Position numbers and translations under genes: made by a program. The notes below the pieces were generated by a model. It did not search any database, was not told the DNA's origin, and saw nothing but the letters and a program-made list of their open reading frames with translations. Positions 1-64,000 of a stretch of 64,000 nucleotides of DNA are shown one piece after another; position 1 is the stretch's first letter; each line of letters opens with the position of its first letter. The stretch comes from Rhodoluna sp. (GTDB lineage Bacteria; Actinomycetota; Actinomycetes; Actinomycetales; Microbacteriaceae), in the NCBI RefSeq assembly GCF_024639375.1, contig NZ_JAHEIM010000011.1, forward strand, positions 1-64,000. Reading direction: 5' to 3'.

Positions 1-1929
1 CTGCTTCTCAAAACCAAGATCAACCACAGGTGGGCGACCGCCAAGGTGACCGTGCACAACCTCAGACCAAACTGAGCCATCTAGCTCGTCTTTGGTGGTG
101 CCAAGAAGGTAGATGTTGTGACCTTCGTCTTGCCAGCCAGAAGGGATTCTTCTTGCAACATCGTCAATCACACCAAGCACACCAACCACTGGGGTTGGGT
201 GAATGGCAACATCGCCAGTTTGGTTATAGAACGAAACGTTGCCACCAGTAACCGGAATGCCAAGTTCCAAACAGCCATCGGCAAGACCTGCAGTTGCCTG
301 CTTGAACTGCCACATCACTTCTGGGTTTTCTGGTGAACCAAAGTTCAAACAGTTGGTGACCGCAACCGGGTTAGCACCGCTAACCGCAACGTTGCGATAA
401 GCCTCGGCAAGTGCAAGACGTGCGCCCTGGTATGGGTCTAGGTAGCAGTAGCGACCATTCGCATCGGTAGCCAACGCAATGCCAAGACCAGATTCTTCAC
501 TCACGCGAATCATGCCCGAGTCATCTGGCTGTGCCAGTGCGGTGTTGCCACCAACATAACGGTCGTACTGATCGGTGATGTAGCTCTTGCTTGCCTGGTT
601 TGGCGAAGAAACAATTTGCACCAACTGCGCAGCAAGTTCTGATGCGTTGTCGTTGGCACGCCATAATCCGCGGGAATGAACGCTGTCGTTGTTTAGTGCA
701 TCTTGGTATGAAGGGAACGCAACTGGGCGCTCGTATACCGGGCCATCGTGAGCAACTGTGCGAGGCGGCACGTTCACGATTTCTTCGTGACCCCAGTTGA
801 TGTAGAGACGATCCTCGGCAATAACTTCACCGATAACCGAGAACTCAACTTCCCACTTGTTAACAATTGCTTCAAACTTTTTGAAGTCTTTCTTTGGCAC
901 GATGCCCATCATGCGCTCTTGAGATTCACTCATCAGAATTTCTTCTGGGGTTAGTGACTCGTCGCGCTTTAGAACATCTTGCAACTGCACGCGCATACCA
1001 GCGCCACCGTTTGAGGCAAGCTCTGATGTTGCACAGCTAATACCTGCACCACCAAGGTCTTGAATGCCGGCAACAACCTGAGCCGCATAAAGCTCAAGAC
1101 AGCACTCAATCAAAACCTTCTCGGCAAATGGGTCACCAACCTGAACGGCTGGGCGCTTTGCAGGGCCGGTGCTGTCAAAAGTTTCAGAGGCAAGCACGCT
1201 CACGCCGCCAATGCCATCGGCACCAGTGCGCGCACCAAACAGAATCACTAGGTCGCCCGGGTTTGATGCCTTAGCCAGCTTTAGGTCTTCGTGACGAAGT
1301 GCACCAACGCTTAGCGCGTTAACCAGTGGGTTGCCCTGGTAGACCTTGTCGAACACTGTCTCGCCGCCGATGTTTGGCAGGCCTAGGCAATTGCCATAAA
1401 AGCTGATGCCATCAACCACACCATGCACCACGCGTGCGGTGTCTGGGTTTGAAGGTTCACCAAAACGAAGCTGATCCATCACTGCAATTGGGCGTGCACC
1501 CATGGTGAGAATGTCGCGAACGATGCCGCCAACACCGGTTGCTGCACCCTGGAATGGCTCAATGTATGAAGGGTGGTTGTGTGACTCAACCTTGAATGTC
1601 ACAGCCCAGCCTTCACCAATGTCAACCACACCGGCGTTCTCGCCCATGCCAACCATTAGGTTCTTGTTCATCTCAGGTGTTACCTTTTCGCCAAACTGAC
1701 GAAGGTAAATCTTTGAAGACTTGTATGAGCAGTGCTCAGACCACATCACCGAATACATTGCAAGCTCGCTTGATGATGGGCGGCGACCAAGAATGTCGCG
1801 GATGCTTTGGTACTCATCATCTTTTAGACCAAGTGCTGCATACGGCTGCACTTTATCTGGGGTGGCAAATGCATTGGCAGTTGTGTCAACGCCAGACGGC
1901 TCTAGTTGCTTCTTTTTGAAAAGTGCCAT
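1..1929 (-). CDS. purL: Phosphoribosylformylglycinamidine synthase subunit PurL (3' end outside window)
   Basis: Partial gene: the first 643 codons are present and the 3' end lies beyond base 1; small-type PurL proteins usually have about 740-770 residues. PurL is the ATP-dependent synthetase subunit that converts FGAR plus PurQ-supplied ammonia to FGAM in purine synthesis. The reading frame from ATG at 1929 is open to the window edge. It shows [11 protein letters not shown] at residues 63-73 (the conserved EHC-Y-K catalytic patch) and SHNHPS near 116-121. The start codon overlaps the purQ stop by one base (TAATG), so the genes are translationally coupled. Order on the minus strand is purS-purQ-purL, the usual arrangement for the three-subunit enzyme. 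Confidence 0.97.
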
Positions 1930-2624
1930 TATGCGTTCACCGCTGCCTTCAATACTGATGTGAAAAATTTGAGACCGTCAACACCACTGCGCATTGCCAC
2001 GGATGTGTCTGGGCCAAAGCCCGGCTCAACCGCGTGCTCTGGGTGAGGCATTAGACCAACCACGTTGCCGCGCTCGTTGCGCAAGCCGGCGATGTCGTGC
2101 ACTGAACCGTTTGGGTTTACCTCTTTATAGCGGAACGCAATTAGGCCTTCGCCTTCAAGACGCTTCAAAGTTTCTTCGGTGGCAATGTAGCCGCCCTCAC
2201 CGTTCTTTAGCGGAATGGTGATTTCTTCGTTTAGAGCAAAGTCGTTGGTCCACGCGGTGGTGTTTGACTCGACGATTAGTTTTTGATCGCGGCAAATGAA
2301 GTGCTGGTTCTCGTTGCGAATTAGACCGCCAGGCAGCAAGTGGCTTTCAACTAGAACTTGAAAACCGTTGCAAATGCCAAGCACTGGCAAACCGCCGTTG
2401 GCTGCTTTGATGATGCTTTCCATTACTGGTGCCTGTGCGGCAATTGCGCCACAACGAAGGTAGTCGCCGTATGAAAAGCCACCAGGAAGAACTACTGCGT
2501 CAACCTTGTGAAGGTTGGTGTCTGCGTGCCAAAGTTGCACGGCTTCGCCGCCGGCTAGGCGCACTGCGCGGGCCGCGTCGCGGTCATCAAGGGTGCCAGG
2601 AAAGGTGACAACACCAATCTTCAT
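1929..2624 (-). CDS. purQ: Phosphoribosylformylglycinamidine synthase subunit PurQ (glutaminase)
   Basis: A 231-residue class I glutamine amidotransferase that releases ammonia from glutamine for PurL. The nucleophile elbow LGICNGFQ places the catalytic Cys at residue 85, and MPHPEHA near residue 192 gives the His194/Glu196 pair. The N-terminal [13 protein letters not shown] is typical of the stand-alone PurQ family. The gene sits 11 bp after purS and overlaps purL by one base. Length and motifs fit the family, and nothing is missing. Confidence 0.97.
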
Positions 2625-2635
2625 TGCGGTACCCC

Positions 2636-2884
2636 TTAGTTCTCTGAAGAGATGTTTACAACGTCTTCGATGACGCCGTTTGAAAGAAAGCCTTCGCCAA
2701 TTTCGCGCGCTTCAGCCAAGTCTTTATCGGTGATTGGGCGGTCGAAGTGAAGTTCAATGCGCTTGCCAATGCGAACCGCGGTGATGTCTTTGTGCCCCTT
2801 GCGGTGGAGTGCGTTGTTTACTGACTTGCCGGCAGGGTCTAGAAGTACCTCTTTTGGCATAACTTCAACGATGATTTTTGGCAT
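2636..2884 (-). CDS. purS: Phosphoribosylformylglycinamidine synthase subunit PurS
   Basis: An 82-residue protein with the PurS pattern: the N-terminal strand [19 protein letters not shown], then GKRIELHF and a C-terminal NGVIEDV segment. PurS is the small dimeric scaffold that joins PurQ to PurL. It is the first gene of purS-purQ-purL and starts at ATG 2884. About 83 bp separate it from the divergent toxin-antitoxin operon. In many actinobacteria purC lies just upstream, whereas here purC is 8.4 kb away. Confidence 0.95.
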
Positions 2885-2966
2885 TTTTGCTCCAATTGAA
2901 GGGGGAATTGCCTTTATTTTAGCGGGTGTCGGGGGTTCTCAGCTGACTCTGGACTTTTTGGTCGGG

Positions 2967-2989
2967 TATGTACATGATTATGTACATGA
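2967..2989 (+). promoter_or_regulatory. Tandem palindromic repeat, candidate autoregulatory operator of the toxin-antitoxin operon
   Basis: TATGTACATGA occurs twice (2967-2977 and 2979-2989), 12 bp apart. Each copy contains the perfect palindrome ATGTACAT, so the two palindromes lie about one helical turn apart on the same DNA face. They overlap three possible in-frame ATG codons of the antitoxin. Phd/YefM antitoxins normally repress their own promoter by binding short palindromes. That this is the operator is inferred. Confidence 0.55.
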
Positions 2990-3285
2990 AGTATTACTCA
3001 ATGGCCGAGGCCAGGGCGAATTTTGCCAAATTGATTGATTCAGCTGAAGAAACTCACGAGCGCATAGTTATCACCAGAAATGGCGAACCCGCAGCCATCA
3101 TTCTTGGAATCGATGATTATGAAGACATGCATGATGAACTCGAACTCTATACAAATCCAATTCTCATAAAGCAGATTGAAGACGACATTGCTTATAACGA
3201 GGCTCACCCTGAGGAGTCTGTGACTGGCGAAGAAATGCGAAAGATCCTTGACGAGCGATGGGCTCGTGAGGGCAAAAGTGAGTAG
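2986..3285 (+). CDS. Phd/YefM-family antitoxin
   Basis: Antitoxin of a type II toxin-antitoxin pair; it should bind and neutralise the downstream RelE-like toxin and repress the operon. The N-terminal MAEARANFAKLIDSAEE and ITRNGEPAAIILGIDDYE are the hallmark Phd/YefM dimerisation and DNA-binding fold. The charged C-terminal part (from about residue 50) would be the toxin-binding tail. In-frame ATGs also occur at 2968, 2974 and 2980, but these lie inside the palindromic repeat, so I prefer ATG 2986 (99 residues, beginning MKYYSMAEAR). The stop codon overlaps the toxin start. The pair stands alone between purS and unrelated secreted-protein genes, which suggests acquisition by transfer. Confidence 0.88.
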   Translation: MKYYSMAEARANFAKLIDSAEETHERIVITRNGEPAAIILGIDDYEDMHDELELYTNPILIKQIEDDIAYNEAHPEESVTGEEMRKILDERWAREGKSE

Positions 3286-3547
3286 GTACATACTCGTTTA
3301 CAAACCCGCAGCTAAAAGATCTTTAGCCAAGCTACCGCTGAAGGTCGTTGACGCTATCGTAAATTTTTGCGACGGACCTCTTTTAGACAACCCATATCGG
3401 GTTGGCAAACCGCTGCGTAATAAATACGCCGGAAGCTACTACGCAAAAAGAGGTTCCTACCGAATCATTTATTTGATAAATGACTACGAGGTAATCGTGA
3501 CGGTGGCGCGCATCGAACACCGCGCCGATATATATAAACCTGAGTAG
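3278..3547 (+). CDS. RelE/ParE-family toxin
   Basis: About 89 residues starting at GTG 3278, which overlaps the antitoxin stop by 8 bp (GTGAGTAG) and has a GAGGG-type ribosome site just upstream; TTG 3248 is a longer in-frame alternative. The C-terminal RGSYRIIYLI, then VTVARIEHRADIY, is the RelE/ParE signature, where the Arg of the YRIIY strand and the late HR are the usual active-site positions. RelE members cleave mRNA on the ribosome, while ParE members poison gyrase. The HRADIY ending favours the RelE side. Translational coupling to the antitoxin is as expected. Confidence 0.88.
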   Translation: MSRYILVYKPAAKRSLAKLPLKVVDAIVNFCDGPLLDNPYRVGKPLRNKYAGSYYAKRGSYRIIYLINDYEVIVTVARIEHRADIYKPE

Positions 3548-3586
3548 AAAAGCGAACAGGGCCCCGGCTGCCCCGGCTGTGCAGGT

Positions 3587-3622
3587 GATGATTGCTGACA
3601 CCGTGTCAGTCATCGATTTTTT
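3587..3622 (+). terminator. Rho-independent terminator of the toxin-antitoxin operon
   Basis: The stem GATGA/TCATC continues through a TTG bulge into CTGACA/TGTCAG with a CCG loop, and is followed by GATTTTTTCTTTT. It lies 40 bp past the toxin stop and before the secreted-protein gene. A tandem direct repeat CCCCGGCTG (3562-3570 and 3571-3579) lies between the stop codon and the hairpin. Confidence 0.75.
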
Positions 3623-3642
3623 CTTTTATCTAAATTCACTTT

Positions 3643-4170
3643 GTGCAAAAACTTTGGATACGCGTTTTGGTCGCCGTAGTCACATTCGGTGCGTTGTTGG
3701 GTGGCGGGGTTTCATCTGCGGCAGTTGCTGCAACGGTTGGCAAAACCACAACAGCTAAGGGCCCCACCGGTCAGGTGCTCACCGCCAACATTTCGCGTGG
3801 TGTGCTGGCAGCCGGCAAAACCACCACGGTCACCATCACGGGCAGGGGCTACAACACCAAGCTCGGAATTTATGTGACGTTTTGCGTGATTCCCGAAAAG
3901 GGCAAGCGCCCAGAGTTGTGTGGCCCGTTTGATATCACCGGAGCCAACAACCAATCGGTTTGGATTTCCTCAAACCCACCGATTTATGCAAAGTTGCTTG
4001 TCGTTCCATTTGGCAAGGGCGGCACATTCAAAGTAAAAATGCCAATCGATAAAACCATCGGCGACAACATCGACTGCACAGTTGAACGCTGCGCCATTCT
4101 TACTCGCGCCGATCACACCAACTCGGATAACCGAAAAGCCGACGTGATTATCCCCGTCACGTTTAAATAA
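3643..4170 (+). CDS. Secreted protein with neocarzinostatin-like fold
   Basis: A 175-residue exported protein starting at GTG 3643, with a classical signal peptide (VRVLVAVVTFGALLGGG, then an Ala-rich cleavage region near residue 30). The mature part has four cysteines. A Cys pair 12 apart lies around residues 80-93, and the pair DCTVERC (spacing 5) is followed by a strand ending in VIIPVTF. This matches the cysteine layout of apo-neocarzinostatin, whose second disulfide also spans 5 residues (DCTTAAC). The fold is an immunoglobulin-like beta sandwich; the family includes enediyne carriers, but most members have no known function. The next gene is a paralogue 8 bp away. No enediyne genes are nearby, so the function is unknown. 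Confidence 0.7.
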   Translation: MQKLWIRVLVAVVTFGALLGGGVSSAAVAATVGKTTTAKGPTGQVLTANISRGVLAAGKTTTVTITGRGYNTKLGIYVTFCVIPEKGKRPELCGPFDITGANNQSVWISSNPPIYAKLLVVPFGKGGTFKVKMPIDKTIGDNIDCTVERCAILTRADHTNSDNRKADVIIPVTFK

Positions 4171-4178
4171 GGAGAAAA

Positions 4179-4886
4179 ATGAACAACACTCGTATTCGTG
4201 CAATTGCACTTGGTGCAGCAGCACTAACTGCTTTGAGCGCAATGGTTGCCGTTGCACCGGCTCAGGCAGCCGACTTTAGCGTGACCGCCGACAAGTCTGT
4301 TGGCCTAAATGCAGCTGGCGACACCGTAAACGTAACCTTGAACAACTTGCCTGCAGACACCGGCGTTTATGTGCGCCTTTGTGCGGGCAGTGCCGCGGAT
4401 GCGTTGAAGGCCCGCCCAACTAGCTGCTTTGGTCAGGGTGCCTGGGCTTCAAATGCCGCAACCTCAATTGCTCAGCACGCTAGCGATGCATCAAAGCCAA
4501 TTGCACTTGCAGTTCAGGCAAGTTTTGTTTCGGGCACCACCGCAGTTAACTGCTTGACTCAGGCTTGCAGCATTCACATTCGCCGTGATCACCTAAACCC
4601 AACTGACTTTTCGCTTGACCGTGTAGTGCCAGTAACCTTTGCTGACCTAACTACTCAGAGTGCAACTGCTGCAGTTGTTGCAAAGAAGTTGGCTGTGACC
4701 CTAAACAATGTTGACGGCGAGAAAGTTGTCATCAGCGTGAGCAACAAAAAGTACACCCGCGTTGTGAAGGGTGCCGTTTATGTCGCTAAGTTGCCATTGC
4801 CAGCAAACAAGAAGTTGAAGGCCGCAACCGTAGTTGTGGTTGCCGATGGAATCGAGATCTACCGCGAGCTAGTTAGGTTGCGCTAA
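4179..4886 (+). CDS. Secreted protein with neocarzinostatin-like fold and extra C-terminal beta domain
   Basis: A 235-residue paralogue of the preceding gene, with RBS AGGAG before ATG 4179. The signal peptide ends at about residue 31 (VAPAQA). The neocarzinostatin-like part carries LCAG...SCFG and then NCLTQAC (spacing 5) and IRRDH...VVPVTF, parallel to the first protein. It extends about 75 residues beyond that domain, with alternating strands (LAVTLNNV, KVVISVSN, VYVAKLPL, TVVVVADG) that suggest a second small beta domain. It is probably cotranscribed with its neighbour. The stop overlaps the convergent TetR gene by 14 bp. Its role is unknown; cell-surface or ligand binding is a guess from the fold. 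Confidence 0.68.
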   Translation: MNNTRIRAIALGAAALTALSAMVAVAPAQAADFSVTADKSVGLNAAGDTVNVTLNNLPADTGVYVRLCAGSAADALKARPTSCFGQGAWASNAATSIAQHASDASKPIALAVQASFVSGTTAVNCLTQACSIHIRRDHLNPTDFSLDRVVPVTFADLTTQSATAAVVAKKLAVTLNNVDGEKVVISVSNKKYTRVVKGAVYVAKLPLPANKKLKAATVVVVADGIEIYRELVRLR

Positions 4887-5448
4887 TACTTGCGGTAATA
4901 CCCGCAATCGCAAATTGTTCGAGGGCGGCGGCTTCTCTGCTGAAGTCGCTGCCTTCATCAATTCGTTTGGCCGAGGCTGCCACTGATGCGTAAATTAAGT
5001 GTGCAGTTGCAGTTGTGTCTTGCACGCCCAACTGACCGATTGGGCTGAGCAGCGCCATCATGAAGTGACCGTGCATCGCATTCAACATGCCACGTTTTTC
5101 GGCAGGCAATGAATCAATCGAAATTTGTCGAATAATTCTGTGCTCGGCACTTGCCAGGTGAGCCAGCGAATAATGAATCCAAATGCGAATGCGCTCAAGC
5201 GGGTCTTCAAGTTTTGCAATGTGCATTTCAATGGCGTTGCTCAAGTCGGCCATCTCATTGATCACAAGTTCGGCGAGCACATCTTCTTTAGAAGCAAAGT
5301 ATTGATAAATCGCTGGGCGGCTAAGGCCGGTTGCCTTGGCAAGGCCGGCCATCGAAACCGCATCGACTCCTGATGTAGCAATTAGCGACTGCGCTGCAGC
5401 AAGAATATCTTCTTGGCGCTTGTCTCTAACAATTTTGGCTGGAGTCAT
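4873..5448 (-). CDS. TetR/AcrR-family transcriptional regulator
   Basis: A 191-residue regulator. The N-terminal helix-turn-helix is plain: RQEDILAAAQSLIATSG, then MAGLAKATGLSRPAIYQYF at about residues 33-51. The C-terminal ligand-binding half is not informative. It follows the multicopper oxidase gene by 41 bp on the same strand, so it may end the cstR-cdr-oxidase transcript and respond to copper or oxidative stress, but nothing in the sequence names its ligand. Its last 14 bp overlap the convergent secreted-protein gene. Confidence 0.85.
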   Translation of the reverse strand: MTPAKIVRDKRQEDILAAAQSLIATSGVDAVSMAGLAKATGLSRPAIYQYFASKEDVLAELVINEMADLSNAIEMHIAKLEDPLERIRIWIHYSLAHLASAEHRIIRQISIDSLPAEKRGMLNAMHGHFMMALLSPIGQLGVQDTTATAHLIYASVAASAKRIDEGSDFSREAAALEQFAIAGITASISAT

Positions 5449-5489
5449 GGAAGTTTAATTTTATCGTCGATTTTGGGCCGGTCGATGGG

Positions 5490-6956
5490 CTACTTGGCTC
5501 GAATAATGCCCATCATGCCGGCGTCTTCGTGATCAAGAATGTGGCAGTGATAAACGGCGTTAGCCGAATGGTTTTCAAATGCAATGCGCACCACCGATGT
5601 GCTGAGCGGCGGAACAATCACAACGTCTTGCCACTGGGCATCGGCAATAGCATCGCCGCCAACGCTCAACAGCTGCATCGGCCACACGTGCAGGTGAAAC
5701 GGGTGGCTCATGTTGCTGGTGTTGGTGATGGTCCACTCTTCAATGGTGTTCATAGCCACCGTGGTGTTTACCTTGGTCATGTCGAATGCCTCGCCATTAA
5801 TGGTGAAGCCGGTCATGGCGTGGTTCGTTGAGCCCATGCCATTCATGCCACCCATCATCGAGCCCATTGCTGGCATTTCAAGGCTGAAGTTGCGCTTGGC
5901 AATTACTGCTTTACCTCGGATGTCGCGAGGCTTAGTGCCTACCGGCAAGGCGGCCAAGTCGCTGGCGGCCGGCCCGGCATCCGAGGCTGAATCGCTTGGG
6001 GTGAATTTTGCAATCACTTGATTGGTGATTGGTGTGGTTGACATCATTGCGTCTGGATGCGCGATTGAGTCAAACATCAGCTGCACTTCTTGCGAGCTCA
6101 TGGTGGCAACAATGTCGGCGCGGTTGCCCGGTGCAAGCACAAGGCTTTGGAAGTCTTTGGCGTTTTGGTAGCGACCTGAATCCATGCCCAGCAATTGCAG
6201 AGTTGCGCCGCTAACGTGCAGATTTACAAATCTTGAAGTGCAGGCGTTCACAATGCGCCAGCGCTCGCGGCCATTCGTAAGGGAATTAAAAGTTGGAATG
6301 TTGTGGCCATTGACCAGAACCAACGAACCTTCGCGGCCCATCATTTTTGACATCATGTCTGGCGTCGCAATTTGGCCTGCGTTGTCGAATGCGATGTCAG
6401 AAATGACCAGCACTCGTTCAAAGGTGTTTTCAATTAATTCTTTGTCGTCGATCACAATTGCGCCATAGAGACCGGCGAATACTTGGTCGGCAGCAAAGCC
6501 GTGGTGGTGAGGGTGGTACCAAAAAGTACCACTCGGATGATCGGCAGCAATTTGGTATTTGTAGGTGAAGCTCTCGCCGTCTTTTATTTCGAGCATCACA
6601 TTGTCGCTGTTGCCCTCGGGTGAAACGTGAAAACCGTGCGTGTGCAAGTTGGTAGTTTCACCAAGTTGGTTTTTGAAATTCACGGTAATTTCATCGCCGG
6701 GTTGCACATGCCAGGTTGGGCCAGGCAAGGTGCCGTTATAAGTTTTGGCATGAACCGTTTGACCAGCAAGTTCAACGTCAGTTTTTTGTGCGACTAAATC
6801 AACTACTAATTTGCCATTCTTGCTGCGCAAAATGTTGGGTTCAAGTGGTGCAACGGTAACCTGTGCGACTGGGGATAACAAACCGCAAGCGGCCAATGCA
6901 ACCGTGCCTGCAGCAGCGCCTGCGCCAAAGAGAACTGTTCTGCGTGAAATAGTCAT
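5490..6956 (-). CDS. Multicopper oxidase, CueO-like, Tat-exported lipoprotein
   Basis: A 488-residue extracytoplasmic oxidase. The N-terminus has a Tat motif (SRRTVLFGAG) followed by a lipobox-like LAACG ending near residue 24, so it is probably exported folded with copper and lipid-anchored. All four copper-ligand boxes are visible: HTHGFH and WYHPHHHG in the first cupredoxin domain, and HPFHLHVWP and YHCHILDHEDAGMMG at the C-terminus. A Met-rich loop (MPAMGSMMGGMNGMGS) resembles the cuprous-oxidase segment of CueO, so Cu(I) detoxification is the likeliest role; laccase-like activity is possible. It follows the CoA-disulfide reductase gene by 51 bp and is probably cotranscribed with it. Confidence 0.92.
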   Translation of the reverse strand: MTISRRTVLFGAGAAAGTVALAACGLLSPVAQVTVAPLEPNILRSKNGKLVVDLVAQKTDVELAGQTVHAKTYNGTLPGPTWHVQPGDEITVNFKNQLGETTNLHTHGFHVSPEGNSDNVMLEIKDGESFTYKYQIAADHPSGTFWYHPHHHGFAADQVFAGLYGAIVIDDKELIENTFERVLVISDIAFDNAGQIATPDMMSKMMGREGSLVLVNGHNIPTFNSLTNGRERWRIVNACTSRFVNLHVSGATLQLLGMDSGRYQNAKDFQSLVLAPGNRADIVATMSSQEVQLMFDSIAHPDAMMSTTPITNQVIAKFTPSDSASDAGPAASDLAALPVGTKPRDIRGKAVIAKRNFSLEMPAMGSMMGGMNGMGSTNHAMTGFTINGEAFDMTKVNTTVAMNTIEEWTITNTSNMSHPFHLHVWPMQLLSVGGDAIADAQWQDVVIVPPLSTSVVRIAFENHSANAVYHCHILDHEDAGMMGIIRAK

Positions 6957-7007
6957 GCTCGCATCTTAACTTTCTAGGCTGGGCGTTGACTGGGCTCCGA
7001 CTAAAAC

Positions 7008-8642
7008 TTACTTTGCGAGTGCCGCTTCGCCGGCGGCCCAAGTTAGGTATCCGCCGCTCAGGTTCTTAACGTTTGCGCCGTGAGCTTTCAAAATCTGAGT
7101 GGCGATGTGACCACGCTGACCCACCTGGCAATACACCACAACATCTTCCATTTGCACTTCTGCAAGGCGGTCACGCAGTTCATCCACAGGAATATTGATT
7201 GTGCCTGGGATGTTGGCGAAGCCGTGCTCGCCACCCGAACGAACGTCGATAACCTGAGCGCCATTTGCGCGAGCGGCCTCGAGTTCGTGCCACTGCAATG
7301 TTGGTGTTGTGCCATTGAAGACATTGTTGCCAACGTAGCCGGCGATGTTGATTGCGTCTTTGGCCGAGCCGAATTGCGGTGCATAAGCAAGCTCGAGATC
7401 CATTAGGTCGTCGATGGTTAAGCCGCCCATCATTGCGGTGGCAATGACATCGAGGCGCTTGTCAACGCCGTCTTCACCATAGGCCTGGGCGCCAAGTAGT
7501 TTGCCGGTTGCTGGGTCGAAGAGCACCTTCATGCTTAGGCGCTTTGAGCCAGGGTAGTAGCCGGCGTGATTGTTTGGGTGAATGTGAATCACCTGGTGCT
7601 TGATGCCAGCCTTGGTTGCAGCGCGCTCACTCAAGCCTGTGATGCCAGTTGCTAGGCCGAAGGCGCCGATGATTACCGTGCCCACAGCGTTGCGCGCCTT
7701 GGTGTTGCGGCCTGCAATTACATCGGCAACCAAGCGGCCATGACGGTTTGCCAAGTTTGCCAACGGAATCAAAGTTTGGTTGCCAGTAAGTTCGCCATGT
7801 TTTTCAACGGCATCGCCAGCGGCAAAAATATCTGGGTCACTGGTGCCTTGTTGGTCATCGACCCACAGGCCGCCGGTCTCACCAATCTTGAGGCCTGCGT
7901 CACGTGCAAGTGTGTTGTCTGGGTCAACACCAGCAGCAGTGAATACCAACCCGGCATCAATCTTGCGGCCATCGGCTAACACAACATGGGTATCGGTAAT
8001 TTGTTTTGGTTGTGCATTGAGTTCGATTACTACGCCGTGCTTTTGCAAGCGTGCGTGCAACGGTTGAATCATCTCTGGGTCAAATTGCCCCAGGATGCTG
8101 TTGCTGCGTTGAATGATGGTCACTGGAATATCTAGGTGACGAATATTTTCTGCAAGTTCGATGCCGATGAAACCTGCACCAATGATTGCAACCGATTTAT
8201 TTTCAAGATTTTGCAATGCCGCTTTCACGGCGTCTGCATCGGTGACATTGCGCAGCCACATTGCTCGCTCGATGCCAGGCACGTCAAGTTTGCGTGGTCT
8301 TGCACCGGTAGAAATGATCAGTTTGTCGTAGTTATCGGTGTGTGTTGTGCCGGTCTGCAAGTTTTTAACCTCAATAGTTTTTTCGGCGCGGTTGATTTTG
8401 GTAACCATCAACTGCACGTGTGCTTTGATGCGAAAGCGACTGAAGAGTGCAGCCGGAGTTTGCAGCAGCAGGTTGTCTCGACGCGAGATTACATCGCTCA
8501 CAAAATAAGGCAGGCCACAGTTGGCATAGCTAACGTGCTCGCTCATTTCATATACGGTGATTTCGGCGTGCTCGTCTAGTCGACGCAAACGCGCTGCTGC
8601 AGACATACCGCCGGCAACGCCACCAATGATTACAACCTTCAA
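7008..8642 (-). CDS. CoA-disulfide reductase / persulfide reductase with C-terminal rhodanese domain
   Basis: A 544-residue protein from TTG 8642, chosen because GGAG lies 6 bp upstream and the FAD motif VVIIGGVAGG follows at once; the frame extends upstream to 8765, but that part is not family-like. Domains: FAD/NAD(P)H reductase (1 to about 440) with the redox Cys42 in NCGLPYF, then a rhodanese domain with the catalytic loop YCQVGQRG at Cys505. Proteins of this architecture reduce CoA disulfide, CoA persulfide or polysulfide with NAD(P)H. It lies directly downstream of a CstR-like repressor gene whose known relatives sense persulfides, which supports a role in sulfane-sulfur disposal. Confidence 0.9.
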   Translation of the reverse strand: MKVVIIGGVAGGMSAAARLRRLDEHAEITVYEMSEHVSYANCGLPYFVSDVISRRDNLLLQTPAALFSRFRIKAHVQLMVTKINRAEKTIEVKNLQTGTTHTDNYDKLIISTGARPRKLDVPGIERAMWLRNVTDADAVKAALQNLENKSVAIIGAGFIGIELAENIRHLDIPVTIIQRSNSILGQFDPEMIQPLHARLQKHGVVIELNAQPKQITDTHVVLADGRKIDAGLVFTAAGVDPDNTLARDAGLKIGETGGLWVDDQQGTSDPDIFAAGDAVEKHGELTGNQTLIPLANLANRHGRLVADVIAGRNTKARNAVGTVIIGAFGLATGITGLSERAATKAGIKHQVIHIHPNNHAGYYPGSKRLSMKVLFDPATGKLLGAQAYGEDGVDKRLDVIATAMMGGLTIDDLMDLELAYAPQFGSAKDAINIAGYVGNNVFNGTTPTLQWHELEAARANGAQVIDVRSGGEHGFANIPGTINIPVDELRDRLAEVQMEDVVVYCQVGQRGHIATQILKAHGANVKNLSGGYLTWAAGEAALAK

Positions 8643-8697
8643 GGTCACTCCTTTATATGTAGCTACGAAAACTCTAGGTGTTTGCTTTAGGCCAAGA

Positions 8698-8955
8698 TTA
8701 GGCCAGCGACATAAATGCTTTTTCAAGGGCCACGCGTTCTGCGTCACCCTCTGGGTTATGGGCACAGGCGCGCATGCCGGTTGAAATGATGGTGAAACCA
8801 GCGCGGGTAAGTGCTGTGGATGCCGCCGACAGCTGGTTAAGCAATTCGGTGCATTCGCGACCTTCGTCGAGCATCTTTACTATGCCGCCAATTTGGCCCT
8901 GCACACGCACTAGGCGATCGCGGGCTGCTTTCAGTTCGGCTGGTTCAAGTTGCAT
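8698..8955 (-). CDS. CsoR/CstR-family repressor, probable persulfide sensor
   Basis: An 85-residue, all-helical DUF156 repressor with AGGAG before ATG 8955. The family core is clear: RLVRVQGQIGGIVKML at residues 14-29, RECTELL with Cys35, and GMRAC with Cys64. Copper-sensing CsoR uses Cys-His-Cys, with the His four residues before the second Cys. Here that position (residue 60) is Gly, while the Cys-Cys spacing of 29 matches both CsoR and CstR. Loss of the His is typical of CstR-type sensors that form di- or trisulfide links with persulfide. The neighbouring rhodanese and CoA-disulfide reductase genes agree. The exact inducer is inferred. Confidence 0.88.
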   Translation of the reverse strand: MQLEPAELKAARDRLVRVQGQIGGIVKMLDEGRECTELLNQLSAASTALTRAGFTIISTGMRACAHNPEGDAERVALEKAFMSLA

Positions 8956-8993
8956 TTTTTTGCTCCTGGGTAGTTGCGCTTTTGGTATTTCTT

Positions 8994-9013
8994 ACTATAC
9001 CCTAGGGGGTATA
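8994..9013. promoter_or_regulatory. CsoR/CstR-type operator in the divergent promoter
   Basis: TATACCC (8996-9002) and GGGTATA (9007-9013) form a perfect 7-bp inverted repeat around a 4-bp centre, the form expected for CsoR-family operators (ATACCC...GGGTAT). On the minus strand it overlaps a good -10 hexamer TATAGT (8994-8999) for the repressor gene. On the plus strand TTGCGC (8974-8979) and TATACC (8996-9001), 16 bp apart, could serve the rhodanese gene. One dimer pair here could silence both directions. Confidence 0.72.
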
Positions 9014-9028
9014 CGAAGGGAAGTGCGA

Positions 9029-9400
9029 ATGTCACGTTTCATCAAAGTTCTGGCAGCGGGTTTGATCGCTCTGTTTGCCATTGGTTCGCTAAGCGCCTGT
9101 GCCGCTTCGCAGCCTATGGATATGTCTTCGGTTGCTGCGGTTATCGATGTGCGCACTCCAGCTGAGTGGGCCACCGGCCACCTCGACGGTGCCATCAACA
9201 TCGATGTGCAGGGTGCTGATTTTGCATCCGCGGTGGATGCTCTTGATCACACCGCCAACTATGTGGTCTATTGCCACTCAGGCAACCGTGCGGGTCAAGC
9301 AATCGAACTTATGAAGGGTGCGGGTTTCACCGGCACTCTCACCAACGGCGGTGGCGTGGTTGATGCTGCCCAACTAACCAACATGAAAGTAGTGCAATAA
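9029..9400 (+). CDS. Rhodanese-domain lipoprotein
   Basis: A 123-residue exported rhodanese starting at ATG 9029, with GAAGGGAAG as ribosome site 7 bp upstream. A longer open frame to 8774 runs through the divergent operator and repressor gene and is rejected. The signal peptide FIKVLAAGLIALFAIGSL ends in the lipobox LSAC (Cys24). The single rhodanese domain has DVRTPAEW and the catalytic loop YCHSGNRAG. Rhodaneses carry sulfane sulfur on the active Cys. Outside the membrane it could accept or donate persulfide, or detoxify thiosulfate or cyanide. It heads a plus-strand transcript with two Cys-rich mini-proteins, under the probable CstR-type operator. Confidence 0.88.
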   Translation: MSRFIKVLAAGLIALFAIGSLSACAASQPMDMSSVAAVIDVRTPAEWATGHLDGAINIDVQGADFASAVDALDHTANYVVYCHSGNRAGQAIELMKGAGFTGTLTNGGGVVDAAQLTNMKVVQ

Positions 9401-9568
9401 ATGTGTTCTCGCGTCACCTGCCGCAAGTGCGGCAAAGCAACTTGGTCTGGCTGCGGTCAGCACGTTAACGAAGTAATGCGCGGCATTCCAAAGTCACAGC
9501 AGTGTCAGGGTCACGCCAACGACCCTAAAAGTCCAAGTTTCTTTGCTCGACTATTTGGCAAGAAGTAA
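9401..9568 (+). CDS. Cysteine-rich mini-protein (55 residues), zinc-ribbon-like
   Basis: A short gene starting at the base directly after the rhodanese stop codon (TAA then ATG 9401). The 55 residues begin MCSRVTCRKCGKATWSGCGQH and end in a basic tail (FFARLFGKK). Six cysteines occur, in the pattern MC-x4-C-x2-C-x7-C, with another CQGH at about 35-38. Closely similar small proteins are, as far as I recall, annotated only as hypothetical in many bacteria. The Cys/His layout suggests zinc or copper binding or acceptance of sulfane sulfur. Tight coupling to the rhodanese gene and the paralogue downstream make it a real gene. Function unknown. Confidence 0.8.
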   Translation: MCSRVTCRKCGKATWSGCGQHVNEVMRGIPKSQQCQGHANDPKSPSFFARLFGKK

Positions 9569-9612
9569 TCGAAATTTTCTAATCCTCAACAACTCATCGA
9601 AGGGAAAAAACT

Positions 9613-9732
9613 ATGTGTTCACCAGCTCTATGCAGCAACTGCGGCAAAGTTACTTGGACCGGCTGTGGCGGTCACATCGAAGAAGCGCTTGAGGGTGTTC
9701 CTCAAGAGCAGCTTTGCACCTGCAACCAGTAA
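9613..9732 (+). CDS. Cysteine-rich mini-protein (39 residues), paralogue of the preceding gene
   Basis: ATG 9613 is preceded by AAGGGA. The 39 residues begin MCSPALCSNCGKVTWTGCGGH and end QLCTCNQ. It keeps the pattern of the 55-residue protein (MCS-x3-C-x2-CGK-x-TW-x-GCG-x-H, then E-x(n)-GVP and Cys near the end) and adds a second C-terminal Cys to give CTC. Six of 39 residues are Cys. It lies 44 bp after its paralogue and just before a terminator, so it is the last gene of the rhodanese transcript. Metal or persulfide binding is inferred from composition and context only. Confidence 0.78.
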   Translation: MCSPALCSNCGKVTWTGCGGHIEEALEGVPQEQLCTCNQ

Positions 9733-9747
9733 TTGTTCTTTTGAATG

Positions 9748-9770
9748 CCCCGGATAACCTCCGGGGTTTT
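9748..9770 (+). terminator. Rho-independent terminator after the rhodanese/Cys-rich operon
   Basis: Perfect 7-bp stem CCCCGGA (9748-9754) / TCCGGGG (9760-9766) with loop TAACC, followed by TTTTCT. It lies 15 bp past the second mini-protein stop. The 111 bp from here to the next start (9882) hold no other clear element. Confidence 0.85.
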
Positions 9771-9881
9771 CTCATTCATTGAAAATTCTTTTCACTGTCA
9801 GCGCTTACAAGCCTTGGCGTTTGTTAACCTTGTTGGGTATGCCCAATGTGGGGCCCTAACTTTCAATGACGAAAGCTGGTT

Positions 9882-11303
9882 ATGCAAAACTTTGCGCTTA
9901 ATGGCCCCGAATGGGCCGCTTCTCTAAACACCGCCGAATCGCTTGTGCCGATTATTGGCCGCCTATACCGATCGAATGGAATTCTGCTTTCGGTGCATGG
10001 CCGACCGCTGATCAATCGCACGGCAATCGACCTTCTGAAGGCGATGAGATTTGCCCGGCACCGTGATGGTGAAACCCTCGATATCAACCGAGTTGCCGAA
10101 TTGGTTCGAACCATCGACTCACTGCAGCTGCCATCTGCCGAGATCAACGTGGCTGCAATGTTGGCAAAGCAGGCTGCTTCGGGCAAGAGCATCGAAGCAT
10201 TTGCATCCGAGGAATTGAACGCGATTGAACCAAGCGATGACAGTGCGCGCGATGTTGTGCTTTATGGCTTTGGTCGCATTGGCCGCCAGGTGGCCCGAAT
10301 TTTGTTGGCACAAGATGCCGGCAACCGTGGCCTAAAGGTGCGTGCAATTGTGGTGCGCAACGGTGGCAAAGATGATTTGGCCAAGCGGGCAAGTTTGCTT
10401 CGCCGCGATTCTGTGCACGGTATGTTTGACGGCATTATTACCGTGGATGCCGATTCGAATTCCATCATTGCGAATGGGAACCAGATCAAAGTTATTTACT
10501 CAAATGACCCGAGCACTGTTGATTATGAAGCGCACGGAATTCACAACGCATTGGTGATTGACAACACCGGCAAGTGGCGCGATGAAGCTGGGTTGACTCA
10601 ACACCTCAGCAGCAAAGGCGCTGCCAAGGTTCTGCTGACTGCACCAGGCAAAGGCAGTTTGCCAAATGTTGTTTTCGGCATCAATCAAAATGACTTTGAT
10701 GCAACTACCAAAATTGTTTCGGCTGCGTCTTGCACAACTAACGCCGTGGTGCCGGTGCTAAAGGTTTTGAACGATGCATTTGGAGTTAAGCATGGCCACG
10801 TTGAAACCGTGCACTCATTTACCAATGACCAAAATTTGATTGACAACTTTCACAGTGGTGACCGCCGAGGTCGCTCTGCGGTGTTGAACATGGTGATTAC
10901 AGAAACCGGTGCAGCGCAAGCTGCAGCCAAGGCACTGCCTGCACTTGCTGGCAAATTAACGGGTAGCTCGATTCGCGTGCCAACCCCGGATGTGTCGATG
11001 GCAATTTTGAACTTGAACTTTGACAAAGAGGTTTCGATCGAGTCATTGAACAAAGTTTTGCGTGATGCAGCGCTAGACCCAGTTACCCGCGATCAAATTG
11101 ATTACATTGAATCGCCAGAAGTTGTGTCGACCGATTTGGTTGGTTCAACACATGCTGGTGTGGTTGACAGTCTTGCTACCCAGGGCGGCGGCAACAACGG
11201 TGTTGTTTACGTTTGGTACGACAATGAAAACGGTTATTCAAACCAAGTTGTACGCATTGCACAAAAGATGATGCTGGTTGAGCGCCCGGTTTATCCGAGG
11301 TAA
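9882..11303 (+). CDS. Glyceraldehyde-3-phosphate dehydrogenase, long GapB-like form
   Basis: 473 residues, about 130 more than ordinary GapA. The N-terminal extension (1 to about 125) precedes the NAD(P) motif GFGRIGR (129-135); the catalytic Cys284 lies in SAASCTTNA, and the partner box with HSFTNDQ follows. Long enzymes of this kind, such as Corynebacterium glutamicum GapB, favour the gluconeogenic direction and can use NADP. Whether this is the only GAPDH of the cell cannot be seen here. It stands alone on the plus strand after a terminator and is convergent with purC, with only 4 bp between the stops. Confidence 0.9.
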   Translation: MQNFALNGPEWAASLNTAESLVPIIGRLYRSNGILLSVHGRPLINRTAIDLLKAMRFARHRDGETLDINRVAELVRTIDSLQLPSAEINVAAMLAKQAASGKSIEAFASEELNAIEPSDDSARDVVLYGFGRIGRQVARILLAQDAGNRGLKVRAIVVRNGGKDDLAKRASLLRRDSVHGMFDGIITVDADSNSIIANGNQIKVIYSNDPSTVDYEAHGIHNALVIDNTGKWRDEAGLTQHLSSKGAAKVLLTAPGKGSLPNVVFGINQNDFDATTKIVSAASCTTNAVVPVLKVLNDAFGVKHGHVETVHSFTNDQNLIDNFHSGDRRGRSAVLNMVITETGAAQAAAKALPALAGKLTGSSIRVPTPDVSMAILNLNFDKEVSIESLNKVLRDAALDPVTRDQIDYIESPEVVSTDLVGSTHAGVVDSLATQGGGNNGVVYVWYDNENGYSNQVVRIAQKMMLVERPVYPR

Positions 11304-11307
11304 AAAA

Positions 11308-12168
11308 CTAGGCCACTTCTTGAGTTAGGCGCTCAACCAACTCGGCATACTTTGCTGCAGTCTGAGCAACAATCTCAGTAGGTAGTACTGGTGGTGTGCC
11401 CTCTTGGTTCCAGTTATCGGCCAACCAGTTGCGCACAATCTGCTTGTCAAAACTGTCTTTGCGCTCGCCGCGCTCCCAGGCAGCTTTGCTCCAGAAGCGT
11501 GACGAGTCTGGGGTTAGCACTTCGTCGCCAAGGGTGATGAGGTTGGTTTCTGGGTCGATGCCAAATTCAAACTTGGTATCGGCAAGAATCAAACCCGCGT
11601 GCTCGGCAAGATCGCTGGCGCGGTTAAAAACATGCAGGCTCAGATCGCGCAATTGCTCGGCGTGCTTCTGACCAATTAGTTCAACAACCCGCTCGAAGGT
11701 GATGTTTTCATCGTGTTCGCCCATCGGCGCTTTATAAGCCGGGGTGAAAATTGGCTCAGGCAGCTTGGCACCAAAGTGCAAACCTGCAGGCAACTTGATT
11801 CCGCATATCTCGCCGGTCTCCTGGTATTCCTTCCAGCCAGAACCGCTGATGTATCCGCGAACCACACATTCAACTGGGAACATCTCAAGTTTTTTGGCAA
11901 TGGTTGCACGGCCGGCAACTACGGCTGGCACTTCAACCTCGTGCGAAATGTGATTAGGCACATCAAGGCGATCGAACCACCAGTTGGTAAGTGTGGTTAG
12001 GTGCTTGCCCTTGTTTGTGATTGCTGGTTCAAGCACGTGATCGAATGCACTCACGCGGTCTGATGCAACAACCAAAATTAGGTGCGCATACTTTGGGTTT
12101 ACCGATTCATAAAGATCGCGAACCTTGCCACTATAAACGCGGTTCCAGCCGTCGATTTCGATTGCCAC
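11308..12168 (-). CDS. purC: Phosphoribosylaminoimidazole-succinocarboxamide synthase (SAICAR synthetase)
   Basis: A 286-residue ATP-dependent ligase joining CAIR and aspartate in purine synthesis. Family marks: YSGKVRDLYE near the N-terminus, ASDRVSAFDHVL, VECVVRGYISGSGWKEY and LADTKFEFG. The length fits the short bacterial/actinobacterial form. Its ATG at 12168 overlaps the purD stop by one base, so purD-purC form one unit. It does not continue into purS as in many relatives; the gapB gene faces it instead. Confidence 0.96.
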   Translation of the reverse strand: MAIEIDGWNRVYSGKVRDLYESVNPKYAHLILVVASDRVSAFDHVLEPAITNKGKHLTTLTNWWFDRLDVPNHISHEVEVPAVVAGRATIAKKLEMFPVECVVRGYISGSGWKEYQETGEICGIKLPAGLHFGAKLPEPIFTPAYKAPMGEHDENITFERVVELIGQKHAEQLRDLSLHVFNRASDLAEHAGLILADTKFEFGIDPETNLITLGDEVLTPDSSRFWSKAAWERGERKDSFDKQIVRNWLADNWNQEGTPPVLPTEIVAQTAAKYAELVERLTQEVA

Positions 12169-13421
12169 TACTCGGCAACCTTTGCAGCGATGTCTTTGCG
12201 GTAGTGCGAACCCTTGAGGTGAATCTTTTCAAGAGCTTCGTATGCGTGCTTGCGTGCGTGAGCAAATGTGCGGTTAGTTGCAACTACTGAAAGCACACGA
12301 CCACCGGTTGAAACTAATTCACCATCTTGTTCTGCGGTTGCTGCGTGACACACTTCGATGTGCGCATCAGCTTCGGCATCTTTCAATCCGTGGATTGGTC
12401 GATTCGGTGCACCTGAATCTGGGTAGCCCTCACTAGCGAGAACAACGGTGATGGCAACATCCTTAGAGAATTCTGGAAGTGCTGAAGTTTCAAGGTGGCC
12501 GGTTGCTGCCTTGTAAAGCAAGCCACTCAAGCTGGTGATTAGGCGACGCAACACCACCTGAGTTTCTGGGTCACCGAAGCGTGCGTTGAATTCGATTACG
12601 CGCACACCGCGCTCGGTAAGAATCAATCCGCAGTAAAGCAAGCCAACGAATGGTGCACCGAGGCGATCCATTTCTTGAATCACTGGCATTGCAATTGTGG
12701 TTTCGACTTCTTCCACAAAGTTTGCTGGCAACCAAGGCAGTGGCGAATAGGCTCCCATGCCACCGGTGTTTGGGCCCTTGTCGTGATCGAAGGCGCGCTT
12801 GAAATCTTGTGCTGGGGTAAGTGCAACAACACCCTTGCCATCGCTCAAGAAGAACAGGCTTACCTCTGGGCCGTCTAGGAATTCTTCAACCAAGATGCCC
12901 ATGTCGATGAACTTCTCGGCGTGTGCAAGTGCGGCGGCGCGGTCGTCGGTGACGATTACACCTTTGCCGGCAGCCAGGCCATCGGCCTTCACTACATATG
13001 GGGCGCCGAAGTCATCCAAAGCGTTGGCAACTTCTTCGAGGGTTGAACATTCGTGGGCACGGCCGGTTGGCACACCGGCGGCAGACATAACTTCTTTAGC
13101 GAAACTCTTTGAGCCCTCAAGCTGGGCTGCTTTTTGTGAAGGGCCGAACACTGCAATGCCCTGGGCGCGAAGTGCGTCGCTAACGCCGGCGATTAGTGGG
13201 GCCTCTGGGCCGATGATGGCTAGTTCAACCTTGTGCTGCAGTGCAAAGTTGGTGACTTCGAGTGGGTTGTTTGGGTCGAGGCCTGGCTCGCAGTGAACTT
13301 CTTGAGCAATGCCAGCGTTGCCCGGGGCAACGGTGATGTCGGCGGCAGGTGTGCCGGTGCGAATCAGTGCTTTAACAATGGCGTGCTCGCGGGCGCCCTG
13401 GCCCAAAAGAAGTATCTTCAC
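12168..13421 (-). CDS. purD: Phosphoribosylamine-glycine ligase (GAR synthetase)
   Basis: 417 residues with the standard layout: N-terminal LLLGQGAREHAI, the ATP-grasp region with VKADGLAAGKGVIV and EFLDGPEVS, and VIEFNARFGDPETQ, the signature of PurD. It makes GAR from phosphoribosylamine, glycine and ATP. It starts at ATG 13421, 47 bp after the upstream membrane-protein gene, and runs directly into purC. No sign of damage. Confidence 0.97.
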   Translation of the reverse strand: MKILLLGQGAREHAIVKALIRTGTPAADITVAPGNAGIAQEVHCEPGLDPNNPLEVTNFALQHKVELAIIGPEAPLIAGVSDALRAQGIAVFGPSQKAAQLEGSKSFAKEVMSAAGVPTGRAHECSTLEEVANALDDFGAPYVVKADGLAAGKGVIVTDDRAAALAHAEKFIDMGILVEEFLDGPEVSLFFLSDGKGVVALTPAQDFKRAFDHDKGPNTGGMGAYSPLPWLPANFVEEVETTIAMPVIQEMDRLGAPFVGLLYCGLILTERGVRVIEFNARFGDPETQVVLRRLITSLSGLLYKAATGHLETSALPEFSKDVAITVVLASEGYPDSGAPNRPIHGLKDAEADAHIEVCHAATAEQDGELVSTGGRVLSVVATNRTFAHARKHAYEALEKIHLKGSHYRKDIAAKVAE

Positions 13422-13468
13422 CTGCTCAATGTTACCGGTGGCAAATCAGGGTGATTTAGCGCTCGAGA

Positions 13469-14230
13469 TTAGGCCTTGAGCCGGTCTTTCTTGCTGACAC
13501 TTAGGTAAATAACTGCGCCGAGGATTGCCGCCAAAAATATGTAGCTGGTATTGGTTGGGCCAAGACCCAAACCACCGCTCTTGTGGCTTTGTGAAAGCAG
13601 GTCGCCGATAGATGCACCAAGCGGGCGGGTAAGAATGTAGGCAATCCAAAACGCGGTGATTTCACCGACTAGACCACGCTTCCAAAGCAACGCCACCACG
13701 GCAATTGCGCCGCCATAAACCAGCGCCGAGACACCGTATCCGAGGCCAACCGCTTCGGCCAACCAGTCGCCAGTTGCAGTGCCAAGTGCGAAGGTGAACA
13801 AGATTGCCAACCAATAGAAGGCTTCGCGTTTTTTGGTGACGATGCTCTTCATCGCCAGGGTTCGTGCACCGCGGAACCAAATTGCGAATGTAATTGCCAG
13901 CAGCGCAGCGAATACCACGCTAGAAATCCAAAGTGCAACACCCAGACCGTCGGTGAGGTTGTCTGTGATGAGTGTGCCGGCCACGCTAATGAGCACGATT
14001 GCCAACCAGTAGACCACCGGAATGTATCGCTTCACAGCGAACTGGACGATTAGTGCAGCCACAAGTGCGGTACCCATCACAAGGGAGGTGCCGCTTAGGC
14101 CGAAGCCCAATTTTTCATTTAGAAAGTCTGCGAAGGTTTCACCAACGGTGGTGGCAAGAATTTTGATGATCCAGAAAAATGCTGTGACGGCTGGAACTTT
14201 GACCAGCAAAGTTTTTGTCGATGAAGTCAT
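13469..14230 (-). CDS. COG4705-type polytopic membrane protein
   Basis: 253 residues from ATG 14230; a GTG at 14281 would add 17 residues that do not look like the family. About eight hydrophobic segments are visible. A repeated motif is notable: FWIIKILATTVGETFADFL near the N-terminus, then FYWLAILFTFALGTATGDWLA and FWIAYILTRPLGASIGDLL. This suggests an internally duplicated transporter-like fold with an acidic residue in each helix pair (G-E/D-x-x-A/L-D). Relatives are annotated as COG4705 membrane proteins; the substrate is not established to my knowledge. It lies upstream of purD, same strand, 47 bp apart. Confidence 0.7.
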   Translation of the reverse strand: MTSSTKTLLVKVPAVTAFFWIIKILATTVGETFADFLNEKLGFGLSGTSLVMGTALVAALIVQFAVKRYIPVVYWLAIVLISVAGTLITDNLTDGLGVALWISSVVFAALLAITFAIWFRGARTLAMKSIVTKKREAFYWLAILFTFALGTATGDWLAEAVGLGYGVSALVYGGAIAVVALLWKRGLVGEITAFWIAYILTRPLGASIGDLLSQSHKSGGLGLGPTNTSYIFLAAILGAVIYLSVSKKDRLKA

Positions 14231-14308
14231 AGGCGCAAGTAAATGCCTGCTTGCTGAGAGGTGGCTGTGAATGAACCGCACAGTGTGCTCGACAGTTAAG
14301 ATTTAGGA

Positions 14309-14872
14309 ATGCGAATTTCTAAGAGTGTTTTAGCTGCCACCACTGGGTTAGTGGCAATTTCAATTGCACTAACTGGGTGTGCCACAGAATCAACACCTGC
14401 GCCAATGGCAAGTCATGACATGGGCAGCATGGGGCAAAACGTTAAGGTTGCCGACAACGTGATGTTTGCGCAGATGATGATTCCTCACCACATGCAGGCC
14501 ATCACTATGAGTGCTTATGCAAAAGACAACGCCAAGAACGCAGATGTTCTTAAGTTGGCCGAGCAGATTTACACCGAGCAGGCCGCCGAGATTGAAACCA
14601 TGAAGGGCTGGTTGGGCGATGCAACGGTGCCAACCAACGCAATGTCTAACGGAATGCTCAGCGACACCGAGATGAAGGCATTGTCAGCAGCCAAGGGTGC
14701 TGACTTTGACAAACTATTTTTGGCTGGAATGAAGTCGCACCACGAAGGTGCACTAACCATGGCCGCAGCTTTTCAAAAGACCACCGACCCTGAGTTGAAG
14801 AAGCTGGTCACAAGCGTGCTTCAGGTGCAGACCATCGAAATCGCGATGATCAAACTGATTCAAAACAAGTAA
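14309..14872 (+). CDS. DUF305-family lipoprotein
   Basis: A 187-residue exported lipoprotein: signal helix and lipobox LTGC with Cys24. The DUF305 domain is recognised by MMIPHHMQAITMS, with paired His and Met residues, and FLAGMKSHHEGALTMA, its second half-repeat. The His/Met pairs could bind copper or another metal, and members often lie near copper genes, but the biochemical role is unsettled. It faces away from the COG4705 gene with 78 bp between starts. An SCP2-like gene follows after 10 bp. Confidence 0.88.
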   Translation: MRISKSVLAATTGLVAISIALTGCATESTPAPMASHDMGSMGQNVKVADNVMFAQMMIPHHMQAITMSAYAKDNAKNADVLKLAEQIYTEQAAEIETMKGWLGDATVPTNAMSNGMLSDTEMKALSAAKGADFDKLFLAGMKSHHEGALTMAAAFQKTTDPELKKLVTSVLQVQTIEIAMIKLIQNK

Positions 14873-14882
14873 TCGCTCAACT

Positions 14883-15236
14883 ATGGCTCGTCGCAGAATT
14901 TCAACCTCGGATGGCTGGGCTGCCGTAACCGCCGTTGAAGCGGGCGACCCTGCGCAGCTGGCATCCGCAGTTAGATTTTTGCTTGAAGAGTTGGCCGCAG
15001 TAGCCCCGGGCAATTCGGTTGAAGTGCGAGTGCCGCCGTTTGGTGCCACGCAGTGCATTGAGGGCCCGCGCCACACTCGCGGCACCCCGCCCAACACAGT
15101 AGAGATGTCACCCGAGGTTTGGTTTGCTGTGGCAACCGGCAAGTTGGCCTGGGCCGATGCCGTGGCGGGCGCGCAGATTTCGGCCTCGGGCGTGAGAGCC
15201 GATTTGGGGCAAGTGTTGCCCCTGGCTCGTAGTTGA
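14883..15236 (+). CDS. Sterol-carrier-family (SCP2-like) protein
   Basis: 117 residues, soluble, matching the small actinobacterial SCP2-like family seen upstream of purF in many actinobacteria. Recognisable parts are VPPFGATQCIEGPRHTRGTPP and MSPEVWFAVATGKLAWADA, then ISASGVRADL. The family has no proven function; a hydrophobic-ligand pocket is suggested by its name only. It starts at ATG 14883 and ends 8 bp before the next gene, so it likely belongs to the purF leader transcript. Confidence 0.78.
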   Translation: MARRRISTSDGWAAVTAVEAGDPAQLASAVRFLLEELAAVAPGNSVEVRVPPFGATQCIEGPRHTRGTPPNTVEMSPEVWFAVATGKLAWADAVAGAQISASGVRADLGQVLPLARS

Positions 15237-15244
15237 ATAGACCT

Positions 15245-15538
15245 ATGGCTGAATCGAAGAAACCAAAGACCACAATCAAGACTGAGGATGTTCGCATCCG
15301 CCGTTCACCGAAGTATTTGCAGTTTTTGCTTACCGGTGGCGTGGTTGGTTTTGTGTTGGCGTTGATCGTTGGCTTTTCTATTCCTGAAGAGCAGCGCACC
15401 GCAGAGCCAATCATCACCTATTTGATTGCCTATTTTGCTGGTGGTGGCGCGGCTTTGGCTTTGACCCTTGGCGTGGTGCTGGACCGAATTTTTCTGGCTC
15501 GGGCCAAGACCGCCAAGGCAACTAAACTAGAGGCGTGA
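15245..15538 (+). CDS. Small two-helix membrane protein, conserved upstream of purF
   Basis: 97 residues from ATG 15245. A basic N-terminus (KKPKTTIKTEDVRIRRSPKY) precedes two hydrophobic helices (FLLTGGVVGFVLALIVGF and LIAYFAGGGAALALTLGVVL) and a short Lys-rich tail. Similar proteins lie between the SCP2-like gene and purF in related actinobacteria, as I recall. No function is known. Its stop overlaps the purF start (TGATG). Confidence 0.75.
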   Translation: MAESKKPKTTIKTEDVRIRRSPKYLQFLLTGGVVGFVLALIVGFSIPEEQRTAEPIITYLIAYFAGGGAALALTLGVVLDRIFLARAKTAKATKLEA

Positions 15539-17076
15539 TGCGCGGTGACGGCCTGCTGAATTTCGATTCAGGGGTAGACGGAGACAAGAATCCACAAGAC
15601 CAATGTGGAGTCTTCGGCGTATGGGCACCAGGCGAAGAAGTTGCCAAGCTCACCTTCTTTGGTCTTTATTCTTTGCAACACCGCGGTCAAGAGTCTGCTG
15701 GCATCGCCACCTCTGACGGCAAGAAAATCCTCGTATACAAAGACATGGGATTGGTCTCTCAGGTTTTCTCAGAGAGCGCCCTTGAATCTTTGATTGGCCA
15801 CATTGCAGTTGGTCACAACCGCTACTCAACCACCGGTGCCTCACACTGGCGCAATGCGCAACCAACCTTGGGCCGCACCTCGGCCGGCACCGTGGCATTG
15901 GCCCACAACGGTAACCTAACCAACACCGCAGATTTGCTTGACCTGTTGCAGTCGCGCTACCCAGACCAGGGCACCAACGAAATCACCGGCGGCAACACCA
16001 CCGACACTGCAGTGCTAACCGCATTGATGGCCGGCGACCTAGACCACTCACTTGAAGCCACCGCTCTTGAACTTTTACCAAAGGTCAAGGGCGCTTTTTG
16101 TTTGGTCTTCATGGATGAAACCACACTTTATGCAGCGCGTGACCCACAGGGTGTGCGCCCACTTGTGCTTGGACGTTTGGAGCGCGGTTGGGTGGTTGCA
16201 TCAGAAACCGCTGCACTCGACATTGTTGGTGCAAGTTTCGTGCGCGAGGTTGAACCCGGCGAGCTAATTGCAATTGACGAAAACGGTTTGCGTTCAACTC
16301 GCTTTGCCGAAGTTAAGCGCGCCGGTTGCGTTTTTGAATATGTTTACCTGGCTCGCCCAGACACATCTATTAATGGCAAGAACGTTTATGACGCTCGAGT
16401 TGAAATGGGTCGTCAGTTGGCGCGCGAATATCCGGTGGATGCAGACCTAGTTATTCCAACACCAGAATCTGGCACACCAGCCGCAATTGGTTTCTCACAA
16501 GAGTCGGGAATTCCATTTGGTCACGGCCTAGTGAAAAACGCATATGTTGGCCGCACCTTTATTCAGCCTTCACAAACAATTCGCCAGCGCGGTATTCGTT
16601 TGAAGTTGAACCCGCTCAAAGAAGTTATTGCCGGAAAGCGCATCATCGTGATTGATGACTCAATTGTTCGCGGCAACACTCAGCGTGCGTTGGTGCAAAT
16701 GTTGCGTGAAGCAGGCGCTGCAGAAATTCACGTGCGAATTTCTTCGCCACCGATCACCTGGCCATGTTTTTATGGCATCGACTTTGCAACTCGCGCCGAA
16801 CTAATTGCCACTGGTCTTGCAGTTGAAGATGTGCGCACCTCAATTGGCGCAGACTCACTTGGTTATTTGACTAAGGATGGCATGATCGCCGCAACCGGCC
16901 AGCAAGAGCGTGAACTTTGCACCGCTTGCTTCACCGGCAGTTACCCAATTGAATTGCCAACCGCAGATCGTCTTGGCAAGAACTTGCTTGAGCGCGACGA
17001 TGCAGCTTGCAACCCTGGCCCAGACAGCGAAACCGACGAACTTGTTCGTCAGCAACAGGAGACCCTGAATGACTAA
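15538..17076 (+). CDS. purF: Amidophosphoribosyltransferase
   Basis: About 512 residues, the first committed enzyme of purine synthesis (PRPP plus glutamine to phosphoribosylamine). I chose ATG 15538, five bases after AGAGG; GTG 15535 is one codon upstream. The N-terminal nucleophile Cys lies in DQCGVFGVW after a propeptide of about 20 residues that must be removed. The N-terminal amidotransferase region has LYSLQHRGQESAGIA and GHNRYST. The PRPP site is IIVIDDSIVRGNT near residue 370. A C-terminal Cys-rich part (ELCTACFTG) fits the Fe-S-type enzyme. It overlaps purM by 8 bp. Confidence 0.97.
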   Translation: MRGDGLLNFDSGVDGDKNPQDQCGVFGVWAPGEEVAKLTFFGLYSLQHRGQESAGIATSDGKKILVYKDMGLVSQVFSESALESLIGHIAVGHNRYSTTGASHWRNAQPTLGRTSAGTVALAHNGNLTNTADLLDLLQSRYPDQGTNEITGGNTTDTAVLTALMAGDLDHSLEATALELLPKVKGAFCLVFMDETTLYAARDPQGVRPLVLGRLERGWVVASETAALDIVGASFVREVEPGELIAIDENGLRSTRFAEVKRAGCVFEYVYLARPDTSINGKNVYDARVEMGRQLAREYPVDADLVIPTPESGTPAAIGFSQESGIPFGHGLVKNAYVGRTFIQPSQTIRQRGIRLKLNPLKEVIAGKRIIVIDDSIVRGNTQRALVQMLREAGAAEIHVRISSPPITWPCFYGIDFATRAELIATGLAVEDVRTSIGADSLGYLTKDGMIAATGQQERELCTACFTGSYPIELPTADRLGKNLLERDDAACNPGPDSETDELVRQQQETLND

Positions 17077-18166
17077 TGCCTATGCCGCCTCTGGCGTAGA
17101 CACCGAAGCCGGTGACCTAGCTGTTGAACTAATGAAGAAGGCCGTGGGCGCAACCCACAACGAGCTTGTGCTTGGCGGCCTCGGTGGTTTCGCCGGCATG
17201 ATGGATGTCAGTTTCTTGAAGTCTTATGACCACCCGCTGATGGCAACATCCACAGATGGTGTTGGCACCAAGGTTGCCATTGCACAGGCAATCGACAAGC
17301 ACGACACCATTGGCCAAGACCTAGTTGGCATGGTTGTTGACGACATCGTTGTGGTTGGCGCAAAGAGTTTGTTTATGACCGACTACATCGCCTGCGGCAA
17401 GGTTGTGCCAACTCGCATTGCCGACATCGTGCGCGGCATTGCCGAAGCTTGTGCTCACGTTGGTGTTGCACTAGTTGGTGGCGAAACCGCAGAGCACCCA
17501 GGCTTGCTTGGCCCAGATGACTACGACGTTGCAGGTGCAGCAGTTGGTGTGGTTGAAAAAGATCGTTTGCTTGGCCCACAAAATGTTTTGGTTGGTGACG
17601 TTGTGCTTGGCATGCAGTCATCTGGTTTGCACTCAAACGGTTACTCATTGGTGCGCAAGATTGTTGCTGATAGCAAGCTTGATTACACCAAGAGTGTCGC
17701 TGAATTTGATTCTCGCTCGTTGGGTGAAGTTTTGCTTGAGCCAACCGCGCTTTACACCGGCGTGCTAAACACTTTGCTTGAAGGCGAACTGGGTGCAGCG
17801 GTGCACGCAATGAGTCACATCACCGGTGGTGGCATTGCAGCTAACTTGGCTCGTGTTTTGCCGCAGGGTGTTTCACTCGATGTTGACCGTTCAACTTGGT
17901 CGCCTCAGGATGTATTCAAGGTGCTTGCTGGTTGGGGCGGCTTCTCACTGCAGAGTGTTGAATCAACTTGGAACCTTGGCTTGGGTCAGGCAGTTGTTGT
18001 AGCTGCAGACCGTGCCGACGAAGTTGCAGTTCGTTTGAATTCACTCGGAATAAATACCTGGCAACTTGGTGTTGTCGATAAAGCAGTCGGAGATCTTTCT
18101 GGCTACGTGCAAGGTGCAAAAGGCGTTGACGGCGGAGCCGTGCGTTTAGTTGGAGACTATAAATAG
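17069..18166 (+). CDS. purM: Phosphoribosylformylglycinamidine cyclo-ligase (AIR synthetase)
   Basis: 365 residues; closes FGAM to AIR with ATP. Typical signatures are STDGVGTKVAIAQAI, MVVDDIVVVGAKSLFMTDYIA split by conserved Asp residues, VGGETAEHPG, and MSHITGGGIAANLARVLP. ATG 17069 has AGGAG upstream inside the end of purF. Its stop codon overlaps the GTG start of an MFS transporter by one base, an unusual downstream partner. Confidence 0.97.
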   Translation: MTNAYAASGVDTEAGDLAVELMKKAVGATHNELVLGGLGGFAGMMDVSFLKSYDHPLMATSTDGVGTKVAIAQAIDKHDTIGQDLVGMVVDDIVVVGAKSLFMTDYIACGKVVPTRIADIVRGIAEACAHVGVALVGGETAEHPGLLGPDDYDVAGAAVGVVEKDRLLGPQNVLVGDVVLGMQSSGLHSNGYSLVRKIVADSKLDYTKSVAEFDSRSLGEVLLEPTALYTGVLNTLLEGELGAAVHAMSHITGGGIAANLARVLPQGVSLDVDRSTWSPQDVFKVLAGWGGFSLQSVESTWNLGLGQAVVVAADRADEVAVRLNSLGINTWQLGVVDKAVGDLSGYVQGAKGVDGGAVRLVGDYK

Positions 18167-19605
18167 TGAGCAAAGCGTCGAAATTATCGGCTGAAAGCGT
18201 ATTGATAATTTCGATTCTGCTGATCAGCACGTTCGTTGTATTTCTAAACGAAACTCTTCTTGGTGTGGCACTGCCAGTAATCATGCAAGACATGAACATC
18301 ACCGCTTCGGTTGGTCAGTGGTTGAACACCGCGTTTATGTTGACCATGGCAATCGTGATTCCAACCACCGGATATTTGCAGCAGCGCTTTTCAACCCGCG
18401 CACTTTATATGGCGGCGATGCTGGCGTTTGTAGTCGGCACCTTGCTTGGTGCGTTTTCGCCTAGCTTTGAGATTCTTTTGTTGGGCCGCATTGTTCAAGC
18501 CTCTGGTTCGGCCATTATGTTTCCACTTTTGATGACCACCATCATGGATCTAGTGCCAGAGCAATCCCGTGGGCGCATCATGGGCAATATCGGCATTGTG
18601 ATGTCGGTTGCGCCGGCAATGGGGCCAGCTGTTTCTGGCTTGATTTTGCATTCACTTAACTGGCGCGCGTTGTTTTGGGTAATGCTGCCAATCGGATTGG
18701 TGACCGCGGTTATTGGTTCACTCAAACTGAAGGCTTCGCACACGCCTAACAAGGCATCCATCGACATTCTTTCGGTGGCGCTATCGGGCTTGGCCTTTGG
18801 TGGCTTGGTTTATGGCCTCAGCTCATTTGGCGAAGCAGCTCGCACCAACGTTGCCGTTTCACCTTGGGTTTGGTTCGCACTCGGCCTGGTGTTCTTGGGG
18901 CTCTTTGTGCGCCGCCAAATCAAGCTGGCACCCGGCGGTCACGCGCTTTTGAACCTAGGCACCTTTAGATCGGCCAACTTTAGAGTGGGCCTAACTCTGA
19001 TGCTGGTTGCCATGTTGGTGATGTTTGGTTTCGGAATTCTGTTGCCGCTGTTCATTCAAGACGGCCTTGGCATGGATGCACTTGCCACCGGATTGATTCT
19101 TTTGCCTGGTGGTTTGGCCATGGGTTTGCTTAGCCCGGTTATCGGCGGCCTCTATGACAAATTTGGTGCGCGCAAACTTTTGATTCCGGCTTCGATTTTT
19201 GTTGGTGTGGTTTTGGCCTACATGACTACCTTCAACGGCGACACAACTTTCTGGACTCTGCTGTTGACCTACATGGCATTCATGATTGGCATCGGCTTCT
19301 TCTTCACTCCGCTGTTCTCATTGACCATGGGTTCGGTTGAGCCACAGCTTTACCCACACGCGAGTGCAACCGTTGGCACACTGCAGCAGGTTGGTGGCGC
19401 TGCCGGCACAGCAATCTTCATCACCGTGTTCACCATCGCTGGTGCTCAGGTGAAGTCAGATGCTGCGCTTGCAGTGACTACCGGTTCGCAACAAGCGTTC
19501 TTGCTTGGCGCAATCATTTGGATAGCAACTTTGGTGTTGGCCCTACTAATCAAAGAACCAGTAAAGACCGAGCAGCCTGCGGGCGATTCGGTTGCTTCGC
19601 ACTAG
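18166..19605 (+). CDS. MFS efflux transporter, DHA2 family
   Basis: 479 residues, predicted 14 transmembrane helices. The family motif appears as LLGRIVQASGSAIMFPLLMTT and a conserved antiporter motif C region around MGPAVSGLIL. Such pumps export drugs or metabolites by proton antiport. The substrate cannot be read from the sequence. It starts at GTG 18166, overlapping the purM stop by one base, so its translation is coupled to purine synthesis; a purine or nucleoside-related exporter is one idea, a multidrug pump another. It converges on the CbiX-like gene with 4 bp between stops. Confidence 0.88.
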   Translation: MSKASKLSAESVLIISILLISTFVVFLNETLLGVALPVIMQDMNITASVGQWLNTAFMLTMAIVIPTTGYLQQRFSTRALYMAAMLAFVVGTLLGAFSPSFEILLLGRIVQASGSAIMFPLLMTTIMDLVPEQSRGRIMGNIGIVMSVAPAMGPAVSGLILHSLNWRALFWVMLPIGLVTAVIGSLKLKASHTPNKASIDILSVALSGLAFGGLVYGLSSFGEAARTNVAVSPWVWFALGLVFLGLFVRRQIKLAPGGHALLNLGTFRSANFRVGLTLMLVAMLVMFGFGILLPLFIQDGLGMDALATGLILLPGGLAMGLLSPVIGGLYDKFGARKLLIPASIFVGVVLAYMTTFNGDTTFWTLLLTYMAFMIGIGFFFTPLFSLTMGSVEPQLYPHASATVGTLQQVGGAAGTAIFITVFTIAGAQVKSDAALAVTTGSQQAFLLGAIIWIATLVLALLIKEPVKTEQPAGDSVASH

Positions 19606-19609
19606 CAAG

Positions 19610-20398
19610 TTAGGCCGGTTGGCGACAAGCGCTAGCGCAACCTGCGGCACAACCCTCAAACGGTTTGCCACGCATGCCATCGAGACAACCGGTTTGGCCT
19701 GAACGTTTCTGGCCCGCGGTAAATCGCTCAATCACAATGTCAATCAGTTGCTGCGGGGTTTCAAGCTCTGGCGAAAGCAGCGGGTTGGTCACAATGTGCG
19801 CGCCAACCTTTTGCATCAGGTCGCTAAAGAAACCGGGCGCCAATAAGTAGGTGCTCACCACAATTCGCTTGCGTGGGTTTTGAAACTTTAGCTTTGGCAC
19901 TAGGTCTTTGAGCTTCGGTTCGGCCGCAGAAAGAAATGCCAACTCAACTTGCTTACCCAGGGATGCCTCGAGCATTGCCTTCACTTTGCTGGTTTCGGCT
20001 TGTGCGCGCGCATCGCTCGAACCGGCAACGGTGAGAACTACAAGATCTTCTGCCTGGTGACCGGCCTCGGCAAGACGCTGCACCAAAACGTCAACCAGTC
20101 TTTGGTCTGGGCCAAGGGCTGGGGTGATTGTGGCGTCGCCGTGTTCAAAAGCGGCATCGGCAATATCTTGACGCACGTGATAGCCGGTGGCCAAAAGCAG
20201 CGGCACGATTGTTGCCTCGGATACCTGTGCCAGCACGGTTGGCACATCTGGTTGCTGCACATCGACGAAGGCCTCGCGAACATCCGCGGGGTTTAAGGCT
20301 TCATTAACTTTTGTTACGAGTCGCGAGATGGCCAAAGCACCGTTGGAATTGTCGGTGCCGTGCGATGCCGCGATGAGTGTGCGAATGAGAAACCTCAA
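19610..20398 (-). CDS. CbiX/SirB-type sirohydrochlorin chelatase with Cys-rich tail
   Basis: 262 residues from TTG 20398 (no ATG fits). The class II chelatase repeat is visible twice: AASHGTDN with metal-binding His13, and VPLLLATGYHVRQDI with the second His, then a degenerate second half (VVSTYLLAPGFFSDL). It would insert Fe2+ into sirohydrochlorin to give siroheme, needed by the sulfite reductase encoded divergently. The last 25 residues hold a CX11CX3CX3C motif (GCLDG ... EGCAAGCASAC), a possible Fe-S or metal-storage site, as C-terminal metal tails occur in some CbiX proteins. A cobaltochelatase role is less likely, as no cobalamin genes are near. Confidence 0.85.
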   Translation of the reverse strand: MRFLIRTLIAASHGTDNSNGALAISRLVTKVNEALNPADVREAFVDVQQPDVPTVLAQVSEATIVPLLLATGYHVRQDIADAAFEHGDATITPALGPDQRLVDVLVQRLAEAGHQAEDLVVLTVAGSSDARAQAETSKVKAMLEASLGKQVELAFLSAAEPKLKDLVPKLKFQNPRKRIVVSTYLLAPGFFSDLMQKVGAHIVTNPLLSPELETPQQLIDIVIERFTAGQKRSGQTGCLDGMRGKPFEGCAAGCASACRQPA

Positions 20399-20485
20399 TA
20401 GATAAAAGGGATTGCGAAAAGCCTAGCAAAACAGTAGGAATTCGAATCGGGTGAGTGGGCCGGAATCGGCGCTGTGGTGCGGAAG

Positions 20486-20573
20486 TTGCCCCCAAGCGGG
20501 ATTCGTTTTTATAGGCGAAAATAGACCCAGCGCTGCCGACTATGCGGCAGCATTCACTTTTTTAGGATGTCTA
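20486..20573 (+). promoter_or_regulatory. Promoter and hairpin-bearing leader of the sulfate-reduction operon
   Basis: TTGCCC (20486-20491) and TATAGG (20510-20515) with an 18-bp spacer form a plausible promoter. Downstream, GCTGCCG (20532-20538) pairs with CGGCAGC (20545-20551), followed by ATTCACTTTTTT, and then AGGATG as ribosome site for sir at 20574. A terminator-like hairpin directly before the first gene suggests attenuation. The rest of the 175-bp divergent gap also has to hold the CbiX-gene promoter, which I cannot place. Confidence 0.45.
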
Positions 20574-22283
20574 ATGACTGAACACGTGACCGGCGGAACC
20601 AATGCTGAAGTTCGACCTCCACGCGAGGGCCGCTCAAACGGCCAGTGGAAGGTTGACGGCACTGAGCCACTGAACGCCAACGAATCTTGGAAGCAAGAAG
20701 ACGGTGGCCTTTCGGTTCGTGAGCGCATTGAGAACATTTATTCGAAGACCGGTTTCGACAGCATTGATGGCACCGACCTGCACGGTCGTTTTCGCTGGTG
20801 GGGTCTTTACACCCAGCGCAAGCCGGGCATCGATGGCGGCCGCACCGCAACCCTTGAGCCGCACGAGCTCGAAGACAAGTACTTCATGCTGCGCGTGCGC
20901 ATTGACGGTGGCCAGCTAACCACCGAGCAGCTGCGTGTAATCGCCGGCATCTCAAAAGACTTTGGTCGCGACACCGCCGACCTAACCGACCGCCAGAACA
21001 TTCAGTTGCACTGGATCGAAGTTGAGGCAATGCCAGAAATTTGGCGCCGCCTCGAAAGCGTTGGCCTAGAAACCACAGAGGCCTGTGGTGACGTGCCACG
21101 TGTGATCTTGGGTTCACCGGTTGCCGGCATTGCTGAGGATGAGTTGATCGACCCAACCGACATCATCGAAGAAATTCGTTTGAAGTACATTGGCGACCCA
21201 GAGCTTGCCAACTTGCCACGCAAGTTCAAGTCGGCAATCACCGGTCACCCAAGCCAAGACGTAGTTCACGAAATCAACGATCTTGCATTTGTTGCAGTGA
21301 ACCACCCAGAGCACGGTGTTGGTTTTGACCTTTGGGTTGGTGGTGGTTTGTCAACCGCACCTCGACTTGCCGAGCGTTTGGGTGTTTGGGTTTCACCGGC
21401 ACAGGTTGCCGAAGTTTGGTACGGCGTTTGTTCAATCTTCCGCGACTACGGATTCCGCCGTTTGCGCAACAAGGCTCGTTTGAAGTTCTTGATGGCTGAC
21501 TGGGGCCCGGTGAAGTTCCGCGAAATTCTTGAGACCGAATACTTGAAGTACAAGTTGGCCGATGGCCCTGCTGCACCAACTCCAAAAACTGTTGGTGACC
21601 ACGTTGGTGTGCACAAGCAGAAAGACGGCAAGTTCTATCTTGGCGTCACACCGTTTGTTGGTCGTGTGTCTGGCACCATCCTGAGTGATCTTGCAGACGT
21701 GCTTGAGAAGTATGGCTCAAAGCGTTTGCGCACCACACCTCACCAGAAGTTGGTTTTGCTTGACATTGCCGAAGCCGATGTTGAGAACATAATTGTTGAA
21801 CTTGATGCACTTGGTTTGAATGCCCGACCAAGCGACTTTCAGCGTTCAACCATTGCTTGCACCGGCATTGAGTTTTGCAAGTTGGCAATTGTTGACACCA
21901 AAGAAACTGCAACCGAGGCAGTGAAGTCGCTGACTCGCACCATGGTTGATATTCAGTTGAAGCGCCCAATCTCGTTGCACGTGAACGGTTGCCCAAACTC
22001 TTGTGCCCGCATTCAGACTGCCGACATTGGCCTTAAAGGCCAGTTGCTGCCTGATGGCAACGGCGGCACCGAGCCTGGATTCCAGGTGCACCTAGGTGGT
22101 GGCTTGGCGTCTCGCGACCGCGACGAGGCTGGCCTTGGCCGCACCGTGCGTGGCCTAAAGGTGACCGCAGCAAACCTAAGCGAATACGTAGAGCGTGTGA
22201 CTCGCAAGTATGTTTCAGAAGCCGAAGGCGACGAGACATTTGCTGAGTGGGCACACCGTGCAGAAGAAGAGGCACTTCAATGA
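20574..22283 (+). CDS. sir: Ferredoxin-dependent sulfite reductase (siroheme/4Fe-4S)
   Basis: 569 residues from ATG 20574; an in-frame GTG at 20451 would add 41 residues running through the leader and is rejected. The enzyme reduces sulfite to sulfide with six electrons. The 4Fe-4S/siroheme ligands are Cys429 and Cys435 (ACTGIEFC) and Cys473 and Cys477 (NGCPNSC). The N-terminal RERIENIYSKTGFDSIDG and RFRWWGLYTQRKPG match actinobacterial SirA/NirA. A Tyr-Cys crosslink cannot be judged. Nitrite reductase is the alternative, but cysH-cysD-cysN follow with ATGA-type overlaps, so sulfite is the likely substrate. Electrons could come from the FprA-like reductase at the end of the operon. Confidence 0.93.
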   Translation: MTEHVTGGTNAEVRPPREGRSNGQWKVDGTEPLNANESWKQEDGGLSVRERIENIYSKTGFDSIDGTDLHGRFRWWGLYTQRKPGIDGGRTATLEPHELEDKYFMLRVRIDGGQLTTEQLRVIAGISKDFGRDTADLTDRQNIQLHWIEVEAMPEIWRRLESVGLETTEACGDVPRVILGSPVAGIAEDELIDPTDIIEEIRLKYIGDPELANLPRKFKSAITGHPSQDVVHEINDLAFVAVNHPEHGVGFDLWVGGGLSTAPRLAERLGVWVSPAQVAEVWYGVCSIFRDYGFRRLRNKARLKFLMADWGPVKFREILETEYLKYKLADGPAAPTPKTVGDHVGVHKQKDGKFYLGVTPFVGRVSGTILSDLADVLEKYGSKRLRTTPHQKLVLLDIAEADVENIIVELDALGLNARPSDFQRSTIACTGIEFCKLAIVDTKETATEAVKSLTRTMVDIQLKRPISLHVNGCPNSCARIQTADIGLKGQLLPDGNGGTEPGFQVHLGGGLASRDRDEAGLGRTVRGLKVTAANLSEYVERVTRKYVSEAEGDETFAEWAHRAEEEALQ

Positions 22284-23017
22284 GCGTTCTAACTCGCCGC
22301 AGCGAAGCTGAACTGAAGAGTTTGGTTGAAGCTGGCTTGGCACAGCTTGCCGAACTTGGTGCAGCGAATGCAACTGGTGAAGCAACCGCCGAGCAAGTGA
22401 TTGATTGGGTTGCTGCAAACTTTGATGTTGACGCTGTTGCAATTGCGTGTTCAATGGCTGATGCAGTTTTGCCGCACATCGTGACGCAAAAAATTGCTAA
22501 CGCAGAAGTTTTGTTTCTAGAGACCGGTTATCACTTTGCCGAAACTCTCGCCACACGCAATGAGGTTGCGCGTGCGTTGCCAGTGCGCATTGTTGATGTG
22601 AAGCCAAAGCTAACCGTTGCCGAGCAAGACGCAAAGTTTGGCGAGAAGCTTTATTCACGCGACCCAAACCAGTGCTGCCAGATGCGCAAGGTTGACCCGC
22701 TGCACGATTCACTAAAGAACTACGAACTTTGGTTCACCGGTGTGCGCCGCGACGAGGCCCCTACTCGTGCTAACACTGCGCTAATTGGCTGGGATGAAAA
22801 GAACGGTTTAGTTAAAGTGAACCCGCTTGCTGCGTGGACCTTTGACGAACTGATCGACTATGCAACCGCACACCAAGTGCCAGTGAACCTTTTGCTATCA
22901 AACGGCTACCCATCGATTGGTTGTGAACCTTGCACCAAGCAGGTTGCACCAGGCGAAGACCCACGTTCGGGTCGTTGGGCAGGCGCTAACAAGATTGAGT
23001 GTGGTCTGCACCTATGA
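22280..23017 (+). CDS. cysH: Assimilatory adenylyl-sulfate (APS) reductase
   Basis: 245 residues from ATG 22280, overlapping the sir stop by 4 bp. It reduces APS to sulfite using thioredoxin. Cys132-Cys133 (QCCQMRK) and Cys215/Cys218 (GCEPC) are the four ligands of the 4Fe-4S cluster that marks APS-type enzymes, as opposed to PAPS-type. The catalytic Cys241 sits in the C-terminal ECGLHL. Consistently, no APS kinase (cysC) is present in the operon. FLETGYHF and SRDP-like segments complete the family pattern. Confidence 0.95.
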   Translation: MSVLTRRSEAELKSLVEAGLAQLAELGAANATGEATAEQVIDWVAANFDVDAVAIACSMADAVLPHIVTQKIANAEVLFLETGYHFAETLATRNEVARALPVRIVDVKPKLTVAEQDAKFGEKLYSRDPNQCCQMRKVDPLHDSLKNYELWFTGVRRDEAPTRANTALIGWDEKNGLVKVNPLAAWTFDELIDYATAHQVPVNLLLSNGYPSIGCEPCTKQVAPGEDPRSGRWAGANKIECGLHL

Positions 23018-23928
23018 GTCAAAAACTTTCTGACAGCCGTCTAGATTTGCTAGACACTCTAGAAAGCGAATCGATTCACATCATTCGCGAAGTCGTGGCC
23101 GAATTTGAAAAGCCTGTGTTGCTTTTCTCTGGTGGCAAAGACAGTGTTGTGGTTTTGCACTTGGCAACCAAGGCGTTCTGGCCTGGCAAGGTTCCGTTCC
23201 CGGTGCTGCACGTTGACACCGGTCACAACTTTCCAGAGGTAATCGAGTTTCGCGATCGCACCGTTGAGCGCCTAGGTCTTCGCCTTGAGGTTGCTTCGGT
23301 TCAGGATTACATCGATCGCGGAGTATTGCAGGAGCGCCCAGACGGCACCCGCAACCCACTGCAGACCCTGCCATTGCTTGAGGCAATCACCAAGGGCAAG
23401 TACGACGCCGTTTTCGGTGGCGCCCGCCGGGACGAAGATAAGGCCCGCGCCAAGGAGCGCATCCTGAGCCTTCGTGATGAATTTGGCCAGTGGGACCCAC
23501 GCAACCAGCGCCCAGAGCTATGGAACCTTTACAACGGTCGCCACCTGCCTGGTCAGCACGTTCGCGCTTTTCCGATTAGCAACTGGACAGAGCTAGACAT
23601 TTGGCGCTACATCGAGCGCGAGGGCATTGAGTTGCCACCGCTTTATTACGCACACGAGCGCGAGGTTTATTCACGCGATGGCATGTGGCGAGCAGTTGGC
23701 CCGGTTTCAATGCCAACCGCAACCGAGGTTGTTGAGAAGCGTTTGGTTCGCTATCGCACAGTGGGAGACATGAGTTGCACCGGTGCTGTTGAATCACCAG
23801 CTCGCAGCATTAGCGATGTTGTGCTCGAAGTTGCAGCAAGCACGCTAACCGAGCGCGGTGCCACTCGCGCAGACGACCGAATTTCTGAAGCCGCTATGGA
23901 AGACCGTAAGAAAGAAGGGTACTTCTAA
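23014..23928 (+). CDS. cysD: Sulfate adenylyltransferase subunit 2
   Basis: 304 residues from ATG 23014, which overlaps the cysH stop by 4 bp; the frame opens 15 bp earlier but that start is not supported. This PP-loop subunit forms APS from ATP and sulfate. SGGKDS at residues 39-44 is the PP-loop; HVDTGHNFPEVIEFRD and FGGARRDEDKARAKERI follow, as in CysD proteins. The C-terminal MEDRKKEGYF is the typical end. Next gene: cysN, overlapping by one base. Confidence 0.97.
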   Translation: MSQKLSDSRLDLLDTLESESIHIIREVVAEFEKPVLLFSGGKDSVVVLHLATKAFWPGKVPFPVLHVDTGHNFPEVIEFRDRTVERLGLRLEVASVQDYIDRGVLQERPDGTRNPLQTLPLLEAITKGKYDAVFGGARRDEDKARAKERILSLRDEFGQWDPRNQRPELWNLYNGRHLPGQHVRAFPISNWTELDIWRYIEREGIELPPLYYAHEREVYSRDGMWRAVGPVSMPTATEVVEKRLVRYRTVGDMSCTGAVESPARSISDVVLEVAASTLTERGATRADDRISEAAMEDRKKEGYF

Positions 23929-25271
23929 TGAGCACTTTGAATTCAGCAACCCTAAATCAAACTCGCACCCTGTTGCGTTTTGCAACCGCCGGTTCGGTTG
24001 ACGACGGCAAATCGACTTTGGTTGGTCGTTTGCTTCACGACAGCAAATCAGTTTTGGTTGACCAGCTTGAGGCCGTTGCTCGCACATCTGCCGAGCGTGG
24101 CTTTGGTGGCGACGCCGGTGGTCTTGACCTTGCCTTGCTAACCGATGGTTTGCGAGCCGAGCGCGAGCAGGGCATCACCATCGATGTTGCTTACCGTTAT
24201 TTCTCAACAGCGCAGCGCAGCTTTATTTTGGCTGACTGCCCAGGTCACGTTCAATACACCCGCAACATGGTCACCGGTGCTGCCACCGCGGATGCCGTTG
24301 TGGTTTTGATCGATGCACGCAAGGGTGTGCTCGAGCAAACTCGCCGTCACCTATCCGTAGTGAATTTGCTTCGCGTGCCAAACGTGATTGTCGCTGTGAA
24401 CAAGATTGACCTAGTTGGTTTCGATCAGAAGGTTTATGAAGACATCGTTGCCGACCTGCACAAGCTGACCTCTGGCATGCACATGAGTGATGTTCACGTG
24501 ATTCCAGTTTCTGCGCTTGAGGGTGACAACGTTGTTGAGCGCTCGACCAACACCGATTGGTACACCGGCCCAACTCTGATTGAACTGCTCGAAGAGTTGC
24601 CGGCAATCGATGAGATCGAGAACGAGAAAGAAGAGTTCCGTTTTCCGGTGCAGCTAGTGATTCGCCCGCAGGGTGGCTTGGCTGCAGGGCTTGATGACGC
24701 GGTATATCGCGACTACCGCGGCTATGCAGGCCAGATTTCTTCTGGTGTTGTGGCCGTCGGCGACAAGGTTGAGATTCTGCCTGGGCACTTCAAGACCAGC
24801 GTGGTTGGCATCGATGTTGCGGGCAAGAGCGTTGACACAGCGTTTGCGCCACAGTCGGTTTCGCTGCGTTTGGCCGATGAGTTCGATGTTGCCCGTGGAG
24901 CATTGATTGGCGCGGCTGGCACCTTGCCTGAGCCAGTGAACCTGTTTGAGGCCGAAGTGTTCTGGCTAGACCCACGCCCGGTTGAAGTGGGTGCACGTGT
25001 GTTGGTGAAGACCGGCACATCAACTTGCCAAGCCGTGATCTCGCAGATTATTGGCAAGCGCAACCTCGACACTTTGGCAATCGATCCAGCCGACAAGATT
25101 GAAGTGAATGACATTGGTCACGTGATGATCAAGTTGGCAGTGCCACAACCGCTAGAGGATTACCGCGACTACCGTCGTGCTGGCGCGTTCTTGATTATTC
25201 AACCTCAGGATGGTGCAACACTTGCCGCTGGTATTCACACGAACTTGCAATTGGTGAACTACACGATATGA
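23928..25271 (+). CDS. cysN: Sulfate adenylyltransferase subunit 1 (GTPase)
   Basis: 447 residues. An EF-Tu-like GTPase whose hydrolysis drives APS formation by CysD. G1 is GSVDDGKST (22-30), G3 is DCPGHVQY, G4 is NKID; then come two beta-barrel domains. No C-terminal APS-kinase fusion is present (a CysNC would have about 600 residues), in line with the APS-reductase route. Its stop overlaps the cysG start by 4 bp (ATGA). Confidence 0.97.
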   Translation: MSTLNSATLNQTRTLLRFATAGSVDDGKSTLVGRLLHDSKSVLVDQLEAVARTSAERGFGGDAGGLDLALLTDGLRAEREQGITIDVAYRYFSTAQRSFILADCPGHVQYTRNMVTGAATADAVVVLIDARKGVLEQTRRHLSVVNLLRVPNVIVAVNKIDLVGFDQKVYEDIVADLHKLTSGMHMSDVHVIPVSALEGDNVVERSTNTDWYTGPTLIELLEELPAIDEIENEKEEFRFPVQLVIRPQGGLAAGLDDAVYRDYRGYAGQISSGVVAVGDKVEILPGHFKTSVVGIDVAGKSVDTAFAPQSVSLRLADEFDVARGALIGAAGTLPEPVNLFEAEVFWLDPRPVEVGARVLVKTGTSTCQAVISQIIGKRNLDTLAIDPADKIEVNDIGHVMIKLAVPQPLEDYRDYRRAGAFLIIQPQDGATLAAGIHTNLQLVNYTI

Positions 25272-26479
25272 CCGATAGCAAGTTGTATCCACTCGGATTG
25301 CGCATTGCCGGCCGCAAGGTTGTTGTAATTGGCGCAGGCGTTGTTGGCACTCGTCGCGTGAAAGGCCTGCTTGATGCAGCTGCTTTTATCACGGTGATTT
25401 CGCCAACCGCAACCGAAGAAGTGAAACAACTTGCCGCGGATGCTCGCATTGTTTTGATTTCGCGCGAATATGAAGCGGGTGACCTGACCGATGCCTGGTT
25501 GGTGCACACTGCCACTGGAATTGCGTCAGCTGATGATGCCGTTACTCGCGAAGCAGAATCGTTGCGCATTTTGTGCGTGAACGCCGCAGAGGCTGAGAAG
25601 TCAACAGCATGGGTGCCTGCAGTTTTGCGTTTGCAAGATGCAACTGTTGCAGCCTTTGGCAATGGCGAGCCACGTCGTGCAAAAGCGATTCGCAATCAAA
25701 TCGCTTCGTGGTTGCAAGCTGAACCGTTTGTGCAAACCCCAGGCACTGTTGCACTTGTCGGTGGTGGCCCTGGCGATGTTGACTTGATTACCGTTGCTGG
25801 CAAGAAACTTTTGGCAGGTGCCGATGTGGTTGTATTCGATCGTTTGTCACCAGCAGGTTTGCTTGAGAACCTAGGTGACGACGTTGAGCTGATTGATGTT
25901 GGCAAAGCGCCAGACAATCACCCGGTGCCACAAGAGCAGATCAACCAGATTTTGGTCGACCAGGCCAAGCTCGGCAAGCGCGTGGTTCGCCTAAAGGGCG
26001 GCGACCCTTATGTGTTTGGTCGCGGTGGCGAAGAACTTGAGTTCTGTGCTGCCAATGGTGTGACTGCTTTCACTGTTTCGGGCATCAGCAGTTCGATTGC
26101 TGTGCCAGCTCTCGCGGGAATCCCGGTGACTCACCGCGGATTAGCCACCAGTTTCACCGTGGTTACTGGCCACGAGCCGGTGAGCAACCTGCCTGGCGGG
26201 GCCGATCACACGATTGTGATCTTGATGGGTGTGGGCACCCTGGCCGACTCGGCAGCTAACCTGCAGGCCGAAGGTCGCAGTGCTGATTGCCCAGTGGCTA
26301 TCGTTGAAGAAGGCTTTGGTGCCAACCAGCGAGTGACAATTTCAACCCTTGGCAGTGTAGCCAAGGATGCAACAGAAGTCGGCGTGAAGGCGCCTGCAGT
26401 AGTAATCATCGGCGATGTTGTGAAACTCGCCCCGGCTGCATCCGCGGCCCAAAAATCAGTAAAGGAATCAAATGAGTAA
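25268..26479 (+). CDS. cysG: Siroheme synthase: precorrin-2 dehydrogenase plus uroporphyrinogen-III C-methyltransferase
   Basis: 403 residues, two domains. The N-terminal part (1 to about 150) is a Rossmann dehydrogenase with VVVIGAGVVGTRRV and FGNGEPRRAKAIR. The C-terminal part (from about 158) is the SAM-dependent methyltransferase with VGGGPGDVDLITV, GGDPYVFGRGGEE, and the GIPVTHRGLATSF box. It turns uroporphyrinogen III into precorrin-2 and sirohydrochlorin. It is shorter than E. coli CysG (457), and iron insertion is probably left to the divergent CbiX-type protein. It provides the cofactor for sir in the same operon. Confidence 0.93.
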   Translation: MTDSKLYPLGLRIAGRKVVVIGAGVVGTRRVKGLLDAAAFITVISPTATEEVKQLAADARIVLISREYEAGDLTDAWLVHTATGIASADDAVTREAESLRILCVNAAEAEKSTAWVPAVLRLQDATVAAFGNGEPRRAKAIRNQIASWLQAEPFVQTPGTVALVGGGPGDVDLITVAGKKLLAGADVVVFDRLSPAGLLENLGDDVELIDVGKAPDNHPVPQEQINQILVDQAKLGKRVVRLKGGDPYVFGRGGEELEFCAANGVTAFTVSGISSSIAVPALAGIPVTHRGLATSFTVVTGHEPVSNLPGGADHTIVILMGVGTLADSAANLQAEGRSADCPVAIVEEGFGANQRVTISTLGSVAKDATEVGVKAPAVVIIGDVVKLAPAASAAQKSVKESNE

Positions 26480-27854
26480 GCAACTACGAGTGGCAATTGT
26501 TGGCGCGGGCCCGGCGGGTATTTACGCCGGAAACATTCTTGCCTCGAAGTACCCAGAGGTGGACATCGACTTGTTCGACTCGCTGCCTGCGCCTTACGGT
26601 TTGATTCGTTATGGAGTTGCTCCTGACCACCCGCGCATCAAGGGCATCGTGAACTCGTTGCACGAAATGCTAGACGGTGGCCACATTCGCTTCTATGGCA
26701 ACGTGGAGTTTGGCAAAGACCTAAACCTTGCCGACATTAAGCAGCACTACCACGCAGTGATTTTTGCAACCGGTGCAATCAAAGATGCATCGCTAAACAT
26801 TCCGGGTGTTGACCTTGAAGGTTCTTATGGCGCTGCAGATTTCGTTTCTTGGTATGACGGTCACCCAGACTTTCCACGCACCTGGCCGCTAGAGGCTAAA
26901 GAAGTTGCAGTGCTTGGCAACGGAAACGTGGCTTTGGATGTTGCGCGCGTGTTGGCGAAGCACGCTGATGACATGCTGTCAACTGACATTCCGGCGAACG
27001 TTTATGAAGGTTTGAAGAAGTCACCGGTTACCGATGTGCACGTGTTTGGTCGTCGTGGCCCAGCACAGATCAAGTTCACTCCAATTGAATTGCGTGAGCT
27101 TGGCGAAATTGAAGATGTAGATCTAGTGCTTTACGACGAAGACTTTCCTGAGGGTTGGTTCAACGAAGACGCCGAAGGTGTTACCAACCAGCACAAGGTA
27201 ATGGCTCGCATTATCGAAGGTTGGCGCGAAGAGCAGCACGAAAAAACTGACGAGCCTGCAAGCCGTCGTTTGCACCTGCACTTCTTTGCTAGCCCGGTTG
27301 AAATTCTTGGTGACAACAAAGTGACCGGCATCAAGTTTGAGCGCACTGCGCTAAACCCTGATGGCGCTTCGGTGCACGGCACTGGCGAGTTCGTTGAATA
27401 CCCAGTGCAGGCTGTTTATCGTGCGATTGGTTACTTTGGCAGTGAGCTGCCAGAGGTGCCGTTCAACGAGAAGCTCGGTGTGATTCGCAACGAGGGTGGC
27501 CGTGTGATTGATGAGTCTGGCGCCCAGGTGCCAGCGATTTATGCAACTGGTTGGATCAAGCGTGGCCCGGTTGGTCTGATTGGTCACACCAAGAGCGATG
27601 CCACCGAGACCATTGAGAACCTGCTTGCCGACCTAGACAACTTGGCCGACCCAGCAACCCCAGACAGCGCTGATTTGTTGGCCACTTTGGATAGCCGCGG
27701 GGTGAAGTACACCAATTGGAACGGTTGGTTGGCTCTGAATGAATACGAGTTGGCCCTAGGCGCAGCCGACACCTCACACGTAGAGCGTGAGCGCGTGAAG
27801 GTTGTTGACCGTGACGAGCAGGTTGAGATTAGCCGAACCGGAGCTGCTGTATAG
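26472..27854 (+). CDS. fprA: Ferredoxin-NADP+ reductase, FprA (adrenodoxin-reductase) type
   Basis: 460 residues with VAIVGAGPAGIYAG (FAD, about 8-21), YGLIRYGVAPDHP, the NADP motif VLGNGNVALDVARVL, and the C-terminal ATGWIKRGPVGLIGHTKSDA box, all classic for FprA of mycobacteria. It would pass electrons from NADPH to ferredoxin for sulfite reduction. ATG 26472 overlaps cysG by 8 bp, so it is the last gene of the operon. No ferredoxin gene lies in the window. It converges on the ABC permease gene with 21 bp between. Confidence 0.92.
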   Translation: MSKQLRVAIVGAGPAGIYAGNILASKYPEVDIDLFDSLPAPYGLIRYGVAPDHPRIKGIVNSLHEMLDGGHIRFYGNVEFGKDLNLADIKQHYHAVIFATGAIKDASLNIPGVDLEGSYGAADFVSWYDGHPDFPRTWPLEAKEVAVLGNGNVALDVARVLAKHADDMLSTDIPANVYEGLKKSPVTDVHVFGRRGPAQIKFTPIELRELGEIEDVDLVLYDEDFPEGWFNEDAEGVTNQHKVMARIIEGWREEQHEKTDEPASRRLHLHFFASPVEILGDNKVTGIKFERTALNPDGASVHGTGEFVEYPVQAVYRAIGYFGSELPEVPFNEKLGVIRNEGGRVIDESGAQVPAIYATGWIKRGPVGLIGHTKSDATETIENLLADLDNLADPATPDSADLLATLDSRGVKYTNWNGWLALNEYELALGAADTSHVERERVKVVDRDEQVEISRTGAAV

Positions 27855-27875
27855 CAACAACCGGCTACTGCCTAT

Positions 27876-28778
27876 TTATCGAGCGTGAAGTAATCCGCGG
27901 TTGCGCAGAGTGTTCTGGCGAATTGGCGAGAACACCAAGCGCTCAACCAACACACCAACAACCATGATGGTGACGATTGCACCCAGCACTAATGACATGT
28001 CACCAAGCTGGCGACCGGTGTCTAGCATCTGACCCAAACCGGGGCCAAGCGATGGTGCGATGGCAATCAACTCTGCGGCCATTAGTGAGCGCCAAGCGAA
28101 TGCCCAACCTTGCTCAAGGCCGGCTAGGTATCCCGGCCAAGCAGCTGGCACCACAATGTGAGTAATTGAAGTTAGACCGCGTGCGCCCAAAACTTTACCG
28201 GCGCGCAAATAAATTGGCGGAATCTGGTCGATGCCAGAAATCAATCCGTTGGCTATCGATGGCACCGCACCCAAAAGAATTACGGCAAAGATTGTTGCGT
28301 CTGATAAGCCAAACCAAATAATTGCAGCCGGCACCCAAGCAACCGATGGCAACTGCTGCAGACCGGTGATGATTGGTCGGGCAATCGCGCGCAAGTTTGC
28401 ATTCAAACCAAGAGCAATTCCAATTGGGGTCGCAATCAAAAGTGAAATTGCAAAACCTTGCACACCTCGACGCAACGAGTTGATTGCCGAAGGCACCAGC
28501 AAACCTTGGTTGTATTGCTGCACCAGTGAATCAACCACCATTGCTGGGGATGGCAGCACCCAGGTCGGCTGCCACTTGAGAATTACAAGAAGTTGCCAAA
28601 TGGCCAGCACAATTACAACAGCGGCAAGTGGCGCAATGGCCTTGAGCGCGCGCTTTGAAACGCTGGTCTTAGAACCTGAGTCGGACTCTAGATTGTCGAG
28701 ACCGGCACTTAGTGATTCAAGTTGTTTTTGACGTGCTTCTTTGATTTGGTCGTCGGGAATGTATTCAAAATTAGGCAT
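27876..28778 (-). CDS. ABC transporter permease, SsuC/TauC-like
   Basis: 300 residues from ATG 28778 (MPNFEYIPDD), overlapping the ATPase gene by 8 bp; the frame opens at 28865, but that part lies inside the ATPase gene. After a hydrophilic N-terminus come about six membrane helices and the binding-protein-dependent transport signature around SRAGKVLGARG-like residues (YLRAGKVLGARGLTSITHIVVPAAW). It is the membrane subunit of an importer for sulfonates, taurine, nitrate or, in actinobacterial cys clusters, possibly sulfate. Context beside the cys operon favours a sulfur source. Confidence 0.88.
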   Translation of the reverse strand: MPNFEYIPDDQIKEARQKQLESLSAGLDNLESDSGSKTSVSKRALKAIAPLAAVVIVLAIWQLLVILKWQPTWVLPSPAMVVDSLVQQYNQGLLVPSAINSLRRGVQGFAISLLIATPIGIALGLNANLRAIARPIITGLQQLPSVAWVPAAIIWFGLSDATIFAVILLGAVPSIANGLISGIDQIPPIYLRAGKVLGARGLTSITHIVVPAAWPGYLAGLEQGWAFAWRSLMAAELIAIAPSLGPGLGQMLDTGRQLGDMSLVLGAIVTIMVVGVLVERLVFSPIRQNTLRNRGLLHAR

Positions 28779-29517
28779 GGCGAATAATCTCCTGACGCAA
28801 TTGATCGGTGATTGCCGAAGCGAAGTGCGCAACGTCGTTTGAATCAATGCGACGTGGTTGAGCAAAGTCGATCTTCCACTGGCGAATGATTTTGCCTGGT
28901 TTTGATGACATCAAAATCACGCGCTGACCCAGACGCACGGCCTCACGCACGTTGTGAGTCACGAACAAAACAGCCAATCCAGTTTCTTCCCAAATGCGAA
29001 TCAGTTCGTCGTGCAACAGATCGCGGGTGATGGCATCCAAAGCAGAAAACGGCTCGTCCATCAGCAGAATCTTGCGGTCTTGAGCGATGGCTCGGGCAAT
29101 AGCCACGCGCTGGCGCATGCCGCCAGATAATTCGTGAGGGCGCTGGTTGTAGGCGTGGCTTAGGTGCACCAGCTCAAGCAGTTCTTGGGCACGGGCCCTG
29201 CGGTTTTCAGGGGGGTAGCCGCTTAGTTTGAGTGCCAGTTCAATGTTCTTGCCGGCGGTTAGCCAAGGCAACAGAGCTGACTCTTGAAACATCAGGCTGG
29301 CCTTGGCGTTTAGCTCAACAGAGCCACTGCTTGGCTTTTCTAGGCCAGAAAGAATATTGAGCAAGGTTGACTTGCCACAACCAGATGCGCCAACGATTGC
29401 AACAAACTCTCCGGGCTGAATAGTTAGGTTCAGGCTGTCAATAACGATTGGCCCAGACTCGCTGTAGCGCTTGGTGAGATTCTTAATCTCTATCACTGGA
29501 GCAACGGTGGTTTCCAT
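28771..29517 (-). CDS. ABC transporter ATP-binding protein, SsuB/TauB-like
   Basis: 248 residues. Walker A GASGCGKST (about 41-49), Q-loop FQESALLPW, signature LSGGMRQRVAIARA, Walker B ILLMDEPFSALD and the switch His in FVTHNVREAV. It powers the importer with the adjacent permease and binding protein. It starts 2 bp after the binding-protein gene and overlaps the permease gene by 8 bp: one operon in the order A-B-C. Confidence 0.9.
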   Translation of the reverse strand: METTVAPVIEIKNLTKRYSESGPIVIDSLNLTIQPGEFVAIVGASGCGKSTLLNILSGLEKPSSGSVELNAKASLMFQESALLPWLTAGKNIELALKLSGYPPENRRARAQELLELVHLSHAYNQRPHELSGGMRQRVAIARAIAQDRKILLMDEPFSALDAITRDLLHDELIRIWEETGLAVLFVTHNVREAVRLGQRVILMSSKPGKIIRQWKIDFAQPRRIDSNDVAHFASAITDQLRQEIIRHA

Positions 29518-29519
29518 GA

Positions 29520-30587
29520 TTATTGCTTTCCGTTTGATGCTGCCGAGACTAGTGGCAGGTTTTTGCTCTGCAACAACTCGTTCAAAATGCGCAAGTCAAA
29601 AATGCTCTTAAGGCCACCCGCACCCAGCTTTAGCAAACCAACTGCCTCGGCTTGTTTTGCATTGGTGGCTAGGGATGTTGCCAGCGGGTCGGCAGTGAAT
29701 TGTAGGTTTAGCCAAGCGCGTTCAATAACTGCATCGCTAAGTTGCTTGCCCGATTGTTTTAGTATTTCTGCTTGCACCAATGTTTTGGCCAAGACTGGGT
29801 CATTCTTGATTAGGTCAATTGCCTGAAGGTTGGTTGCCACGATTGCTTTGACGGCAGCCGGGTAGCGAGTTAGAAAAGCTGTGGTGGCAACCAGGTTGGT
29901 GGTTGCAAATGATTTGTTTGACCAAAGATCGGCTTCGTCAACAAATACCTTGCCGTTGCCTTCGAGCACAAGGCGTGATGCCCAAGGCTCTGGCGCCCAC
30001 GCGCCATCAATCTGACCTTGCTGAAAAAGCTGAAGCGTGGTTGCGTTTTCGGTTGGAGTCACTGTGACATCAACGTTTGGCGTTAGGCCGCGCTCATGCA
30101 AGAAGAACTTGAGAGCCACATCTTGCGTGCCACCCAAGCCAGGTGACGCAAAGTTCTTGCCACCAAGATCATCAACGGTCTGAATCGATTTGTTGGTGAT
30201 GAATTGAGCGCCACCCGAGGTTGCCCCAGAAACTATGCGCAGCAGTGTGCCATCCGTAGTGTTGTAGCCGGCAATGGCTGGGTTAGGCCCGATGTATGAA
30301 ACGTCTAGTGCGCCACCCTTTAGGGCTTCAACCGCAGCTGAACCCGAACTGAAAATGAACGGTTCGATGGTCACGCCAGGCAAAGCCTGCTGCCATAGAT
30401 TCTGCTGTGCGGCGATGAGTGCGGGGGCGTGGGTGATGTTGGCAAAGTAGCCGATGCGAATCACGCTGGGTAGTCCTTGAGCCACGGCTGCAGCGGGCTT
30501 GGTGTTTGTGATGGGGGCGGTAAACATAAGGGCTAGCAACAGCGCCGGCACGATGCTCAGCCGAATGGCTTTGAGAGCTTTTTTCAC
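29520..30587 (-). CDS. ABC transporter substrate-binding protein, SsuA-like
   Basis: 355 residues from GTG 30587, which has GGGG 8 bp upstream and opens a proper signal peptide (KKALKAIRLSIVPALLLAL). No lipobox Cys is seen, so anchoring is unclear. The NMT1/SsuA fold appears in IRIGYFANITHAPALIAAQ, YIGPNPAIAGYN, GLGGTQDVALKFFL and DGAWAPEPWASRL. Relatives bind alkanesulfonates, taurine or nitrate. No sulfate-specific binding protein is in the cluster, so this could be the main sulfur importer; that is inference from context. Confidence 0.88.
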   Translation of the reverse strand: MKKALKAIRLSIVPALLLALMFTAPITNTKPAAAVAQGLPSVIRIGYFANITHAPALIAAQQNLWQQALPGVTIEPFIFSSGSAAVEALKGGALDVSYIGPNPAIAGYNTTDGTLLRIVSGATSGGAQFITNKSIQTVDDLGGKNFASPGLGGTQDVALKFFLHERGLTPNVDVTVTPTENATTLQLFQQGQIDGAWAPEPWASRLVLEGNGKVFVDEADLWSNKSFATTNLVATTAFLTRYPAAVKAIVATNLQAIDLIKNDPVLAKTLVQAEILKQSGKQLSDAVIERAWLNLQFTADPLATSLATNAKQAEAVGLLKLGAGGLKSIFDLRILNELLQSKNLPLVSAASNGKQ

Positions 30588-30625
30588 GTGATCACCCCGA
30601 TTTTCGAACAATTGCCACAATTCCT

Positions 30626-30681
30626 ATGTAATTAGTAGACATTATCCCAGCCCAGTGCTGGCGCGGTGAATGTGTCTTTTT
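30626..30681 (-). promoter_or_regulatory. Promoter of the ssuABC-like operon with ATGT-N9-ACAT repeat
   Basis: On the minus strand TTCACC and GATAAT lie 18 bp apart, a reasonable -35/-10 pair reading toward the binding-protein gene. Just downstream ATGT (30626-30629) and ACAT (30639-30642) form an inverted repeat touching the -10. The divergent Rrf2 gene starts at 30703, so this gap is a likely target of that regulator. The operator role is inferred. Confidence 0.4.
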
Positions 30682-30702
30682 GTTTCATGGTTTGATAGAC
30701 GC

Positions 30703-31278
30703 ATGCATGTTTCAGCCAAGGTCGACTACGGAATGCGCGCCTTGTTGCAGCTGGCCACCGCCTATAAGGGAGCCGAAACCTCGCTGATGAAGGGCGAGGA
30801 AATCTCGCAGGCCCAATCAATTCCCCTCAAATTTCTAGAGGGCATTCTCACTGAACTTCGTCACGCCGGCTTCGTTGTGAGCCAGCGCGGTGCCGTTGGT
30901 GGCTACCGCCTCAGTCGTGATCCGTCACAAATTTCACTTGCCGATGTAGTGCGCGCTTTGGATGGGCCGCTGGCCGCAGTGCGCGGAGCCAGACCAGAAG
31001 ACGTCACCTATGACGGAGCCTCAGAACATCTGCGTGATGTTTGGGTTGCGCTGCGTGCATCGCTTCGCAAGGTTCTTGAAAACGTGACCCTTGCCGACGT
31101 GAGCAATAACAAATTTGATGACTCGGTTGAAAAGCTTTTGGATGAACCTGGTGCTTGGGAATCGCGCCCACTTTATGCAACCGTGCAGCAAGTGAAGAAC
31201 GAAGAATTAGCTATGACTGAATTGGCTCGCGTGTTTGGCGCTAATCCGCGCAACCCGGCTGATTCGTTCACAATCTGA
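30703..31278 (+). CDS. Rrf2-family transcriptional regulator without Fe-S cysteines
   Basis: 191 residues from ATG 30703 (MHVSAKVDYGMRALLQLA). The Rrf2 winged helix is clear: IPLKFLEGILTELRHAGFVVSQRGAVGGYRLSR contains the recognition region. The Cys triad that binds the cluster in IscR is absent in the stretch ALDGPLAAVRGARPEDV...DVWVALRASL, so it resembles cluster-less CymR-type regulators. Lying divergent to the sulfur importer, it may control sulfur uptake. Oddly, the last 24 codons overlap the end of hemL on the other strand, and the tail after about residue 155 is longer than usual. Confidence 0.85.
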   Translation: MHVSAKVDYGMRALLQLATAYKGAETSLMKGEEISQAQSIPLKFLEGILTELRHAGFVVSQRGAVGGYRLSRDPSQISLADVVRALDGPLAAVRGARPEDVTYDGASEHLRDVWVALRASLRKVLENVTLADVSNNKFDDSVEKLLDEPGAWESRPLYATVQQVKNEELAMTELARVFGANPRNPADSFTI

Positions 31279-32520
31279 GTCGCTCAGCGCACCAGACACA
31301 AACCACGCTTCGAAAGCAGAAGGCGGAATTGAGACTCCGTTTTCAAGCATCGCGTTGAAGAAAGCTGCAAACTGCTTGGTGTTTTGTTTTGACGCGTCGG
31401 CAAAATTGCGCACCGGTTGATCGGTAAAGAAAATCGAGAACAGATTGCCATCATTTTGCAATTGATGTGCCACGCCTTCGGCAGCTAGTGCCTCGCTAAT
31501 CGCAGAGCCAACCTGAGCGGCTCGAGTGTCGAGCGTTTTGTAGAGCGCTTCATCGCACAATTGCAACGTTGCAAGACCAGCAGCAGTTGCAACCGGGTTG
31601 CCACTCAAGGTGCCGGCTTGATAAACACTCCCGGTTGGTGCGAGCAGTTCCATTATTTGTGCGCCACCGGCAATTGCGGCTACCGGGTATCCGCCGCCAA
31701 TCACTTTGCCAAAGGTAAATAGGTCGGGAACCCAGCCTTCGGTGTGATGTGCAGCAAAATAGCCACCGCGAGAAATTCTAAAACCGGTCATCACTTCGTC
31801 GAAGATAAAAATTGCACCGTGTTGTTTGGTGATCGCAGCGATGGTTGCGTTGAAGTTTTCGATCGGCGGCACTACACCCATGTTGGCGGGCACCGGTTCG
31901 GTAATCACCGCTGCAATGTCGCTGCCGCGTGTTGCGAACAATTCTTGCAACTGTTGCAAGTTGTTGTATTCAAGAACGAGGGTGTCTTGAGCTTGGCCTT
32001 CGGTGACGCCGGGGGAGTTGGGCAAACCAAGGGTTGCTACACCCGAACCGGCCTGCACCAGCAGGGCATCGCTGTGCCCGTGGTAGCAACCGGCAAACTT
32101 CACAATCAGCGCTCGCCCAGTAGCGGCGCGGGCAAGACGCACGGCCGTCATCACAGCTTCGGTGCCGCTAGACACAAAGCGCACTCGCTCGATGGTTGGC
32201 ACGCGACTAATAATTTCTTCGGCCAACAACACTTCGTTGGGGCTTGGCGCACCGAATGATGCCGAAAGTTTTGCTGCCTCGGTGACTGCGAGAACAACCT
32301 GCGGATGGGCGTGGCCCACAATCATTGGCCCCCATGAACCAACTAGATCGATGTATTCGTTTCCGTCGACATCCCAAATGTGTGAACCTTCGCCGCGAAC
32401 AAAATAACGTGGTGTGCCACCAACACTTTTGAATGCGCGAACCGGTGAGCTAACTCCACCCGGGATAACCTGCTGCGCACGTTGGTGCCAACTTTGCGAG
32501 TTGTGAATATCTTGAGTCAT
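31207..32520 (-). CDS. hemL: Glutamate-1-semialdehyde 2,1-aminomutase
   Basis: 437 residues; the PLP enzyme that makes 5-aminolevulinate from glutamate semialdehyde. Family marks: IPGGVSSPVRAFKSVGG at the N-terminus, VSSGTEAVMTAVRLARA, FDEVMTGFR, and FGKVIGGGYPVAA with the PLP Lys. It is the last gene of hemA-hemC-hemD-hemB-hemL, 2 bp after hemB. The last 72 bp overlap the convergent Rrf2 gene, with C-terminal residues SDSDCERISRV still family-like. Confidence 0.96.
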   Translation of the reverse strand: MTQDIHNSQSWHQRAQQVIPGGVSSPVRAFKSVGGTPRYFVRGEGSHIWDVDGNEYIDLVGSWGPMIVGHAHPQVVLAVTEAAKLSASFGAPSPNEVLLAEEIISRVPTIERVRFVSSGTEAVMTAVRLARAATGRALIVKFAGCYHGHSDALLVQAGSGVATLGLPNSPGVTEGQAQDTLVLEYNNLQQLQELFATRGSDIAAVITEPVPANMGVVPPIENFNATIAAITKQHGAIFIFDEVMTGFRISRGGYFAAHHTEGWVPDLFTFGKVIGGGYPVAAIAGGAQIMELLAPTGSVYQAGTLSGNPVATAAGLATLQLCDEALYKTLDTRAAQVGSAISEALAAEGVAHQLQNDGNLFSIFFTDQPVRNFADASKQNTKQFAAFFNAMLENGVSIPPSAFEAWFVSGALSDSDCERISRVARISAKHASQFSHS

Positions 32521-32522
32521 GG

Positions 32523-33485
32523 TTAGAGCCAGGCTGCGGCTTCGATTGCCCAGTAGGTGCAGATGATGTTTGCACCGGCGCGGTGCACCGAGGATAGTGT
32601 TTCAAGAATTGCGCGCTCGCGCTCCAGCAAGCCTTGCTCGGCTGCAGCCTCGATCATTGCTGTTTCGCCAGAGACGATATAGCTCGCAATTGGCAAGTCA
32701 ACAAGTTGACGAGCCTGGCTAACGATGTCTAGATAACCGAGTGCCGGCTTCACCATGATGATGTCTGCGCCTTCGGCTGCATCTAGTTTGATTTCGCGAA
32801 TTGCTTCGCGTGAGTTGCGCGGGTCTTGCTGATAAGTCTTGCGGTCGCCATCAAGTTGAGATTCAACTGCATCGCGAAATGGCCCGTAGAAAGCAGATGC
32901 GTATTTCGCTGCGTAAGCAAGAATCGAAACGTCTTTGAAGTTTGCTTTGTCTAGTGCGGCACGAGTGGCAGCAACTTGGCCATCCATCATTCCGCTTGCG
33001 CCAAGCATGTGCGCGCCGGCTTCAGCTAGCACCACTGCCATGCGGCCATAAATTTCAAGTGTGCGGTCGTTGTCTACTTCGCCTCGAGCATCAAGCACAC
33101 CGCAGTGGCCGTGACTGGTGAATTCGTCTAGGCAAAGATCGGCAATCACAACCAGGCGATCACCAGCTTGCTCACGAATTGAACGAATGGCAGAAGTGAG
33201 AACACCGTTTGGGTTGCATGCTTCGGTGCCATCTTCGTCGCGGTGGTTTGGCACACCAAAAACCATCACGCCACCAATACCGGCCGCAATCGCACGATCG
33301 ATTTCGGCGCGAAGGCTATCCGGGGTGTGTTGCACTGTGCCAGGCAGACCCTTGATCGGCTTCGGCTCGGTTAGGCCCTCGCGCACAAACAGCGGCAAAA
33401 TCAGTTGCTCGGGGCGCACATGTGATTCGCTCACCAGGTTGCGAATTGCCTGATTGGCTCGCAAGCGGCGTGGGCGTTGAATCAT
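32523..33485 (-). CDS. hemB: Delta-aminolevulinic acid dehydratase (porphobilinogen synthase)
   Basis: 320 residues from ATG 33485; the frame opens at 33572 but those codons lie inside hemD. It condenses two aminolevulinates to porphobilinogen. Features: RPRRLRANQAIRNLVSE, PLFVREG, GVMVFGVPNHRDEDG, the metal-site region SHGHCGVLDARGEVDND, a Schiff-base Lys in YAAKYASAFYGPFR, and MVKPALGYLDIV with the second Lys. It starts 2 bp after the hemD stop. Confidence 0.96.
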   Translation of the reverse strand: MIQRPRRLRANQAIRNLVSESHVRPEQLILPLFVREGLTEPKPIKGLPGTVQHTPDSLRAEIDRAIAAGIGGVMVFGVPNHRDEDGTEACNPNGVLTSAIRSIREQAGDRLVVIADLCLDEFTSHGHCGVLDARGEVDNDRTLEIYGRMAVVLAEAGAHMLGASGMMDGQVAATRAALDKANFKDVSILAYAAKYASAFYGPFRDAVESQLDGDRKTYQQDPRNSREAIREIKLDAAEGADIIMVKPALGYLDIVSQARQLVDLPIASYIVSGETAMIEAAAEQGLLERERAILETLSSVHRAGANIICTYWAIEAAAWL

Positions 33486-33487
33486 GA

Positions 33488-34231
33488 CTAGCTTTCTGTG
33501 GCGGCTTTGGTTGCCTGGGCAACAGCCGCGGGCGTAGGGTTCAAGGCTACCGAAATTGCCTGCAGACCCCAATCCTCAAGGACTTTTGCCGTAGTAAAAC
33601 CGGCCGCGATCAATGGCATTGCGGGCTGTGGTACGAATTGCAAGAAGGCTCGGGCGGCACTTGGCGACCTAAAGACGACGGCCGAAAACTCGCCGGCTCG
33701 CGCGGCGGCTGCGGTGGTTGGCTCGGTTGGCACGGTCACCGTGGTGTAAACCACACCGCTGATGATTTGCCAGCCCGCCGAAGTGAGCGCGGCAGGCAAC
33801 TCTTTCAGGGCCAATTGCCCACTTGGGATAATCGCGGTGCCCGGGGTTAGCTCAACGAGAAGTTGAGCGAGGCTCTGCGAGTCGGCTTGCTCGGGAGCGG
33901 CCACCATTTGTGCACCAAGTTGCACGAGTGCCTTGGCGGTGCGTTCGCCAACCGCCGCGAATCGCAAGTTTGGGTTTTTCATCGCAGCGCGAAGATTTGC
34001 TTCGCCAACCAACTCGGCCAGGCAACGCATTGCATTTGCGCTGGTGGCAACCATCCAGGTGTTATGCGTCGCGTTGTTGATTGCGGCCAGCAGGGTGACA
34101 GCATCGGTGGCGCTAGTTGCTTTGGCGATGTTGATATAAGGGTCAATTACCGAACCAAGGCCCAACGCTTTTAGTGCTTCGGCATCGGGCTCGTTGGCAT
34201 CTGCGCGAATCAGCAAAACCGGTTTAGTCAT
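33488..34231 (-). CDS. hemD: Uroporphyrinogen-III synthase
   Basis: 247 residues from ATG 34231, overlapping hemC by 8 bp. HemD is poorly conserved, but this one shows the expected traces: VLLIRADANEPDAEALKALG at the N-terminus, FAAVGERTAKAL in the middle, and FRSPSAARAFLQF, then LIAAGFTTAKVLEDWGL. It closes and inverts ring D of hydroxymethylbilane to give uroporphyrinogen III, the shared precursor of heme and siroheme. Position between hemC and hemB supports the call. Confidence 0.9.
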   Translation of the reverse strand: MTKPVLLIRADANEPDAEALKALGLGSVIDPYINIAKATSATDAVTLLAAINNATHNTWMVATSANAMRCLAELVGEANLRAAMKNPNLRFAAVGERTAKALVQLGAQMVAAPEQADSQSLAQLLVELTPGTAIIPSGQLALKELPAALTSAGWQIISGVVYTTVTVPTEPTTAAAARAGEFSAVVFRSPSAARAFLQFVPQPAMPLIAAGFTTAKVLEDWGLQAISVALNPTPAAVAQATKAATES

Positions 34232-35165
34232 TTTGGGCCAATCGTTTGCCAACTTTGGTATCGGCTAATTGCCTGGCAACTAGCAGGCCCAACTGAAACG
34301 CTTCGCCAACCGGGTCAACGTTGGTGAGTTCAATCGACATCTCGGCACGTTCATGCTCGTTCGTTGTTGCATCGCTGAGTTCGGCAACCAGAGTGAGCGT
34401 GTTTTTGTTTAGTTGCGCAAATGAACCAATAGCGGTGCGGCAAGATGCACCAAGACCAACCAATACTGCACGTTCTGCGGTAACGATTGTGCGGGTGATT
34501 TTGTTATCAAGTTTTTCAAGCGCCTTGGCTAGGTCGCGGTCGCCGTTTCGAATCTCAATTGCAAGCGCACCTTGTGCCGGTGCCGGCAATAGTTGATCTG
34601 CGGTTAGGTATTCGGTCACTTCGCTGATGCGACCTAGTCGTTTCAAACCGGCAGCTGCCAACACCACTGCATCGAATTCTCCATCGCGCACTTTTTGCAC
34701 GCGTGAATCAACATTGCCTCGGATGGGTTTGGTCTCAAGATCTGGTCGCAAAAAGTTAATGCGTGCCGCACGACGAGGTGACGATGTGCCAACGGTTGAA
34801 CCAGCTGGCAATTGCATGAGGCCCTCACCACTGCGAGAAATAATCACGTCACGGTAATCTTCGCGTTCAGGAATTGCAACTAGGTGCAAGCCAAGCATTC
34901 CTGCACTTGGTAGATCTTTCATCGAGTGCACAATCAAATCAACTTCGTTGGCCAACAACGCATCGCGAATTGCCGAGACAAAAACACCAGGGCGAATTGG
35001 GTGCATTAGCGAACCCTGATTTTCATCGCCCTCGGTTTTGATGACTACCAATTCGATGTCGCGCTTGAGCACCTTGGCCAACATTTCGACCACCATTTTG
35101 CTTTGGGTGAGGGCCAGCTTAGAACCGCGGGTTCCCAGGCGCAGAGCGGGTTGTGGGCTAGACAC
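34224..35165 (-). CDS. hemC: Hydroxymethylbilane synthase (porphobilinogen deaminase)
   Basis: 313 residues from GTG 35165, which has GGAG 6 bp upstream and overlaps the hemA stop; TTG 35177 is a weaker in-frame alternative. RLGTRGSKLALTQ is the N-terminal signature, followed by HSMKDLPS, GTSSPRRAAR and RGNVDSRVQKV, and the dipyrromethane cofactor Cys sits in GLGASCRTAIG. It links four porphobilinogens. Length fits the family. Confidence 0.96.
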   Translation of the reverse strand: MSSPQPALRLGTRGSKLALTQSKMVVEMLAKVLKRDIELVVIKTEGDENQGSLMHPIRPGVFVSAIRDALLANEVDLIVHSMKDLPSAGMLGLHLVAIPEREDYRDVIISRSGEGLMQLPAGSTVGTSSPRRAARINFLRPDLETKPIRGNVDSRVQKVRDGEFDAVVLAAAGLKRLGRISEVTEYLTADQLLPAPAQGALAIEIRNGDRDLAKALEKLDNKITRTIVTAERAVLVGLGASCRTAIGSFAQLNKNTLTLVAELSDATTNEHERAEMSIELTNVDPVGEAFQLGLLVARQLADTKVGKRLAQND

Positions 35166-36384
35166 GAGGGTCTCCAAACAGCACCAAAAGTGCCTTGCGG
35201 TAGTTCTCTTCGTCGCCAGTGGCGGCCAATGCTTTGGCGCGGGTGAGAGGCTCGTGCAGCATCGAGTTGGCCATCGCAGTCAATTGCAGTTTGATCTCTT
35301 CGGCCGCAGCCTCACCGTCTCGCAATCGCACTCGCTCAACTTCTTCGTCTATCCAAAGTGTGAGCTTGCCGCGAATCGCAGAAACAAAAGGATCAAGGTT
35401 TCGTTGCAACTGCTCTTGCTCAAATTCGGTTGCTGCGTCGCTAACCATTTGCTGTGCTTGCAAAATTGCTTCACTGTGTTCGGCAGGAGCGTGACGACGA
35501 ATCACATCGAGGTTCACAAAATCGACATCGGGCGAGTTGGCCGCTTCGGGTGAAACGTCGGCGTGCAATGCAACATCAATAATCAACAACGGCTTTGATG
35601 AATTCGCGGCCAAAGATTTGGCATCAATAATGTGCCCTTGTGAACCACTGCAAGCAACAATCAATTGTGCGCGAGCAACTGCGCTATCGAAGTCATCCGC
35701 GGCAACCGCAATCAAACCTCGAGTGCCTGCAAAGTCTTGTGCGCGACCAGAGGATGAGAAAACTTCGATGTGTGAAATGCCTAAACGCTGCAGCGCCGAA
35801 ACCACAATGCGAGCGTGGGCACCGGTGCCAAACAACAAAACCTTTTTGGCGCTCAAATCACCATGGCGTTCAGTCAAATAATCGAGAGCTACATTGATGA
35901 TTGATCGCCCCACAGCACCAAGGCCAGTTTTGCTGGTAACCGCTTTTGAAACCGAAGCTGATTTTTGAAACAGGCGAATCAGTGAGGTTGATGCCTGGCC
36001 ATGCGATTGCGCAGTAGTGAATGCGCGCTTTACTTGACCGGCAATTTCTTCCTCTCCAATCACCATTGATTCAAGACCGGCCGAAACCGCAAATAAATGT
36101 TGGCTCGCGAGGTTATCGGTCGACATCTTGAAAACCTGACTTAGATACTCCACGGATAAACCGGTTGCCGAGCTGATTTCGGTGAGTGCTGGTTTAGCCG
36201 AAGCCGCGTCGGCATCCAGGTAAATTTCAAAACGGTTGCAGGTGTTGAGCACCACGGCGCCGGCGGCTGAAATTGTCTTGTTGGCCAGTAGGGCATCTCG
36301 AATTTGACCTGCGTGCTGGTCTAAGACCTCTAGGTCGGCCAGCGGCAACTCAAGATAATTTGTTGCCAGAAGGGTTAGTGCCAC
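35158..36384 (-). CDS. hemA: Glutamyl-tRNA reductase
   Basis: 408 residues from GTG 36384. First enzyme of the C5 route to aminolevulinate. The catalytic Cys lies in VVLNTCNRFEIY (about 49), followed by ESMVIGEEEIAGQVKRAF, the NADP region LLFGTGAHARIVVSAL, and a C-terminal dimerisation helix set. It heads hemA-hemC-hemD-hemB-hemL; genes overlap or lie 2 bp apart throughout. It follows the DUF3073 gene by 15 bp, so the promoter may be upstream of that gene. Confidence 0.96.
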   Translation of the reverse strand: MALTLLATNYLELPLADLEVLDQHAGQIRDALLANKTISAAGAVVLNTCNRFEIYLDADAASAKPALTEISSATGLSVEYLSQVFKMSTDNLASQHLFAVSAGLESMVIGEEEIAGQVKRAFTTAQSHGQASTSLIRLFQKSASVSKAVTSKTGLGAVGRSIINVALDYLTERHGDLSAKKVLLFGTGAHARIVVSALQRLGISHIEVFSSSGRAQDFAGTRGLIAVAADDFDSAVARAQLIVACSGSQGHIIDAKSLAANSSKPLLIIDVALHADVSPEAANSPDVDFVNLDVIRRHAPAEHSEAILQAQQMVSDAATEFEQEQLQRNLDPFVSAIRGKLTLWIDEEVERVRLRDGEAAAEEIKLQLTAMANSMLHEPLTRAKALAATGDEENYRKALLVLFGDPRV

Positions 36385-36399
36385 CGAAAGTCTCTAGCG

Positions 36400-36621
36400 C
36401 TACTTTTCGTCTTCGTCGGAGTCGTCTTCTGACTCGTCGTCACCGTAAAGATCGGCCCACTTGTCTTCGTATTCAGGTTCGGCATCGCCGGCAAAGCCGG
36501 TGGCAGCAGGGGCAATGTGCCCAATTTCTTTTTCAAGCGCAGTCAAATCGGTGTTCGGGCTAAAGTACTTTAGCTCGCGAGCCACCTTGGTGTGTTTTGC
36601 TTTTTGACGGCCACGCCCCAT
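36400..36621 (-). CDS. DUF3073 small acidic protein
   Basis: 73 residues: a basic start (MGRGRQKAKHTKVARELKYF) and a very acidic end (YGDDESEDDSDEDEK). This is the DUF3073 family, found throughout actinobacteria and without a known function. The charge split suggests nucleic-acid or ribosome contact, which is only a guess. The gene stands directly before hemA on the same strand. Confidence 0.88.
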   Translation of the reverse strand: MGRGRQKAKHTKVARELKYFSPNTDLTALEKEIGHIAPAATGFAGDAEPEYEDKWADLYGDDESEDDSDEDEK

Positions 36622-36662
36622 GGCGAGACCCCCCTAACCTGTGTGGGAGTAAAAACTATGGG

Positions 36663-37013
36663 CTATTTTAGCAGGGTGGTTGCCAGAGCTGCGCCCACGA
36701 TTACGCCTGTGGATGGCAGCACCAGATTGGCCACGAAATTGAGAATGGCTTGAGCGCGATGGTGAAGCGACCAGAATGCGGCGGTTTGGCCAGCAAAAGA
36801 ACTAAAGGTCGAGAGCCCTCCGGCAAGAGCCGAGACAATCACGGTGGTGGCTAGGTCGCCATTGATGAATAGGCCAAGCAAGAATGAAGCTGCGGTGTTG
36901 GCAAACAGAATGCCCCAAGGCAATTGACCAATCCACTGAGCCAGGATGAATCGCAAGACTGCACCAAGGCCACCAGCCAGGGTCACCCAAAGTGCCACGG
37001 TTAGCGAGCCCAT
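36663..37013 (-). CDS. crcB: CrcB-type fluoride channel subunit (second of pair)
   Basis: 116 residues from ATG 37013, overlapping the first crcB by 13 bp; the longer frame to 37157 is only the other gene read in another frame. Four membrane helices, with TLAGGLGAVLRFILA, FANTAASFLLGLF and the GGLSTFSSFAGQT box holding the conserved Phe/Thr/Ser residues of Fluc channels. Paired crcB genes usually form a heterodimeric channel that lets F- leave the cell. No fluoride riboswitch is visible upstream. Confidence 0.9.
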   Translation of the reverse strand: MGSLTVALWVTLAGGLGAVLRFILAQWIGQLPWGILFANTAASFLLGLFINGDLATTVIVSALAGGLSTFSSFAGQTAAFWSLHHRAQAILNFVANLVLPSTGVIVGAALATTLLK

Positions 37014-37399
37014 TTGGCACCCAATCGATAGGCCCAAATACCAAGAGCAAACATCGCAATGGTTAGTGCGATCGCATCCGGAGAAAATGAGCGGTGATAC
37101 ATCCAAAGCGCCACACCGCTCATGGTGGTGAAGCCACCAGCAAAGCCAATGCCCCAAAACGCACGCTGCAGGTCACTTTGCCAGCGACTGTAGTTATTGG
37201 AGAAGCCCAAGAAGCCTGCGCCAAGTAGGTTGACTGCAAACAGCATGACGATTGTTGCAGCCAGCACTTGATCGTAGTGAGCAAATTCGTTGGTGGTGAC
37301 TAAAAGATTTTGTGAAGCCTCGGCGATGAACCATCGGCCCCATGTGCCAAGAGCGCCACCTAGAAAAACTAGTGCGGCGCTCTTGGCGGTTGGTTTCAT
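37001..37399 (-). CDS. crcB: CrcB-type fluoride channel subunit (first of pair)
   Basis: 132 residues from ATG 37399. Features: FLGGALGTWGRWFIA at the N-terminus, FAVNLLGAGFLGF, and GIGFAGGFTTMSGVALW, the CrcB/Fluc Phe-box region. It lies 10 bp after the KimA-like permease gene and overlaps its partner. The second gene has the more usual GGLSTFSS box, so this one is probably the diverged half of a dual-topology heterodimer. Confidence 0.87.
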   Translation of the reverse strand: MKPTAKSAALVFLGGALGTWGRWFIAEASQNLLVTTNEFAHYDQVLAATIVMLFAVNLLGAGFLGFSNNYSRWQSDLQRAFWGIGFAGGFTTMSGVALWMYHRSFSPDAIALTIAMFALGIWAYRLGAKWAR

Positions 37400-37409
37400 A
37401 AATTGAAGA

Positions 37410-39494
37410 CTAGTCTTCGTCGATGCGCTTTGCACGAACGCGGGCAACGGTGTTACGAGCATTGCCGTGACGGCGAGGTGCTGGTCGCACTAGACCACGA
37501 CGTGCATCACCTGGCAGTGGGCGACGAGCAAAGATGTCTTTGTATTCCGCAGACTCAAGGCGCCAAGGCACAAGGGTAACCATCACGCCGCGAAGGTACA
37601 TAAGTTGTTTGCGCAAACGGCCGGCACGGTGGTTGTGCAAGATGTGCTCCCACCAGTGACCAACAACAAGCTTTGGCAAGTAAACGGAAATGCGTTCGCT
37701 GCCGTTGTTCTTGCGGTGCTCTTGCAAGAACTCAATTAGCGGCTCAGAAAATTCACGATAAGGCGACTCAATAATGCGCAGTGGCAAACCAAGTTCGTTC
37801 TCGTACTTCTTCCATTCGGCTGCAAACTTCTTAGCACTTTCAGGGTCGATTGCAACGTGCAGTGCTTCAAGGTGCGTGTGACGTGAAGACAGCGCGTAAT
37901 CCAAAGCCTTTAGCTGAGGCTTGTTTAGTTTGTCCATCAGCACAACTGCGTAGTCGCCCTTGGCGCCAAACTGAGTTTCGCCATCCATCTTAATTTCGCG
38001 CTCAACCTGCATGTAGTAGCGGTTGGTGTAGAACATCACCAAGAACAGAATCGGCATGATGATGAAAACCATCCAAGCACCGTGTGAGAACTTGGTAATA
38101 GTTACGATTACCAAAACCGAACCGGTCATCACGGCACCGAGTCCGTTGATCAAAATGCCAGAGATGCCCTCCTTGCGATGAGCGGTGTTCTGCTCATCGG
38201 TGAGCTTCTTCTTTGGCTTCATGAGCTTGCCCCAGTGCTTGAGCATGCCAATCTGGCCAATGGTGAACGAGGTAAATACACCCAAAACATAAAGCTGAAT
38301 CAGTGCGGTAACCGAAGCTTGGAACACGATGATCATTACGAGTGATGCCAGCATCAGCGAAAGCATTCCGTTTGAGTAAACCAAACGGTCACCGCGGGTC
38401 ATCAGAGCCTTAGGTGCGAATTTGTCTTTAGCCAAGACTGAAGAAAGAAGCGGGAACCCGTTGAATGCGGTGTTTGCTGCCAACAACAAAATTGCGGTGG
38501 CTGCTGCTTGCAACACATAGAACAAGATTGAGCCCGGGCCAAACACTGCCACACCAATCTGAGCCATTACTGAAAGCTGAGGTGCAGTGGCACACTCCTT
38601 CCAGTCAGGCAATTGCTCACAAGGGAACTCGGCGTAGTGCACCTGAGAGATGAGAGCCAGGCTGATTACACCGATGAACATCAAGATCGCCACGATGCCC
38701 ATAAGCATCAAGGTCTTTTGTGCGTTGAGAATCTTTGGCTTTCTAAAAGCCTGAACACCGTTGGCGATTGCCTCAACACCGGTTAGCGCAGCAGCACCAG
38801 ATGCAAATGCGCGCAGCAGCAGCAAAATCATGGCCGCTTGCGTGGTGCCGGCAACAGCATCTTCAATGTGCACTGCATATTGCGCCGATGGTGCGGTGAT
38901 TGGTTCGCCGGCAATGAGCTTCACAATCGCGGCACCAATCATCACGAACACAGTCAAGATAAATAGGTAAGTAGGAATCGCGAATGCAACACCAGATTCA
39001 CGAACACCGCGAAGGTTTACAACGGTCAACAAAATAATGAACCCAACTGCGATCTCAACGCGATATGGGTCCAGGGTAGGAAAAGCCGAAATTAGGTTGT
39101 CTGTTCCAGAAGCAATCGAAACTGCAACAGTCATCACATAGTCAAGCAACAAAGCCGAAGCCACAACGAGTGCGGGCTTTTTGCCAAGGTTCTTCATGGC
39201 AACTTCATAGTCACCACCACCAGAGGGGTAGGCCTTGATTACTTTTCGGTAGCTAAGGATGATGACGCTTAGCAACAAGACAACAACAGCCGCGATGCCC
39301 GGCGCGAAAGCTAAGAAGCTCACACCTCCGAGGGTCAGAATCATCAAGAGTTCTTGCGGACCATAAGCAACCGATGAAAGTGGGTCGCTAGAAAAAATCG
39401 GTAGCGCAATGAACTTAGGAAGTAGCTGACCTTCTAGGTTTTTGCTCGAAAGCTTTTTGCCCAGAAACCAACGTTTTGGCTGTATTTCATTCAC
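37410..39494 (-). CDS. APC-superfamily permease, KimA-like
   Basis: 694 residues from GTG 39494; no good ribosome site is seen. About twelve membrane helices (1 to about 480) begin with ALPIFSSDPLSSVAYGPQE, the signature shared with the KimA K+/H+ symporter, and then AYPSGGGDYEVA. A soluble C-terminal part (about 490-640) with VVLMDKLNKPQLKALDYALS and VYLPKLVVGHWWEHILHNH matches the KimA cytosolic domain. Potassium uptake is the best guess; amino acids are possible. KimA genes are often under c-di-AMP riboswitches, but only 35 bp lie upstream here, too little for one. Confidence 0.82.
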   Translation of the reverse strand: MNEIQPKRWFLGKKLSSKNLEGQLLPKFIALPIFSSDPLSSVAYGPQELLMILTLGGVSFLAFAPGIAAVVVLLLSVIILSYRKVIKAYPSGGGDYEVAMKNLGKKPALVVASALLLDYVMTVAVSIASGTDNLISAFPTLDPYRVEIAVGFIILLTVVNLRGVRESGVAFAIPTYLFILTVFVMIGAAIVKLIAGEPITAPSAQYAVHIEDAVAGTTQAAMILLLLRAFASGAAALTGVEAIANGVQAFRKPKILNAQKTLMLMGIVAILMFIGVISLALISQVHYAEFPCEQLPDWKECATAPQLSVMAQIGVAVFGPGSILFYVLQAAATAILLLAANTAFNGFPLLSSVLAKDKFAPKALMTRGDRLVYSNGMLSLMLASLVMIIVFQASVTALIQLYVLGVFTSFTIGQIGMLKHWGKLMKPKKKLTDEQNTAHRKEGISGILINGLGAVMTGSVLVIVTITKFSHGAWMVFIIMPILFLVMFYTNRYYMQVEREIKMDGETQFGAKGDYAVVLMDKLNKPQLKALDYALSSRHTHLEALHVAIDPESAKKFAAEWKKYENELGLPLRIIESPYREFSEPLIEFLQEHRKNNGSERISVYLPKLVVGHWWEHILHNHRAGRLRKQLMYLRGVMVTLVPWRLESAEYKDIFARRPLPGDARRGLVRPAPRRHGNARNTVARVRAKRIDED

Positions 39495-39529
39495 GAGGAG
39501 AAACTCTACTCCTCTAAAAAGAACGAGAT

Positions 39530-41197
39530 TTAGCCTTGGGCTACTTCTGCCTCTTCGGCCTCTTCTTCAGGCTTGCGAGCCTTTGAACCAAGGTTGAAAG
39601 TAGCAGCAAAACCAAGTGCCAAGAAACCAGCAGCAGCCCAGCCAGCAGCCTTTACACCATCGGTAAATCCATCTCTAGCGGCATTTTCAATAGCATCGGC
39701 AGTCGACTGAGGTGCGCCGGCTGCAACCAATGAAGGCGAAATGCTTGGGATGTTTGAACCGGCTGAGTCGACCACCGGCAACGCAATTGCCTGTGCCAGT
39801 GATGCGCGGTCGGCAGGCGAACTGCTCTGCAGTGCATCGAGGTCAATGATGCGTGCCTCAATTGCGCTCTGGCTTGAGGTGAACAGGATTGTTCCCAATA
39901 CGGCGATGCCGAGGGCTGAACCGATCTGGCGAACGGTGCTCTGTGAGCCCGATGCCTGACCAATTTTTTGAACCGGAACATCAACCATGATTACGCCGGT
40001 AAGTTGTGCTGTTGCCAAACCAACACCGATTCCGTAAAGAAGCAGGAAGGGCGCAACTTGCAACCAGCCGCCAGCTTGTGATGCAACCAAAGCGATACCG
40101 GCCACACCAACCATCTCAAGTGCAACACCAAGGCGAACCGCATAGGTTGCCGGCAACTTGCCCGACATTGCGCCGCCCACTGCTGAGGCAAGGAAGGCTC
40201 CACCGGCAAGCCACAACAAAACCAAACCAGAAGAAATTGCGCTTAGGCCTTCAACGTTTTGCAACCAAAGTGGAATTGCAAACAAAAGACCGAACTCACC
40301 CATAGAAATAATGAGTGCTGCGATTGAACCGTTGCGGAAACTTGCAATTTTGAAAAGTTGAAGATCAAGCAGCACGTTCTTGTGAGCGCGCTCTCGGCGG
40401 CGCTCCCACGCAACGAAAAGAAAGAAGAAAACAGCCGACCACATGAAGGCAACCGGAATGATTGAGATGCCGTCGGTGCGCCACGCGAAAGAACCAATTT
40501 CGAATGGGTGGTTAGCGTTAGCCATCCACCAGCCGTAGGCGCGACCTTCGATAAGGGCAAACACCAAAGTGGCAAACATGAACACCGAAATGATTGCGCC
40601 AACAAAGTCAACGCCACCTTCGCGGTGAGCTTGCTTTGACTCGCGCACGAAAATCAAAAGACCGATCACGATTGCGATTCCGATTGGTGCGTTGATGTTG
40701 AATGCCCAGCGCCAGCTGAAATCAGTCGCCAGCCAGCCGCCAAGCACAGGGCCTACGGCGACCATGCCGCCGATGGTTGAACCCCAAATTGCAAAGGCAA
40801 TGCCGCGCTCTTTGCCTTCAAAGTTTGCATTTACCAAAGACAAGGTGGTTGGCAAAACCATTGCACCGCCAACACCCTGAACCACACGAGCCAAAATCAT
40901 TGAAGTGGCATCGGTGCTAAAACCTGCCCAAATCGAAGCACCAATAAAGATGGCGATACCGATTAGAAGAATGAGTCGACGACCAAATCTGTCGGCCAAA
41001 GAGCCCCACACCAAAAGCAGAGAGGCGAATACGAGCACGTAGCTCTCTTGAACCCACTGCACCTCGGATGAGTTGAGCTGCAGATCGGTGATTACCGCCG
41101 GAAAGATTGTGTTGACGATGGTGCCGTCGATGATGACAAGTGAGATGGCCATCGAAATGAAGATGAGGCCGATCCAGCGATTAGGTGTTTTAGACAT
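39530..41197 (-). CDS. MFS efflux transporter, DHA2 (EmrB/QacA) family
   Basis: 555 residues with 14 predicted helices. Motif A-like LVWGSLADRFGRRLILLIG, D-TIVNTIFPAV in helix 1 (IDGTIVNTIFP), the antiporter box LGGWLATDFSWRWAFNINAPIG, and an external loop of about 80 residues (SAIEARIIDLDAL...) before the last helix. The acidic tail (KPEEEAEEAEVAQG) is cytosolic. A proton-driven drug or metabolite exporter; substrate unknown. It lies upstream of the KimA-like gene on the same strand, 35 bp apart. Confidence 0.9.
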   Translation of the reverse strand: MSKTPNRWIGLIFISMAISLVIIDGTIVNTIFPAVITDLQLNSSEVQWVQESYVLVFASLLLVWGSLADRFGRRLILLIGIAIFIGASIWAGFSTDATSMILARVVQGVGGAMVLPTTLSLVNANFEGKERGIAFAIWGSTIGGMVAVGPVLGGWLATDFSWRWAFNINAPIGIAIVIGLLIFVRESKQAHREGGVDFVGAIISVFMFATLVFALIEGRAYGWWMANANHPFEIGSFAWRTDGISIIPVAFMWSAVFFFLFVAWERRRERAHKNVLLDLQLFKIASFRNGSIAALIISMGEFGLLFAIPLWLQNVEGLSAISSGLVLLWLAGGAFLASAVGGAMSGKLPATYAVRLGVALEMVGVAGIALVASQAGGWLQVAPFLLLYGIGVGLATAQLTGVIMVDVPVQKIGQASGSQSTVRQIGSALGIAVLGTILFTSSQSAIEARIIDLDALQSSSPADRASLAQAIALPVVDSAGSNIPSISPSLVAAGAPQSTADAIENAARDGFTDGVKAAGWAAAGFLALGFAATFNLGSKARKPEEEAEEAEVAQG

Positions 41198-41222
41198 GTG
41201 CCAAATCTACTTTGGTTATTGA

Positions 41223-42083
41223 CTAGGCAATGGCAAGCACGGCGCTGGCCGCAAGCGCCAACAAAATGCCCAGCTGCTGAGTGCGGGCGATTTTTTCTTT
41301 CAAGAGGATGCGGGCCAAAATTATGGTGCCCAGCGGGTAGAGCGCGGTTAGAACACTGACCACCGAAAGCGAACCAACGCGGGTTGCCAACAAGAAGGTG
41401 ACGTTGGCCGAGGCGTCTAAGAAGCCAGTGGCCGAAACCAGCAGCCACCACTTGATGCCAATAGGTTCGCGGGTTGCTGCGGTACCTCGAGTGCGCAAAT
41501 ACGAAATCAAAACAAAGGCACCCAAAAGCGTGATGGCGACGGTTCGCAAAGTGATGAGTGCAGCCAGACCAGAGTTGCGCGGAAACGCATCCATAGCAAT
41601 CATCACGAAGCCAATGCCAACACCTGCACCAACTGAAAACCAAATGGCTCGAACCGACGGCAACCGCACGTCATCGCCGGGAACAAAACCAACTAACACA
41701 ACCGCTATCAAAATTACGGCGAGTGCCACAAAGCCCAGAGCAGAGAAGCGGTCACCCTGCGCAAAGCCAACAATCATCGGCACGATTGCCGAGATCACTG
41801 CGCCAAGTGGCGAGACGATTGAAATTGGACCAAGTGCCAAACTCGCATAAAGGCACGCGATGCCAAATGCCGAAGCGATGCCACCCAGCACGCCCCACAG
41901 CAAACCTTCGGATGAGAAATTGGCACCAAGATAGATGCTGAAAAAACACAACAACACCAAACCAGAACAACCGGCAACAAATGTGACGGTGATCGGTTTG
42001 ATTTTCTTGGCTGCGATTGCGCCGGCAAAGTCGGCAAAGCCATAAACCAGTGAGGTTATGAATCCGAGGACTATGGCCGTCAT
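41223..42083 (-). CDS. EamA/DMT-family transporter
   Basis: 286 residues with ten predicted helices in two EamA repeats (GFADFAGAIAAKKI and ATGFLDASANVTFLLATRVGSLSVVSVL near the start of each half). The second repeat ends LYPLGTIILARILLKEKI, a hallmark of the family. Members export amino acids or metabolites; substrate unknown. It starts 20 bp after the alcohol dehydrogenase stop, and the gap forms a 10-bp inverted repeat. Confidence 0.88.
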   Translation of the reverse strand: MTAIVLGFITSLVYGFADFAGAIAAKKIKPITVTFVAGCSGLVLLCFFSIYLGANFSSEGLLWGVLGGIASAFGIACLYASLALGPISIVSPLGAVISAIVPMIVGFAQGDRFSALGFVALAVILIAVVLVGFVPGDDVRLPSVRAIWFSVGAGVGIGFVMIAMDAFPRNSGLAALITLRTVAITLLGAFVLISYLRTRGTAATREPIGIKWWLLVSATGFLDASANVTFLLATRVGSLSVVSVLTALYPLGTIILARILLKEKIARTQQLGILLALAASAVLAIA

Positions 42084-42108
42084 TTAATTTCGCGCAGTCG
42101 AAATTAAA
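42083..42108. repeat. Perfect 10-bp inverted repeat between adh stop and EamA start
   Basis: TTTAATTTCG (42083-42092) and CGAAATTAAA (42099-42108) around CGCAGT. It touches the start codon of the EamA gene and includes the stop codon of the dehydrogenase gene. In RNA it would be an AT-rich hairpin without a U tract; in DNA it could be an operator. Confidence 0.6.
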
Positions 42109-43153
42109 TTGTTTGTGCGTCGATCACAAAGCGATAGCGAACGTCGGCTGAAACAACGCGATTCCAGGCGGCGTCAATAGTTGCCGCTTCGGTTGCATCA
42201 AGAAGCTCGATGGTTGCGCCAATTTTGTGCTCGGCTGCAAAGTCAAGCATTTCTTGAACTTCAACTTGTCCACCAACCTGTGATCCACTAATTGAACGGC
42301 GGGCTCCTGTGACACCGAAGACATTGAACTCTTGGCTCTCACTCGGGAGTCCAACAAAAACCAACGAACCATCAAGCTTGATTAGCCCAAGCAAATCGTC
42401 AATTGGAATGTTTGCGCTGGTGGTGTTCAAAATGAAATCAAACTTGTTTTTGAGATCAACGAAAGTTTGCTTGTCTGCGGTGGAACGATAGTCAATTGCG
42501 CCAAATGACATTGCGTCATCTTTTTTATTTAGCGAGTGACCGAGCACTGTTACCTCGGCACCAAGGGCAACGGCAAACTTAACCGCGATGTGCCCAAGAC
42601 CACCCATGCCAAGAATTGCAATCTTTTTGCCGGGTGCTGCGCCCCAGTGCTTTAGTGGTGAATAAACAGTGATTCCCGCGCAGAGCAGTGGCGCGGTCTC
42701 AGCAAGATTTACGCCGTCGGCAATGCTGACTACAAAGTGCTCGTCGGTGACAATCTCTTTTGCGTAGCCACCGTATTGAACTTCTCCGTTGTAATCGGTG
42801 GCGTTATAAGAACCAACCGGCCCCTTCTCGCAGTAGCTTTCAAGGTTTGCTTTGCAAGCATCGCATTCGCGGCATGAGTTTACGAAAACGCCAACGCCAA
42901 CGGTTTGGCCAAGTTTGAATTTTGTGACCCCAGCGCCAACTTCGATTACGTGGCCCACGATTTCGTGGCCCGGAACCATTGGGAATAAGGCGCTGCCCCA
43001 TTCTTCGCGGCCCTGGTGAACGTCTGAGTGGCAGATGCCCGAGTAGGCGATAGCCACTTTTACATCGGTGGTGCCAACTTCACGGCGCTCAATTGAATAT
43101 TTGACCATGGCCGCTTTGGCTTGCTTGATTACTAAGGCTGGGGTAGTTGACAT
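42104..43153 (-). CDS. Zinc-dependent alcohol dehydrogenase (cinnamyl-alcohol dehydrogenase-like)
   Basis: 349 residues. Catalytic zinc ligands: Cys in SGICHSDVH, His-Glu in PGHEIVGHV, and a Cys near 154 (LLCAGITVYSPL). Structural zinc: CRECDACKANLESYC. The NAD(P) fold has ILGMGGLGHIAVKFA, a GxGGxG-type motif as in NADP-preferring YahK/CAD enzymes. It would oxidise alcohols or, more often, reduce aldehydes. It follows a terminator that closes the tRNA unit, so it has its own promoter. Confidence 0.92.
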   Translation of the reverse strand: MSTTPALVIKQAKAAMVKYSIERREVGTTDVKVAIAYSGICHSDVHQGREEWGSALFPMVPGHEIVGHVIEVGAGVTKFKLGQTVGVGVFVNSCRECDACKANLESYCEKGPVGSYNATDYNGEVQYGGYAKEIVTDEHFVVSIADGVNLAETAPLLCAGITVYSPLKHWGAAPGKKIAILGMGGLGHIAVKFAVALGAEVTVLGHSLNKKDDAMSFGAIDYRSTADKQTFVDLKNKFDFILNTTSANIPIDDLLGLIKLDGSLVFVGLPSESQEFNVFGVTGARRSISGSQVGGQVEVQEMLDFAAEHKIGATIELLDATEAATIDAAWNRVVSADVRYRFVIDAQTI

Positions 43154-43183
43154 GTTTTCAGTCTAGGTTGCCCCTTAAAGGCA

Positions 43184-43217
43184 AAAACCTCATGCTCGTG
43201 AGAAGTCATGAGGTTTT
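43184..43217 (-). terminator. Terminator after tRNA-Phe
   Basis: An 11-bp perfect stem AAAACCTCATG (43184-43194) / CATGAGGTTTT (43207-43217) around a 12-base loop. Read on the minus strand it ends in GGTTTTTGCC directly after tRNA-Phe; the A-rich left arm makes it usable in both directions. Confidence 0.8.
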
Positions 43218-43219
43218 CG

Positions 43220-43292
43220 TGGCTCCGACCGGCATCGATCCGGTGACCTAACGATTTTCAGTCGTTCGCTCTACCAACTGAGCTACAGAGCC
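43220..43292 (-). tRNA. tRNA-Phe (GAA)
   Basis: Read on the minus strand: acceptor GGCTCTG pairs with CGGAGCC, D arm GCTC...GAGC, anticodon loop CTGAAAA (GAA), T arm ACCGG/CCGGT. Seventy-three bases with discriminator A; CCA is not encoded. Confidence 0.95.
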
Positions 43293-43316
43293 TTGAACAC
43301 AAAGTGTCCAATTTCA

Positions 43317-43342
43317 CTAAAAGCCCTCCAAATGAAGGGCTT
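43317..43342 (-). terminator. Terminator-like or processing hairpin between tRNA-Asp and tRNA-Phe
   Basis: On the minus strand AAGCCCT (complement of 43336-43342) pairs with AGGGCTT (complement of 43321-43327) and is followed by TTAG. It lies between two tRNAs. It may end most transcripts after tRNA-Asp or guide RNA processing. A short hairpin ACAC-AAA-GTGT follows at about 43299-43309. Confidence 0.5.
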
Positions 43343-43351
43343 CGTGTGAAG

Positions 43352-43425
43352 CGATCCTGACGGGACTTGAACCCGCGACCTCCGCCGTGACAGGGCGGCG
43401 CGCTAACCAACTGCGCTACAGGACC
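43352..43425 (-). tRNA. tRNA-Asp (GTC)
   Basis: Minus strand: acceptor GGTCCTG with CAGGATC (one G-T pair), D arm GCGC...GCGC, anticodon loop CTGTCAC (GTC), T loop GTTCAAG. Seventy-four bases, discriminator G, no encoded CCA. Confidence 0.95.
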
Positions 43426-43455
43426 ATTTGTTGCTACTACTAAATCATAATTTGG

Positions 43456-43528
43456 TGACCCCAACGGGATTCGAACCCGTGCTACTGCCGTGAAAGGGCA
43501 GCGTCCTAGGCCACTAAACGATGGGGCC
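43456..43528 (-). tRNA. tRNA-Glu (TTC)
   Basis: Minus strand: acceptor GGCCCCA with TGGGGTC, anticodon stem CTGCC/GGCAG with loop CTTTCAC (TTC), T loop GTTCGAA. Seventy-three bases, discriminator A. First tRNA of the Glu-Asp-Phe set. Confidence 0.95.
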
Positions 43529-43534
43529 TACAAA

Positions 43535-43561
43535 GAGATACTTCATAGCACCAAGGGTCAA
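43535..43561 (-). promoter_or_regulatory. Promoter of the tRNA-Glu-Asp-Phe unit
   Basis: On the minus strand TTGACC (43556-43561) and TATCTC (43535-43540) are 15 bp apart, ending six bases before the mature 5' end of tRNA-Glu. The tight spacing is short of the optimum. Confidence 0.5.
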
Positions 43562-43610
43562 GAATAGTCGCTCCGTGGCTTTATTGCCAACCCGTGTTAG
43601 TTTCGAAGTT

Positions 43611-44810
43611 ATGCAAATCCGTTTTTCTCGCTCGCTGATTGCCCTCGCGGCGGTCAGTGGCTTGGTTTTAACTGGATTAGCGGTGTCTCCATCATGGGCG
43701 GTGCCAAGTTATCCGAGCGCCGCTGAAGTAGCTGCGGCCCGGGGAAACGTGACAGCGAAGAAGGCCATGATTGCTCGCCTTGAAGCGGTAATTGCCGCTC
43801 AGGCCAAGCTGGCCGATGCCGCCGCAAAGGTTGCCCAGATAAAGGGAGAGGCCTTTAACCAGGCTCAAGACCAGGTAGACGCAATGACCACCAAGGTGAA
43901 TGCATTGCAGAGCCAGGCCGATGCGGCCAGTGCCGCAGCTAACGAAGCCAAACAGCAACTCGGTCAAATTGCTGCGCAGATGTATCGCGATGGCTCAAGC
44001 GGCACATCGATGAATTTGTTTTTGAACTCCGGCAAAGCCGAAGACCTGCTTTACCAGTTGGGCGCCCAAGAAAAAGTTGCTCAGCAAAGCAACACAATTT
44101 ATAACGCAGCAATTTTGAAACAGAACTACGCGCAAAGTGTTTCTGATGAACTTGCAGTTGCTAAAAAAGAATTGGCATCACGCGCGGCAGTTGCGAAGAG
44201 TGCGTTTGTTGAAGCAACCAATGCTGCCCAAGAAGTGCAAAACATTGTTGACGAAAGCGAACGCAAAAACAAAGTTGCCTATGCGCAGCTTGCAAATCTA
44301 AAAGACACTGCCGCAGATCTCGAACGTCAGCGAGCCGAAGGCCTTGCTGCAGAAGCCCGCCAGAACGCAGGCACCTCAATGCCGATTGCGCCTGAGCTTT
44401 ACAACGTTGGCTCAGCCAACGAAGCAAAAGTTGCAACTGCAATTGCGTTTGGAAAAGAACAACTCGGTGAGCGCTATGTGCTTGGCGGAATGGGCCCAGA
44501 TGTTTGGGACTGCTCGGGTCTAACCAAGGCTTCTTATGCAGCTGCCGGAATTTACATCGGCACTCACTCTGCAACAAACCAGTTCAACACCTTGGCGCAG
44601 GCACGCAAGTTGATTCCTTTGAACCAAGCGGTTGTCGGCGACCTCATGTGGTACTCACAAGAGAGTGCATTCAACGGCGACAAATATCACGTGGTGATTT
44701 TTCTCGGTGGCGGCATGATGATGGAAGCGCCGAACCCTGCGCGCACAGTGCGCATTGTGCCGTTGCGTTATGGAGAGTTGTTTCCTTACGCGGGTAGACC
44801 ATCTGCCTAA
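43611..44810 (+). CDS. NlpC/P60-family peptidoglycan hydrolase with coiled-coil domain
   Basis: 399 residues from ATG 43611; the frame opens at 43521 inside tRNA-Glu, which excludes that start. Signal peptide to about residue 30 (SWA). A long Ala-rich coiled coil (about 35-250, e.g. KVNALQSQADAASAAANEAK) is followed by NlpC/P60 (about 285-399) with catalytic Cys301 in WDCSG and His360 in KYHVVIF. This is the RipA/RipC architecture, where the coiled coil regulates an endopeptidase that cuts stem peptides at cell division. It is alone on the plus strand and ends at a bidirectional terminator facing ppa. Confidence 0.9.
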   Translation: MQIRFSRSLIALAAVSGLVLTGLAVSPSWAVPSYPSAAEVAAARGNVTAKKAMIARLEAVIAAQAKLADAAAKVAQIKGEAFNQAQDQVDAMTTKVNALQSQADAASAAANEAKQQLGQIAAQMYRDGSSGTSMNLFLNSGKAEDLLYQLGAQEKVAQQSNTIYNAAILKQNYAQSVSDELAVAKKELASRAAVAKSAFVEATNAAQEVQNIVDESERKNKVAYAQLANLKDTAADLERQRAEGLAAEARQNAGTSMPIAPELYNVGSANEAKVATAIAFGKEQLGERYVLGGMGPDVWDCSGLTKASYAAAGIYIGTHSATNQFNTLAQARKLIPLNQAVVGDLMWYSQESAFNGDKYHVVIFLGGGMMMEAPNPARTVRIVPLRYGELFPYAGRPSA

Positions 44811-44820
44811 GACTTAAATA

Positions 44821-44852
44821 AAAATCCCCAACCCGTCGGTTGGGGATTTTTT
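44821..44852. terminator. Bidirectional terminator between the NlpC/P60 gene and ppa
   Basis: A 13-bp perfect stem AAAATCCCCAACC (44821-44833) / GGTTGGGGATTTT (44838-44850) with loop CGTC and T/A tails on both sides. It serves both converging genes. Confidence 0.92.
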
Positions 44853-44864
44853 ACTGCAAAACTT

Positions 44865-45344
44865 TTAGCCTTCGTAGCGAGCAAAGCTTTCGGCAATTAG
44901 CTTCTCGGCAACATCCTTGCCAGCCCACTCGCCAACCTTTACCCACTTGCCAGGCTCTAGGTCTTTGTAGTGCTCGAAGAAGTGCTTGATCTCATCTTTA
45001 GTTTGCTGAGGCACGTCGTTGATGTCTTGAATGTGTGACCAACGTGGGTCTTTGGTTGGAACACAAACTAACTTTTCGTCGATGCCGCCATCGTCTTCCA
45101 TTGGCAAAACGCCAACTGGGCGAACGTCTACAACTACACCTGGGAACACTGGGAACTCAAGAAGCACCAAAGCGTCTAGTGGGTCGCCATCGCCACCAAG
45201 GGTCTTGTCGAAGTATCCGTAATCAACCGGGTAGACAAAAGGAGTGAACAAAACGCGGTCTAGGTGCACGCGACCGGTCTCGTGATCGACTTCATATTTG
45301 TTTCGGCTTCCGCGAGGAATCTCGATAACTACTTCGTAACCCAT
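44865..45344 (-). CDS. ppa: Inorganic pyrophosphatase
   Basis: 159 residues from ATG 45344 with AGGAGAACC upstream; the frame opens at 45374 but without support. Family I soluble pyrophosphatase: [40 protein letters not shown] with the metal-binding Asp cluster (GDGDPLD), and [15 protein letters not shown], where the last part is the actinobacterial form. It drives biosynthesis by hydrolysing PPi. Divergent from tilS. Confidence 0.96.
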
Positions 45345-45433
45345 GGTTCTCCTAAATAGAGTTGAGGCGAGCATTGATTCGCGCGGCTGTAGGTGCTCAT
45401 GCGACTAATAAAAGGTTACCGAAAAGAGCCACC

Positions 45434-46447
45434 ATGCCAGACCGCCCAAGGCTAACGCCGGCTATTGCCGACGTTCGTCGTGCTGTGCGAGGCGCTTTGG
45501 ATGCCGCCGGCCTGAATGCCAACGAATTGATCTTGGTTGCTTGCAGCGGTGGTGCCGACAGTTTGGCCCTGGCTGCCGCAACAGCGTTTGAAGCACCTCG
45601 TGCTGAATTGCGCGCCGGGGCAGTGGTGGTTGACCACCAAATGCAACCGGGTTCGGCGCAGGTAGCCGCAACAGTTGCAGAACGTCTTCGTGCTTTGGGC
45701 CTGGCGCCAGTTGAAATCAGAACCGTTGAGGTTGGCGAAGTTGGCGGGCCTGAAGCGGCGGCCCGCGATGCTCGCTATGCGGCGCTCACCGAAGCGGCTA
45801 TTGAATTTGGCGCGGCCAAGGTTTTGCTGGGTCACACCCTGAATGATCAAGCCGAGACCGTGCTGCTTGGTTTGGCTCGTGGCTCAGGGGCAAGATCGCT
45901 AAATGGCATGGCCGCCGATTCGGGCAATTACCTTCGCCCACTATTGGCAATCACCCGCGAAACTACCGAAGCCTTTTGTGCCGATAGCGGCCTTGAGGTT
46001 TGGCACGACCCAATGAATAAAGATGAACGCTTTAGCCGGGTGCGGGTTCGACACAACTTGTTGCCGGCGCTTGAAACCGAGCTTGGCCCAGGGGTTGCCG
46101 AGGCATTGGCTCGAACCGCGGCCCAAATGCGCGAAGACGACGAAGTGCTAACCCAGTTGGCTGATGAGGCATTTGAACGTGTGGCCAAGCTTCAGGCCAC
46201 CCAAATCAACCTCGAAGTTGCCGAGTTCGCAAAATTGCCATTGGCCATTCGTCATCGAGTTGTGCAGCGGGCAGCCGAGACCCTTGGAGCACCGATGCTT
46301 GCGCGCGTGCACATCCGCGGGGTTGACGACCTTGTGGATAGCTGGCACGGGCAAAAACCGCTCACCCTGCCAGGCATTAGAGTTGAACGAATGGGCGACC
46401 AGATCGCCCTAAAGACCACAAAAACCCTTAAGCCAGGAGCCTGCTGA
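45434..46447 (+). CDS. tilS: tRNA(Ile)-lysidine synthase
   Basis: 337 residues from ATG 45434; the upstream part of the frame (45362) overlaps the ppa promoter region. PP-loop SGGADS at 38-43; DHQMQPGS; LLGHTLNDQAETVLLGLARG; NGMAADSG and RPLL as in TilS. The enzyme puts lysine on C34 of tRNA-Ile2 so that it reads AUA. The C-terminal domain is short, as in other actinobacteria. hpt starts immediately after its stop. Confidence 0.94.
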   Translation: MPDRPRLTPAIADVRRAVRGALDAAGLNANELILVACSGGADSLALAAATAFEAPRAELRAGAVVVDHQMQPGSAQVAATVAERLRALGLAPVEIRTVEVGEVGGPEAAARDARYAALTEAAIEFGAAKVLLGHTLNDQAETVLLGLARGSGARSLNGMAADSGNYLRPLLAITRETTEAFCADSGLEVWHDPMNKDERFSRVRVRHNLLPALETELGPGVAEALARTAAQMREDDEVLTQLADEAFERVAKLQATQINLEVAEFAKLPLAIRHRVVQRAAETLGAPMLARVHIRGVDDLVDSWHGQKPLTLPGIRVERMGDQIALKTTKTLKPGAC

Positions 46448-46999
46448 GTGGACCTCTCGAAGGTAGAAAATCAAATCACCAAGGTGCTTGTCACCGAAGA
46501 GCAGATTTCAGCCAAAGTTGTTGAACTAGCTGCCGCCATAGATACGAAGTACACGGGCAAAGAAGTTTTGCTGGTTGGCGTGCTGAAGGGTGCGGTCATG
46601 TTTATGGCTGACCTATCTCGTGCGCTGCAGATTCCGGTTCAGATGGACTGGATGGCTGTTTCTAGCTACGGCTCGGGCACGGTTTCTTCTGGCGTGGTTC
46701 GAATTCTTAAAGACTTGGATGCCGACGTGCTGGGCCGTCACGTTGTGATTGTTGAAGACATCATCGATTCAGGCCTTACCTTGAGCTGGTTGGTGAGCAA
46801 TCTAGAGGCTCGCGGTGCCGCTTCGGTTGAGGTAGTTGCACTGCTTCGCAAACCAGATGCAGCAAAAGTGGAAGTAAATGTCGCACTTGTTGGTTTTGAT
46901 ATTCCGAACGAGTTTGTAGTGGGCTATGGCCTTGACTACAACGAGAATTACCGCACGCTAAAAGGCGTTGCAGTGCTTTCACCGGCGGTTTACTCCTAG
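46448..46999 (+). CDS. hpt: Hypoxanthine phosphoribosyltransferase
   Basis: 183 residues from GTG 46448, directly after the tilS stop. The PRPP-binding loop VVIVEDIIDSGLTL is at about 99-112, LVGVLKGAVMFMADL holds the first loop, and YGLDYNENYR is the C-terminal flexible part. It salvages hypoxanthine and guanine. The tilS-hpt-ftsH order is widespread in bacteria, where these genes are cotranscribed. Confidence 0.95.
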   Translation: MDLSKVENQITKVLVTEEQISAKVVELAAAIDTKYTGKEVLLVGVLKGAVMFMADLSRALQIPVQMDWMAVSSYGSGTVSSGVVRILKDLDADVLGRHVVIVEDIIDSGLTLSWLVSNLEARGAASVEVVALLRKPDAAKVEVNVALVGFDIPNEFVVGYGLDYNENYRTLKGVAVLSPAVYS

Positions 47000-47024
47000 A
47001 AAGGAATGAGGCTAGTCCTCACTC

Positions 47025-49082
47025 ATGAACTTCAAAAAAATCCTCGCGGGTCCATTCATCTGGATTTTTGTGGCCGTAATGGTGCTGCTCGTTGGTTCTT
47101 CAATGATCAGCGGCTCAGGCGTAAAGACTGTTGACACCGCATATGGCTTGAGTTTGCTAGAGCATGGCAAGGCTGAAAAGGTCACCGTGCTTGGCACCGA
47201 CCAGCGCGTTGACATGACTTTGGTGCTTGAAGACGCCAAGTATGGCAAGCACGTGCAGTTCTATTACGTTGCTGCTCGTGGCCCACAGGTAGTTGAGGCA
47301 GTTGCTAACGCCCACATCACCCAGGGCTACAACGACGACGTTCAGAACACCCCTTGGTACTTGGCTCTGCTTGGCACATTGCTGCCGTTCATCATCATTG
47401 GTGCCATTTTCTGGTTCTTGATGTCTGGCCTGCAGGGCGGCAACAGCAAGGTTATGAACTTTGGCAAGTCACGCGCCAAGTTGGTTAACAAGGAGCAGTC
47501 GACTGTTACCTTTGCCGACGTAGCCGGCTCAGACGAAGCTCTTGAAGAACTACAAGAAATCAAAGAGTTCCTAAAGGAGCCAGAGAAGTTCCAAGCGGTT
47601 GGCGCCAAGATTCCTCGCGGTGTTCTTTTGTATGGCCCTCCGGGAACCGGTAAGACATTGGTTGCCAAAGCAGTTGCTGGTGAAGCCGGCGTTCCATTCT
47701 TTGCAATCTCAGGTTCTGACTTTGTTGAAATGTTTGTTGGTGTTGGTGCTTCACGCGTGCGCGATCTTTTTGAGCAGGCCAAGCAAGCTGCACCGGCAAT
47801 CATCTTTGTTGACGAAATTGATGCAGTTGGTCGCCACCGCGGCGCCGGCATCGGCGGCGGCAACGACGAGCGCGAGCAGACCCTTAACCAGTTGTTGGTT
47901 GAGATGGATGGTTTTGATTCAAAGACCAACGTGATTTTGATTGCTGCAACAAACCGCCCAGACATTCTTGACCCAGCGTTGTTGCGTCCGGGTCGCTTCG
48001 ACCGTCAAATTGGCGTTGGCGCTCCAGACCTTTTGGGTCGCGAGCAAATTCTTAAGGTGCACGCAAAGGGCAAGCCAATTGCTGCGGATGTTGACATGGC
48101 AAGTGTTGCTCGACGCACACCTGGTTTCACCGGTGCTGATCTGGCCAACGTTTTGAACGAAGCCGCGTTGTTGACCGCACGTCAAGACGAAAAAGAAATT
48201 ACTGCAGCAACTTTGGATGAAGCAATCGATCGCGTTATCGGTGGCCCACAAAAGAAGTCACGCTTGATGCAAGACCGCGAGCGTTTGAACACCGCTTATC
48301 ACGAAGCTGGTCACGCGCTTGTTGCTGCTTCGCTAAACCACAGCGACCCAGTTTCAAAGGTAACCATTTTGCCTCGTGGTCGTGCATTGGGTTACACCAT
48401 GGTGTTGCCACTTGAAGATCGCTACAGCGTTTCTCGCAACCAACTGCTTGACCAAATTGCATATGCAATGGGTGGCCGCGTTGCTGAAGAAATTGTTTTT
48501 CATGACCCAACCACTGGTGCGTCAAACGACTTTGAAAAGGCAACTTCAATTGCTCGTCAAATGGTTACCCAATATGGTTTCAGCGCCAAGCTTGGCTCGG
48601 TTTCATTCGGCAACGGCGGTGAAGTTTTCATCGGTCGCGACATGGCTCAGGCTCGTGAATATTCAGAAGCAACCGCGCAGCAGATTGACCTCGAGATTCA
48701 AGCAATCTTGGATGCCGCTCACGACGAGGCCTACAAGGCTTTGAACCAGAACCGTGCAGTGCTTGACGCACTGGCTAAAGAGCTAATGGAGCGCGAGACC
48801 TTGCAGGCCGATGAGATTGCCACAATCTTCAAGCCGGTCAAGAAGCTTCCGCAGCGCCCACAGTGGTTGTCAAAGAAGAGCCGTCCGGTTTCAAAGCAGG
48901 GCCCAATTGCCATTCCGGTAAAGGGCTCGTCGGCTGCAAAGGTCAAGGCTCGCGCCGCCGCCGAAGCAGCTGAGGTTGCTAAGCCAACCCGTAAGCCTGC
49001 AGTGCGCAAGACCGCTGCACCAAAGGCTGAGGCGGCGAAGCCGGTTGCTCGCAAGACCACACCACGCAAGCCAAAGGCGTAG
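47025..49082 (+). CDS. ftsH: ATP-dependent zinc metalloprotease FtsH
   Basis: 685 residues, membrane-anchored. Two membrane helices (6-28 and about 108-130) enclose an external domain. AAA+ ATPase: Walker A GPPGTGKT at 204-211, Walker [15 protein letters not shown] around [23 protein letters not shown]-like residues, and the zinc site HEAGH at 426-430. The last 50 residues are Lys/Ala/Pro-rich ([20 protein letters not shown]), a charged tail common in actinobacterial FtsH. It degrades misfolded and regulatory membrane proteins. folE follows after 6 bp. Confidence 0.97.
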
Positions 49083-49088
49083 TTCACT

Positions 49089-49643
49089 GTGATTGATTCA
49101 GAACGCGTAAAGGCGGCGGTGGTTGAACTTTTGTTGGCCATCGGCGAAGACCCAACGCGTTCTGAATTGGTTGCCACCCCAGAAAAGGTGGCTGCTGCAT
49201 ACGGTGAATTTTTCAAAGGCGTTGGCGTTGACGCTAGTGAATCACTCGGTGAAACATTCGAAGCCGAACACAACGACGTTGTGATCTTGAAAGACATCGA
49301 ATTCGTTTCGATGTGTGAACACCACCTGTTGCCATTTACAGGTGTGGCACACGTTGCCTACTTGCCAACCGATCGCGTTGTTGGTCTTGGTCGTTTGCCA
49401 AAGCTTGTTGAAATTGTTGCTGCACGACCACAGTTGCAAGAGAACCTAACTGCACAAATTGCCGATGCACTTGAACAAGGCTTGGGCACCAAGGGTGTTG
49501 TGGTGGTTATCGAAGCTCGTCACCACTGTGTAGTTTCTCGCGGTGCACGCCAGCCAGAAGCAAACACCATCACCATGGCAAGTCGTGGTTGCTATGCAGA
49601 ACCAGCGGCACGCGCAGAAGTAATGGGCCTCATTTCTAAATGA
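49089..49643 (+). CDS. folE: GTP cyclohydrolase I
   Basis: 184 residues from GTG 49089. Zinc ligands Cys76 and His79 (MCEHHLLPF) and Cys147 (EARHHCVVSRG) have the same spacing as in E. coli FolE. First step of folate synthesis, GTP to dihydroneopterin triphosphate. The stop overlaps the folP start by 4 bp. Folate genes follow in the order folE-folP-folB-folK. Confidence 0.97.
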   Translation: MIDSERVKAAVVELLLAIGEDPTRSELVATPEKVAAAYGEFFKGVGVDASESLGETFEAEHNDVVILKDIEFVSMCEHHLLPFTGVAHVAYLPTDRVVGLGRLPKLVEIVAARPQLQENLTAQIADALEQGLGTKGVVVVIEARHHCVVSRGARQPEANTITMASRGCYAEPAARAEVMGLISK

Positions 49644-50503
49644 GCAGTTTTCACCGGCCCCTAATTATGGGTGTGCTCAATGTCACACCAGATTCATTCA
49701 GCGATGGCGGGCAGTTCAATTCAGTTGATTCAGCACTCGACCACGCACGCCTTTTGATTATGGGTGGCGTAAACATCATTGATGTTGGTGGCGAATCAAC
49801 TCGGCCAGGCGCCGCGCAAGTAAGTGCTGAAGTTGAACAGCAAAGAGTGCTGCCAGTTATCGAGGCAATCGTTGCCGAGCTGGCAACCACTGGAAATTCA
49901 TCAGTGCAAATCAGCATCGACACCATGAACGCTTCGACTGCCGCTGCCGCAGTTGCTGTGGGAGCCAAAATCATCAATGACGTTTCTGGCGGTTTGGCTG
50001 ATGCCAACATGTTGGCCGTTGCAGCATCCACCGGTGCCACCTTGGTAATTTCACACTGGCGCGGCTTTAGCGACACCATGGATTCGCTGGCCGATTATCA
50101 GAATGTTGCAGTTGAGGTTACCGCCGAGCTTCATCAACGAGTGGCTGCGGCCGAAGCCGCCGGAGTGGCTCGAGCCCAGATAGTGATTGACCCGGGCCTT
50201 GGCTTTGCTAAAGACATGAAGCAGAACTGGCAGTTGGTTGCCCGCCTAGATGAACTTGAGAAGCTTGGCCTGCCAATTTTGGTGGGTGCCAGCCGCAAAC
50301 GATTTATTGCCGCCGCGCTGGATGCCCAGCTAGAGACCAGTGAAGACGGGCAAATTGGCAACGAGCGTCGCGATTTGGCCACTGCCGTGCTCACCGCACT
50401 GTTGATTCAACGCAAGCTTTGGGCCGTGCGGGTGCACAACGTGATTGCCACCAGCGATGCTATTGCCATGGTCGAGGCACTGCACTCGGCCGGTGAAAAA
50501 TAA
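49640..50503 (+). CDS. folP: Dihydropteroate synthase
   Basis: 287 residues, the sulfonamide target. MGVLNVTPDSFSDGG at 11-25 and DVGGESTRPGA are the pterin-site signatures; INDVSGG and LVGASRKRFI, then RDLATAV and the C-terminal RVHNV, complete the TIM barrel. Joins p-aminobenzoate to dihydropterin. ATG 49640 overlaps folE by 4 bp. Confidence 0.96.
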   Translation: MSSFHRPLIMGVLNVTPDSFSDGGQFNSVDSALDHARLLIMGGVNIIDVGGESTRPGAAQVSAEVEQQRVLPVIEAIVAELATTGNSSVQISIDTMNASTAAAAVAVGAKIINDVSGGLADANMLAVAASTGATLVISHWRGFSDTMDSLADYQNVAVEVTAELHQRVAAAEAAGVARAQIVIDPGLGFAKDMKQNWQLVARLDELEKLGLPILVGASRKRFIAAALDAQLETSEDGQIGNERRDLATAVLTALLIQRKLWAVRVHNVIATSDAIAMVEALHSAGEK

Positions 50504-50530
50504 CCCCAATTTATAGGGCAGAGTTAACCC

Positions 50531-50890
50531 ATGCACAAAATCAAACTGACTGGTCTGCGCGTTTTTGCGCACCACGGAGTTATGGACTTTGAGCGCACCA
50601 ACGGGCAAGAGTTTTTCATCGACGCAACCGTGTGGCTGGATGCATCCGCGGCAGTTAAAGCGGATGACTTGGCTAAGACCGTGAACTATGGAATGTTGGC
50701 CGACCTGATTGCTGCCAATGTTGCTAGCGAACCAGTGGACCTGATTGAAACTTTGGCGCAGCGTTTGCTGTCGATGGTTTTGGCATTGCCTGGCCCAATC
50801 ATCGATGCCGAAATCACAGTGCACAAACCGCACGCACCAATTGATCATGTGTTCACCGATGTTTCGGTAACCGTTGGAGCAACCAAGTAA
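50531..50890 (+). CDS. folB: Dihydroneopterin aldolase
   Basis: 119 residues: KIKLTGLRVFAHHGVMDFER with the family His-His-Gly, FFIDATVWLD, VNYGMLADLI, ETLAQRLLSMVL and the late VHKPHAPI with the catalytic Lys. It cleaves dihydroneopterin to hydroxymethyl-dihydropterin. ATG 50531 is 27 bp after folP; its stop overlaps folK by one base. Confidence 0.95.
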   Translation: MHKIKLTGLRVFAHHGVMDFERTNGQEFFIDATVWLDASAAVKADDLAKTVNYGMLADLIAANVASEPVDLIETLAQRLLSMVLALPGPIIDAEITVHKPHAPIDHVFTDVSVTVGATK

Positions 50891-51381
50891 TGACCGAACA
50901 CGCAATCTTGGCCATCGGCGGCAACCTGGGCAAGCGTCGCAAAACTTTGCGATCGGCACTAAAAGCATTGGCCAGCACACCTGGAATCAAAAACGTGTTG
51001 TGTTCACCTTTTGTTGAATCAGACGCAGTGACTGTTGAAGGTGTTGATGCAACCAAGCCAAAGTATTTGAATGGCGTTGTCTCGATTGAAACTACGTTGA
51101 AGGCAAAAGAACTTCTTGCCGAAATTCGCCGCATTGAAAACGAACACGGTCGCATTCGACTTGAGCCTTGGGGTTCTCGAACTTTAGATATCGACATCAT
51201 CACTTTTGGCTCTGAATTGAAAGTTTCTAAGGAGCTCACCATTCCGCACCCGCGCGCATCTGAGCGTGCATTTGTTTTGGTGCCATGGGCGATGCTTGAG
51301 CCCGAAGCTGTTTTGCCGGGCTACGGTCGCGTTGCCGAATTGGCAGCACCGCTAAAAGATCAGGTTTGGTTGGTCAAGTGA
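50890..51381 (+). CDS. folK: 2-amino-4-hydroxy-6-hydroxymethyldihydropteridine diphosphokinase
   Basis: 163 residues. AILAIGGNLGKRR at the start, YLNGVVSIETTL, RIENEHGRIRLEPWGSRTLDIDIITFG (the HPPK signature with metal-binding Asp residues) and IPHPRASERAFVLVPWAML. Activates the pterin for folP. Last folate gene of the set; the DUF3180 gene starts inside its end. Confidence 0.96.
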   Translation: MTEHAILAIGGNLGKRRKTLRSALKALASTPGIKNVLCSPFVESDAVTVEGVDATKPKYLNGVVSIETTLKAKELLAEIRRIENEHGRIRLEPWGSRTLDIDIITFGSELKVSKELTIPHPRASERAFVLVPWAMLEPEAVLPGYGRVAELAAPLKDQVWLVK

Positions 51382-51884
51382 AACAAACTCGCTTGGTGAC
51401 ATTGCTGGGGTGGGCAATTTCTGCAACCACAGCGGGTTATCTTTTGCCCAAACTTATTGTTGCCAATGGTGGCTCAGTGCCAGTTGCGCAACTAAACATC
51501 ATCATCACTCTTCCGGCGATTGCAATTATTTTGGCGCTCGCGGCAATCCCAGTTTTCAAATACAACCGCGCACTCAAGAAGGCATCCGGGGTCGTTGCAA
51601 AACGCGTGAACCCTTTTTATGCGGTTCGCTTGGTGCTGTTGGCTAAGGCAATCGCAATTGCTGCTTCACTATTCACCGGATGGCACATTGGTTTGGTTTG
51701 GTTTCAGGCAACCGCCCCGGTTATCTCAACCGCTATTTGGCAAAACGTCGCTGGCCTAGTTGTCTCGCTGGTCATGCTGCTAGCGGGAATACTGGTTGAA
51801 AAGGCTTGTCGCATCAAGGATGACGGCAACGGCACCATCGGTAGCGGGCCAGGCGCCGGCTCATCAGAAGTGACCCCAGCTTGA
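51378..51884 (+). CDS. DUF3180 membrane protein
   Basis: 168 residues from GTG 51378, overlapping the folK stop by 4 bp. Four hydrophobic helices are visible (LVTLLGWAISATTAGYLL, LPAIAIILALAAIPVF, VRLVLLAKAIAIAASLFTG, VAGLVVSLVMLLAGILV) with a Gly/Ser-rich cytosolic tail. DUF3180 always follows folK in actinobacteria, as in Rv3605c of Mycobacterium tuberculosis. Function unknown. The stop overlaps the next start by 4 bp. Confidence 0.88.
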   Translation: MKQTRLVTLLGWAISATTAGYLLPKLIVANGGSVPVAQLNIIITLPAIAIILALAAIPVFKYNRALKKASGVVAKRVNPFYAVRLVLLAKAIAIAASLFTGWHIGLVWFQATAPVISTAIWQNVAGLVVSLVMLLAGILVEKACRIKDDGNGTIGSGPGAGSSEVTPA

Positions 51885-52588
51885 GTGACGGAAGACTAAG
51901 CGTAGGCGTAATTGGCGCTGGGCCGGTTGGTGTGGTTTTGGGTCAGGCCTTAGCTGGGGCCGGTCACGTGCTGGTTGGCTTGGCTGCCATCGAAGATTTT
52001 AACCAAGAGCGCGTCGATGCGATGCTTCCCGGTGTGCCTATTGTTTCGATGCCGCAGATTATCGAGCAAGCCGATTTAGTTTTGTTGGCCATTGAGGCAA
52101 AAGAGATTGCACCCTTGGTTGGCGCAATTGCCGAGGGCAGACTTTGGCGTCAAGGTCAACTAGTGGCGCACACTGCAGGCGAGTTTGGATACTCAGTTCT
52201 GTCTCCCGCTGCAATGCAAGGTGTGATTCCACTTGCAATTCACCCAGCGATGTCATTCACCGGAACCTCAATTGATCTAGCGCAAATTCGCGAAAGTTAT
52301 TTTGCGGTTTCGGCACCAAATGCTGCACTGCCAATTGCGCAAGCGTTGGTTATTGAAATGGGCGCCGAGCCAATTGTGGTTAGCGAAGAAAATCGTGCAA
52401 CTTATTTTGAATCAGTTTCGGTTGCCAGCAATTTCTCGGCGATGATTGTGAATCAGGCAATTGGTTTGCTTGAAGGCATCGGTGCCGAGAATGCTCGCGC
52501 TGTGCTGGGGCCGTTGGTGCGCAGTTCGGTTGAGCAAGCGTTAGCCGATGGCCACAAACCACTCGACCCCGAGGAGCTGCTGGGTTGA
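51881..52588 (+). CDS. Rossmann-fold/DUF2520 protein
   Basis: 235 residues from TTG 51881. N-terminal NAD(P)-binding fold with VGVIGAGPVGVVLGQAL, then IPLAIHPAMSFTGT and a helical C-terminal DUF2520 domain (NFSAMIVNQAIGLLEGIG, ALADGHKPLD). Members resemble ketopantoate reductase/6-phosphogluconate dehydrogenase folds and sit directly before panC in actinobacteria. A reductase role in the pantothenate pathway is possible but unproven. The stop overlaps panC by 4 bp. Confidence 0.85.
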   Translation: MSDGRLSVGVIGAGPVGVVLGQALAGAGHVLVGLAAIEDFNQERVDAMLPGVPIVSMPQIIEQADLVLLAIEAKEIAPLVGAIAEGRLWRQGQLVAHTAGEFGYSVLSPAAMQGVIPLAIHPAMSFTGTSIDLAQIRESYFAVSAPNAALPIAQALVIEMGAEPIVVSEENRATYFESVSVASNFSAMIVNQAIGLLEGIGAENARAVLGPLVRSSVEQALADGHKPLDPEELLG

Positions 52589-53421
52589 TAACCGCAAAAA
52601 CTGGCGAAGCGCTTGCCGCTGCAGTTGGTGCCGCAAAAGCTGCAGGCAAAAAAGTTGGCTTCGTGCCAACCATGGGTGCGTTGCACGAAGGCCACTTGTC
52701 TTTGATTGCCGAAGCAAAAAAGCACGCCGACTTTATTGTGGTTTCAATTTTTGTGAACCCGTTGCAGTTTGGTGCTGGTGAAGATTTTGAAAAGTACCCG
52801 CGCACCATTGACGCCGATTCGGCACTGTTGCAAAGCGCCGCCGCCGATCTTTTGTTTTTGCCAACCGTGAACGATGTTTATCAGGGCAACACCGAAATTA
52901 CTCAGCAAGCCGGTCACATCGGTGAGCTTTTTGAAGGCGCTTCTCGACCGGGTCACTTTGATGGCATGCTCACCGTGGTGGCTCGACTCTTTGAATTGGT
53001 TCAACCTGACATTGCCGTGTTTGGCGCCAAAGATGCCCAGCAAGTTTTTCTGGTTCGCCAAATGGCCGCCAAGCAGTTTGCAAAGCTTCGGATAATCGAG
53101 GCACCCACTCTGCGCGAGCCAAGTGGCTTGGCGCTTTCGAGCCGCAACCGCTATTTGAGCCAGCATGAGCATGCGGTAGCCACGCAACTCTCGGCAGCGC
53201 TTCGCGTTGGGCATGCAACGGCCACGAGCCCATCCGCAGCCTTGGAATCGGCTAGAACCGTGATGCATAAGGTGCCTGAGGCTAAACTTGACTACATTGC
53301 CTTGGTCGATGCAAACAGCTTTGAGGCCATTCAAGATGGATTCAAGGGCCGGGCGCTAATGCTTATCGCAGCTGTGGTGGGCACAACCCGATTGATCGAC
53401 AACATCGAAATCGTTTTTTAG
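52585..53421 (+). CDS. panC: Pantothenate synthetase
   Basis: 278 residues from TTG 52585. [16 protein letters not shown] (HIGH-like), [23 protein letters not shown] and [11 protein letters not shown] (KMSKS-like) are the family boxes. It joins pantoate and beta-alanine with ATP. In mycobacteria panD and coaX follow; here lysS follows after 10 bp, so beta-alanine must come from elsewhere in the genome or from outside. Confidence 0.96.
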
Positions 53422-53431
53422 GAGCACCCGC

Positions 53432-54928
53432 ATGAGCGAACAGCCAGAAACTGAGCTGGATCTAGAGCAAGACCTGCCCGAGCAGATTGCCGTTCGCCTT
53501 GCCAAGCGTGAACGCCTAAACGAGCTAAACGACGCCTACCCGGTGAGCCTGCCAATCACCCACACAATCGACGGTGTGCGCGCGGCTTATCCAGAACTTG
53601 AAATTGACGTGGCCACCGGTGACAAAGTTGCCCTGGCTGGTCGAATTGTTTTTCAGCGCAACACCGGCAAGCTTTGCTTTGCAACCTTGCAGGCTGGTTC
53701 GGGTCAGCGCATTCAGGCCATGCTTTCGCTCGACAAAGTTGGCGAAGAGCAGCTTGAAGCTTGGAAAGAACTCGTTGACCTTGGCGACCACGTGTTTGTT
53801 GCCGGTGAGGTAGTCACCTCAAAGCGCGGCGAACTTTCGATTCTTGCCGACGAGTGGTTGATGGCTGCAAAGACCATTCGCCCGTTGCCAAACATGCACA
53901 ACGAACTTGGCGAGGAATACCGCGTTCGTCACCGCTATGTTGACCTAATTGTTCGCGACCGCGCTCGTGAGGTTGTGCAGATTCGTTCAAAGGTGATGCA
54001 GTCACTGCGTCGAACTTTTGACGCACAGCAATTCATCGAGGTTGAGACTCCGATGTTGCAGACCATTCACGGTGGCGCTTCGGCCCGCCCGTTCAAGACC
54101 CACTCAAACGCATTCGACACCGAGTTGTTCTTGCGCATCGCACCTGAGCTTTTCTTGAAGCGCGCAGTAGTTGGTGGCATCGATCGCGTTTTCGAAATCA
54201 ACCGCAACTTTAGAAACGAAGGCGCCGACCGAACTCACTCACCTGAGTTTGCGATGCTCGAGGCTTATCAGGCATACGGTGACTACAACTCAATCGCCGA
54301 CCTAACTCAGCAGCTAATTCAAAATGCCGCTATGGATGTCTTCGGAACTCACCAGGTTGAACTTGAGGGTGGCGAGATCAACGACCTTGGTGGCGAATGG
54401 CCACGCATTTCGATGTATGAATCACTAAGCGAAGCTTGTGGTCAGGTAATCACACCAGAGACACCAATGGCAGAACTCAAGAAGCTGGCTTCATCGGTTG
54501 AAATCGAAATCGATCACCCGCTGCCTGGCAAGTATGTCGAAGAACTGTGGGAGCACTTCGTAAAGGGCAACCTTGTGAAGCCAACCTTCGTAATTGATTT
54601 TCCGGTTGACACTTCACCGCTTACTCGCGACCACCGCAGCAAGGCTGGCGTGGTGGAGAAGTGGGATCTCTACATTCGCGGTTATGAACAAGCCACCGGC
54701 TATTCAGAGTTGGTTGACCCGGTTATTCAGCGTGCCCGCTTTGTTGAGCAGGTAACCCTGGCCGCATCGGGCGACCCAGAGGCCATGAAGCTAGACGAAG
54801 ACTTCTTGAAGGCGCTGGAGTTTGGCATGCCACCTTCGGGCGGCATGGGCATGGGCATCGACCGCCTATTGATGAGCCTCACCGGTCTTGGCATTCGCGA
54901 GACCATCATGTTCCCGTTGGTCAAGTAG
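53432..54928 (+). CDS. lysS: Lysyl-tRNA synthetase (class II)
   Basis: 498 residues. N-terminal OB fold for the anticodon (about 65-180), then class II motif 1 (IEVETPMLQ), motif 2 ([11 protein letters not shown]...HSPEFAMLE) and motif 3 ([13 protein letters not shown]). It charges tRNA-Lys. ATG 53432 has AGGAG upstream. The N-terminal extension before the OB fold (about 25 residues, acidic) is usual in actinobacteria. Confidence 0.97.
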
Positions 54929-54933
54929 GCATC

Positions 54934-55140
54934 GTGGACTGGCAAATTCTTTGGGATTCACTTCTTTCATTTGTGCCACCGTTGCTGGTTGGCGGCATTT
55001 TCTGGATCATCATGCGTGGAATTCTGCGTGCGGATGCTACCGAACGCAAGGTTTATGCCGAGATGGAAGCCAAGATGCGCGCCGAGCTCGAAAAGGCCGA
55101 TTTACCCCTCAGCGAACAGCCGAATAAGAAGGCCAAGTAA
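54934..55140 (+). CDS. Small single-helix membrane protein between lysS and clpC
   Basis: 68 residues from GTG 54934, 5 bp after lysS. One membrane helix (LLSFVPPLLVGGIFWIIMRGIL) and a charged cytosolic helix (ATERKVYAEMEAKMRAELEKA). I do not recognise a named family. In mycobacteria this place holds lsr2, which it does not resemble. It lies 36 bp before clpC, whose ribosome site is AGGAG. Confidence 0.72.
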   Translation: MDWQILWDSLLSFVPPLLVGGIFWIIMRGILRADATERKVYAEMEAKMRAELEKADLPLSEQPNKKAK

Positions 55141-55176
55141 GCACTTAACATCTTTATACCTGCCCTAGGAGTAAAG

Positions 55177-57633
55177 ATGTTTGAGAAGTTCACCGACAAA
55201 GCCCGTCGCGTTGTAGTGCTTGCCCAAGAAGAGGCCAAGCTACTGAATCACAACTACATTGGCACCGAGCACATCTTGCTTGGTTTGATTCACGAAGGCG
55301 AAGGCGTTGCCGCCAAGGCCCTTGAGTCTTTGGGCATCGACCTAAACTCTGTGCGCGAGCAGGTTCAAGAAATCATCGGTCAGGGCCAGCAGGCGCCAAC
55401 CGGCCACATTCCTTTTACTCCGCGCGCTAAAAAAGTTCTTGAGCTATCGCTTCGCGAGGCGCTTCAGCTGGGCCACTCATACATTGGCACCGAGCACTTG
55501 TTGCTGGGTCTAATTCGCGAAGGCGAGGGTGTGGCTGCGCAGGTGCTCACCAAACTTGGTGCCGACACCAACCGAGTGCGCGCACAGGTTATCCAGTTGC
55601 TTTCAGGTTTTCAGGGTAAAGAGACCGTTGCAGTTGGTGGCGACAATGGCGAAAAGCAAAAAGGCTCGCAGATTCTTGACCAGTTTGGTCGCAACCTAAC
55701 CCAGGCAGCAGCCGATGGCAAGCTAGACCCAGTGATTGGTCGCGAGCGCGAGATCGAACGCGTAATGCAAATTCTGTCTCGCCGTTCAAAGAACAACCCA
55801 ATCTTGATTGGTGAACCTGGCGTGGGTAAGACCGCCGTTGTGGAGGGCTTGGCTCAGGCAATTGTTAACGGCAACGTTCCAGAGACTTTGAAGGGCAAGC
55901 AGCTTTACACCCTAGACATGGGTTCATTGATTGCCGGCTCTCGCTACCGCGGTGACTTTGAAGAGCGCCTAAAGAAAGTAACCAAAGAGATTCGCACCCG
56001 TGGCGACATCATCACTTTCATCGACGAGATTCACACCTTGGTTGGCGCCGGTGCCGCCGAAGGTGCAATCGATGCAGCTTCAATCTTGAAGCCACTATTG
56101 GCTCGCGGTGAACTGCAAACAATTGGTGCAACCACTTTGGATGAGTACCGCAAGCACTTTGAAAAAGACGCAGCGCTAACTCGTCGTTTTCAGCAGGTCA
56201 CAGTTAACGAGCCATCGTTGCCGCAGGCCATCAACATTTTGAAGGGTCTTCGCGACCGCTACGAAGTGCACCACAAGGTTTCAATCACCGACGGCGCATT
56301 GGTTGCGGCGGCTCAGCTTTCAGACCGCTACATTACAGACCGCTTCTTGCCTGACAAGGCCATCGATCTAATCGATGAAGCCGGCGCTCGCTTGCGTTTG
56401 TCGATCTTGTCTTCACCACCAGAGCTTCGTGAAATCGAAGAGAAGATTGTTGCGCTCAAGGTTGAAAAAGAGAAGGCAATCGAAGACCAAGACTTCGAAC
56501 TTGCAGCCGCCAAGCGCGACGAAGAGAAAAAGCTAAACGTTGAGCGCGTGAAGATGGAGAAGCAGTACCGTGCCGGCTCAGTTGCCGCGCAGGGCATTGT
56601 TGACGAAGGTCTAATTGCCGAGGTGCTTGCTCAGGCAACCGGCATTCCGGTGTTCAAACTAACCGAAGAAGAGAGCGCCAAGCTCATCTTTATGGAAGAC
56701 GAATTGCACAAGCGCGTTATTGGCCAAGAAGACGCAATTGCCGCGATCTCGAAGTCGATTCGCCGTCAGCGTGCGGGACTCAAGGACCCAAACCGTCCAT
56801 CTGGTTCATTCATCTTTGCCGGCCCAACCGGTGTTGGAAAGACCGAGTTGGCCAAGGCTCTAGCCGAGTTCTTGTTCGACGACGAAGGCGCTTTGATCTC
56901 GCTAGACATGAGTGAGTACGGCGAGAAGCACACCGTTTCTCGTTTGTTCGGTGCCCCTCCGGGCTTCGTTGGTTTCGAAGAGGGTGGCCAGCTAACCGAG
57001 AAGGTTCGCCGCAAGCCATTCAGCGTTGTACTGTTCGACGAAATCGAAAAGGCTCACCCAGACATCTTCAACTCTCTGTTGCAGATTCTTGAAGAGGGTC
57101 GCTTGACCGATGGCCAGGGTCGAGTTGTCGACTTCAAGAACACCATCATCATCATGACCACCAACCTTGGCACCCGCGACATTTCTCGCGGCGCAATGGG
57201 CTTCTCACTCGAAGGCGACAACGCCAACGACTACGAGCGCATGAAGGGCAAGGTCAACGAAGAACTAAAGAAGAGCTTCCGTCCGGAGTTCCTAAACCGT
57301 GTTGATGAGACCATCGTGTTCCCTCAGCTAACCAAGCCAGAGCTTGTGCAGATCGTTGATCTATTCATCAAGCGTCTAGCGGTTCGCCTAGAAGACCGCG
57401 ACATGACTTTGGCTGTGACCACTGCAGCTAAGGATCGCCTGATTGAGATTGGCTTTGACCCAACCCTGGGCGCCCGACCATTGCGTCGCGCAGTTCAGCG
57501 TGAAGTTGAAGACAAGCTCAGCGAGAAGATTCTGCACGGTGAGTTGCTAAATGCAGCGCACGTGGATGTTGACTTTGTGAACGATGAATTTGTGTTCACT
57601 AGCCGCCTTCGCGAACCGGTGGCTTCGGTTTAG
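55177..57633 (+). CDS. clpC: ATP-dependent Clp protease ATPase subunit ClpC
   Basis: 818 residues. Two N-terminal Clp_N repeats (1 to about 145, each with [11 protein letters not shown]), AAA-1 with Walker A GEPGVGKT at 212-219, the UVR-containing middle domain ([14 protein letters not shown]), AAA-2 with GPTGVGKT at 549-556 and Walker [13 protein letters not shown]. It unfolds substrates for ClpP1P2 in the cytosol. Essential in mycobacteria. It converges on an aldo/keto reductase gene with only 15 bp between the stops; no terminator was found there. Confidence 0.97.
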
Positions 57634-57648
57634 TTTCTATAAATTGCT

Positions 57649-58572
57649 TTAGCTAAGGCGGGCTAATTGCTGGTCGGTGAGTGTCACTACCTGCATTAGC
57701 TCGTCTAGCTGTTGCATTGTGCGCGCACTCGCGATTGGCACCGAAACAGTAGGTTGTTGACGCAGCCAAGCCATTGCAACTGCGCTCATTGAGCAGCCAA
57801 TTTCGGCGGCAATTTCATTTAGGTTTGCAACTGTGGCCCAACCGGCTTCGTTGAAATATTTACTAACGCCCTCGGCACGCACCGACTCAACTTGCTTGCC
57901 TTCTTCGTACTTGCCAGTCAAGAAACCCATTGCCAAGCTGAAGTAAGGCAATCCGCTGATGCCCAGTTGCTTCAAGACAGGCATGCTGTCGCTTTCGTAC
58001 GCGCTTCGTTCCATCAAACTGTATTCATTTTCAAGAGCTACGTATTCGGCTAGGCCGTTTGCACGACTAACCTCTACAGCCTCAATCAAGCGAGCACCCG
58101 AATAATTTGATGCTGCGATGTTTAGCACCTTGCCGGCTTTTACCAATTCATCAAAGGCACCAAGAGTTTCTTCAAGTGGAGTGTTGGCGTCATCTTCGTG
58201 TGCGTAGTAAAGGTCGATGTAGTCGGTGTTGAGGCGACGAAGTGAATCTTCGGCGGCCGCAATAATGTTGGCACGGCTTAGGCCTGGGCGGGTTGAAAGT
58301 TTTGCGACCTTGGTGGCAATGATCATGCCTGAGCGATTCGCCTTTGATTGCATCCACTCACCGATGATGCTTTCGCTTTCGCCTCCGGCGTTGCCCGGTG
58401 CCCATTCGCTGTAGACATCCGCGGTGTCAATAAAGTTGCCACCCTTTGCGCTGAAGCCATCTAGCAATTCAAAGCTTTGGGCTTTGTCTGCGGTCCAGCC
58501 AAAGACGTTGCCGCCAAAGCACACCGGATAAACATAAAGATTGGTTTTTGGAATCGTCACTAAGTCGCTCAT
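57649..58572 (-). CDS. Aldo/keto reductase
   Basis: 307 residues of the AKR superfamily (TIM barrel). FIDTADVYSEW with the Asp/Tyr pair, IIATKVAKLS with the Lys, and YIDLYYAHEDDANTPLEE, where the usual catalytic His follows the AH. QLGISGLPYFSLAMGFLTGKY and VPIASARTMQQL give the NADP end. A general NADPH-dependent reductase of aldehydes or ketones; substrate not known. It is divergent to the acetyltransferase gene with 29 bp between starts. Confidence 0.9.
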   Translation of the reverse strand: MSDLVTIPKTNLYVYPVCFGGNVFGWTADKAQSFELLDGFSAKGGNFIDTADVYSEWAPGNAGGESESIIGEWMQSKANRSGMIIATKVAKLSTRPGLSRANIIAAAEDSLRRLNTDYIDLYYAHEDDANTPLEETLGAFDELVKAGKVLNIAASNYSGARLIEAVEVSRANGLAEYVALENEYSLMERSAYESDSMPVLKQLGISGLPYFSLAMGFLTGKYEEGKQVESVRAEGVSKYFNEAGWATVANLNEIAAEIGCSMSAVAMAWLRQQPTVSVPIASARTMQQLDELMQVVTLTDQQLARLS

Positions 58573-58601
58573 TCAATAATCATCCCAGTATTCTTGGGGG
58601 T

Positions 58602-59111
58602 ATGGTCGCCAACTCAATCACCGTGCGTGCTGCACGCACTTCTGATGTGAAGGCCATTCAAGCTATGCGTCAGCAACTCGAGAGTTCAAAAGTTTTGCTT
58701 GGCCACGAACTGGTGAGCCTTTATGAAGCGGTGCCAGAGTTTATGGTTGCCGTGGATGCCGCCGGCAAAGTTGTTGGCGCGGGTGCGCTGCATGTGATGT
58801 GGGAGGACCTCGCCGAGGTTCGTTCGATGGTAGTTGCCGAAACAAGCCGTGGCCTTGGAGTTGGTAAAGCAATTCTCGAAGGTCTACTCGCGCGTGCAGC
58901 ATCCCTAGGAATTAGGCGTGTTTTCTGTCTTACTTTTGAAACCGAATTTTTTGCCAAGAGCGGCTTTCAAGAAATCTCGGATGTGCCGGTGGACCCAGGG
59001 ACATTTGAAGAGATGGTTCGTTCGCACGACGAGGGTGTGGCCGAGTTCTTGGATCTCGCGCGCGTGAAGCAGAACACCCTTGGCAACACCAGGATGCTTA
59101 AGACGCTTTAG
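58602..59111 (+). CDS. GNAT acetyltransferase, ArgA-like (amino-acid N-acetyltransferase)
   Basis: 169 residues from ATG 58602. The GNAT acetyl-CoA loop is VVAETSRGLGVGKAILEGLL (R/Q-x-x-G-x-G/A form). VGAGALHVMWEDLAEVRSM and VFCLTFETEFFAKSGFQE match the small stand-alone N-acetylglutamate synthases of actinobacteria (Rv2747 type). It would feed arginine synthesis. No other arg gene is near, so the assignment rests on sequence only. Confidence 0.82.
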   Translation: MVANSITVRAARTSDVKAIQAMRQQLESSKVLLGHELVSLYEAVPEFMVAVDAAGKVVGAGALHVMWEDLAEVRSMVVAETSRGLGVGKAILEGLLARAASLGIRRVFCLTFETEFFAKSGFQEISDVPVDPGTFEEMVRSHDEGVAEFLDLARVKQNTLGNTRMLKTL

Positions 59112-59136
59112 AGCCTGCTTTGGTTAGCCTTTATTC

Positions 59137-59766
59137 ATGAGCAACCAGAAAATTGACCCACGCAATCGCCGCCCTCAGGGTCGCCCAAACTATAAGATTC
59201 GTCGCATCATTGCGCTGGTTGTAGTTGTTGTTCTCGTGATTCTGGTGTGGGCGGGCATCTCGGCAATTGTCACTGGTGTGCAGTCAATGTTTGGTGGCAA
59301 CTCTGCGCCAACTTCTAGCTCATCGCCGCAGGCATCGGCAGGCGGGGCCTGCAATGCCAAAGACCTATCCGTCACAGCTGTCGTGGCCAACGCGGCAGGC
59401 AGCTCACAATCGAGTTTTGCCTCGGGTTCAAACCCATACTTTGGCTACCAAATCACTAATAACGCTGGCGCGGCATGCACCTTTGACCTAGGCCCAATCA
59501 ACACCTTCTTCACGGTCACCAGCGGCAGCGAAACCATTTGGGATTCCCACAACTGTGACCGCACCAGCCTCACTTCAGCGCCAATCGAAATTGCTGCAGG
59601 TGAGACTAAAACAGCACCGGTGGGCGAGTGGTTCCGCGTTTATTCAAGTGGCACCGGATGCGGCGTTGACCAGAACCCAGTCAGCGGCGGCGGTGCTTCG
59701 TATCACCTGACTGCCGAGGTCAACGGCGTGAAGTCTAAAGACACCGTCCAGTTCATCCTCAACTAG
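59137..59766 (+). CDS. Membrane-anchored exported protein of unknown function
   Basis: 209 residues. A basic N-terminus (NRRPQGRPNYKIRR) precedes one membrane helix (IIALVVVVVLVILVWAGI, about 25-42), a Ser-rich linker (APTSSSSPQASA) and an extracellular domain with four Cys (ACNAKD, AACTFD, NCDRTS, GCGVDQ) and strands that suggest an immunoglobulin-like fold. Similar membrane-anchored proteins are seen in Microbacteriaceae with no known role. proC follows after 20 bp. Confidence 0.72.
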   Translation: MSNQKIDPRNRRPQGRPNYKIRRIIALVVVVVLVILVWAGISAIVTGVQSMFGGNSAPTSSSSPQASAGGACNAKDLSVTAVVANAAGSSQSSFASGSNPYFGYQITNNAGAACTFDLGPINTFFTVTSGSETIWDSHNCDRTSLTSAPIEIAAGETKTAPVGEWFRVYSSGTGCGVDQNPVSGGGASYHLTAEVNGVKSKDTVQFILN

Positions 59767-59786
59767 CGCGCGCCTAAACTGAACTC

Positions 59787-60617
59787 GTGAACATCTCTCG
59801 AATTGCAATTCTTGGCACTGGCTCAATGGGCGGCGCTATTTTGGCTGGCCTCATCAAGTCTGGCTTCGAGCCGAGCAACATCTCAGTGACCACTAACTCA
59901 GATGCCAGCGCAACCGCATTGGCCGAGCAGTTTGGCGTGCTCACCTTTGCACTCGAAAACGGCGAAGACGCAAACCAGATGGCTGTTGCTGGTGCCGATG
60001 TAATTTTGGTTGGCGTCAAGCCGGCTTATGTAACCGAGGTGCTTGCCGATGTTGCCGATTCACTCAACGACGATGCGCTGGTGGTCAGCGTGGCCGCCGG
60101 CATCACCACCGCTGCAATGCAAGCTGTGCTTCCTGCGGATGTTGCCGTGGTGCGAGCCATGCCAAACACCCCAGCAATTGTTGGCCTAGCGGTTACGGGT
60201 GTCGCACCTGGCTCACGAGCATCCGCAGAAAATGTTGAAACGGCTAAACAACTTTTTGAAACGGTTGGCAAAGTAATTGTTTTGGGCGAAGACAAAATTG
60301 ACGAACTCGGCACAATTTCGGGTTCGGGTCCGGCCTACGTTTTCTACCTGGTTGAGAAACTCACCGAAGCTGCCAAGGCTCATGGCTTTAGCGATGCCGA
60401 TGCAGCACTGATGGTGAACGAAACATTCTTGGGAGCTGCCAAGCTTTTGGTTGAATCAGGCAAGTCGCCGCAAGAACTTCGCAAGCAAGTGACTAGCCCA
60501 AATGGCACAACTGAGCGCGCCATCGCACGCTTCGATCAAACTGACTTGACTGCAATGTTTGTTGAGGGCACGCAAGCCGCATTGGCTCGCTCTCGCGAAC
60601 TAGCTAGTGGCAAATAG
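59787..60617 (+). CDS. proC: Pyrroline-5-carboxylate reductase
   Basis: 276 residues from GTG 59787. IAILGTGSMGGAILAGL is the NADP motif; RAMPNTPAIVG, SGSGPAYVFYLVEKL and the C-terminal TSPNGTTERAIARFD are the P5CR signatures. Last step of proline synthesis. The stop overlaps the convergent TetR gene by 18 bp. Confidence 0.95.
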   Translation: MNISRIAILGTGSMGGAILAGLIKSGFEPSNISVTTNSDASATALAEQFGVLTFALENGEDANQMAVAGADVILVGVKPAYVTEVLADVADSLNDDALVVSVAAGITTAAMQAVLPADVAVVRAMPNTPAIVGLAVTGVAPGSRASAENVETAKQLFETVGKVIVLGEDKIDELGTISGSGPAYVFYLVEKLTEAAKAHGFSDADAALMVNETFLGAAKLLVESGKSPQELRKQVTSPNGTTERAIARFDQTDLTAMFVEGTQAALARSRELASGK

Positions 60618-61238
60618 TCCGTTAAACGCGGTAAGCATCGCAAAGTTCCAATCTTTGTCACTGACTGGACTGCGATCGAACTCTGCAATGATGCGACCGT
60701 GCAACATGCCAAGCACAAACACAGCTGCGGCACGAGGTTCAAGGCCAGGTTTCAAGATTTTACGATCTTTTAGAACTTGCATCACTTCGGTTAGCCCGTT
60801 TGTTAGTTCGTTTTGAACTTTAATGATTGCCTCGCGCAATAGCGGGCGACCCGCGGTGCTGCCAATTACAAATGCTTGCTCGCGTGCCGGAAACTTCACG
60901 AAGTGCTCAGTGATGAACGCAGCCATCTCTTCGTAATTTTCTTGAATGTCGTTTGCACTGTTCATGCTTTGCATAAACCGACGCACGCGTTCGATGTCGT
61001 CTTTGATGGCCGCCGAATAATTCTCAACATAAGCCGCGCGAATCAAACCGTCGCGGTCGCCAAAGTGGTGATAGATCGAACCAATTGAAACTTTGGTAAT
61101 TGCCGAGATGTCCTGAATGCGCACCGAAGCTTCACCGCCTTTTTTGAGGGCAGCGTTAGTTGCCTTTAAAACTGCGGATACGGTGTCTTTTGCGCGCTCT
61201 TGCTTAGGGGCGGGTGCGACTTTAGAAGTGGGGGCCAT
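60600..61238 (-). CDS. TetR/AcrR-family transcriptional regulator
   Basis: 212 residues. Lys/Ala-rich N-terminus, then the helix-turn-helix RIQDISAITKVSIGSIYHHFGDRDGL (about 39-65). The C-terminal helices end in ARAAAVFVLGMLHGRIIAEFD. No ligand can be named. It lies 32 bp after the ArsC-like gene on the same strand, but arsenic regulators are normally ArsR, so this link is weak. Confidence 0.85.
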   Translation of the reverse strand: MAPTSKVAPAPKQERAKDTVSAVLKATNAALKKGGEASVRIQDISAITKVSIGSIYHHFGDRDGLIRAAYVENYSAAIKDDIERVRRFMQSMNSANDIQENYEEMAAFITEHFVKFPAREQAFVIGSTAGRPLLREAIIKVQNELTNGLTEVMQVLKDRKILKPGLEPRAAAVFVLGMLHGRIIAEFDRSPVSDKDWNFAMLTAFNGLFATS

Positions 61239-61270
61239 TTAGAAATTTTGGCCTAAAACTTCTAGAAAAC

Positions 61271-61678
61271 CTAGTTCTTGGCGTCAATTTCTGCGATTAG
61301 TGCCTCAACCTTTGCGCGAACCGCGTCACGAATTGGGCGAACCGCGTCAACGCCCTGGCCGGCAGGGTCATCCAAAGGCCAGTCAAGGTAGGTCTTGCCA
61401 GGGAAGAACGGGCAGGTGTCGCCACAGCCCATGGTGATTACGTAGTCAGATTCTTTGACTGCCTCGTCGGTTAGACGCTTAGGAAAGTTCTGGCTGATGT
61501 CGATGCCCAGCTCAGCCATTGCCTCAACTGCGGATGGGTTTACCTGGGTACCTGGGTCAGTTCCCGCTGAAAGAACCTGTACGCGGTCGCCCGCTAGCTC
61601 CTTTAGAAAACCGGCGGCCATTTGAGAACGGCCAGCGTTGTGAACACATACGAATAGAACAGAGGCTTTTGTAGTCAT
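61271..61678 (-). CDS. ArsC-like arsenate reductase (low-molecular-weight phosphatase fold)
   Basis: 135 residues. The P-loop CVHNAGRS (Cys11, C-x5-R) and a second redox pair in MGCGDTCPFFPGK, then YLDWPLDDPAGQ, are the signs of thioredoxin- or mycothiol-coupled arsenate reductases rather than tyrosine phosphatases. It would reduce arsenate to arsenite. It follows the aquaporin gene, but a terminator lies between, so expression may be partly separate. Confidence 0.88.
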   Translation of the reverse strand: MTTKASVLFVCVHNAGRSQMAAGFLKELAGDRVQVLSAGTDPGTQVNPSAVEAMAELGIDISQNFPKRLTDEAVKESDYVITMGCGDTCPFFPGKTYLDWPLDDPAGQGVDAVRPIRDAVRAKVEALIAEIDAKN

Positions 61679-61712
61679 GTGTTAAGAATGCCACTTGCAG
61701 GTAAACAAAGGG

Positions 61713-61744
61713 TAAAAAAGGGGCGCCGGTTGCCCGACGCCCCT
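61713..61744 (-). terminator. Terminator after the aquaporin gene
   Basis: On the minus strand AGGGGCG pairs with CGCCCCT around a 12-base loop and is followed by TTTTTTACC. It lies 15 bp after the aquaporin stop and before the ArsC-like gene. Confidence 0.82.
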
Positions 61745-61758
61745 CAGTTAAAAACTGC

Positions 61759-62412
61759 TTACTTCTTAGCTTTTTTCTTGGCAGGCTTTACGGCCTTAGC
61801 GTTGAAAACAATCAAGAAGCCGGTGGCAATCAATGCACCAGCAAGCTGAGCCAAGATGAACCAACCCGAGCTCACTGTGCCCTGGCCGGCAATGGTTAGA
61901 GCCAGCGAAACCGCAGGGTTAGCCTGTGCGCCAGTCTGGGTGAATGAGGCTACGGCAAGAATCCAAAGGCCGGCCGCCGCTGGAATCAAGGCAACGCGCT
62001 TTGTGCTTGCCAGGAATCCGAAGAGAAAAACCAAGCCGCCGGTTGCGAACAATTCGCCACCGAGCGTTGACCAGGCTGGCATTGAATTGGCTTCAAATGC
62101 GGTGAGAGTTTTATCCCACAGCAATGACCCGATAACAGCACCCGAGAATGCACCGGCAATCTGGGCTGCGATGTAAACCGCTAGGTCGCCAAGTGAAAGC
62201 TCGCGACGCGCATAGAAGAAAAGTGAAACCGCTGGGTTCAAGTGGCCGCCGCTAATCGATGAAGTAATCAATAGCGCGAGGCCAAGTGTGACAGCGATTG
62301 CAAGTTGTGGCAGAGGTCGCTGGCTTGAGACGCTGGCAACAACTGCGGTTGTAAACATGAGAGCGCCAAGAAATTCAACAATTGCCTTCTTGAGGGTGAT
62401 ATTGATTTTCAT
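61759..62412 (-). CDS. Aquaporin/MIP-family channel, possible arsenite channel
   Basis: 217 residues, six membrane helices and two NPA boxes: GGHLNPAVS (Asn59) and GAQANPAVS (Asn165). In most aquaporins the second box is NPARS; here Val168 replaces the selectivity-filter Arg, which would widen the pore. Basic tail KPAKKKAKK. Position beside the ArsC-like gene recalls AqpS of Sinorhizobium meliloti, a channel that lets arsenite out. Water, glycerol or other metalloid transport is equally open. It starts 2 bp after the SOUL gene. Confidence 0.87.
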   Translation of the reverse strand: MKINITLKKAIVEFLGALMFTTAVVASVSSQRPLPQLAIAVTLGLALLITSSISGGHLNPAVSLFFYARRELSLGDLAVYIAAQIAGAFSGAVIGSLLWDKTLTAFEANSMPAWSTLGGELFATGGLVFLFGFLASTKRVALIPAAAGLWILAVASFTQTGAQANPAVSLALTIAGQGTVSSGWFILAQLAGALIATGFLIVFNAKAVKPAKKKAKK

Positions 62413-62414
62413 AC

Positions 62415-62927
62415 TTACCTTTCTAGGTCGATCAAAACTTCGTTGTGTTTCATAAATCCTGGTTTAAATGGAGGATCAAATCTCGCCCAGTATAGGTCGC
62501 CAATAGTCTTGAGGCCCGCCTGCCTCACCGCAAGCAGCAATCGTTCACCTTCTATACGAAACCGATCTTCCTGCCATGATCCGCGGAATTTGCGCACCGC
62601 TGAATAGTGCTCGGGCACCACGCGCGTAGTCACCGTTGAACCAGTGGGCGCAGGCACATCCGCAGCTTTCATGCCCTCAGGCATCACAAAACTGATCACG
62701 TGCGATTCGTCGGCACCAGGGTGCTGAATCACAGGCGCCGTCATGGCGATTTTGGTCTGAGTCTGGTTGGCCCCGCTGATGTAGTTAAATAGCGGGTAGA
62801 AGGCGCTATTGCCCGCGCGCATGAAGGGGCCGGCGGTAGTTACCTGAGCCAAAATGCACTCCGGATAGTGGCGAAGCTCGAAATCATCGAATGATTCGAC
62901 TACTTCAAATGGCTGATTCTTAGTCAC
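62415..62927 (-). CDS. SOUL-family heme-binding protein
   Basis: 170 residues from GTG 62927. The SOUL/HBP pattern is clear: FEVVESFDDFELRHYPECILAQV at the N-terminus, FYPLFNYISGANQTQTKIAMTAPVIQ (the usual I-x-MT-x-PV box), and a C-terminal ARFDPPFKPGFMKHNEVLI. Members bind heme or related porphyrins; bacterial roles are not known. It is cotranscribed with the aquaporin gene. Confidence 0.9.
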   Translation of the reverse strand: MTKNQPFEVVESFDDFELRHYPECILAQVTTAGPFMRAGNSAFYPLFNYISGANQTQTKIAMTAPVIQHPGADESHVISFVMPEGMKAADVPAPTGSTVTTRVVPEHYSAVRKFRGSWQEDRFRIEGERLLLAVRQAGLKTIGDLYWARFDPPFKPGFMKHNEVLIDLER

Positions 62928-62952
62928 GGTCTCAGGCTACGCCCTATTGGGC

Positions 62953-62999
62953 TAGACTAGGGAAATCGTTTTGTTGGCCGGCAATCTGCTGGCGGCAAC
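62953..62999 (+). promoter_or_regulatory. Promoter and leader hairpin of the bS22 gene
   Basis: TAGACT (62953-62958) is a good -10; no convincing -35 is seen. In the leader, GTTG-GCCGGCA (62973-62983) pairs with TGCTGGC-(GG)-CAAC (62987-62999) around loop ATC, about 20 bases before the start codon. It could be a translation control element. Confidence 0.4.
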
Positions 63000-63018
63000 C
63001 AAATTTTGTGAGGTCTTC

Positions 63019-63117
63019 ATGGGTTCAGTCATCAAGAAGCGCCGCAAGCGTATGTCGAAGAAGAAGCACCGCAAGCTGCTTCGCAAGACTCGCCACCAGC
63101 GTCGCAATAAGAAGTAA
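63019..63117 (+). CDS. 30S ribosomal protein bS22 (AURKAIP1/COX24 domain)
   Basis: A 32-residue, extremely basic protein ([19 protein letters not shown]...RRNKK) starting at ATG 63019 with GAGG 5 bp upstream. It matches the tiny actinobacterial ribosomal protein bS22 seen in mycobacterial ribosome structures, nearly residue for residue as I recall it. Too short for most gene finders. It has its own promoter and terminator. Confidence 0.93.
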
Positions 63118-63134
63118 GCCGATTTATCGGTTCT

Positions 63135-63169
63135 AAATCCCGTCGGGCAACCGGCGGGATTTCTTATTT
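63135..63169. terminator. Terminator between bS22 and the HAD phosphatase gene
   Basis: AAATCCCGTCGG (63135-63146) pairs with CCGGCGGGATTT (63151-63162, one G-T pair) around GCAA, followed by CTTATTT. The A-rich left arm makes it usable from both converging genes. Confidence 0.85.
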
Positions 63170-63907
63170 CTTGGTGGTCTTTTTGGCGGCAGTCTTTTTA
63201 TTGGCACGCAGTTCGCGCTTTTTGAAATCTAGGATCTTCCAGTTGGCAGCCTGGGCATAGCGCTTGAGTTGTGAGTCTGGGTTCACTGTGATGGCATTGC
63301 CAACAAGTGTTAGCAGTGGCAAGTCGTTTACACTGTCGCTGTAGGCGAATGAACGCTTGAGGCTAATGTTGCGCTCCTTGGCAAGTTTGCGAACTGCCTT
63401 GCGCTTGGCGGCGCCATGCAATGCTTCGCCAACCAGCTTGCCGGTGAGCACGCCATCCTTAGCTTCAACAATTGTGCCCAAACCGCCGGTTAGGCCAAGA
63501 CGGTGAGCGATAACTTCGGCGATCTCTTTTGGAGTTGCGGTGACTAGCCAAACTTCGCGGCCGTCTTTGATGTGCTGCTGGGCTAGACGCACGGTTTCTG
63601 GCCAAAGTTTTGGCTGAATGTAGTTGTCGTAAACCTCATCGGTTAGCGCTGCCAATTCGGCGGCATCGTGACCTTCAATCAAACCGAGTGCGCGGTCTTT
63701 GATCATGGTCATGGTCTTTGCGGTTTCACCACGAGCGATGAATCGAAGTTGCTCCCAGCCAAAGCGCCACACATCGGTGCGCTTAAAAAAGCCGTGGTGA
63801 AAAGCTGCCTTGCCAAAAAGAAAACTACTTGAGCCACGCAAAATGGTGTTGTCAACGTCGAAGAAGGCAGCTTCGAGTTTCTTGGGCTTTTCTGCAGGTT
63901 TCGGCAC
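63164..63907 (-). CDS. HAD-superfamily IB phosphatase (SerB-like)
   Basis: 247 residues from GTG 63907. HAD motif I AAFFDVDNTILRG, motif II WLVTATPKE, Lys of motif III in the cap-following part (AKERNISL, LKRSF), and motif IV YSDSVNDLPLL. HAD-IB members hydrolyse phosphoserine-like small molecules; substrate unknown. The C-terminal tail is very basic (RANKKTAAKKTTKK). Divergent from the glutaredoxin-like gene with 44 bp between starts. Confidence 0.88.
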   Translation of the reverse strand: MPKPAEKPKKLEAAFFDVDNTILRGSSSFLFGKAAFHHGFFKRTDVWRFGWEQLRFIARGETAKTMTMIKDRALGLIEGHDAAELAALTDEVYDNYIQPKLWPETVRLAQQHIKDGREVWLVTATPKEIAEVIAHRLGLTGGLGTIVEAKDGVLTGKLVGEALHGAAKRKAVRKLAKERNISLKRSFAYSDSVNDLPLLTLVGNAITVNPDSQLKRYAQAANWKILDFKKRELRANKKTAAKKTTKK

Positions 63908-63951
63908 TTCTAAAGTTTAGGCCTCTGGGGCCTTTGACCTAGGCTAAACAC

Positions 63952-64000
63952 ATGAGCAACACAATTGAACTTCTCTTGCTTAGCAAGCCTGGTTGTCATC
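63952..64000 (+). CDS. Glutaredoxin-family protein (start only)
   Basis: Only 16 codons lie in the window, from ATG 63952: MSNTIELLLLSKPGCH. The strand followed by SKPGCH is the start of small glutaredoxin-like (DUF836) proteins, with the first Cys of the C-x-x-C site at residue 15. The rest lies past base 64000. In related actinobacteria such a gene stands divergent to the same HAD gene. Confidence 0.65.
   Translation, partial: MSNTIELLLLSKPGCH

Follow-up and report, generated by a model that had tools for sequence, protein, structure and literature searches.

A candidate CstR-controlled persulfide locus in Rhodoluna and the unnamed mini-protein family that travels with CstR in Actinobacteria

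The window, a stretch of 64,000 nucleotides from a Rhodoluna sp. contig (NZ_JAHEIM010000011.1), holds a locus in which a CsoR-family gene on the minus strand (8698-8955) and three genes on the plus strand run divergently, with 73 bases separating the two arms. In the left arm, the CsoR-family gene is accompanied on the minus strand by a CoA-disulfide/persulfide reductase-rhodanese fusion (7008-8642), a three-domain multicopper oxidase (MCO; 5490-6956) and, as the last gene, a TetR-family regulator (4873-5448; PF00440, 4e-14). The right arm comprises a rhodanese-domain lipoprotein (9029-9400; PF00581, 3e-14), with a lipobox LSAC and an active loop CHSGNR read by eye, and two Cys mini-proteins: mini1, a Cys/His protein of 55 residues (9401-9568) whose start codon directly abuts the stop of the lipoprotein gene (9400/9401), and mini2 (9613-9732), a 39-residue protein with CTC near its end that aligns as a short type of the same family. 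All of these genes had been named in the first-pass annotation, and all are confirmed at the locus. A hairpin scan places a terminator-like hairpin with a T-rich tail after mini2 (9747-9767, plus strand), which is weak by itself because shuffled sequences give more such hairpins (mean 7.4) than the region does (2), and the stretch between the arms gave no sigma-70-like promoter in a consensus scan.

The divergent regulator belongs to the DUF156 fold family (PF02583, 3e-17; 63.4 bits against a cut-off of 22.8). Copper-sensing CsoR uses a ligand set of Cys36, His61 and Cys65, and CstR of S. aureus senses through C31 and C60. Aligned to 7mq1, the corresponding set of the window regulator is Cys35-Gly60-Cys64, with Gly60 replacing the copper-ligand His; we call the protein CstR-like because the Cys pair of the persulfide sensor is present and the copper His is absent, and copper control through a Cys-His-Cys CsoR is rejected for this regulator on account of the Gly. 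Its best solved relatives, 7mq1 and 7mq2, were deposited as CsoR, and the protein is presented as CstR in excerpts of PMC9774590. Among the CsoR-family matches of the window and loci L062-L238, in which some regions count twice, Cys-[A/S/G/T]-Cys occurs in 118 of 121 and Cys-His-Cys in 3, a figure that holds for those loci rather than for CsoR proteins in general, because CstR-like and mini genes guided the choice of both the profile and the loci.

Between the arms lies the putative operator TATACCCTAGGGGGTATA, an exact TATACCC-N4-GGGTATA palindrome at 8996-9013, 15 bases before the rhodanese ATG and 40 before the cstR ATG, with arms of 7 bp each and a non-palindromic center, TAGG. The palindrome reported earlier is present and exact, its coordinates being corrected from 8994-9013, and candidate operators of this type are conserved at the same place in relatives. 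It is the sole match at up to three mismatches in the window and the sole site at up to two mismatches in the genome (1.29 Mb, 94% complete). Since 32 of 100 shuffled windows also held at least one match at up to three mismatches (mean 0.37), what counts is that the palindrome is exact and that relatives conserve it; a chance match is rejected on that exactness, the genome-wide uniqueness and the enrichment of the site upstream of minis. The palindrome contains ATACC-N6-GGTAT, the site proven by EMSA for the sulfane-sulfur sensor ScCsoR (PMC7533328, in part). As the same source reports the operators of Cu-CsoR, RicR and ScCsoR to be similar, the operator alone has no power to name the signal, copper or sulfur. 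Taken with the Cys35-Gly60-Cys64 set and the kinship to 7mq1 and 7mq2, the ScCsoR-type site nevertheless argues for the CstR-like control that was proposed at the outset, and we consider CstR-type persulfide control of the locus very probable.

The enzymes of both arms are consistent with such a role. The fusion joins an FAD disulfide reductase (Pfam Pyr_redox_2 and dimerisation domains) to a C-terminal Rhodanese domain, with Cys residues in YANCGLP and VVYCQVG, and its nearest solved structures are 3icr, a CoADR, and 8a56, a CoA-persulfide reductase. Because its 444.4 bits fall below the cut-off of 578.8 for TIGR03385, the NCBIfam model of CoA-disulfide reductase, it is classed as a close relative rather than as the equivalog; its start is probably the TTG at 8640-8642, with AAGGAG five bases upstream, as read from the sequence. 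These domains and structural relatives point to persulfide handling, as the first-pass annotation had held, and its placing of sulfur disposal on two sides of the membrane agrees with the 60 of 93 distinct rhodanese matches of these loci in which a hydrophobic stretch is followed by a lipobox. Five of five long rhodanese genes picked from such loci encode MBL-rhodanese fusions of the persulfide-dioxygenase type, four of which adjoin a mini, while the fifth locus (L125) has cstR without a mini.

What is new here are the mini-proteins, an unnamed family that travels with CstR in Actinobacteria. Mini1 has a CxxH end motif and a basic aromatic tail, SFFARLFGKK, which recurs in the long type of the family. 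The motifs CxxC, CxxH and a final Cx(1-3)[C/H] are kept in all 244 distinct minis found, the last of these, after Cys35, lying outside the demands of the search pattern. The pattern of the family reads C2-C7-C10-C18-H21-C35. That the minis are chance reading frames is rejected on two grounds: mini1 of the window and of the sister genome G010 are identical at 132 of 165 bases and at 51 of 55 residues, 22 of the codons differing silently, and residues are invariant across 67 aligned members. No Pfam or NCBIfam model covers the 67 members scanned, which gave weak, scattered matches (best E 0.00052, to a family matched by 4 minis, and 0.036, to one matched by 7); the PDB gave no relative (best E 0.15), and PHROGs gave weak matches only (0.078 for mini2). 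The predicted structure is a hairpin with a short helix (mean pLDDT 81.5; about 55-60 over the last 15 residues), and a fold search with it returned ten matches, the best at E 5.6, and matched no solved fold. Because confidence in the model is limited to the core and it matches no solved fold, metal binding is argued from the pattern of ligands, and the CxxC/CxxH/Cx(1-3)[C/H] set looks like a metal-thiolate site. We recognised no description of the family in the portion of the open-licence PMC literature covered, where the peptide WAGCGQH is absent. Such genes are easily overlooked: among 60 plasmid rows listed from PLSDB, the mini is a 'hypothetical protein' in 8 and unlisted in 50, a number on which the incompleteness of the PLSDB gene table bears, and 2 records are unannotated. 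Mini matches also lie on four viral contigs and one phage record.

Compared across 150 genomes of the family, minis and CstR occur together in 58, minis alone in 6, CstR alone in 7 and neither in 79 (P 1.7e-26); with one genome per genus the counts are 35, 2, 5 and 43 (P 5e-16). The cut-offs were set after the lists were seen, that for CstR (E 1e-9) sitting in a gap from 9.7e-10 to 3.8e-8, and when any CsoR match at 1e-3 is admitted the association weakens (60, 4, 51 and 35; P 1.2e-6). Genomes with only weak CsoR matches have minis in 2 of 46 cases. Within the genus, minis are present in 31 of 60 genomes. Across three sets of loci, a cstR gene is found no more than 5 kb from a mini in 42/64, 51/80 and 12/20. 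That minis track CstR closely through the family had escaped the first-pass annotation.

The operator is often found close upstream of minis, including those distant from the regulator. At up to two mismatches, the 150 bases preceding the mini start codon contain it in 49/75 family, 40/114 named-genome and 4/29 phylum loci, against 10/2966, 42/3610 and 0/70 control windows, and in a motif-free enrichment before mini starts GGGTAT/ATACCC is the top 6-mer. Solitary minis, with neither cstR nor the reductase within 5 kb, are still preceded by the operator in 19 of the 21 family loci scored (from a total of 22) and in 18 of 27 named loci. In the phylum sample it is upstream of 1 of 8, which implies that the site drifts or that its link to the mini is lost there; the solitary minis of L283 and L286, outside this count, have a two-mismatch site overlapping the start codon. 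On plasmid pRHL3 of Rhodococcus RHA1, a mini, a rhodanese, a metal-sensitive regulator, DUF302 and TauE stand together. The annotation of pREL1 shows no CsoR-family gene nearer than 5 kb to its mini. Membership of the minis in the CstR regulon is, on this comparative evidence, the conclusion we hold most firmly, as highly probable.

We therefore propose, with a probability of roughly 0.7, that the locus is a CstR-controlled defence against persulfides (sulfane sulfur), in which the minis form a core part of the regulon and are possible metal-thiolate acceptors, and the MCO and TetR genes are local. At rest, CstR would sit on the single palindrome and block transcription of both arms. Persulfides or polysulfides would bridge Cys35 and Cys64 and release CstR, whereupon the left arm would yield more CstR and the CoA-persulfide reductase-rhodanese, and the right arm the outward-facing rhodanese lipoprotein and the two minis. 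Each mini would fold around a metal-thiolate site, probably with zinc, and may, once induced, accept or relay sulfane sulfur that the rhodanese and the reductase then process. Gene content, sensor type, operator and regulon membership are read from sequence and comparison, the last being well supported; the acceptor role of the minis is put forward tentatively. More tentative still is a fuller version, in which the minis are a persulfide-inducible metal-thiolate sulfur sink, the sulfur counterpart of metallothionein, with zinc-bound and free Cys feeding the rhodanese and the reductase, and a near-obligate CstR effector in much of Actinobacteria.

A substantial minority possibility is that the persulfide reading is right and the minis are structural or regulatory zinc fingers that bind, for example, CstR, RNA polymerase, mRNA or rhodanese and handle no sulfur. 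Interchange of Cys and His at a ligand position is typical of structural metal sites, and the minis show such a swap at the last ligand position; the predicted hairpin and short helix would suit a finger, and the tail that recurs among long-type members hints at a docking part. Against this stand the tight coupling to the persulfide regulon, in which minis are often lone genes following an operator, and the 5 or 6 Cys of all 244 minis, including a conserved Cys2 right behind the initiator Met, which exceed the needs of one zinc.

The MCO lies on the same strand as the reductase fusion, 51 bases behind it, and has a Tat-type RR, a lipobox-like LAAC, a Met-rich stretch and three Pfam Cu-oxidase domains; what we take to be the four Cu motifs (HTH, HPHHHG, HPFHLH and HCHxxxHxxxGM) were read by eye. 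Its nearest solved relatives are Thermus laccase and CueO, and it is called CueO-like only because it misses the NCBIfam CueO equivalog cut-off (199.4 bits against 525). It has a match in 22 of 150 family genomes and 5 of 60 genus genomes, and among these 5 only the MCO of the window lies at the CstR locus, so that a fixed partnership, as first suggested, does not hold and the MCO is rejected as a conserved partner in the genus. TetR gave only scattered matches to its large family at relatives' loci, where its conservation was not seen. The pair is a local addition, the MCO an optional passenger. That the MCO-TetR pair is tied functionally to the persulfide response, perhaps as a guard against copper freed or made toxic by sulfane sulfur, is unlikely. 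In other genera the MCO does recur, optionally, near operator-like sites: among MCO homologues, 8 of 21 loci have such a site in the 1 kb upstream, compared with 13 of 797 control windows. A CstR-like (Cys-Ala-Cys) regulator is present in 4 and a Cys-His-Cys regulator in 2 of the 17 MCO regions fetched, the other 11 having none. The MCO also stands in a row with the reductase and a mini in Agromyces (L159, L204), and in Salinibacterium (L162) it precedes a mini. However, the other four genomes of the genus with an MCO have it elsewhere than at the CstR locus, the window operon has no Cu transporter, and the operator does not separate copper from sulfur control.

It is very improbable that this is a copper locus, with a CsoR- or RicR-like repressor running a cuprous oxidase and metallothionein-like minis beside bystander sulfur enzymes: the Cu motifs and position of the MCO, its upstream operator-like sites, the ligand-rich minis and RicR as best NCBIfam match of the regulator (though at 38 bits against a cut-off of 175) favor it, as does the RicR regulon with mmcO and mymT (PMC10470581, in part), but the regulator lacks the copper His, minis accompany strong CstR-like matches and not genomes with only weak CsoR matches, MCO matches occur in 5 genus genomes against 31 with minis, and G010 carries its MCO elsewhere, together with a Cys-His-Cys CsoR and a P-type-ATPase-like gene, there being no MCO in the 16 kb examined around its CstR-rhodanese-mini locus.

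The family bears on two questions: by what means reactive sulfur is buffered within bacterial cells, and which thiol takes it up. For the CstR-controlled rhodaneses of E. faecalis, PMC9405070 states that neither donors nor acceptors in the cell are known. As tiny proteins that accompany the persulfide repressor and its operator in many actinobacteria, the minis are a direct candidate for the acceptor, and they are small enough for direct production and testing in that role.

The pairing of CstR with a CoA-persulfide reductase-rhodanese is already known from E. faecalis, whose cst-like operon (CstR with CoAPR, RhdA and RhdB; PMC9405070, in part) shares with the window a dithiol CstR repressor, the reductase-rhodanese fusion and a further rhodanese, whereas the window adds to the operon as described there the minis, the divergent lipoprotein-rhodanese arm and the MCO. 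In the S. coelicolor circuit of ScCsoR (SCO0620), PDO, rhodanese and TauE, the sensor likewise uses two Cys, Cys37 and Cys66, and the regulator and rhodanese promoters share an ATACC-N6-GGTAT site; it differs in its persulfide dioxygenase and sulfite export, and the four genes described in excerpts of PMC7533328 do not include a mini. The RicR regulon of M. tuberculosis also combines a CsoR-family repressor with an MCO (mmcO) and a 53-residue Cys protein, mymT, so that the partnership of an MCO with tiny Cys proteins, of which the first-pass annotation knew no description, has a precedent (PMC10470581, in part); that regulon responds to copper, whereas the window regulator has no copper His. 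The YrkD cluster of B. licheniformis (PMC9918477) resembles the locus in a CstR-like repressor from which sulfane sulfur frees the DNA and in possible sulfur carriers within the operon, but its carriers are DsrE and TusA homologues and it includes SQR and PDO.

The novelty of this locus lies in its two mini-proteins, whose family belongs to the core of the CstR regulon in Actinobacteria. The first-pass annotation had described a candidate persulfide and copper locus; its observation was confirmed and its interpretation supported in part. The sulfur half proved to be known in kind, and the copper half to be local. The window comes from contig C6 of a Rhodoluna-type genome of 1.29 Mb, 94% complete. 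On the reverse strand lie a TetR gene (4873-5448), a multicopper oxidase (MCO; 5490-6956), a CoA-disulfide reductase-rhodanese fusion (7008 to ~8642, with a likely TTG start; the search query was a 545-residue reading begun one codon ahead of it) and the CsoR-family regulator gene cstR (8698-8955), separated in that order by 41, 51 and ~55 bases. The forward strand carries a rhodanese lipoprotein (9029-9400), mini1 (9401-9568), whose start abuts the rhodanese stop, mini2 (9613-9732) and, behind it, a terminator-like hairpin (9747-9767). Further along is a long-form GAPDH of 473 aa (9882-11303; NF006139, 706 bits vs 431). The other side holds two small overlapping genes (2968-3547), which by eye we take to be antitoxin-toxin-like (Phd/YefM-like and RelE-like), and a tandem protein pair with signal-like N-termini (3643-4886) that weakly matches NF040680, a model for enediyne chromoprotein, at 15.5 and 19.7 bits where the cut-off is 86.

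The 73-base gap between the two arms contains a candidate operator, TATACCCTAGGGGGTATA at 8996-9013, located 15 bases ahead of the rhodanese ATG and 40 bases ahead of the cstR ATG, and because it sits near both start codons this single site could serve both arms. With up to 3 mismatches allowed it has no second match in the window, although at least one such match also occurs in 32 of 100 shuffles; with up to 2 it has none elsewhere in the genome. A promoter scan flagged no sigma-70-like promoter in the gap. The site contains ATACC-N6-GGTAT, which is bound in EMSA by ScCsoR, the Streptomyces sulfane-sulfur sensor, with binding stopped by polysulfide and Cys37 and Cys66 involved (PMC7533328). 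The same paper describes the ScCsoR site as similar to those of copper CsoR and RicR, and therefore the site alone does not identify the signal.

Aligned to its relatives, the window's regulator has Cys35, Gly60 and Cys64 in the ligand columns. The middle residue is small in 118 of the 121 CsoR-family matches from the window and loci L062-L238 (69 Ala, 25 Ser, 22 Gly, 2 Thr) and His in three, in a set that includes some regions twice and whose profile and loci were picked around CstR-like and mini genes. The closest solved protein, 7mq1/7mq2, was deposited under the name CsoR and is shown to be a CstR in PMC9774590. The match to the RicR model is weak (38 bits; cut-off 175) and leaves the sequence-based assignment as CstR-like unchanged. 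Apart from this CstR-like gene, no CsoR-family match turned up in the window's genome. The same genome has two E1-E2 ATPase matches (L323 on contig C8 and L324 on C3); one has CPH and an N-terminus rich in His, which by eye makes it CopB-like, and the other has TPC.

Searches of Pfam, NCBIfam and PDB returned only weak matches for the mini-proteins. Minis are present in 64 of the 150 Microbacteriaceae genomes, in 31 of the 60 genus genomes (17 of the 20 best genus assemblies) and in 27 of 246 genomes of an even draw across the phylum, the window's genome counted in. By record title, the best 80 of at least 591 confirmed places in named genomes comprise 78 actinobacteria, one Acidobacteria (L163) and one uncultured bacterium (L187); L163 is probably mislabelled, its match place being the same as on a contig of the family sample (L041, G066:C17). 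Among the named matches listed, the closest to mini1 comes from a Rhodoluna MAG (95% identity). Relatives also occur on four viral contigs (L325-L328) and in phage record MT835623, which may represent bacterial flanks. Across the 150 family genomes, mini and CstR occur together in 58, mini alone in 6, CstR alone in 7 and neither in 79; with one genome per genus, the counts are 35, 2, 5 and 43. Genomes with weaker CsoR matches only have minis in 2 of 46 cases, and loosening the CsoR cut-off to any match at 1e-3 weakens the association (60, 4, 51 and 35).

Operators, scored within 150 bases upstream of the mini start with at most 2 mismatches, precede 49 of 75 minis in the family sample (vs 10/2966 control windows), 40 of 114 in named genomes (vs 42/3610) and 4 of 29 in the phylum sample (vs 0/70), at a median distance of 38 bases from the start codon. 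A number of the minis without a scored operator are the second or later gene of a row. A motif-free 6-mer count likewise places GGGTAT/ATACCC on top (59/143 mini upstream stretches vs 88/2572). The strongest test of the operator link is provided by minis far from regulator and reductase, which have an upstream operator in 19 of 21 scored family loci (22 in total, one unscored) and 18 of 27 named loci. In the phylum sample the figure is 1/8, with two more carrying a 2-mismatch site that overlaps the start codon, which either argues against a phylum-wide rule or reflects site drift.

In 17 of 29 genus mini loci, cstR, rhodanese and operator lie within the fetched stretch. The remaining 12 include four with the reductase, one at a short contig end and seven mini2-type genes that stand alone within flanks of 1.5 kb; an operator is present at four of these seven. 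Several named relatives (e.g. L170, L173, L179) have a single row mini2-cstR-rhodanese-reductase-mini1. All five long rhodanese genes hand-picked from such loci encode MBL-rhodanese fusions of the persulfide-dioxygenase type; four adjoin a mini, and the fifth (L125) occurs with cstR and MCO and without a mini. On the Rhodococcus plasmid pRHL3, a mini annotated as hypothetical protein accompanies thioredoxin, rhodanese, a metal-sensitive regulator, DUF302 and TauE. The mini place on pREL1, which has no listed gene, is near TauE, rhodanese and DUF302, and no CsoR-family gene is annotated within 5 kb of it.

Ten positions are invariant across 67 aligned minis (M1, C2, C7, C10, W15, G17, C18, G19, H21, C35). 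In all 244 distinct minis, gathered by a pattern spanning C2 to H21, the next Cys past H21 has C at +2 in 92, H at +3 in 134 and H at +4 in 18 members, and Cys/His exchange at one position is the behaviour of metal ligands. The structure prediction (mean pLDDT 81.5) has a hairpin and, after H21, a short helix; a fold search returned no matching solved fold. The long type has a basic aromatic tail, and in the short type CxC stands at or near the end. We therefore favour a metal-thiolate site, probably zinc, plus spare thiols. The minis may also take up sulfur; PerR, going by the title of PMC9952342, is a precedent for sulfane sulfur acting upon a structural zinc site.

The sulfur half of the first-pass idea is correct and ordinary. 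Among solved structures the fusion is closest to 3icr and to 8a56, which is named CoA-persulfide reductase. Fusion and CstR occur together in 52 of the 150 family genomes, fusion alone in 2, CstR alone in 13 and neither in 83 (cut-offs E <1e-80 and E <=1e-9, each placed at a gap in the match list). A lipobox behind a hydrophobic stretch is found in 60 of 93 distinct rhodanese matches of the loci, which supports action outside the cell as well, as expected if sulfane sulfur is handled on both sides of the membrane.

The MCO had been proposed as a partner in the locus, and as a fixed one it did not hold up: 22 of the 150 family genomes have a match, as do 5 of the 60 genus genomes, a set with many incomplete assemblies, and within the genus only the window's copy is at a CstR locus. 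The MCO is ~48 kb from the minis in G444, ~176 kb away in G010 and on a separate contig in G405; G431 has a 28% match to the MCO and none to the minis. No reductase or mini was found in the 1.5-kb flanks of these four. The G010 copy neighbours a CsoR with the copper-type Cys-His-Cys ligands and a P-type-ATPase-like gene, and the CsoR-family gene near the G444 copy is of Cys-His-His type by eye. In 17 fetched regions, drawn from the 24 non-window MCO matches of the family sample (outside the genus, plus G010), the regulator is CstR-like in 4, Cys-His-Cys in 2 and absent in 11. An operator lies within 1 kb upstream of the MCO in 8 of 21 cases (these 17 and four named loci) vs 13/797 control windows, and MCO, reductase and mini are consecutive in Agromyces (L159, L204). 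Given this spread, the regulator types, the upstream operators and the Agromyces rows, the MCO is an optional member that has joined repeatedly, and the copper half is local. Together with an operator-like site and small proteins that by eye resemble SHOCT and/or DUF302 proteins, the MCO genes of L225, L229, L230, L231 and L233 form a recurring module.

Known systems resemble the locus. In Enterococcus faecalis, CstR controls a CoA-persulfide reductase-rhodanese plus further rhodaneses (PMC9405070). A repressor combined with an oxidase and a tiny Cys protein, as in the window, is known from the RicR regulon of Mycobacterium tuberculosis, where the combination serves copper (PMC10470581).
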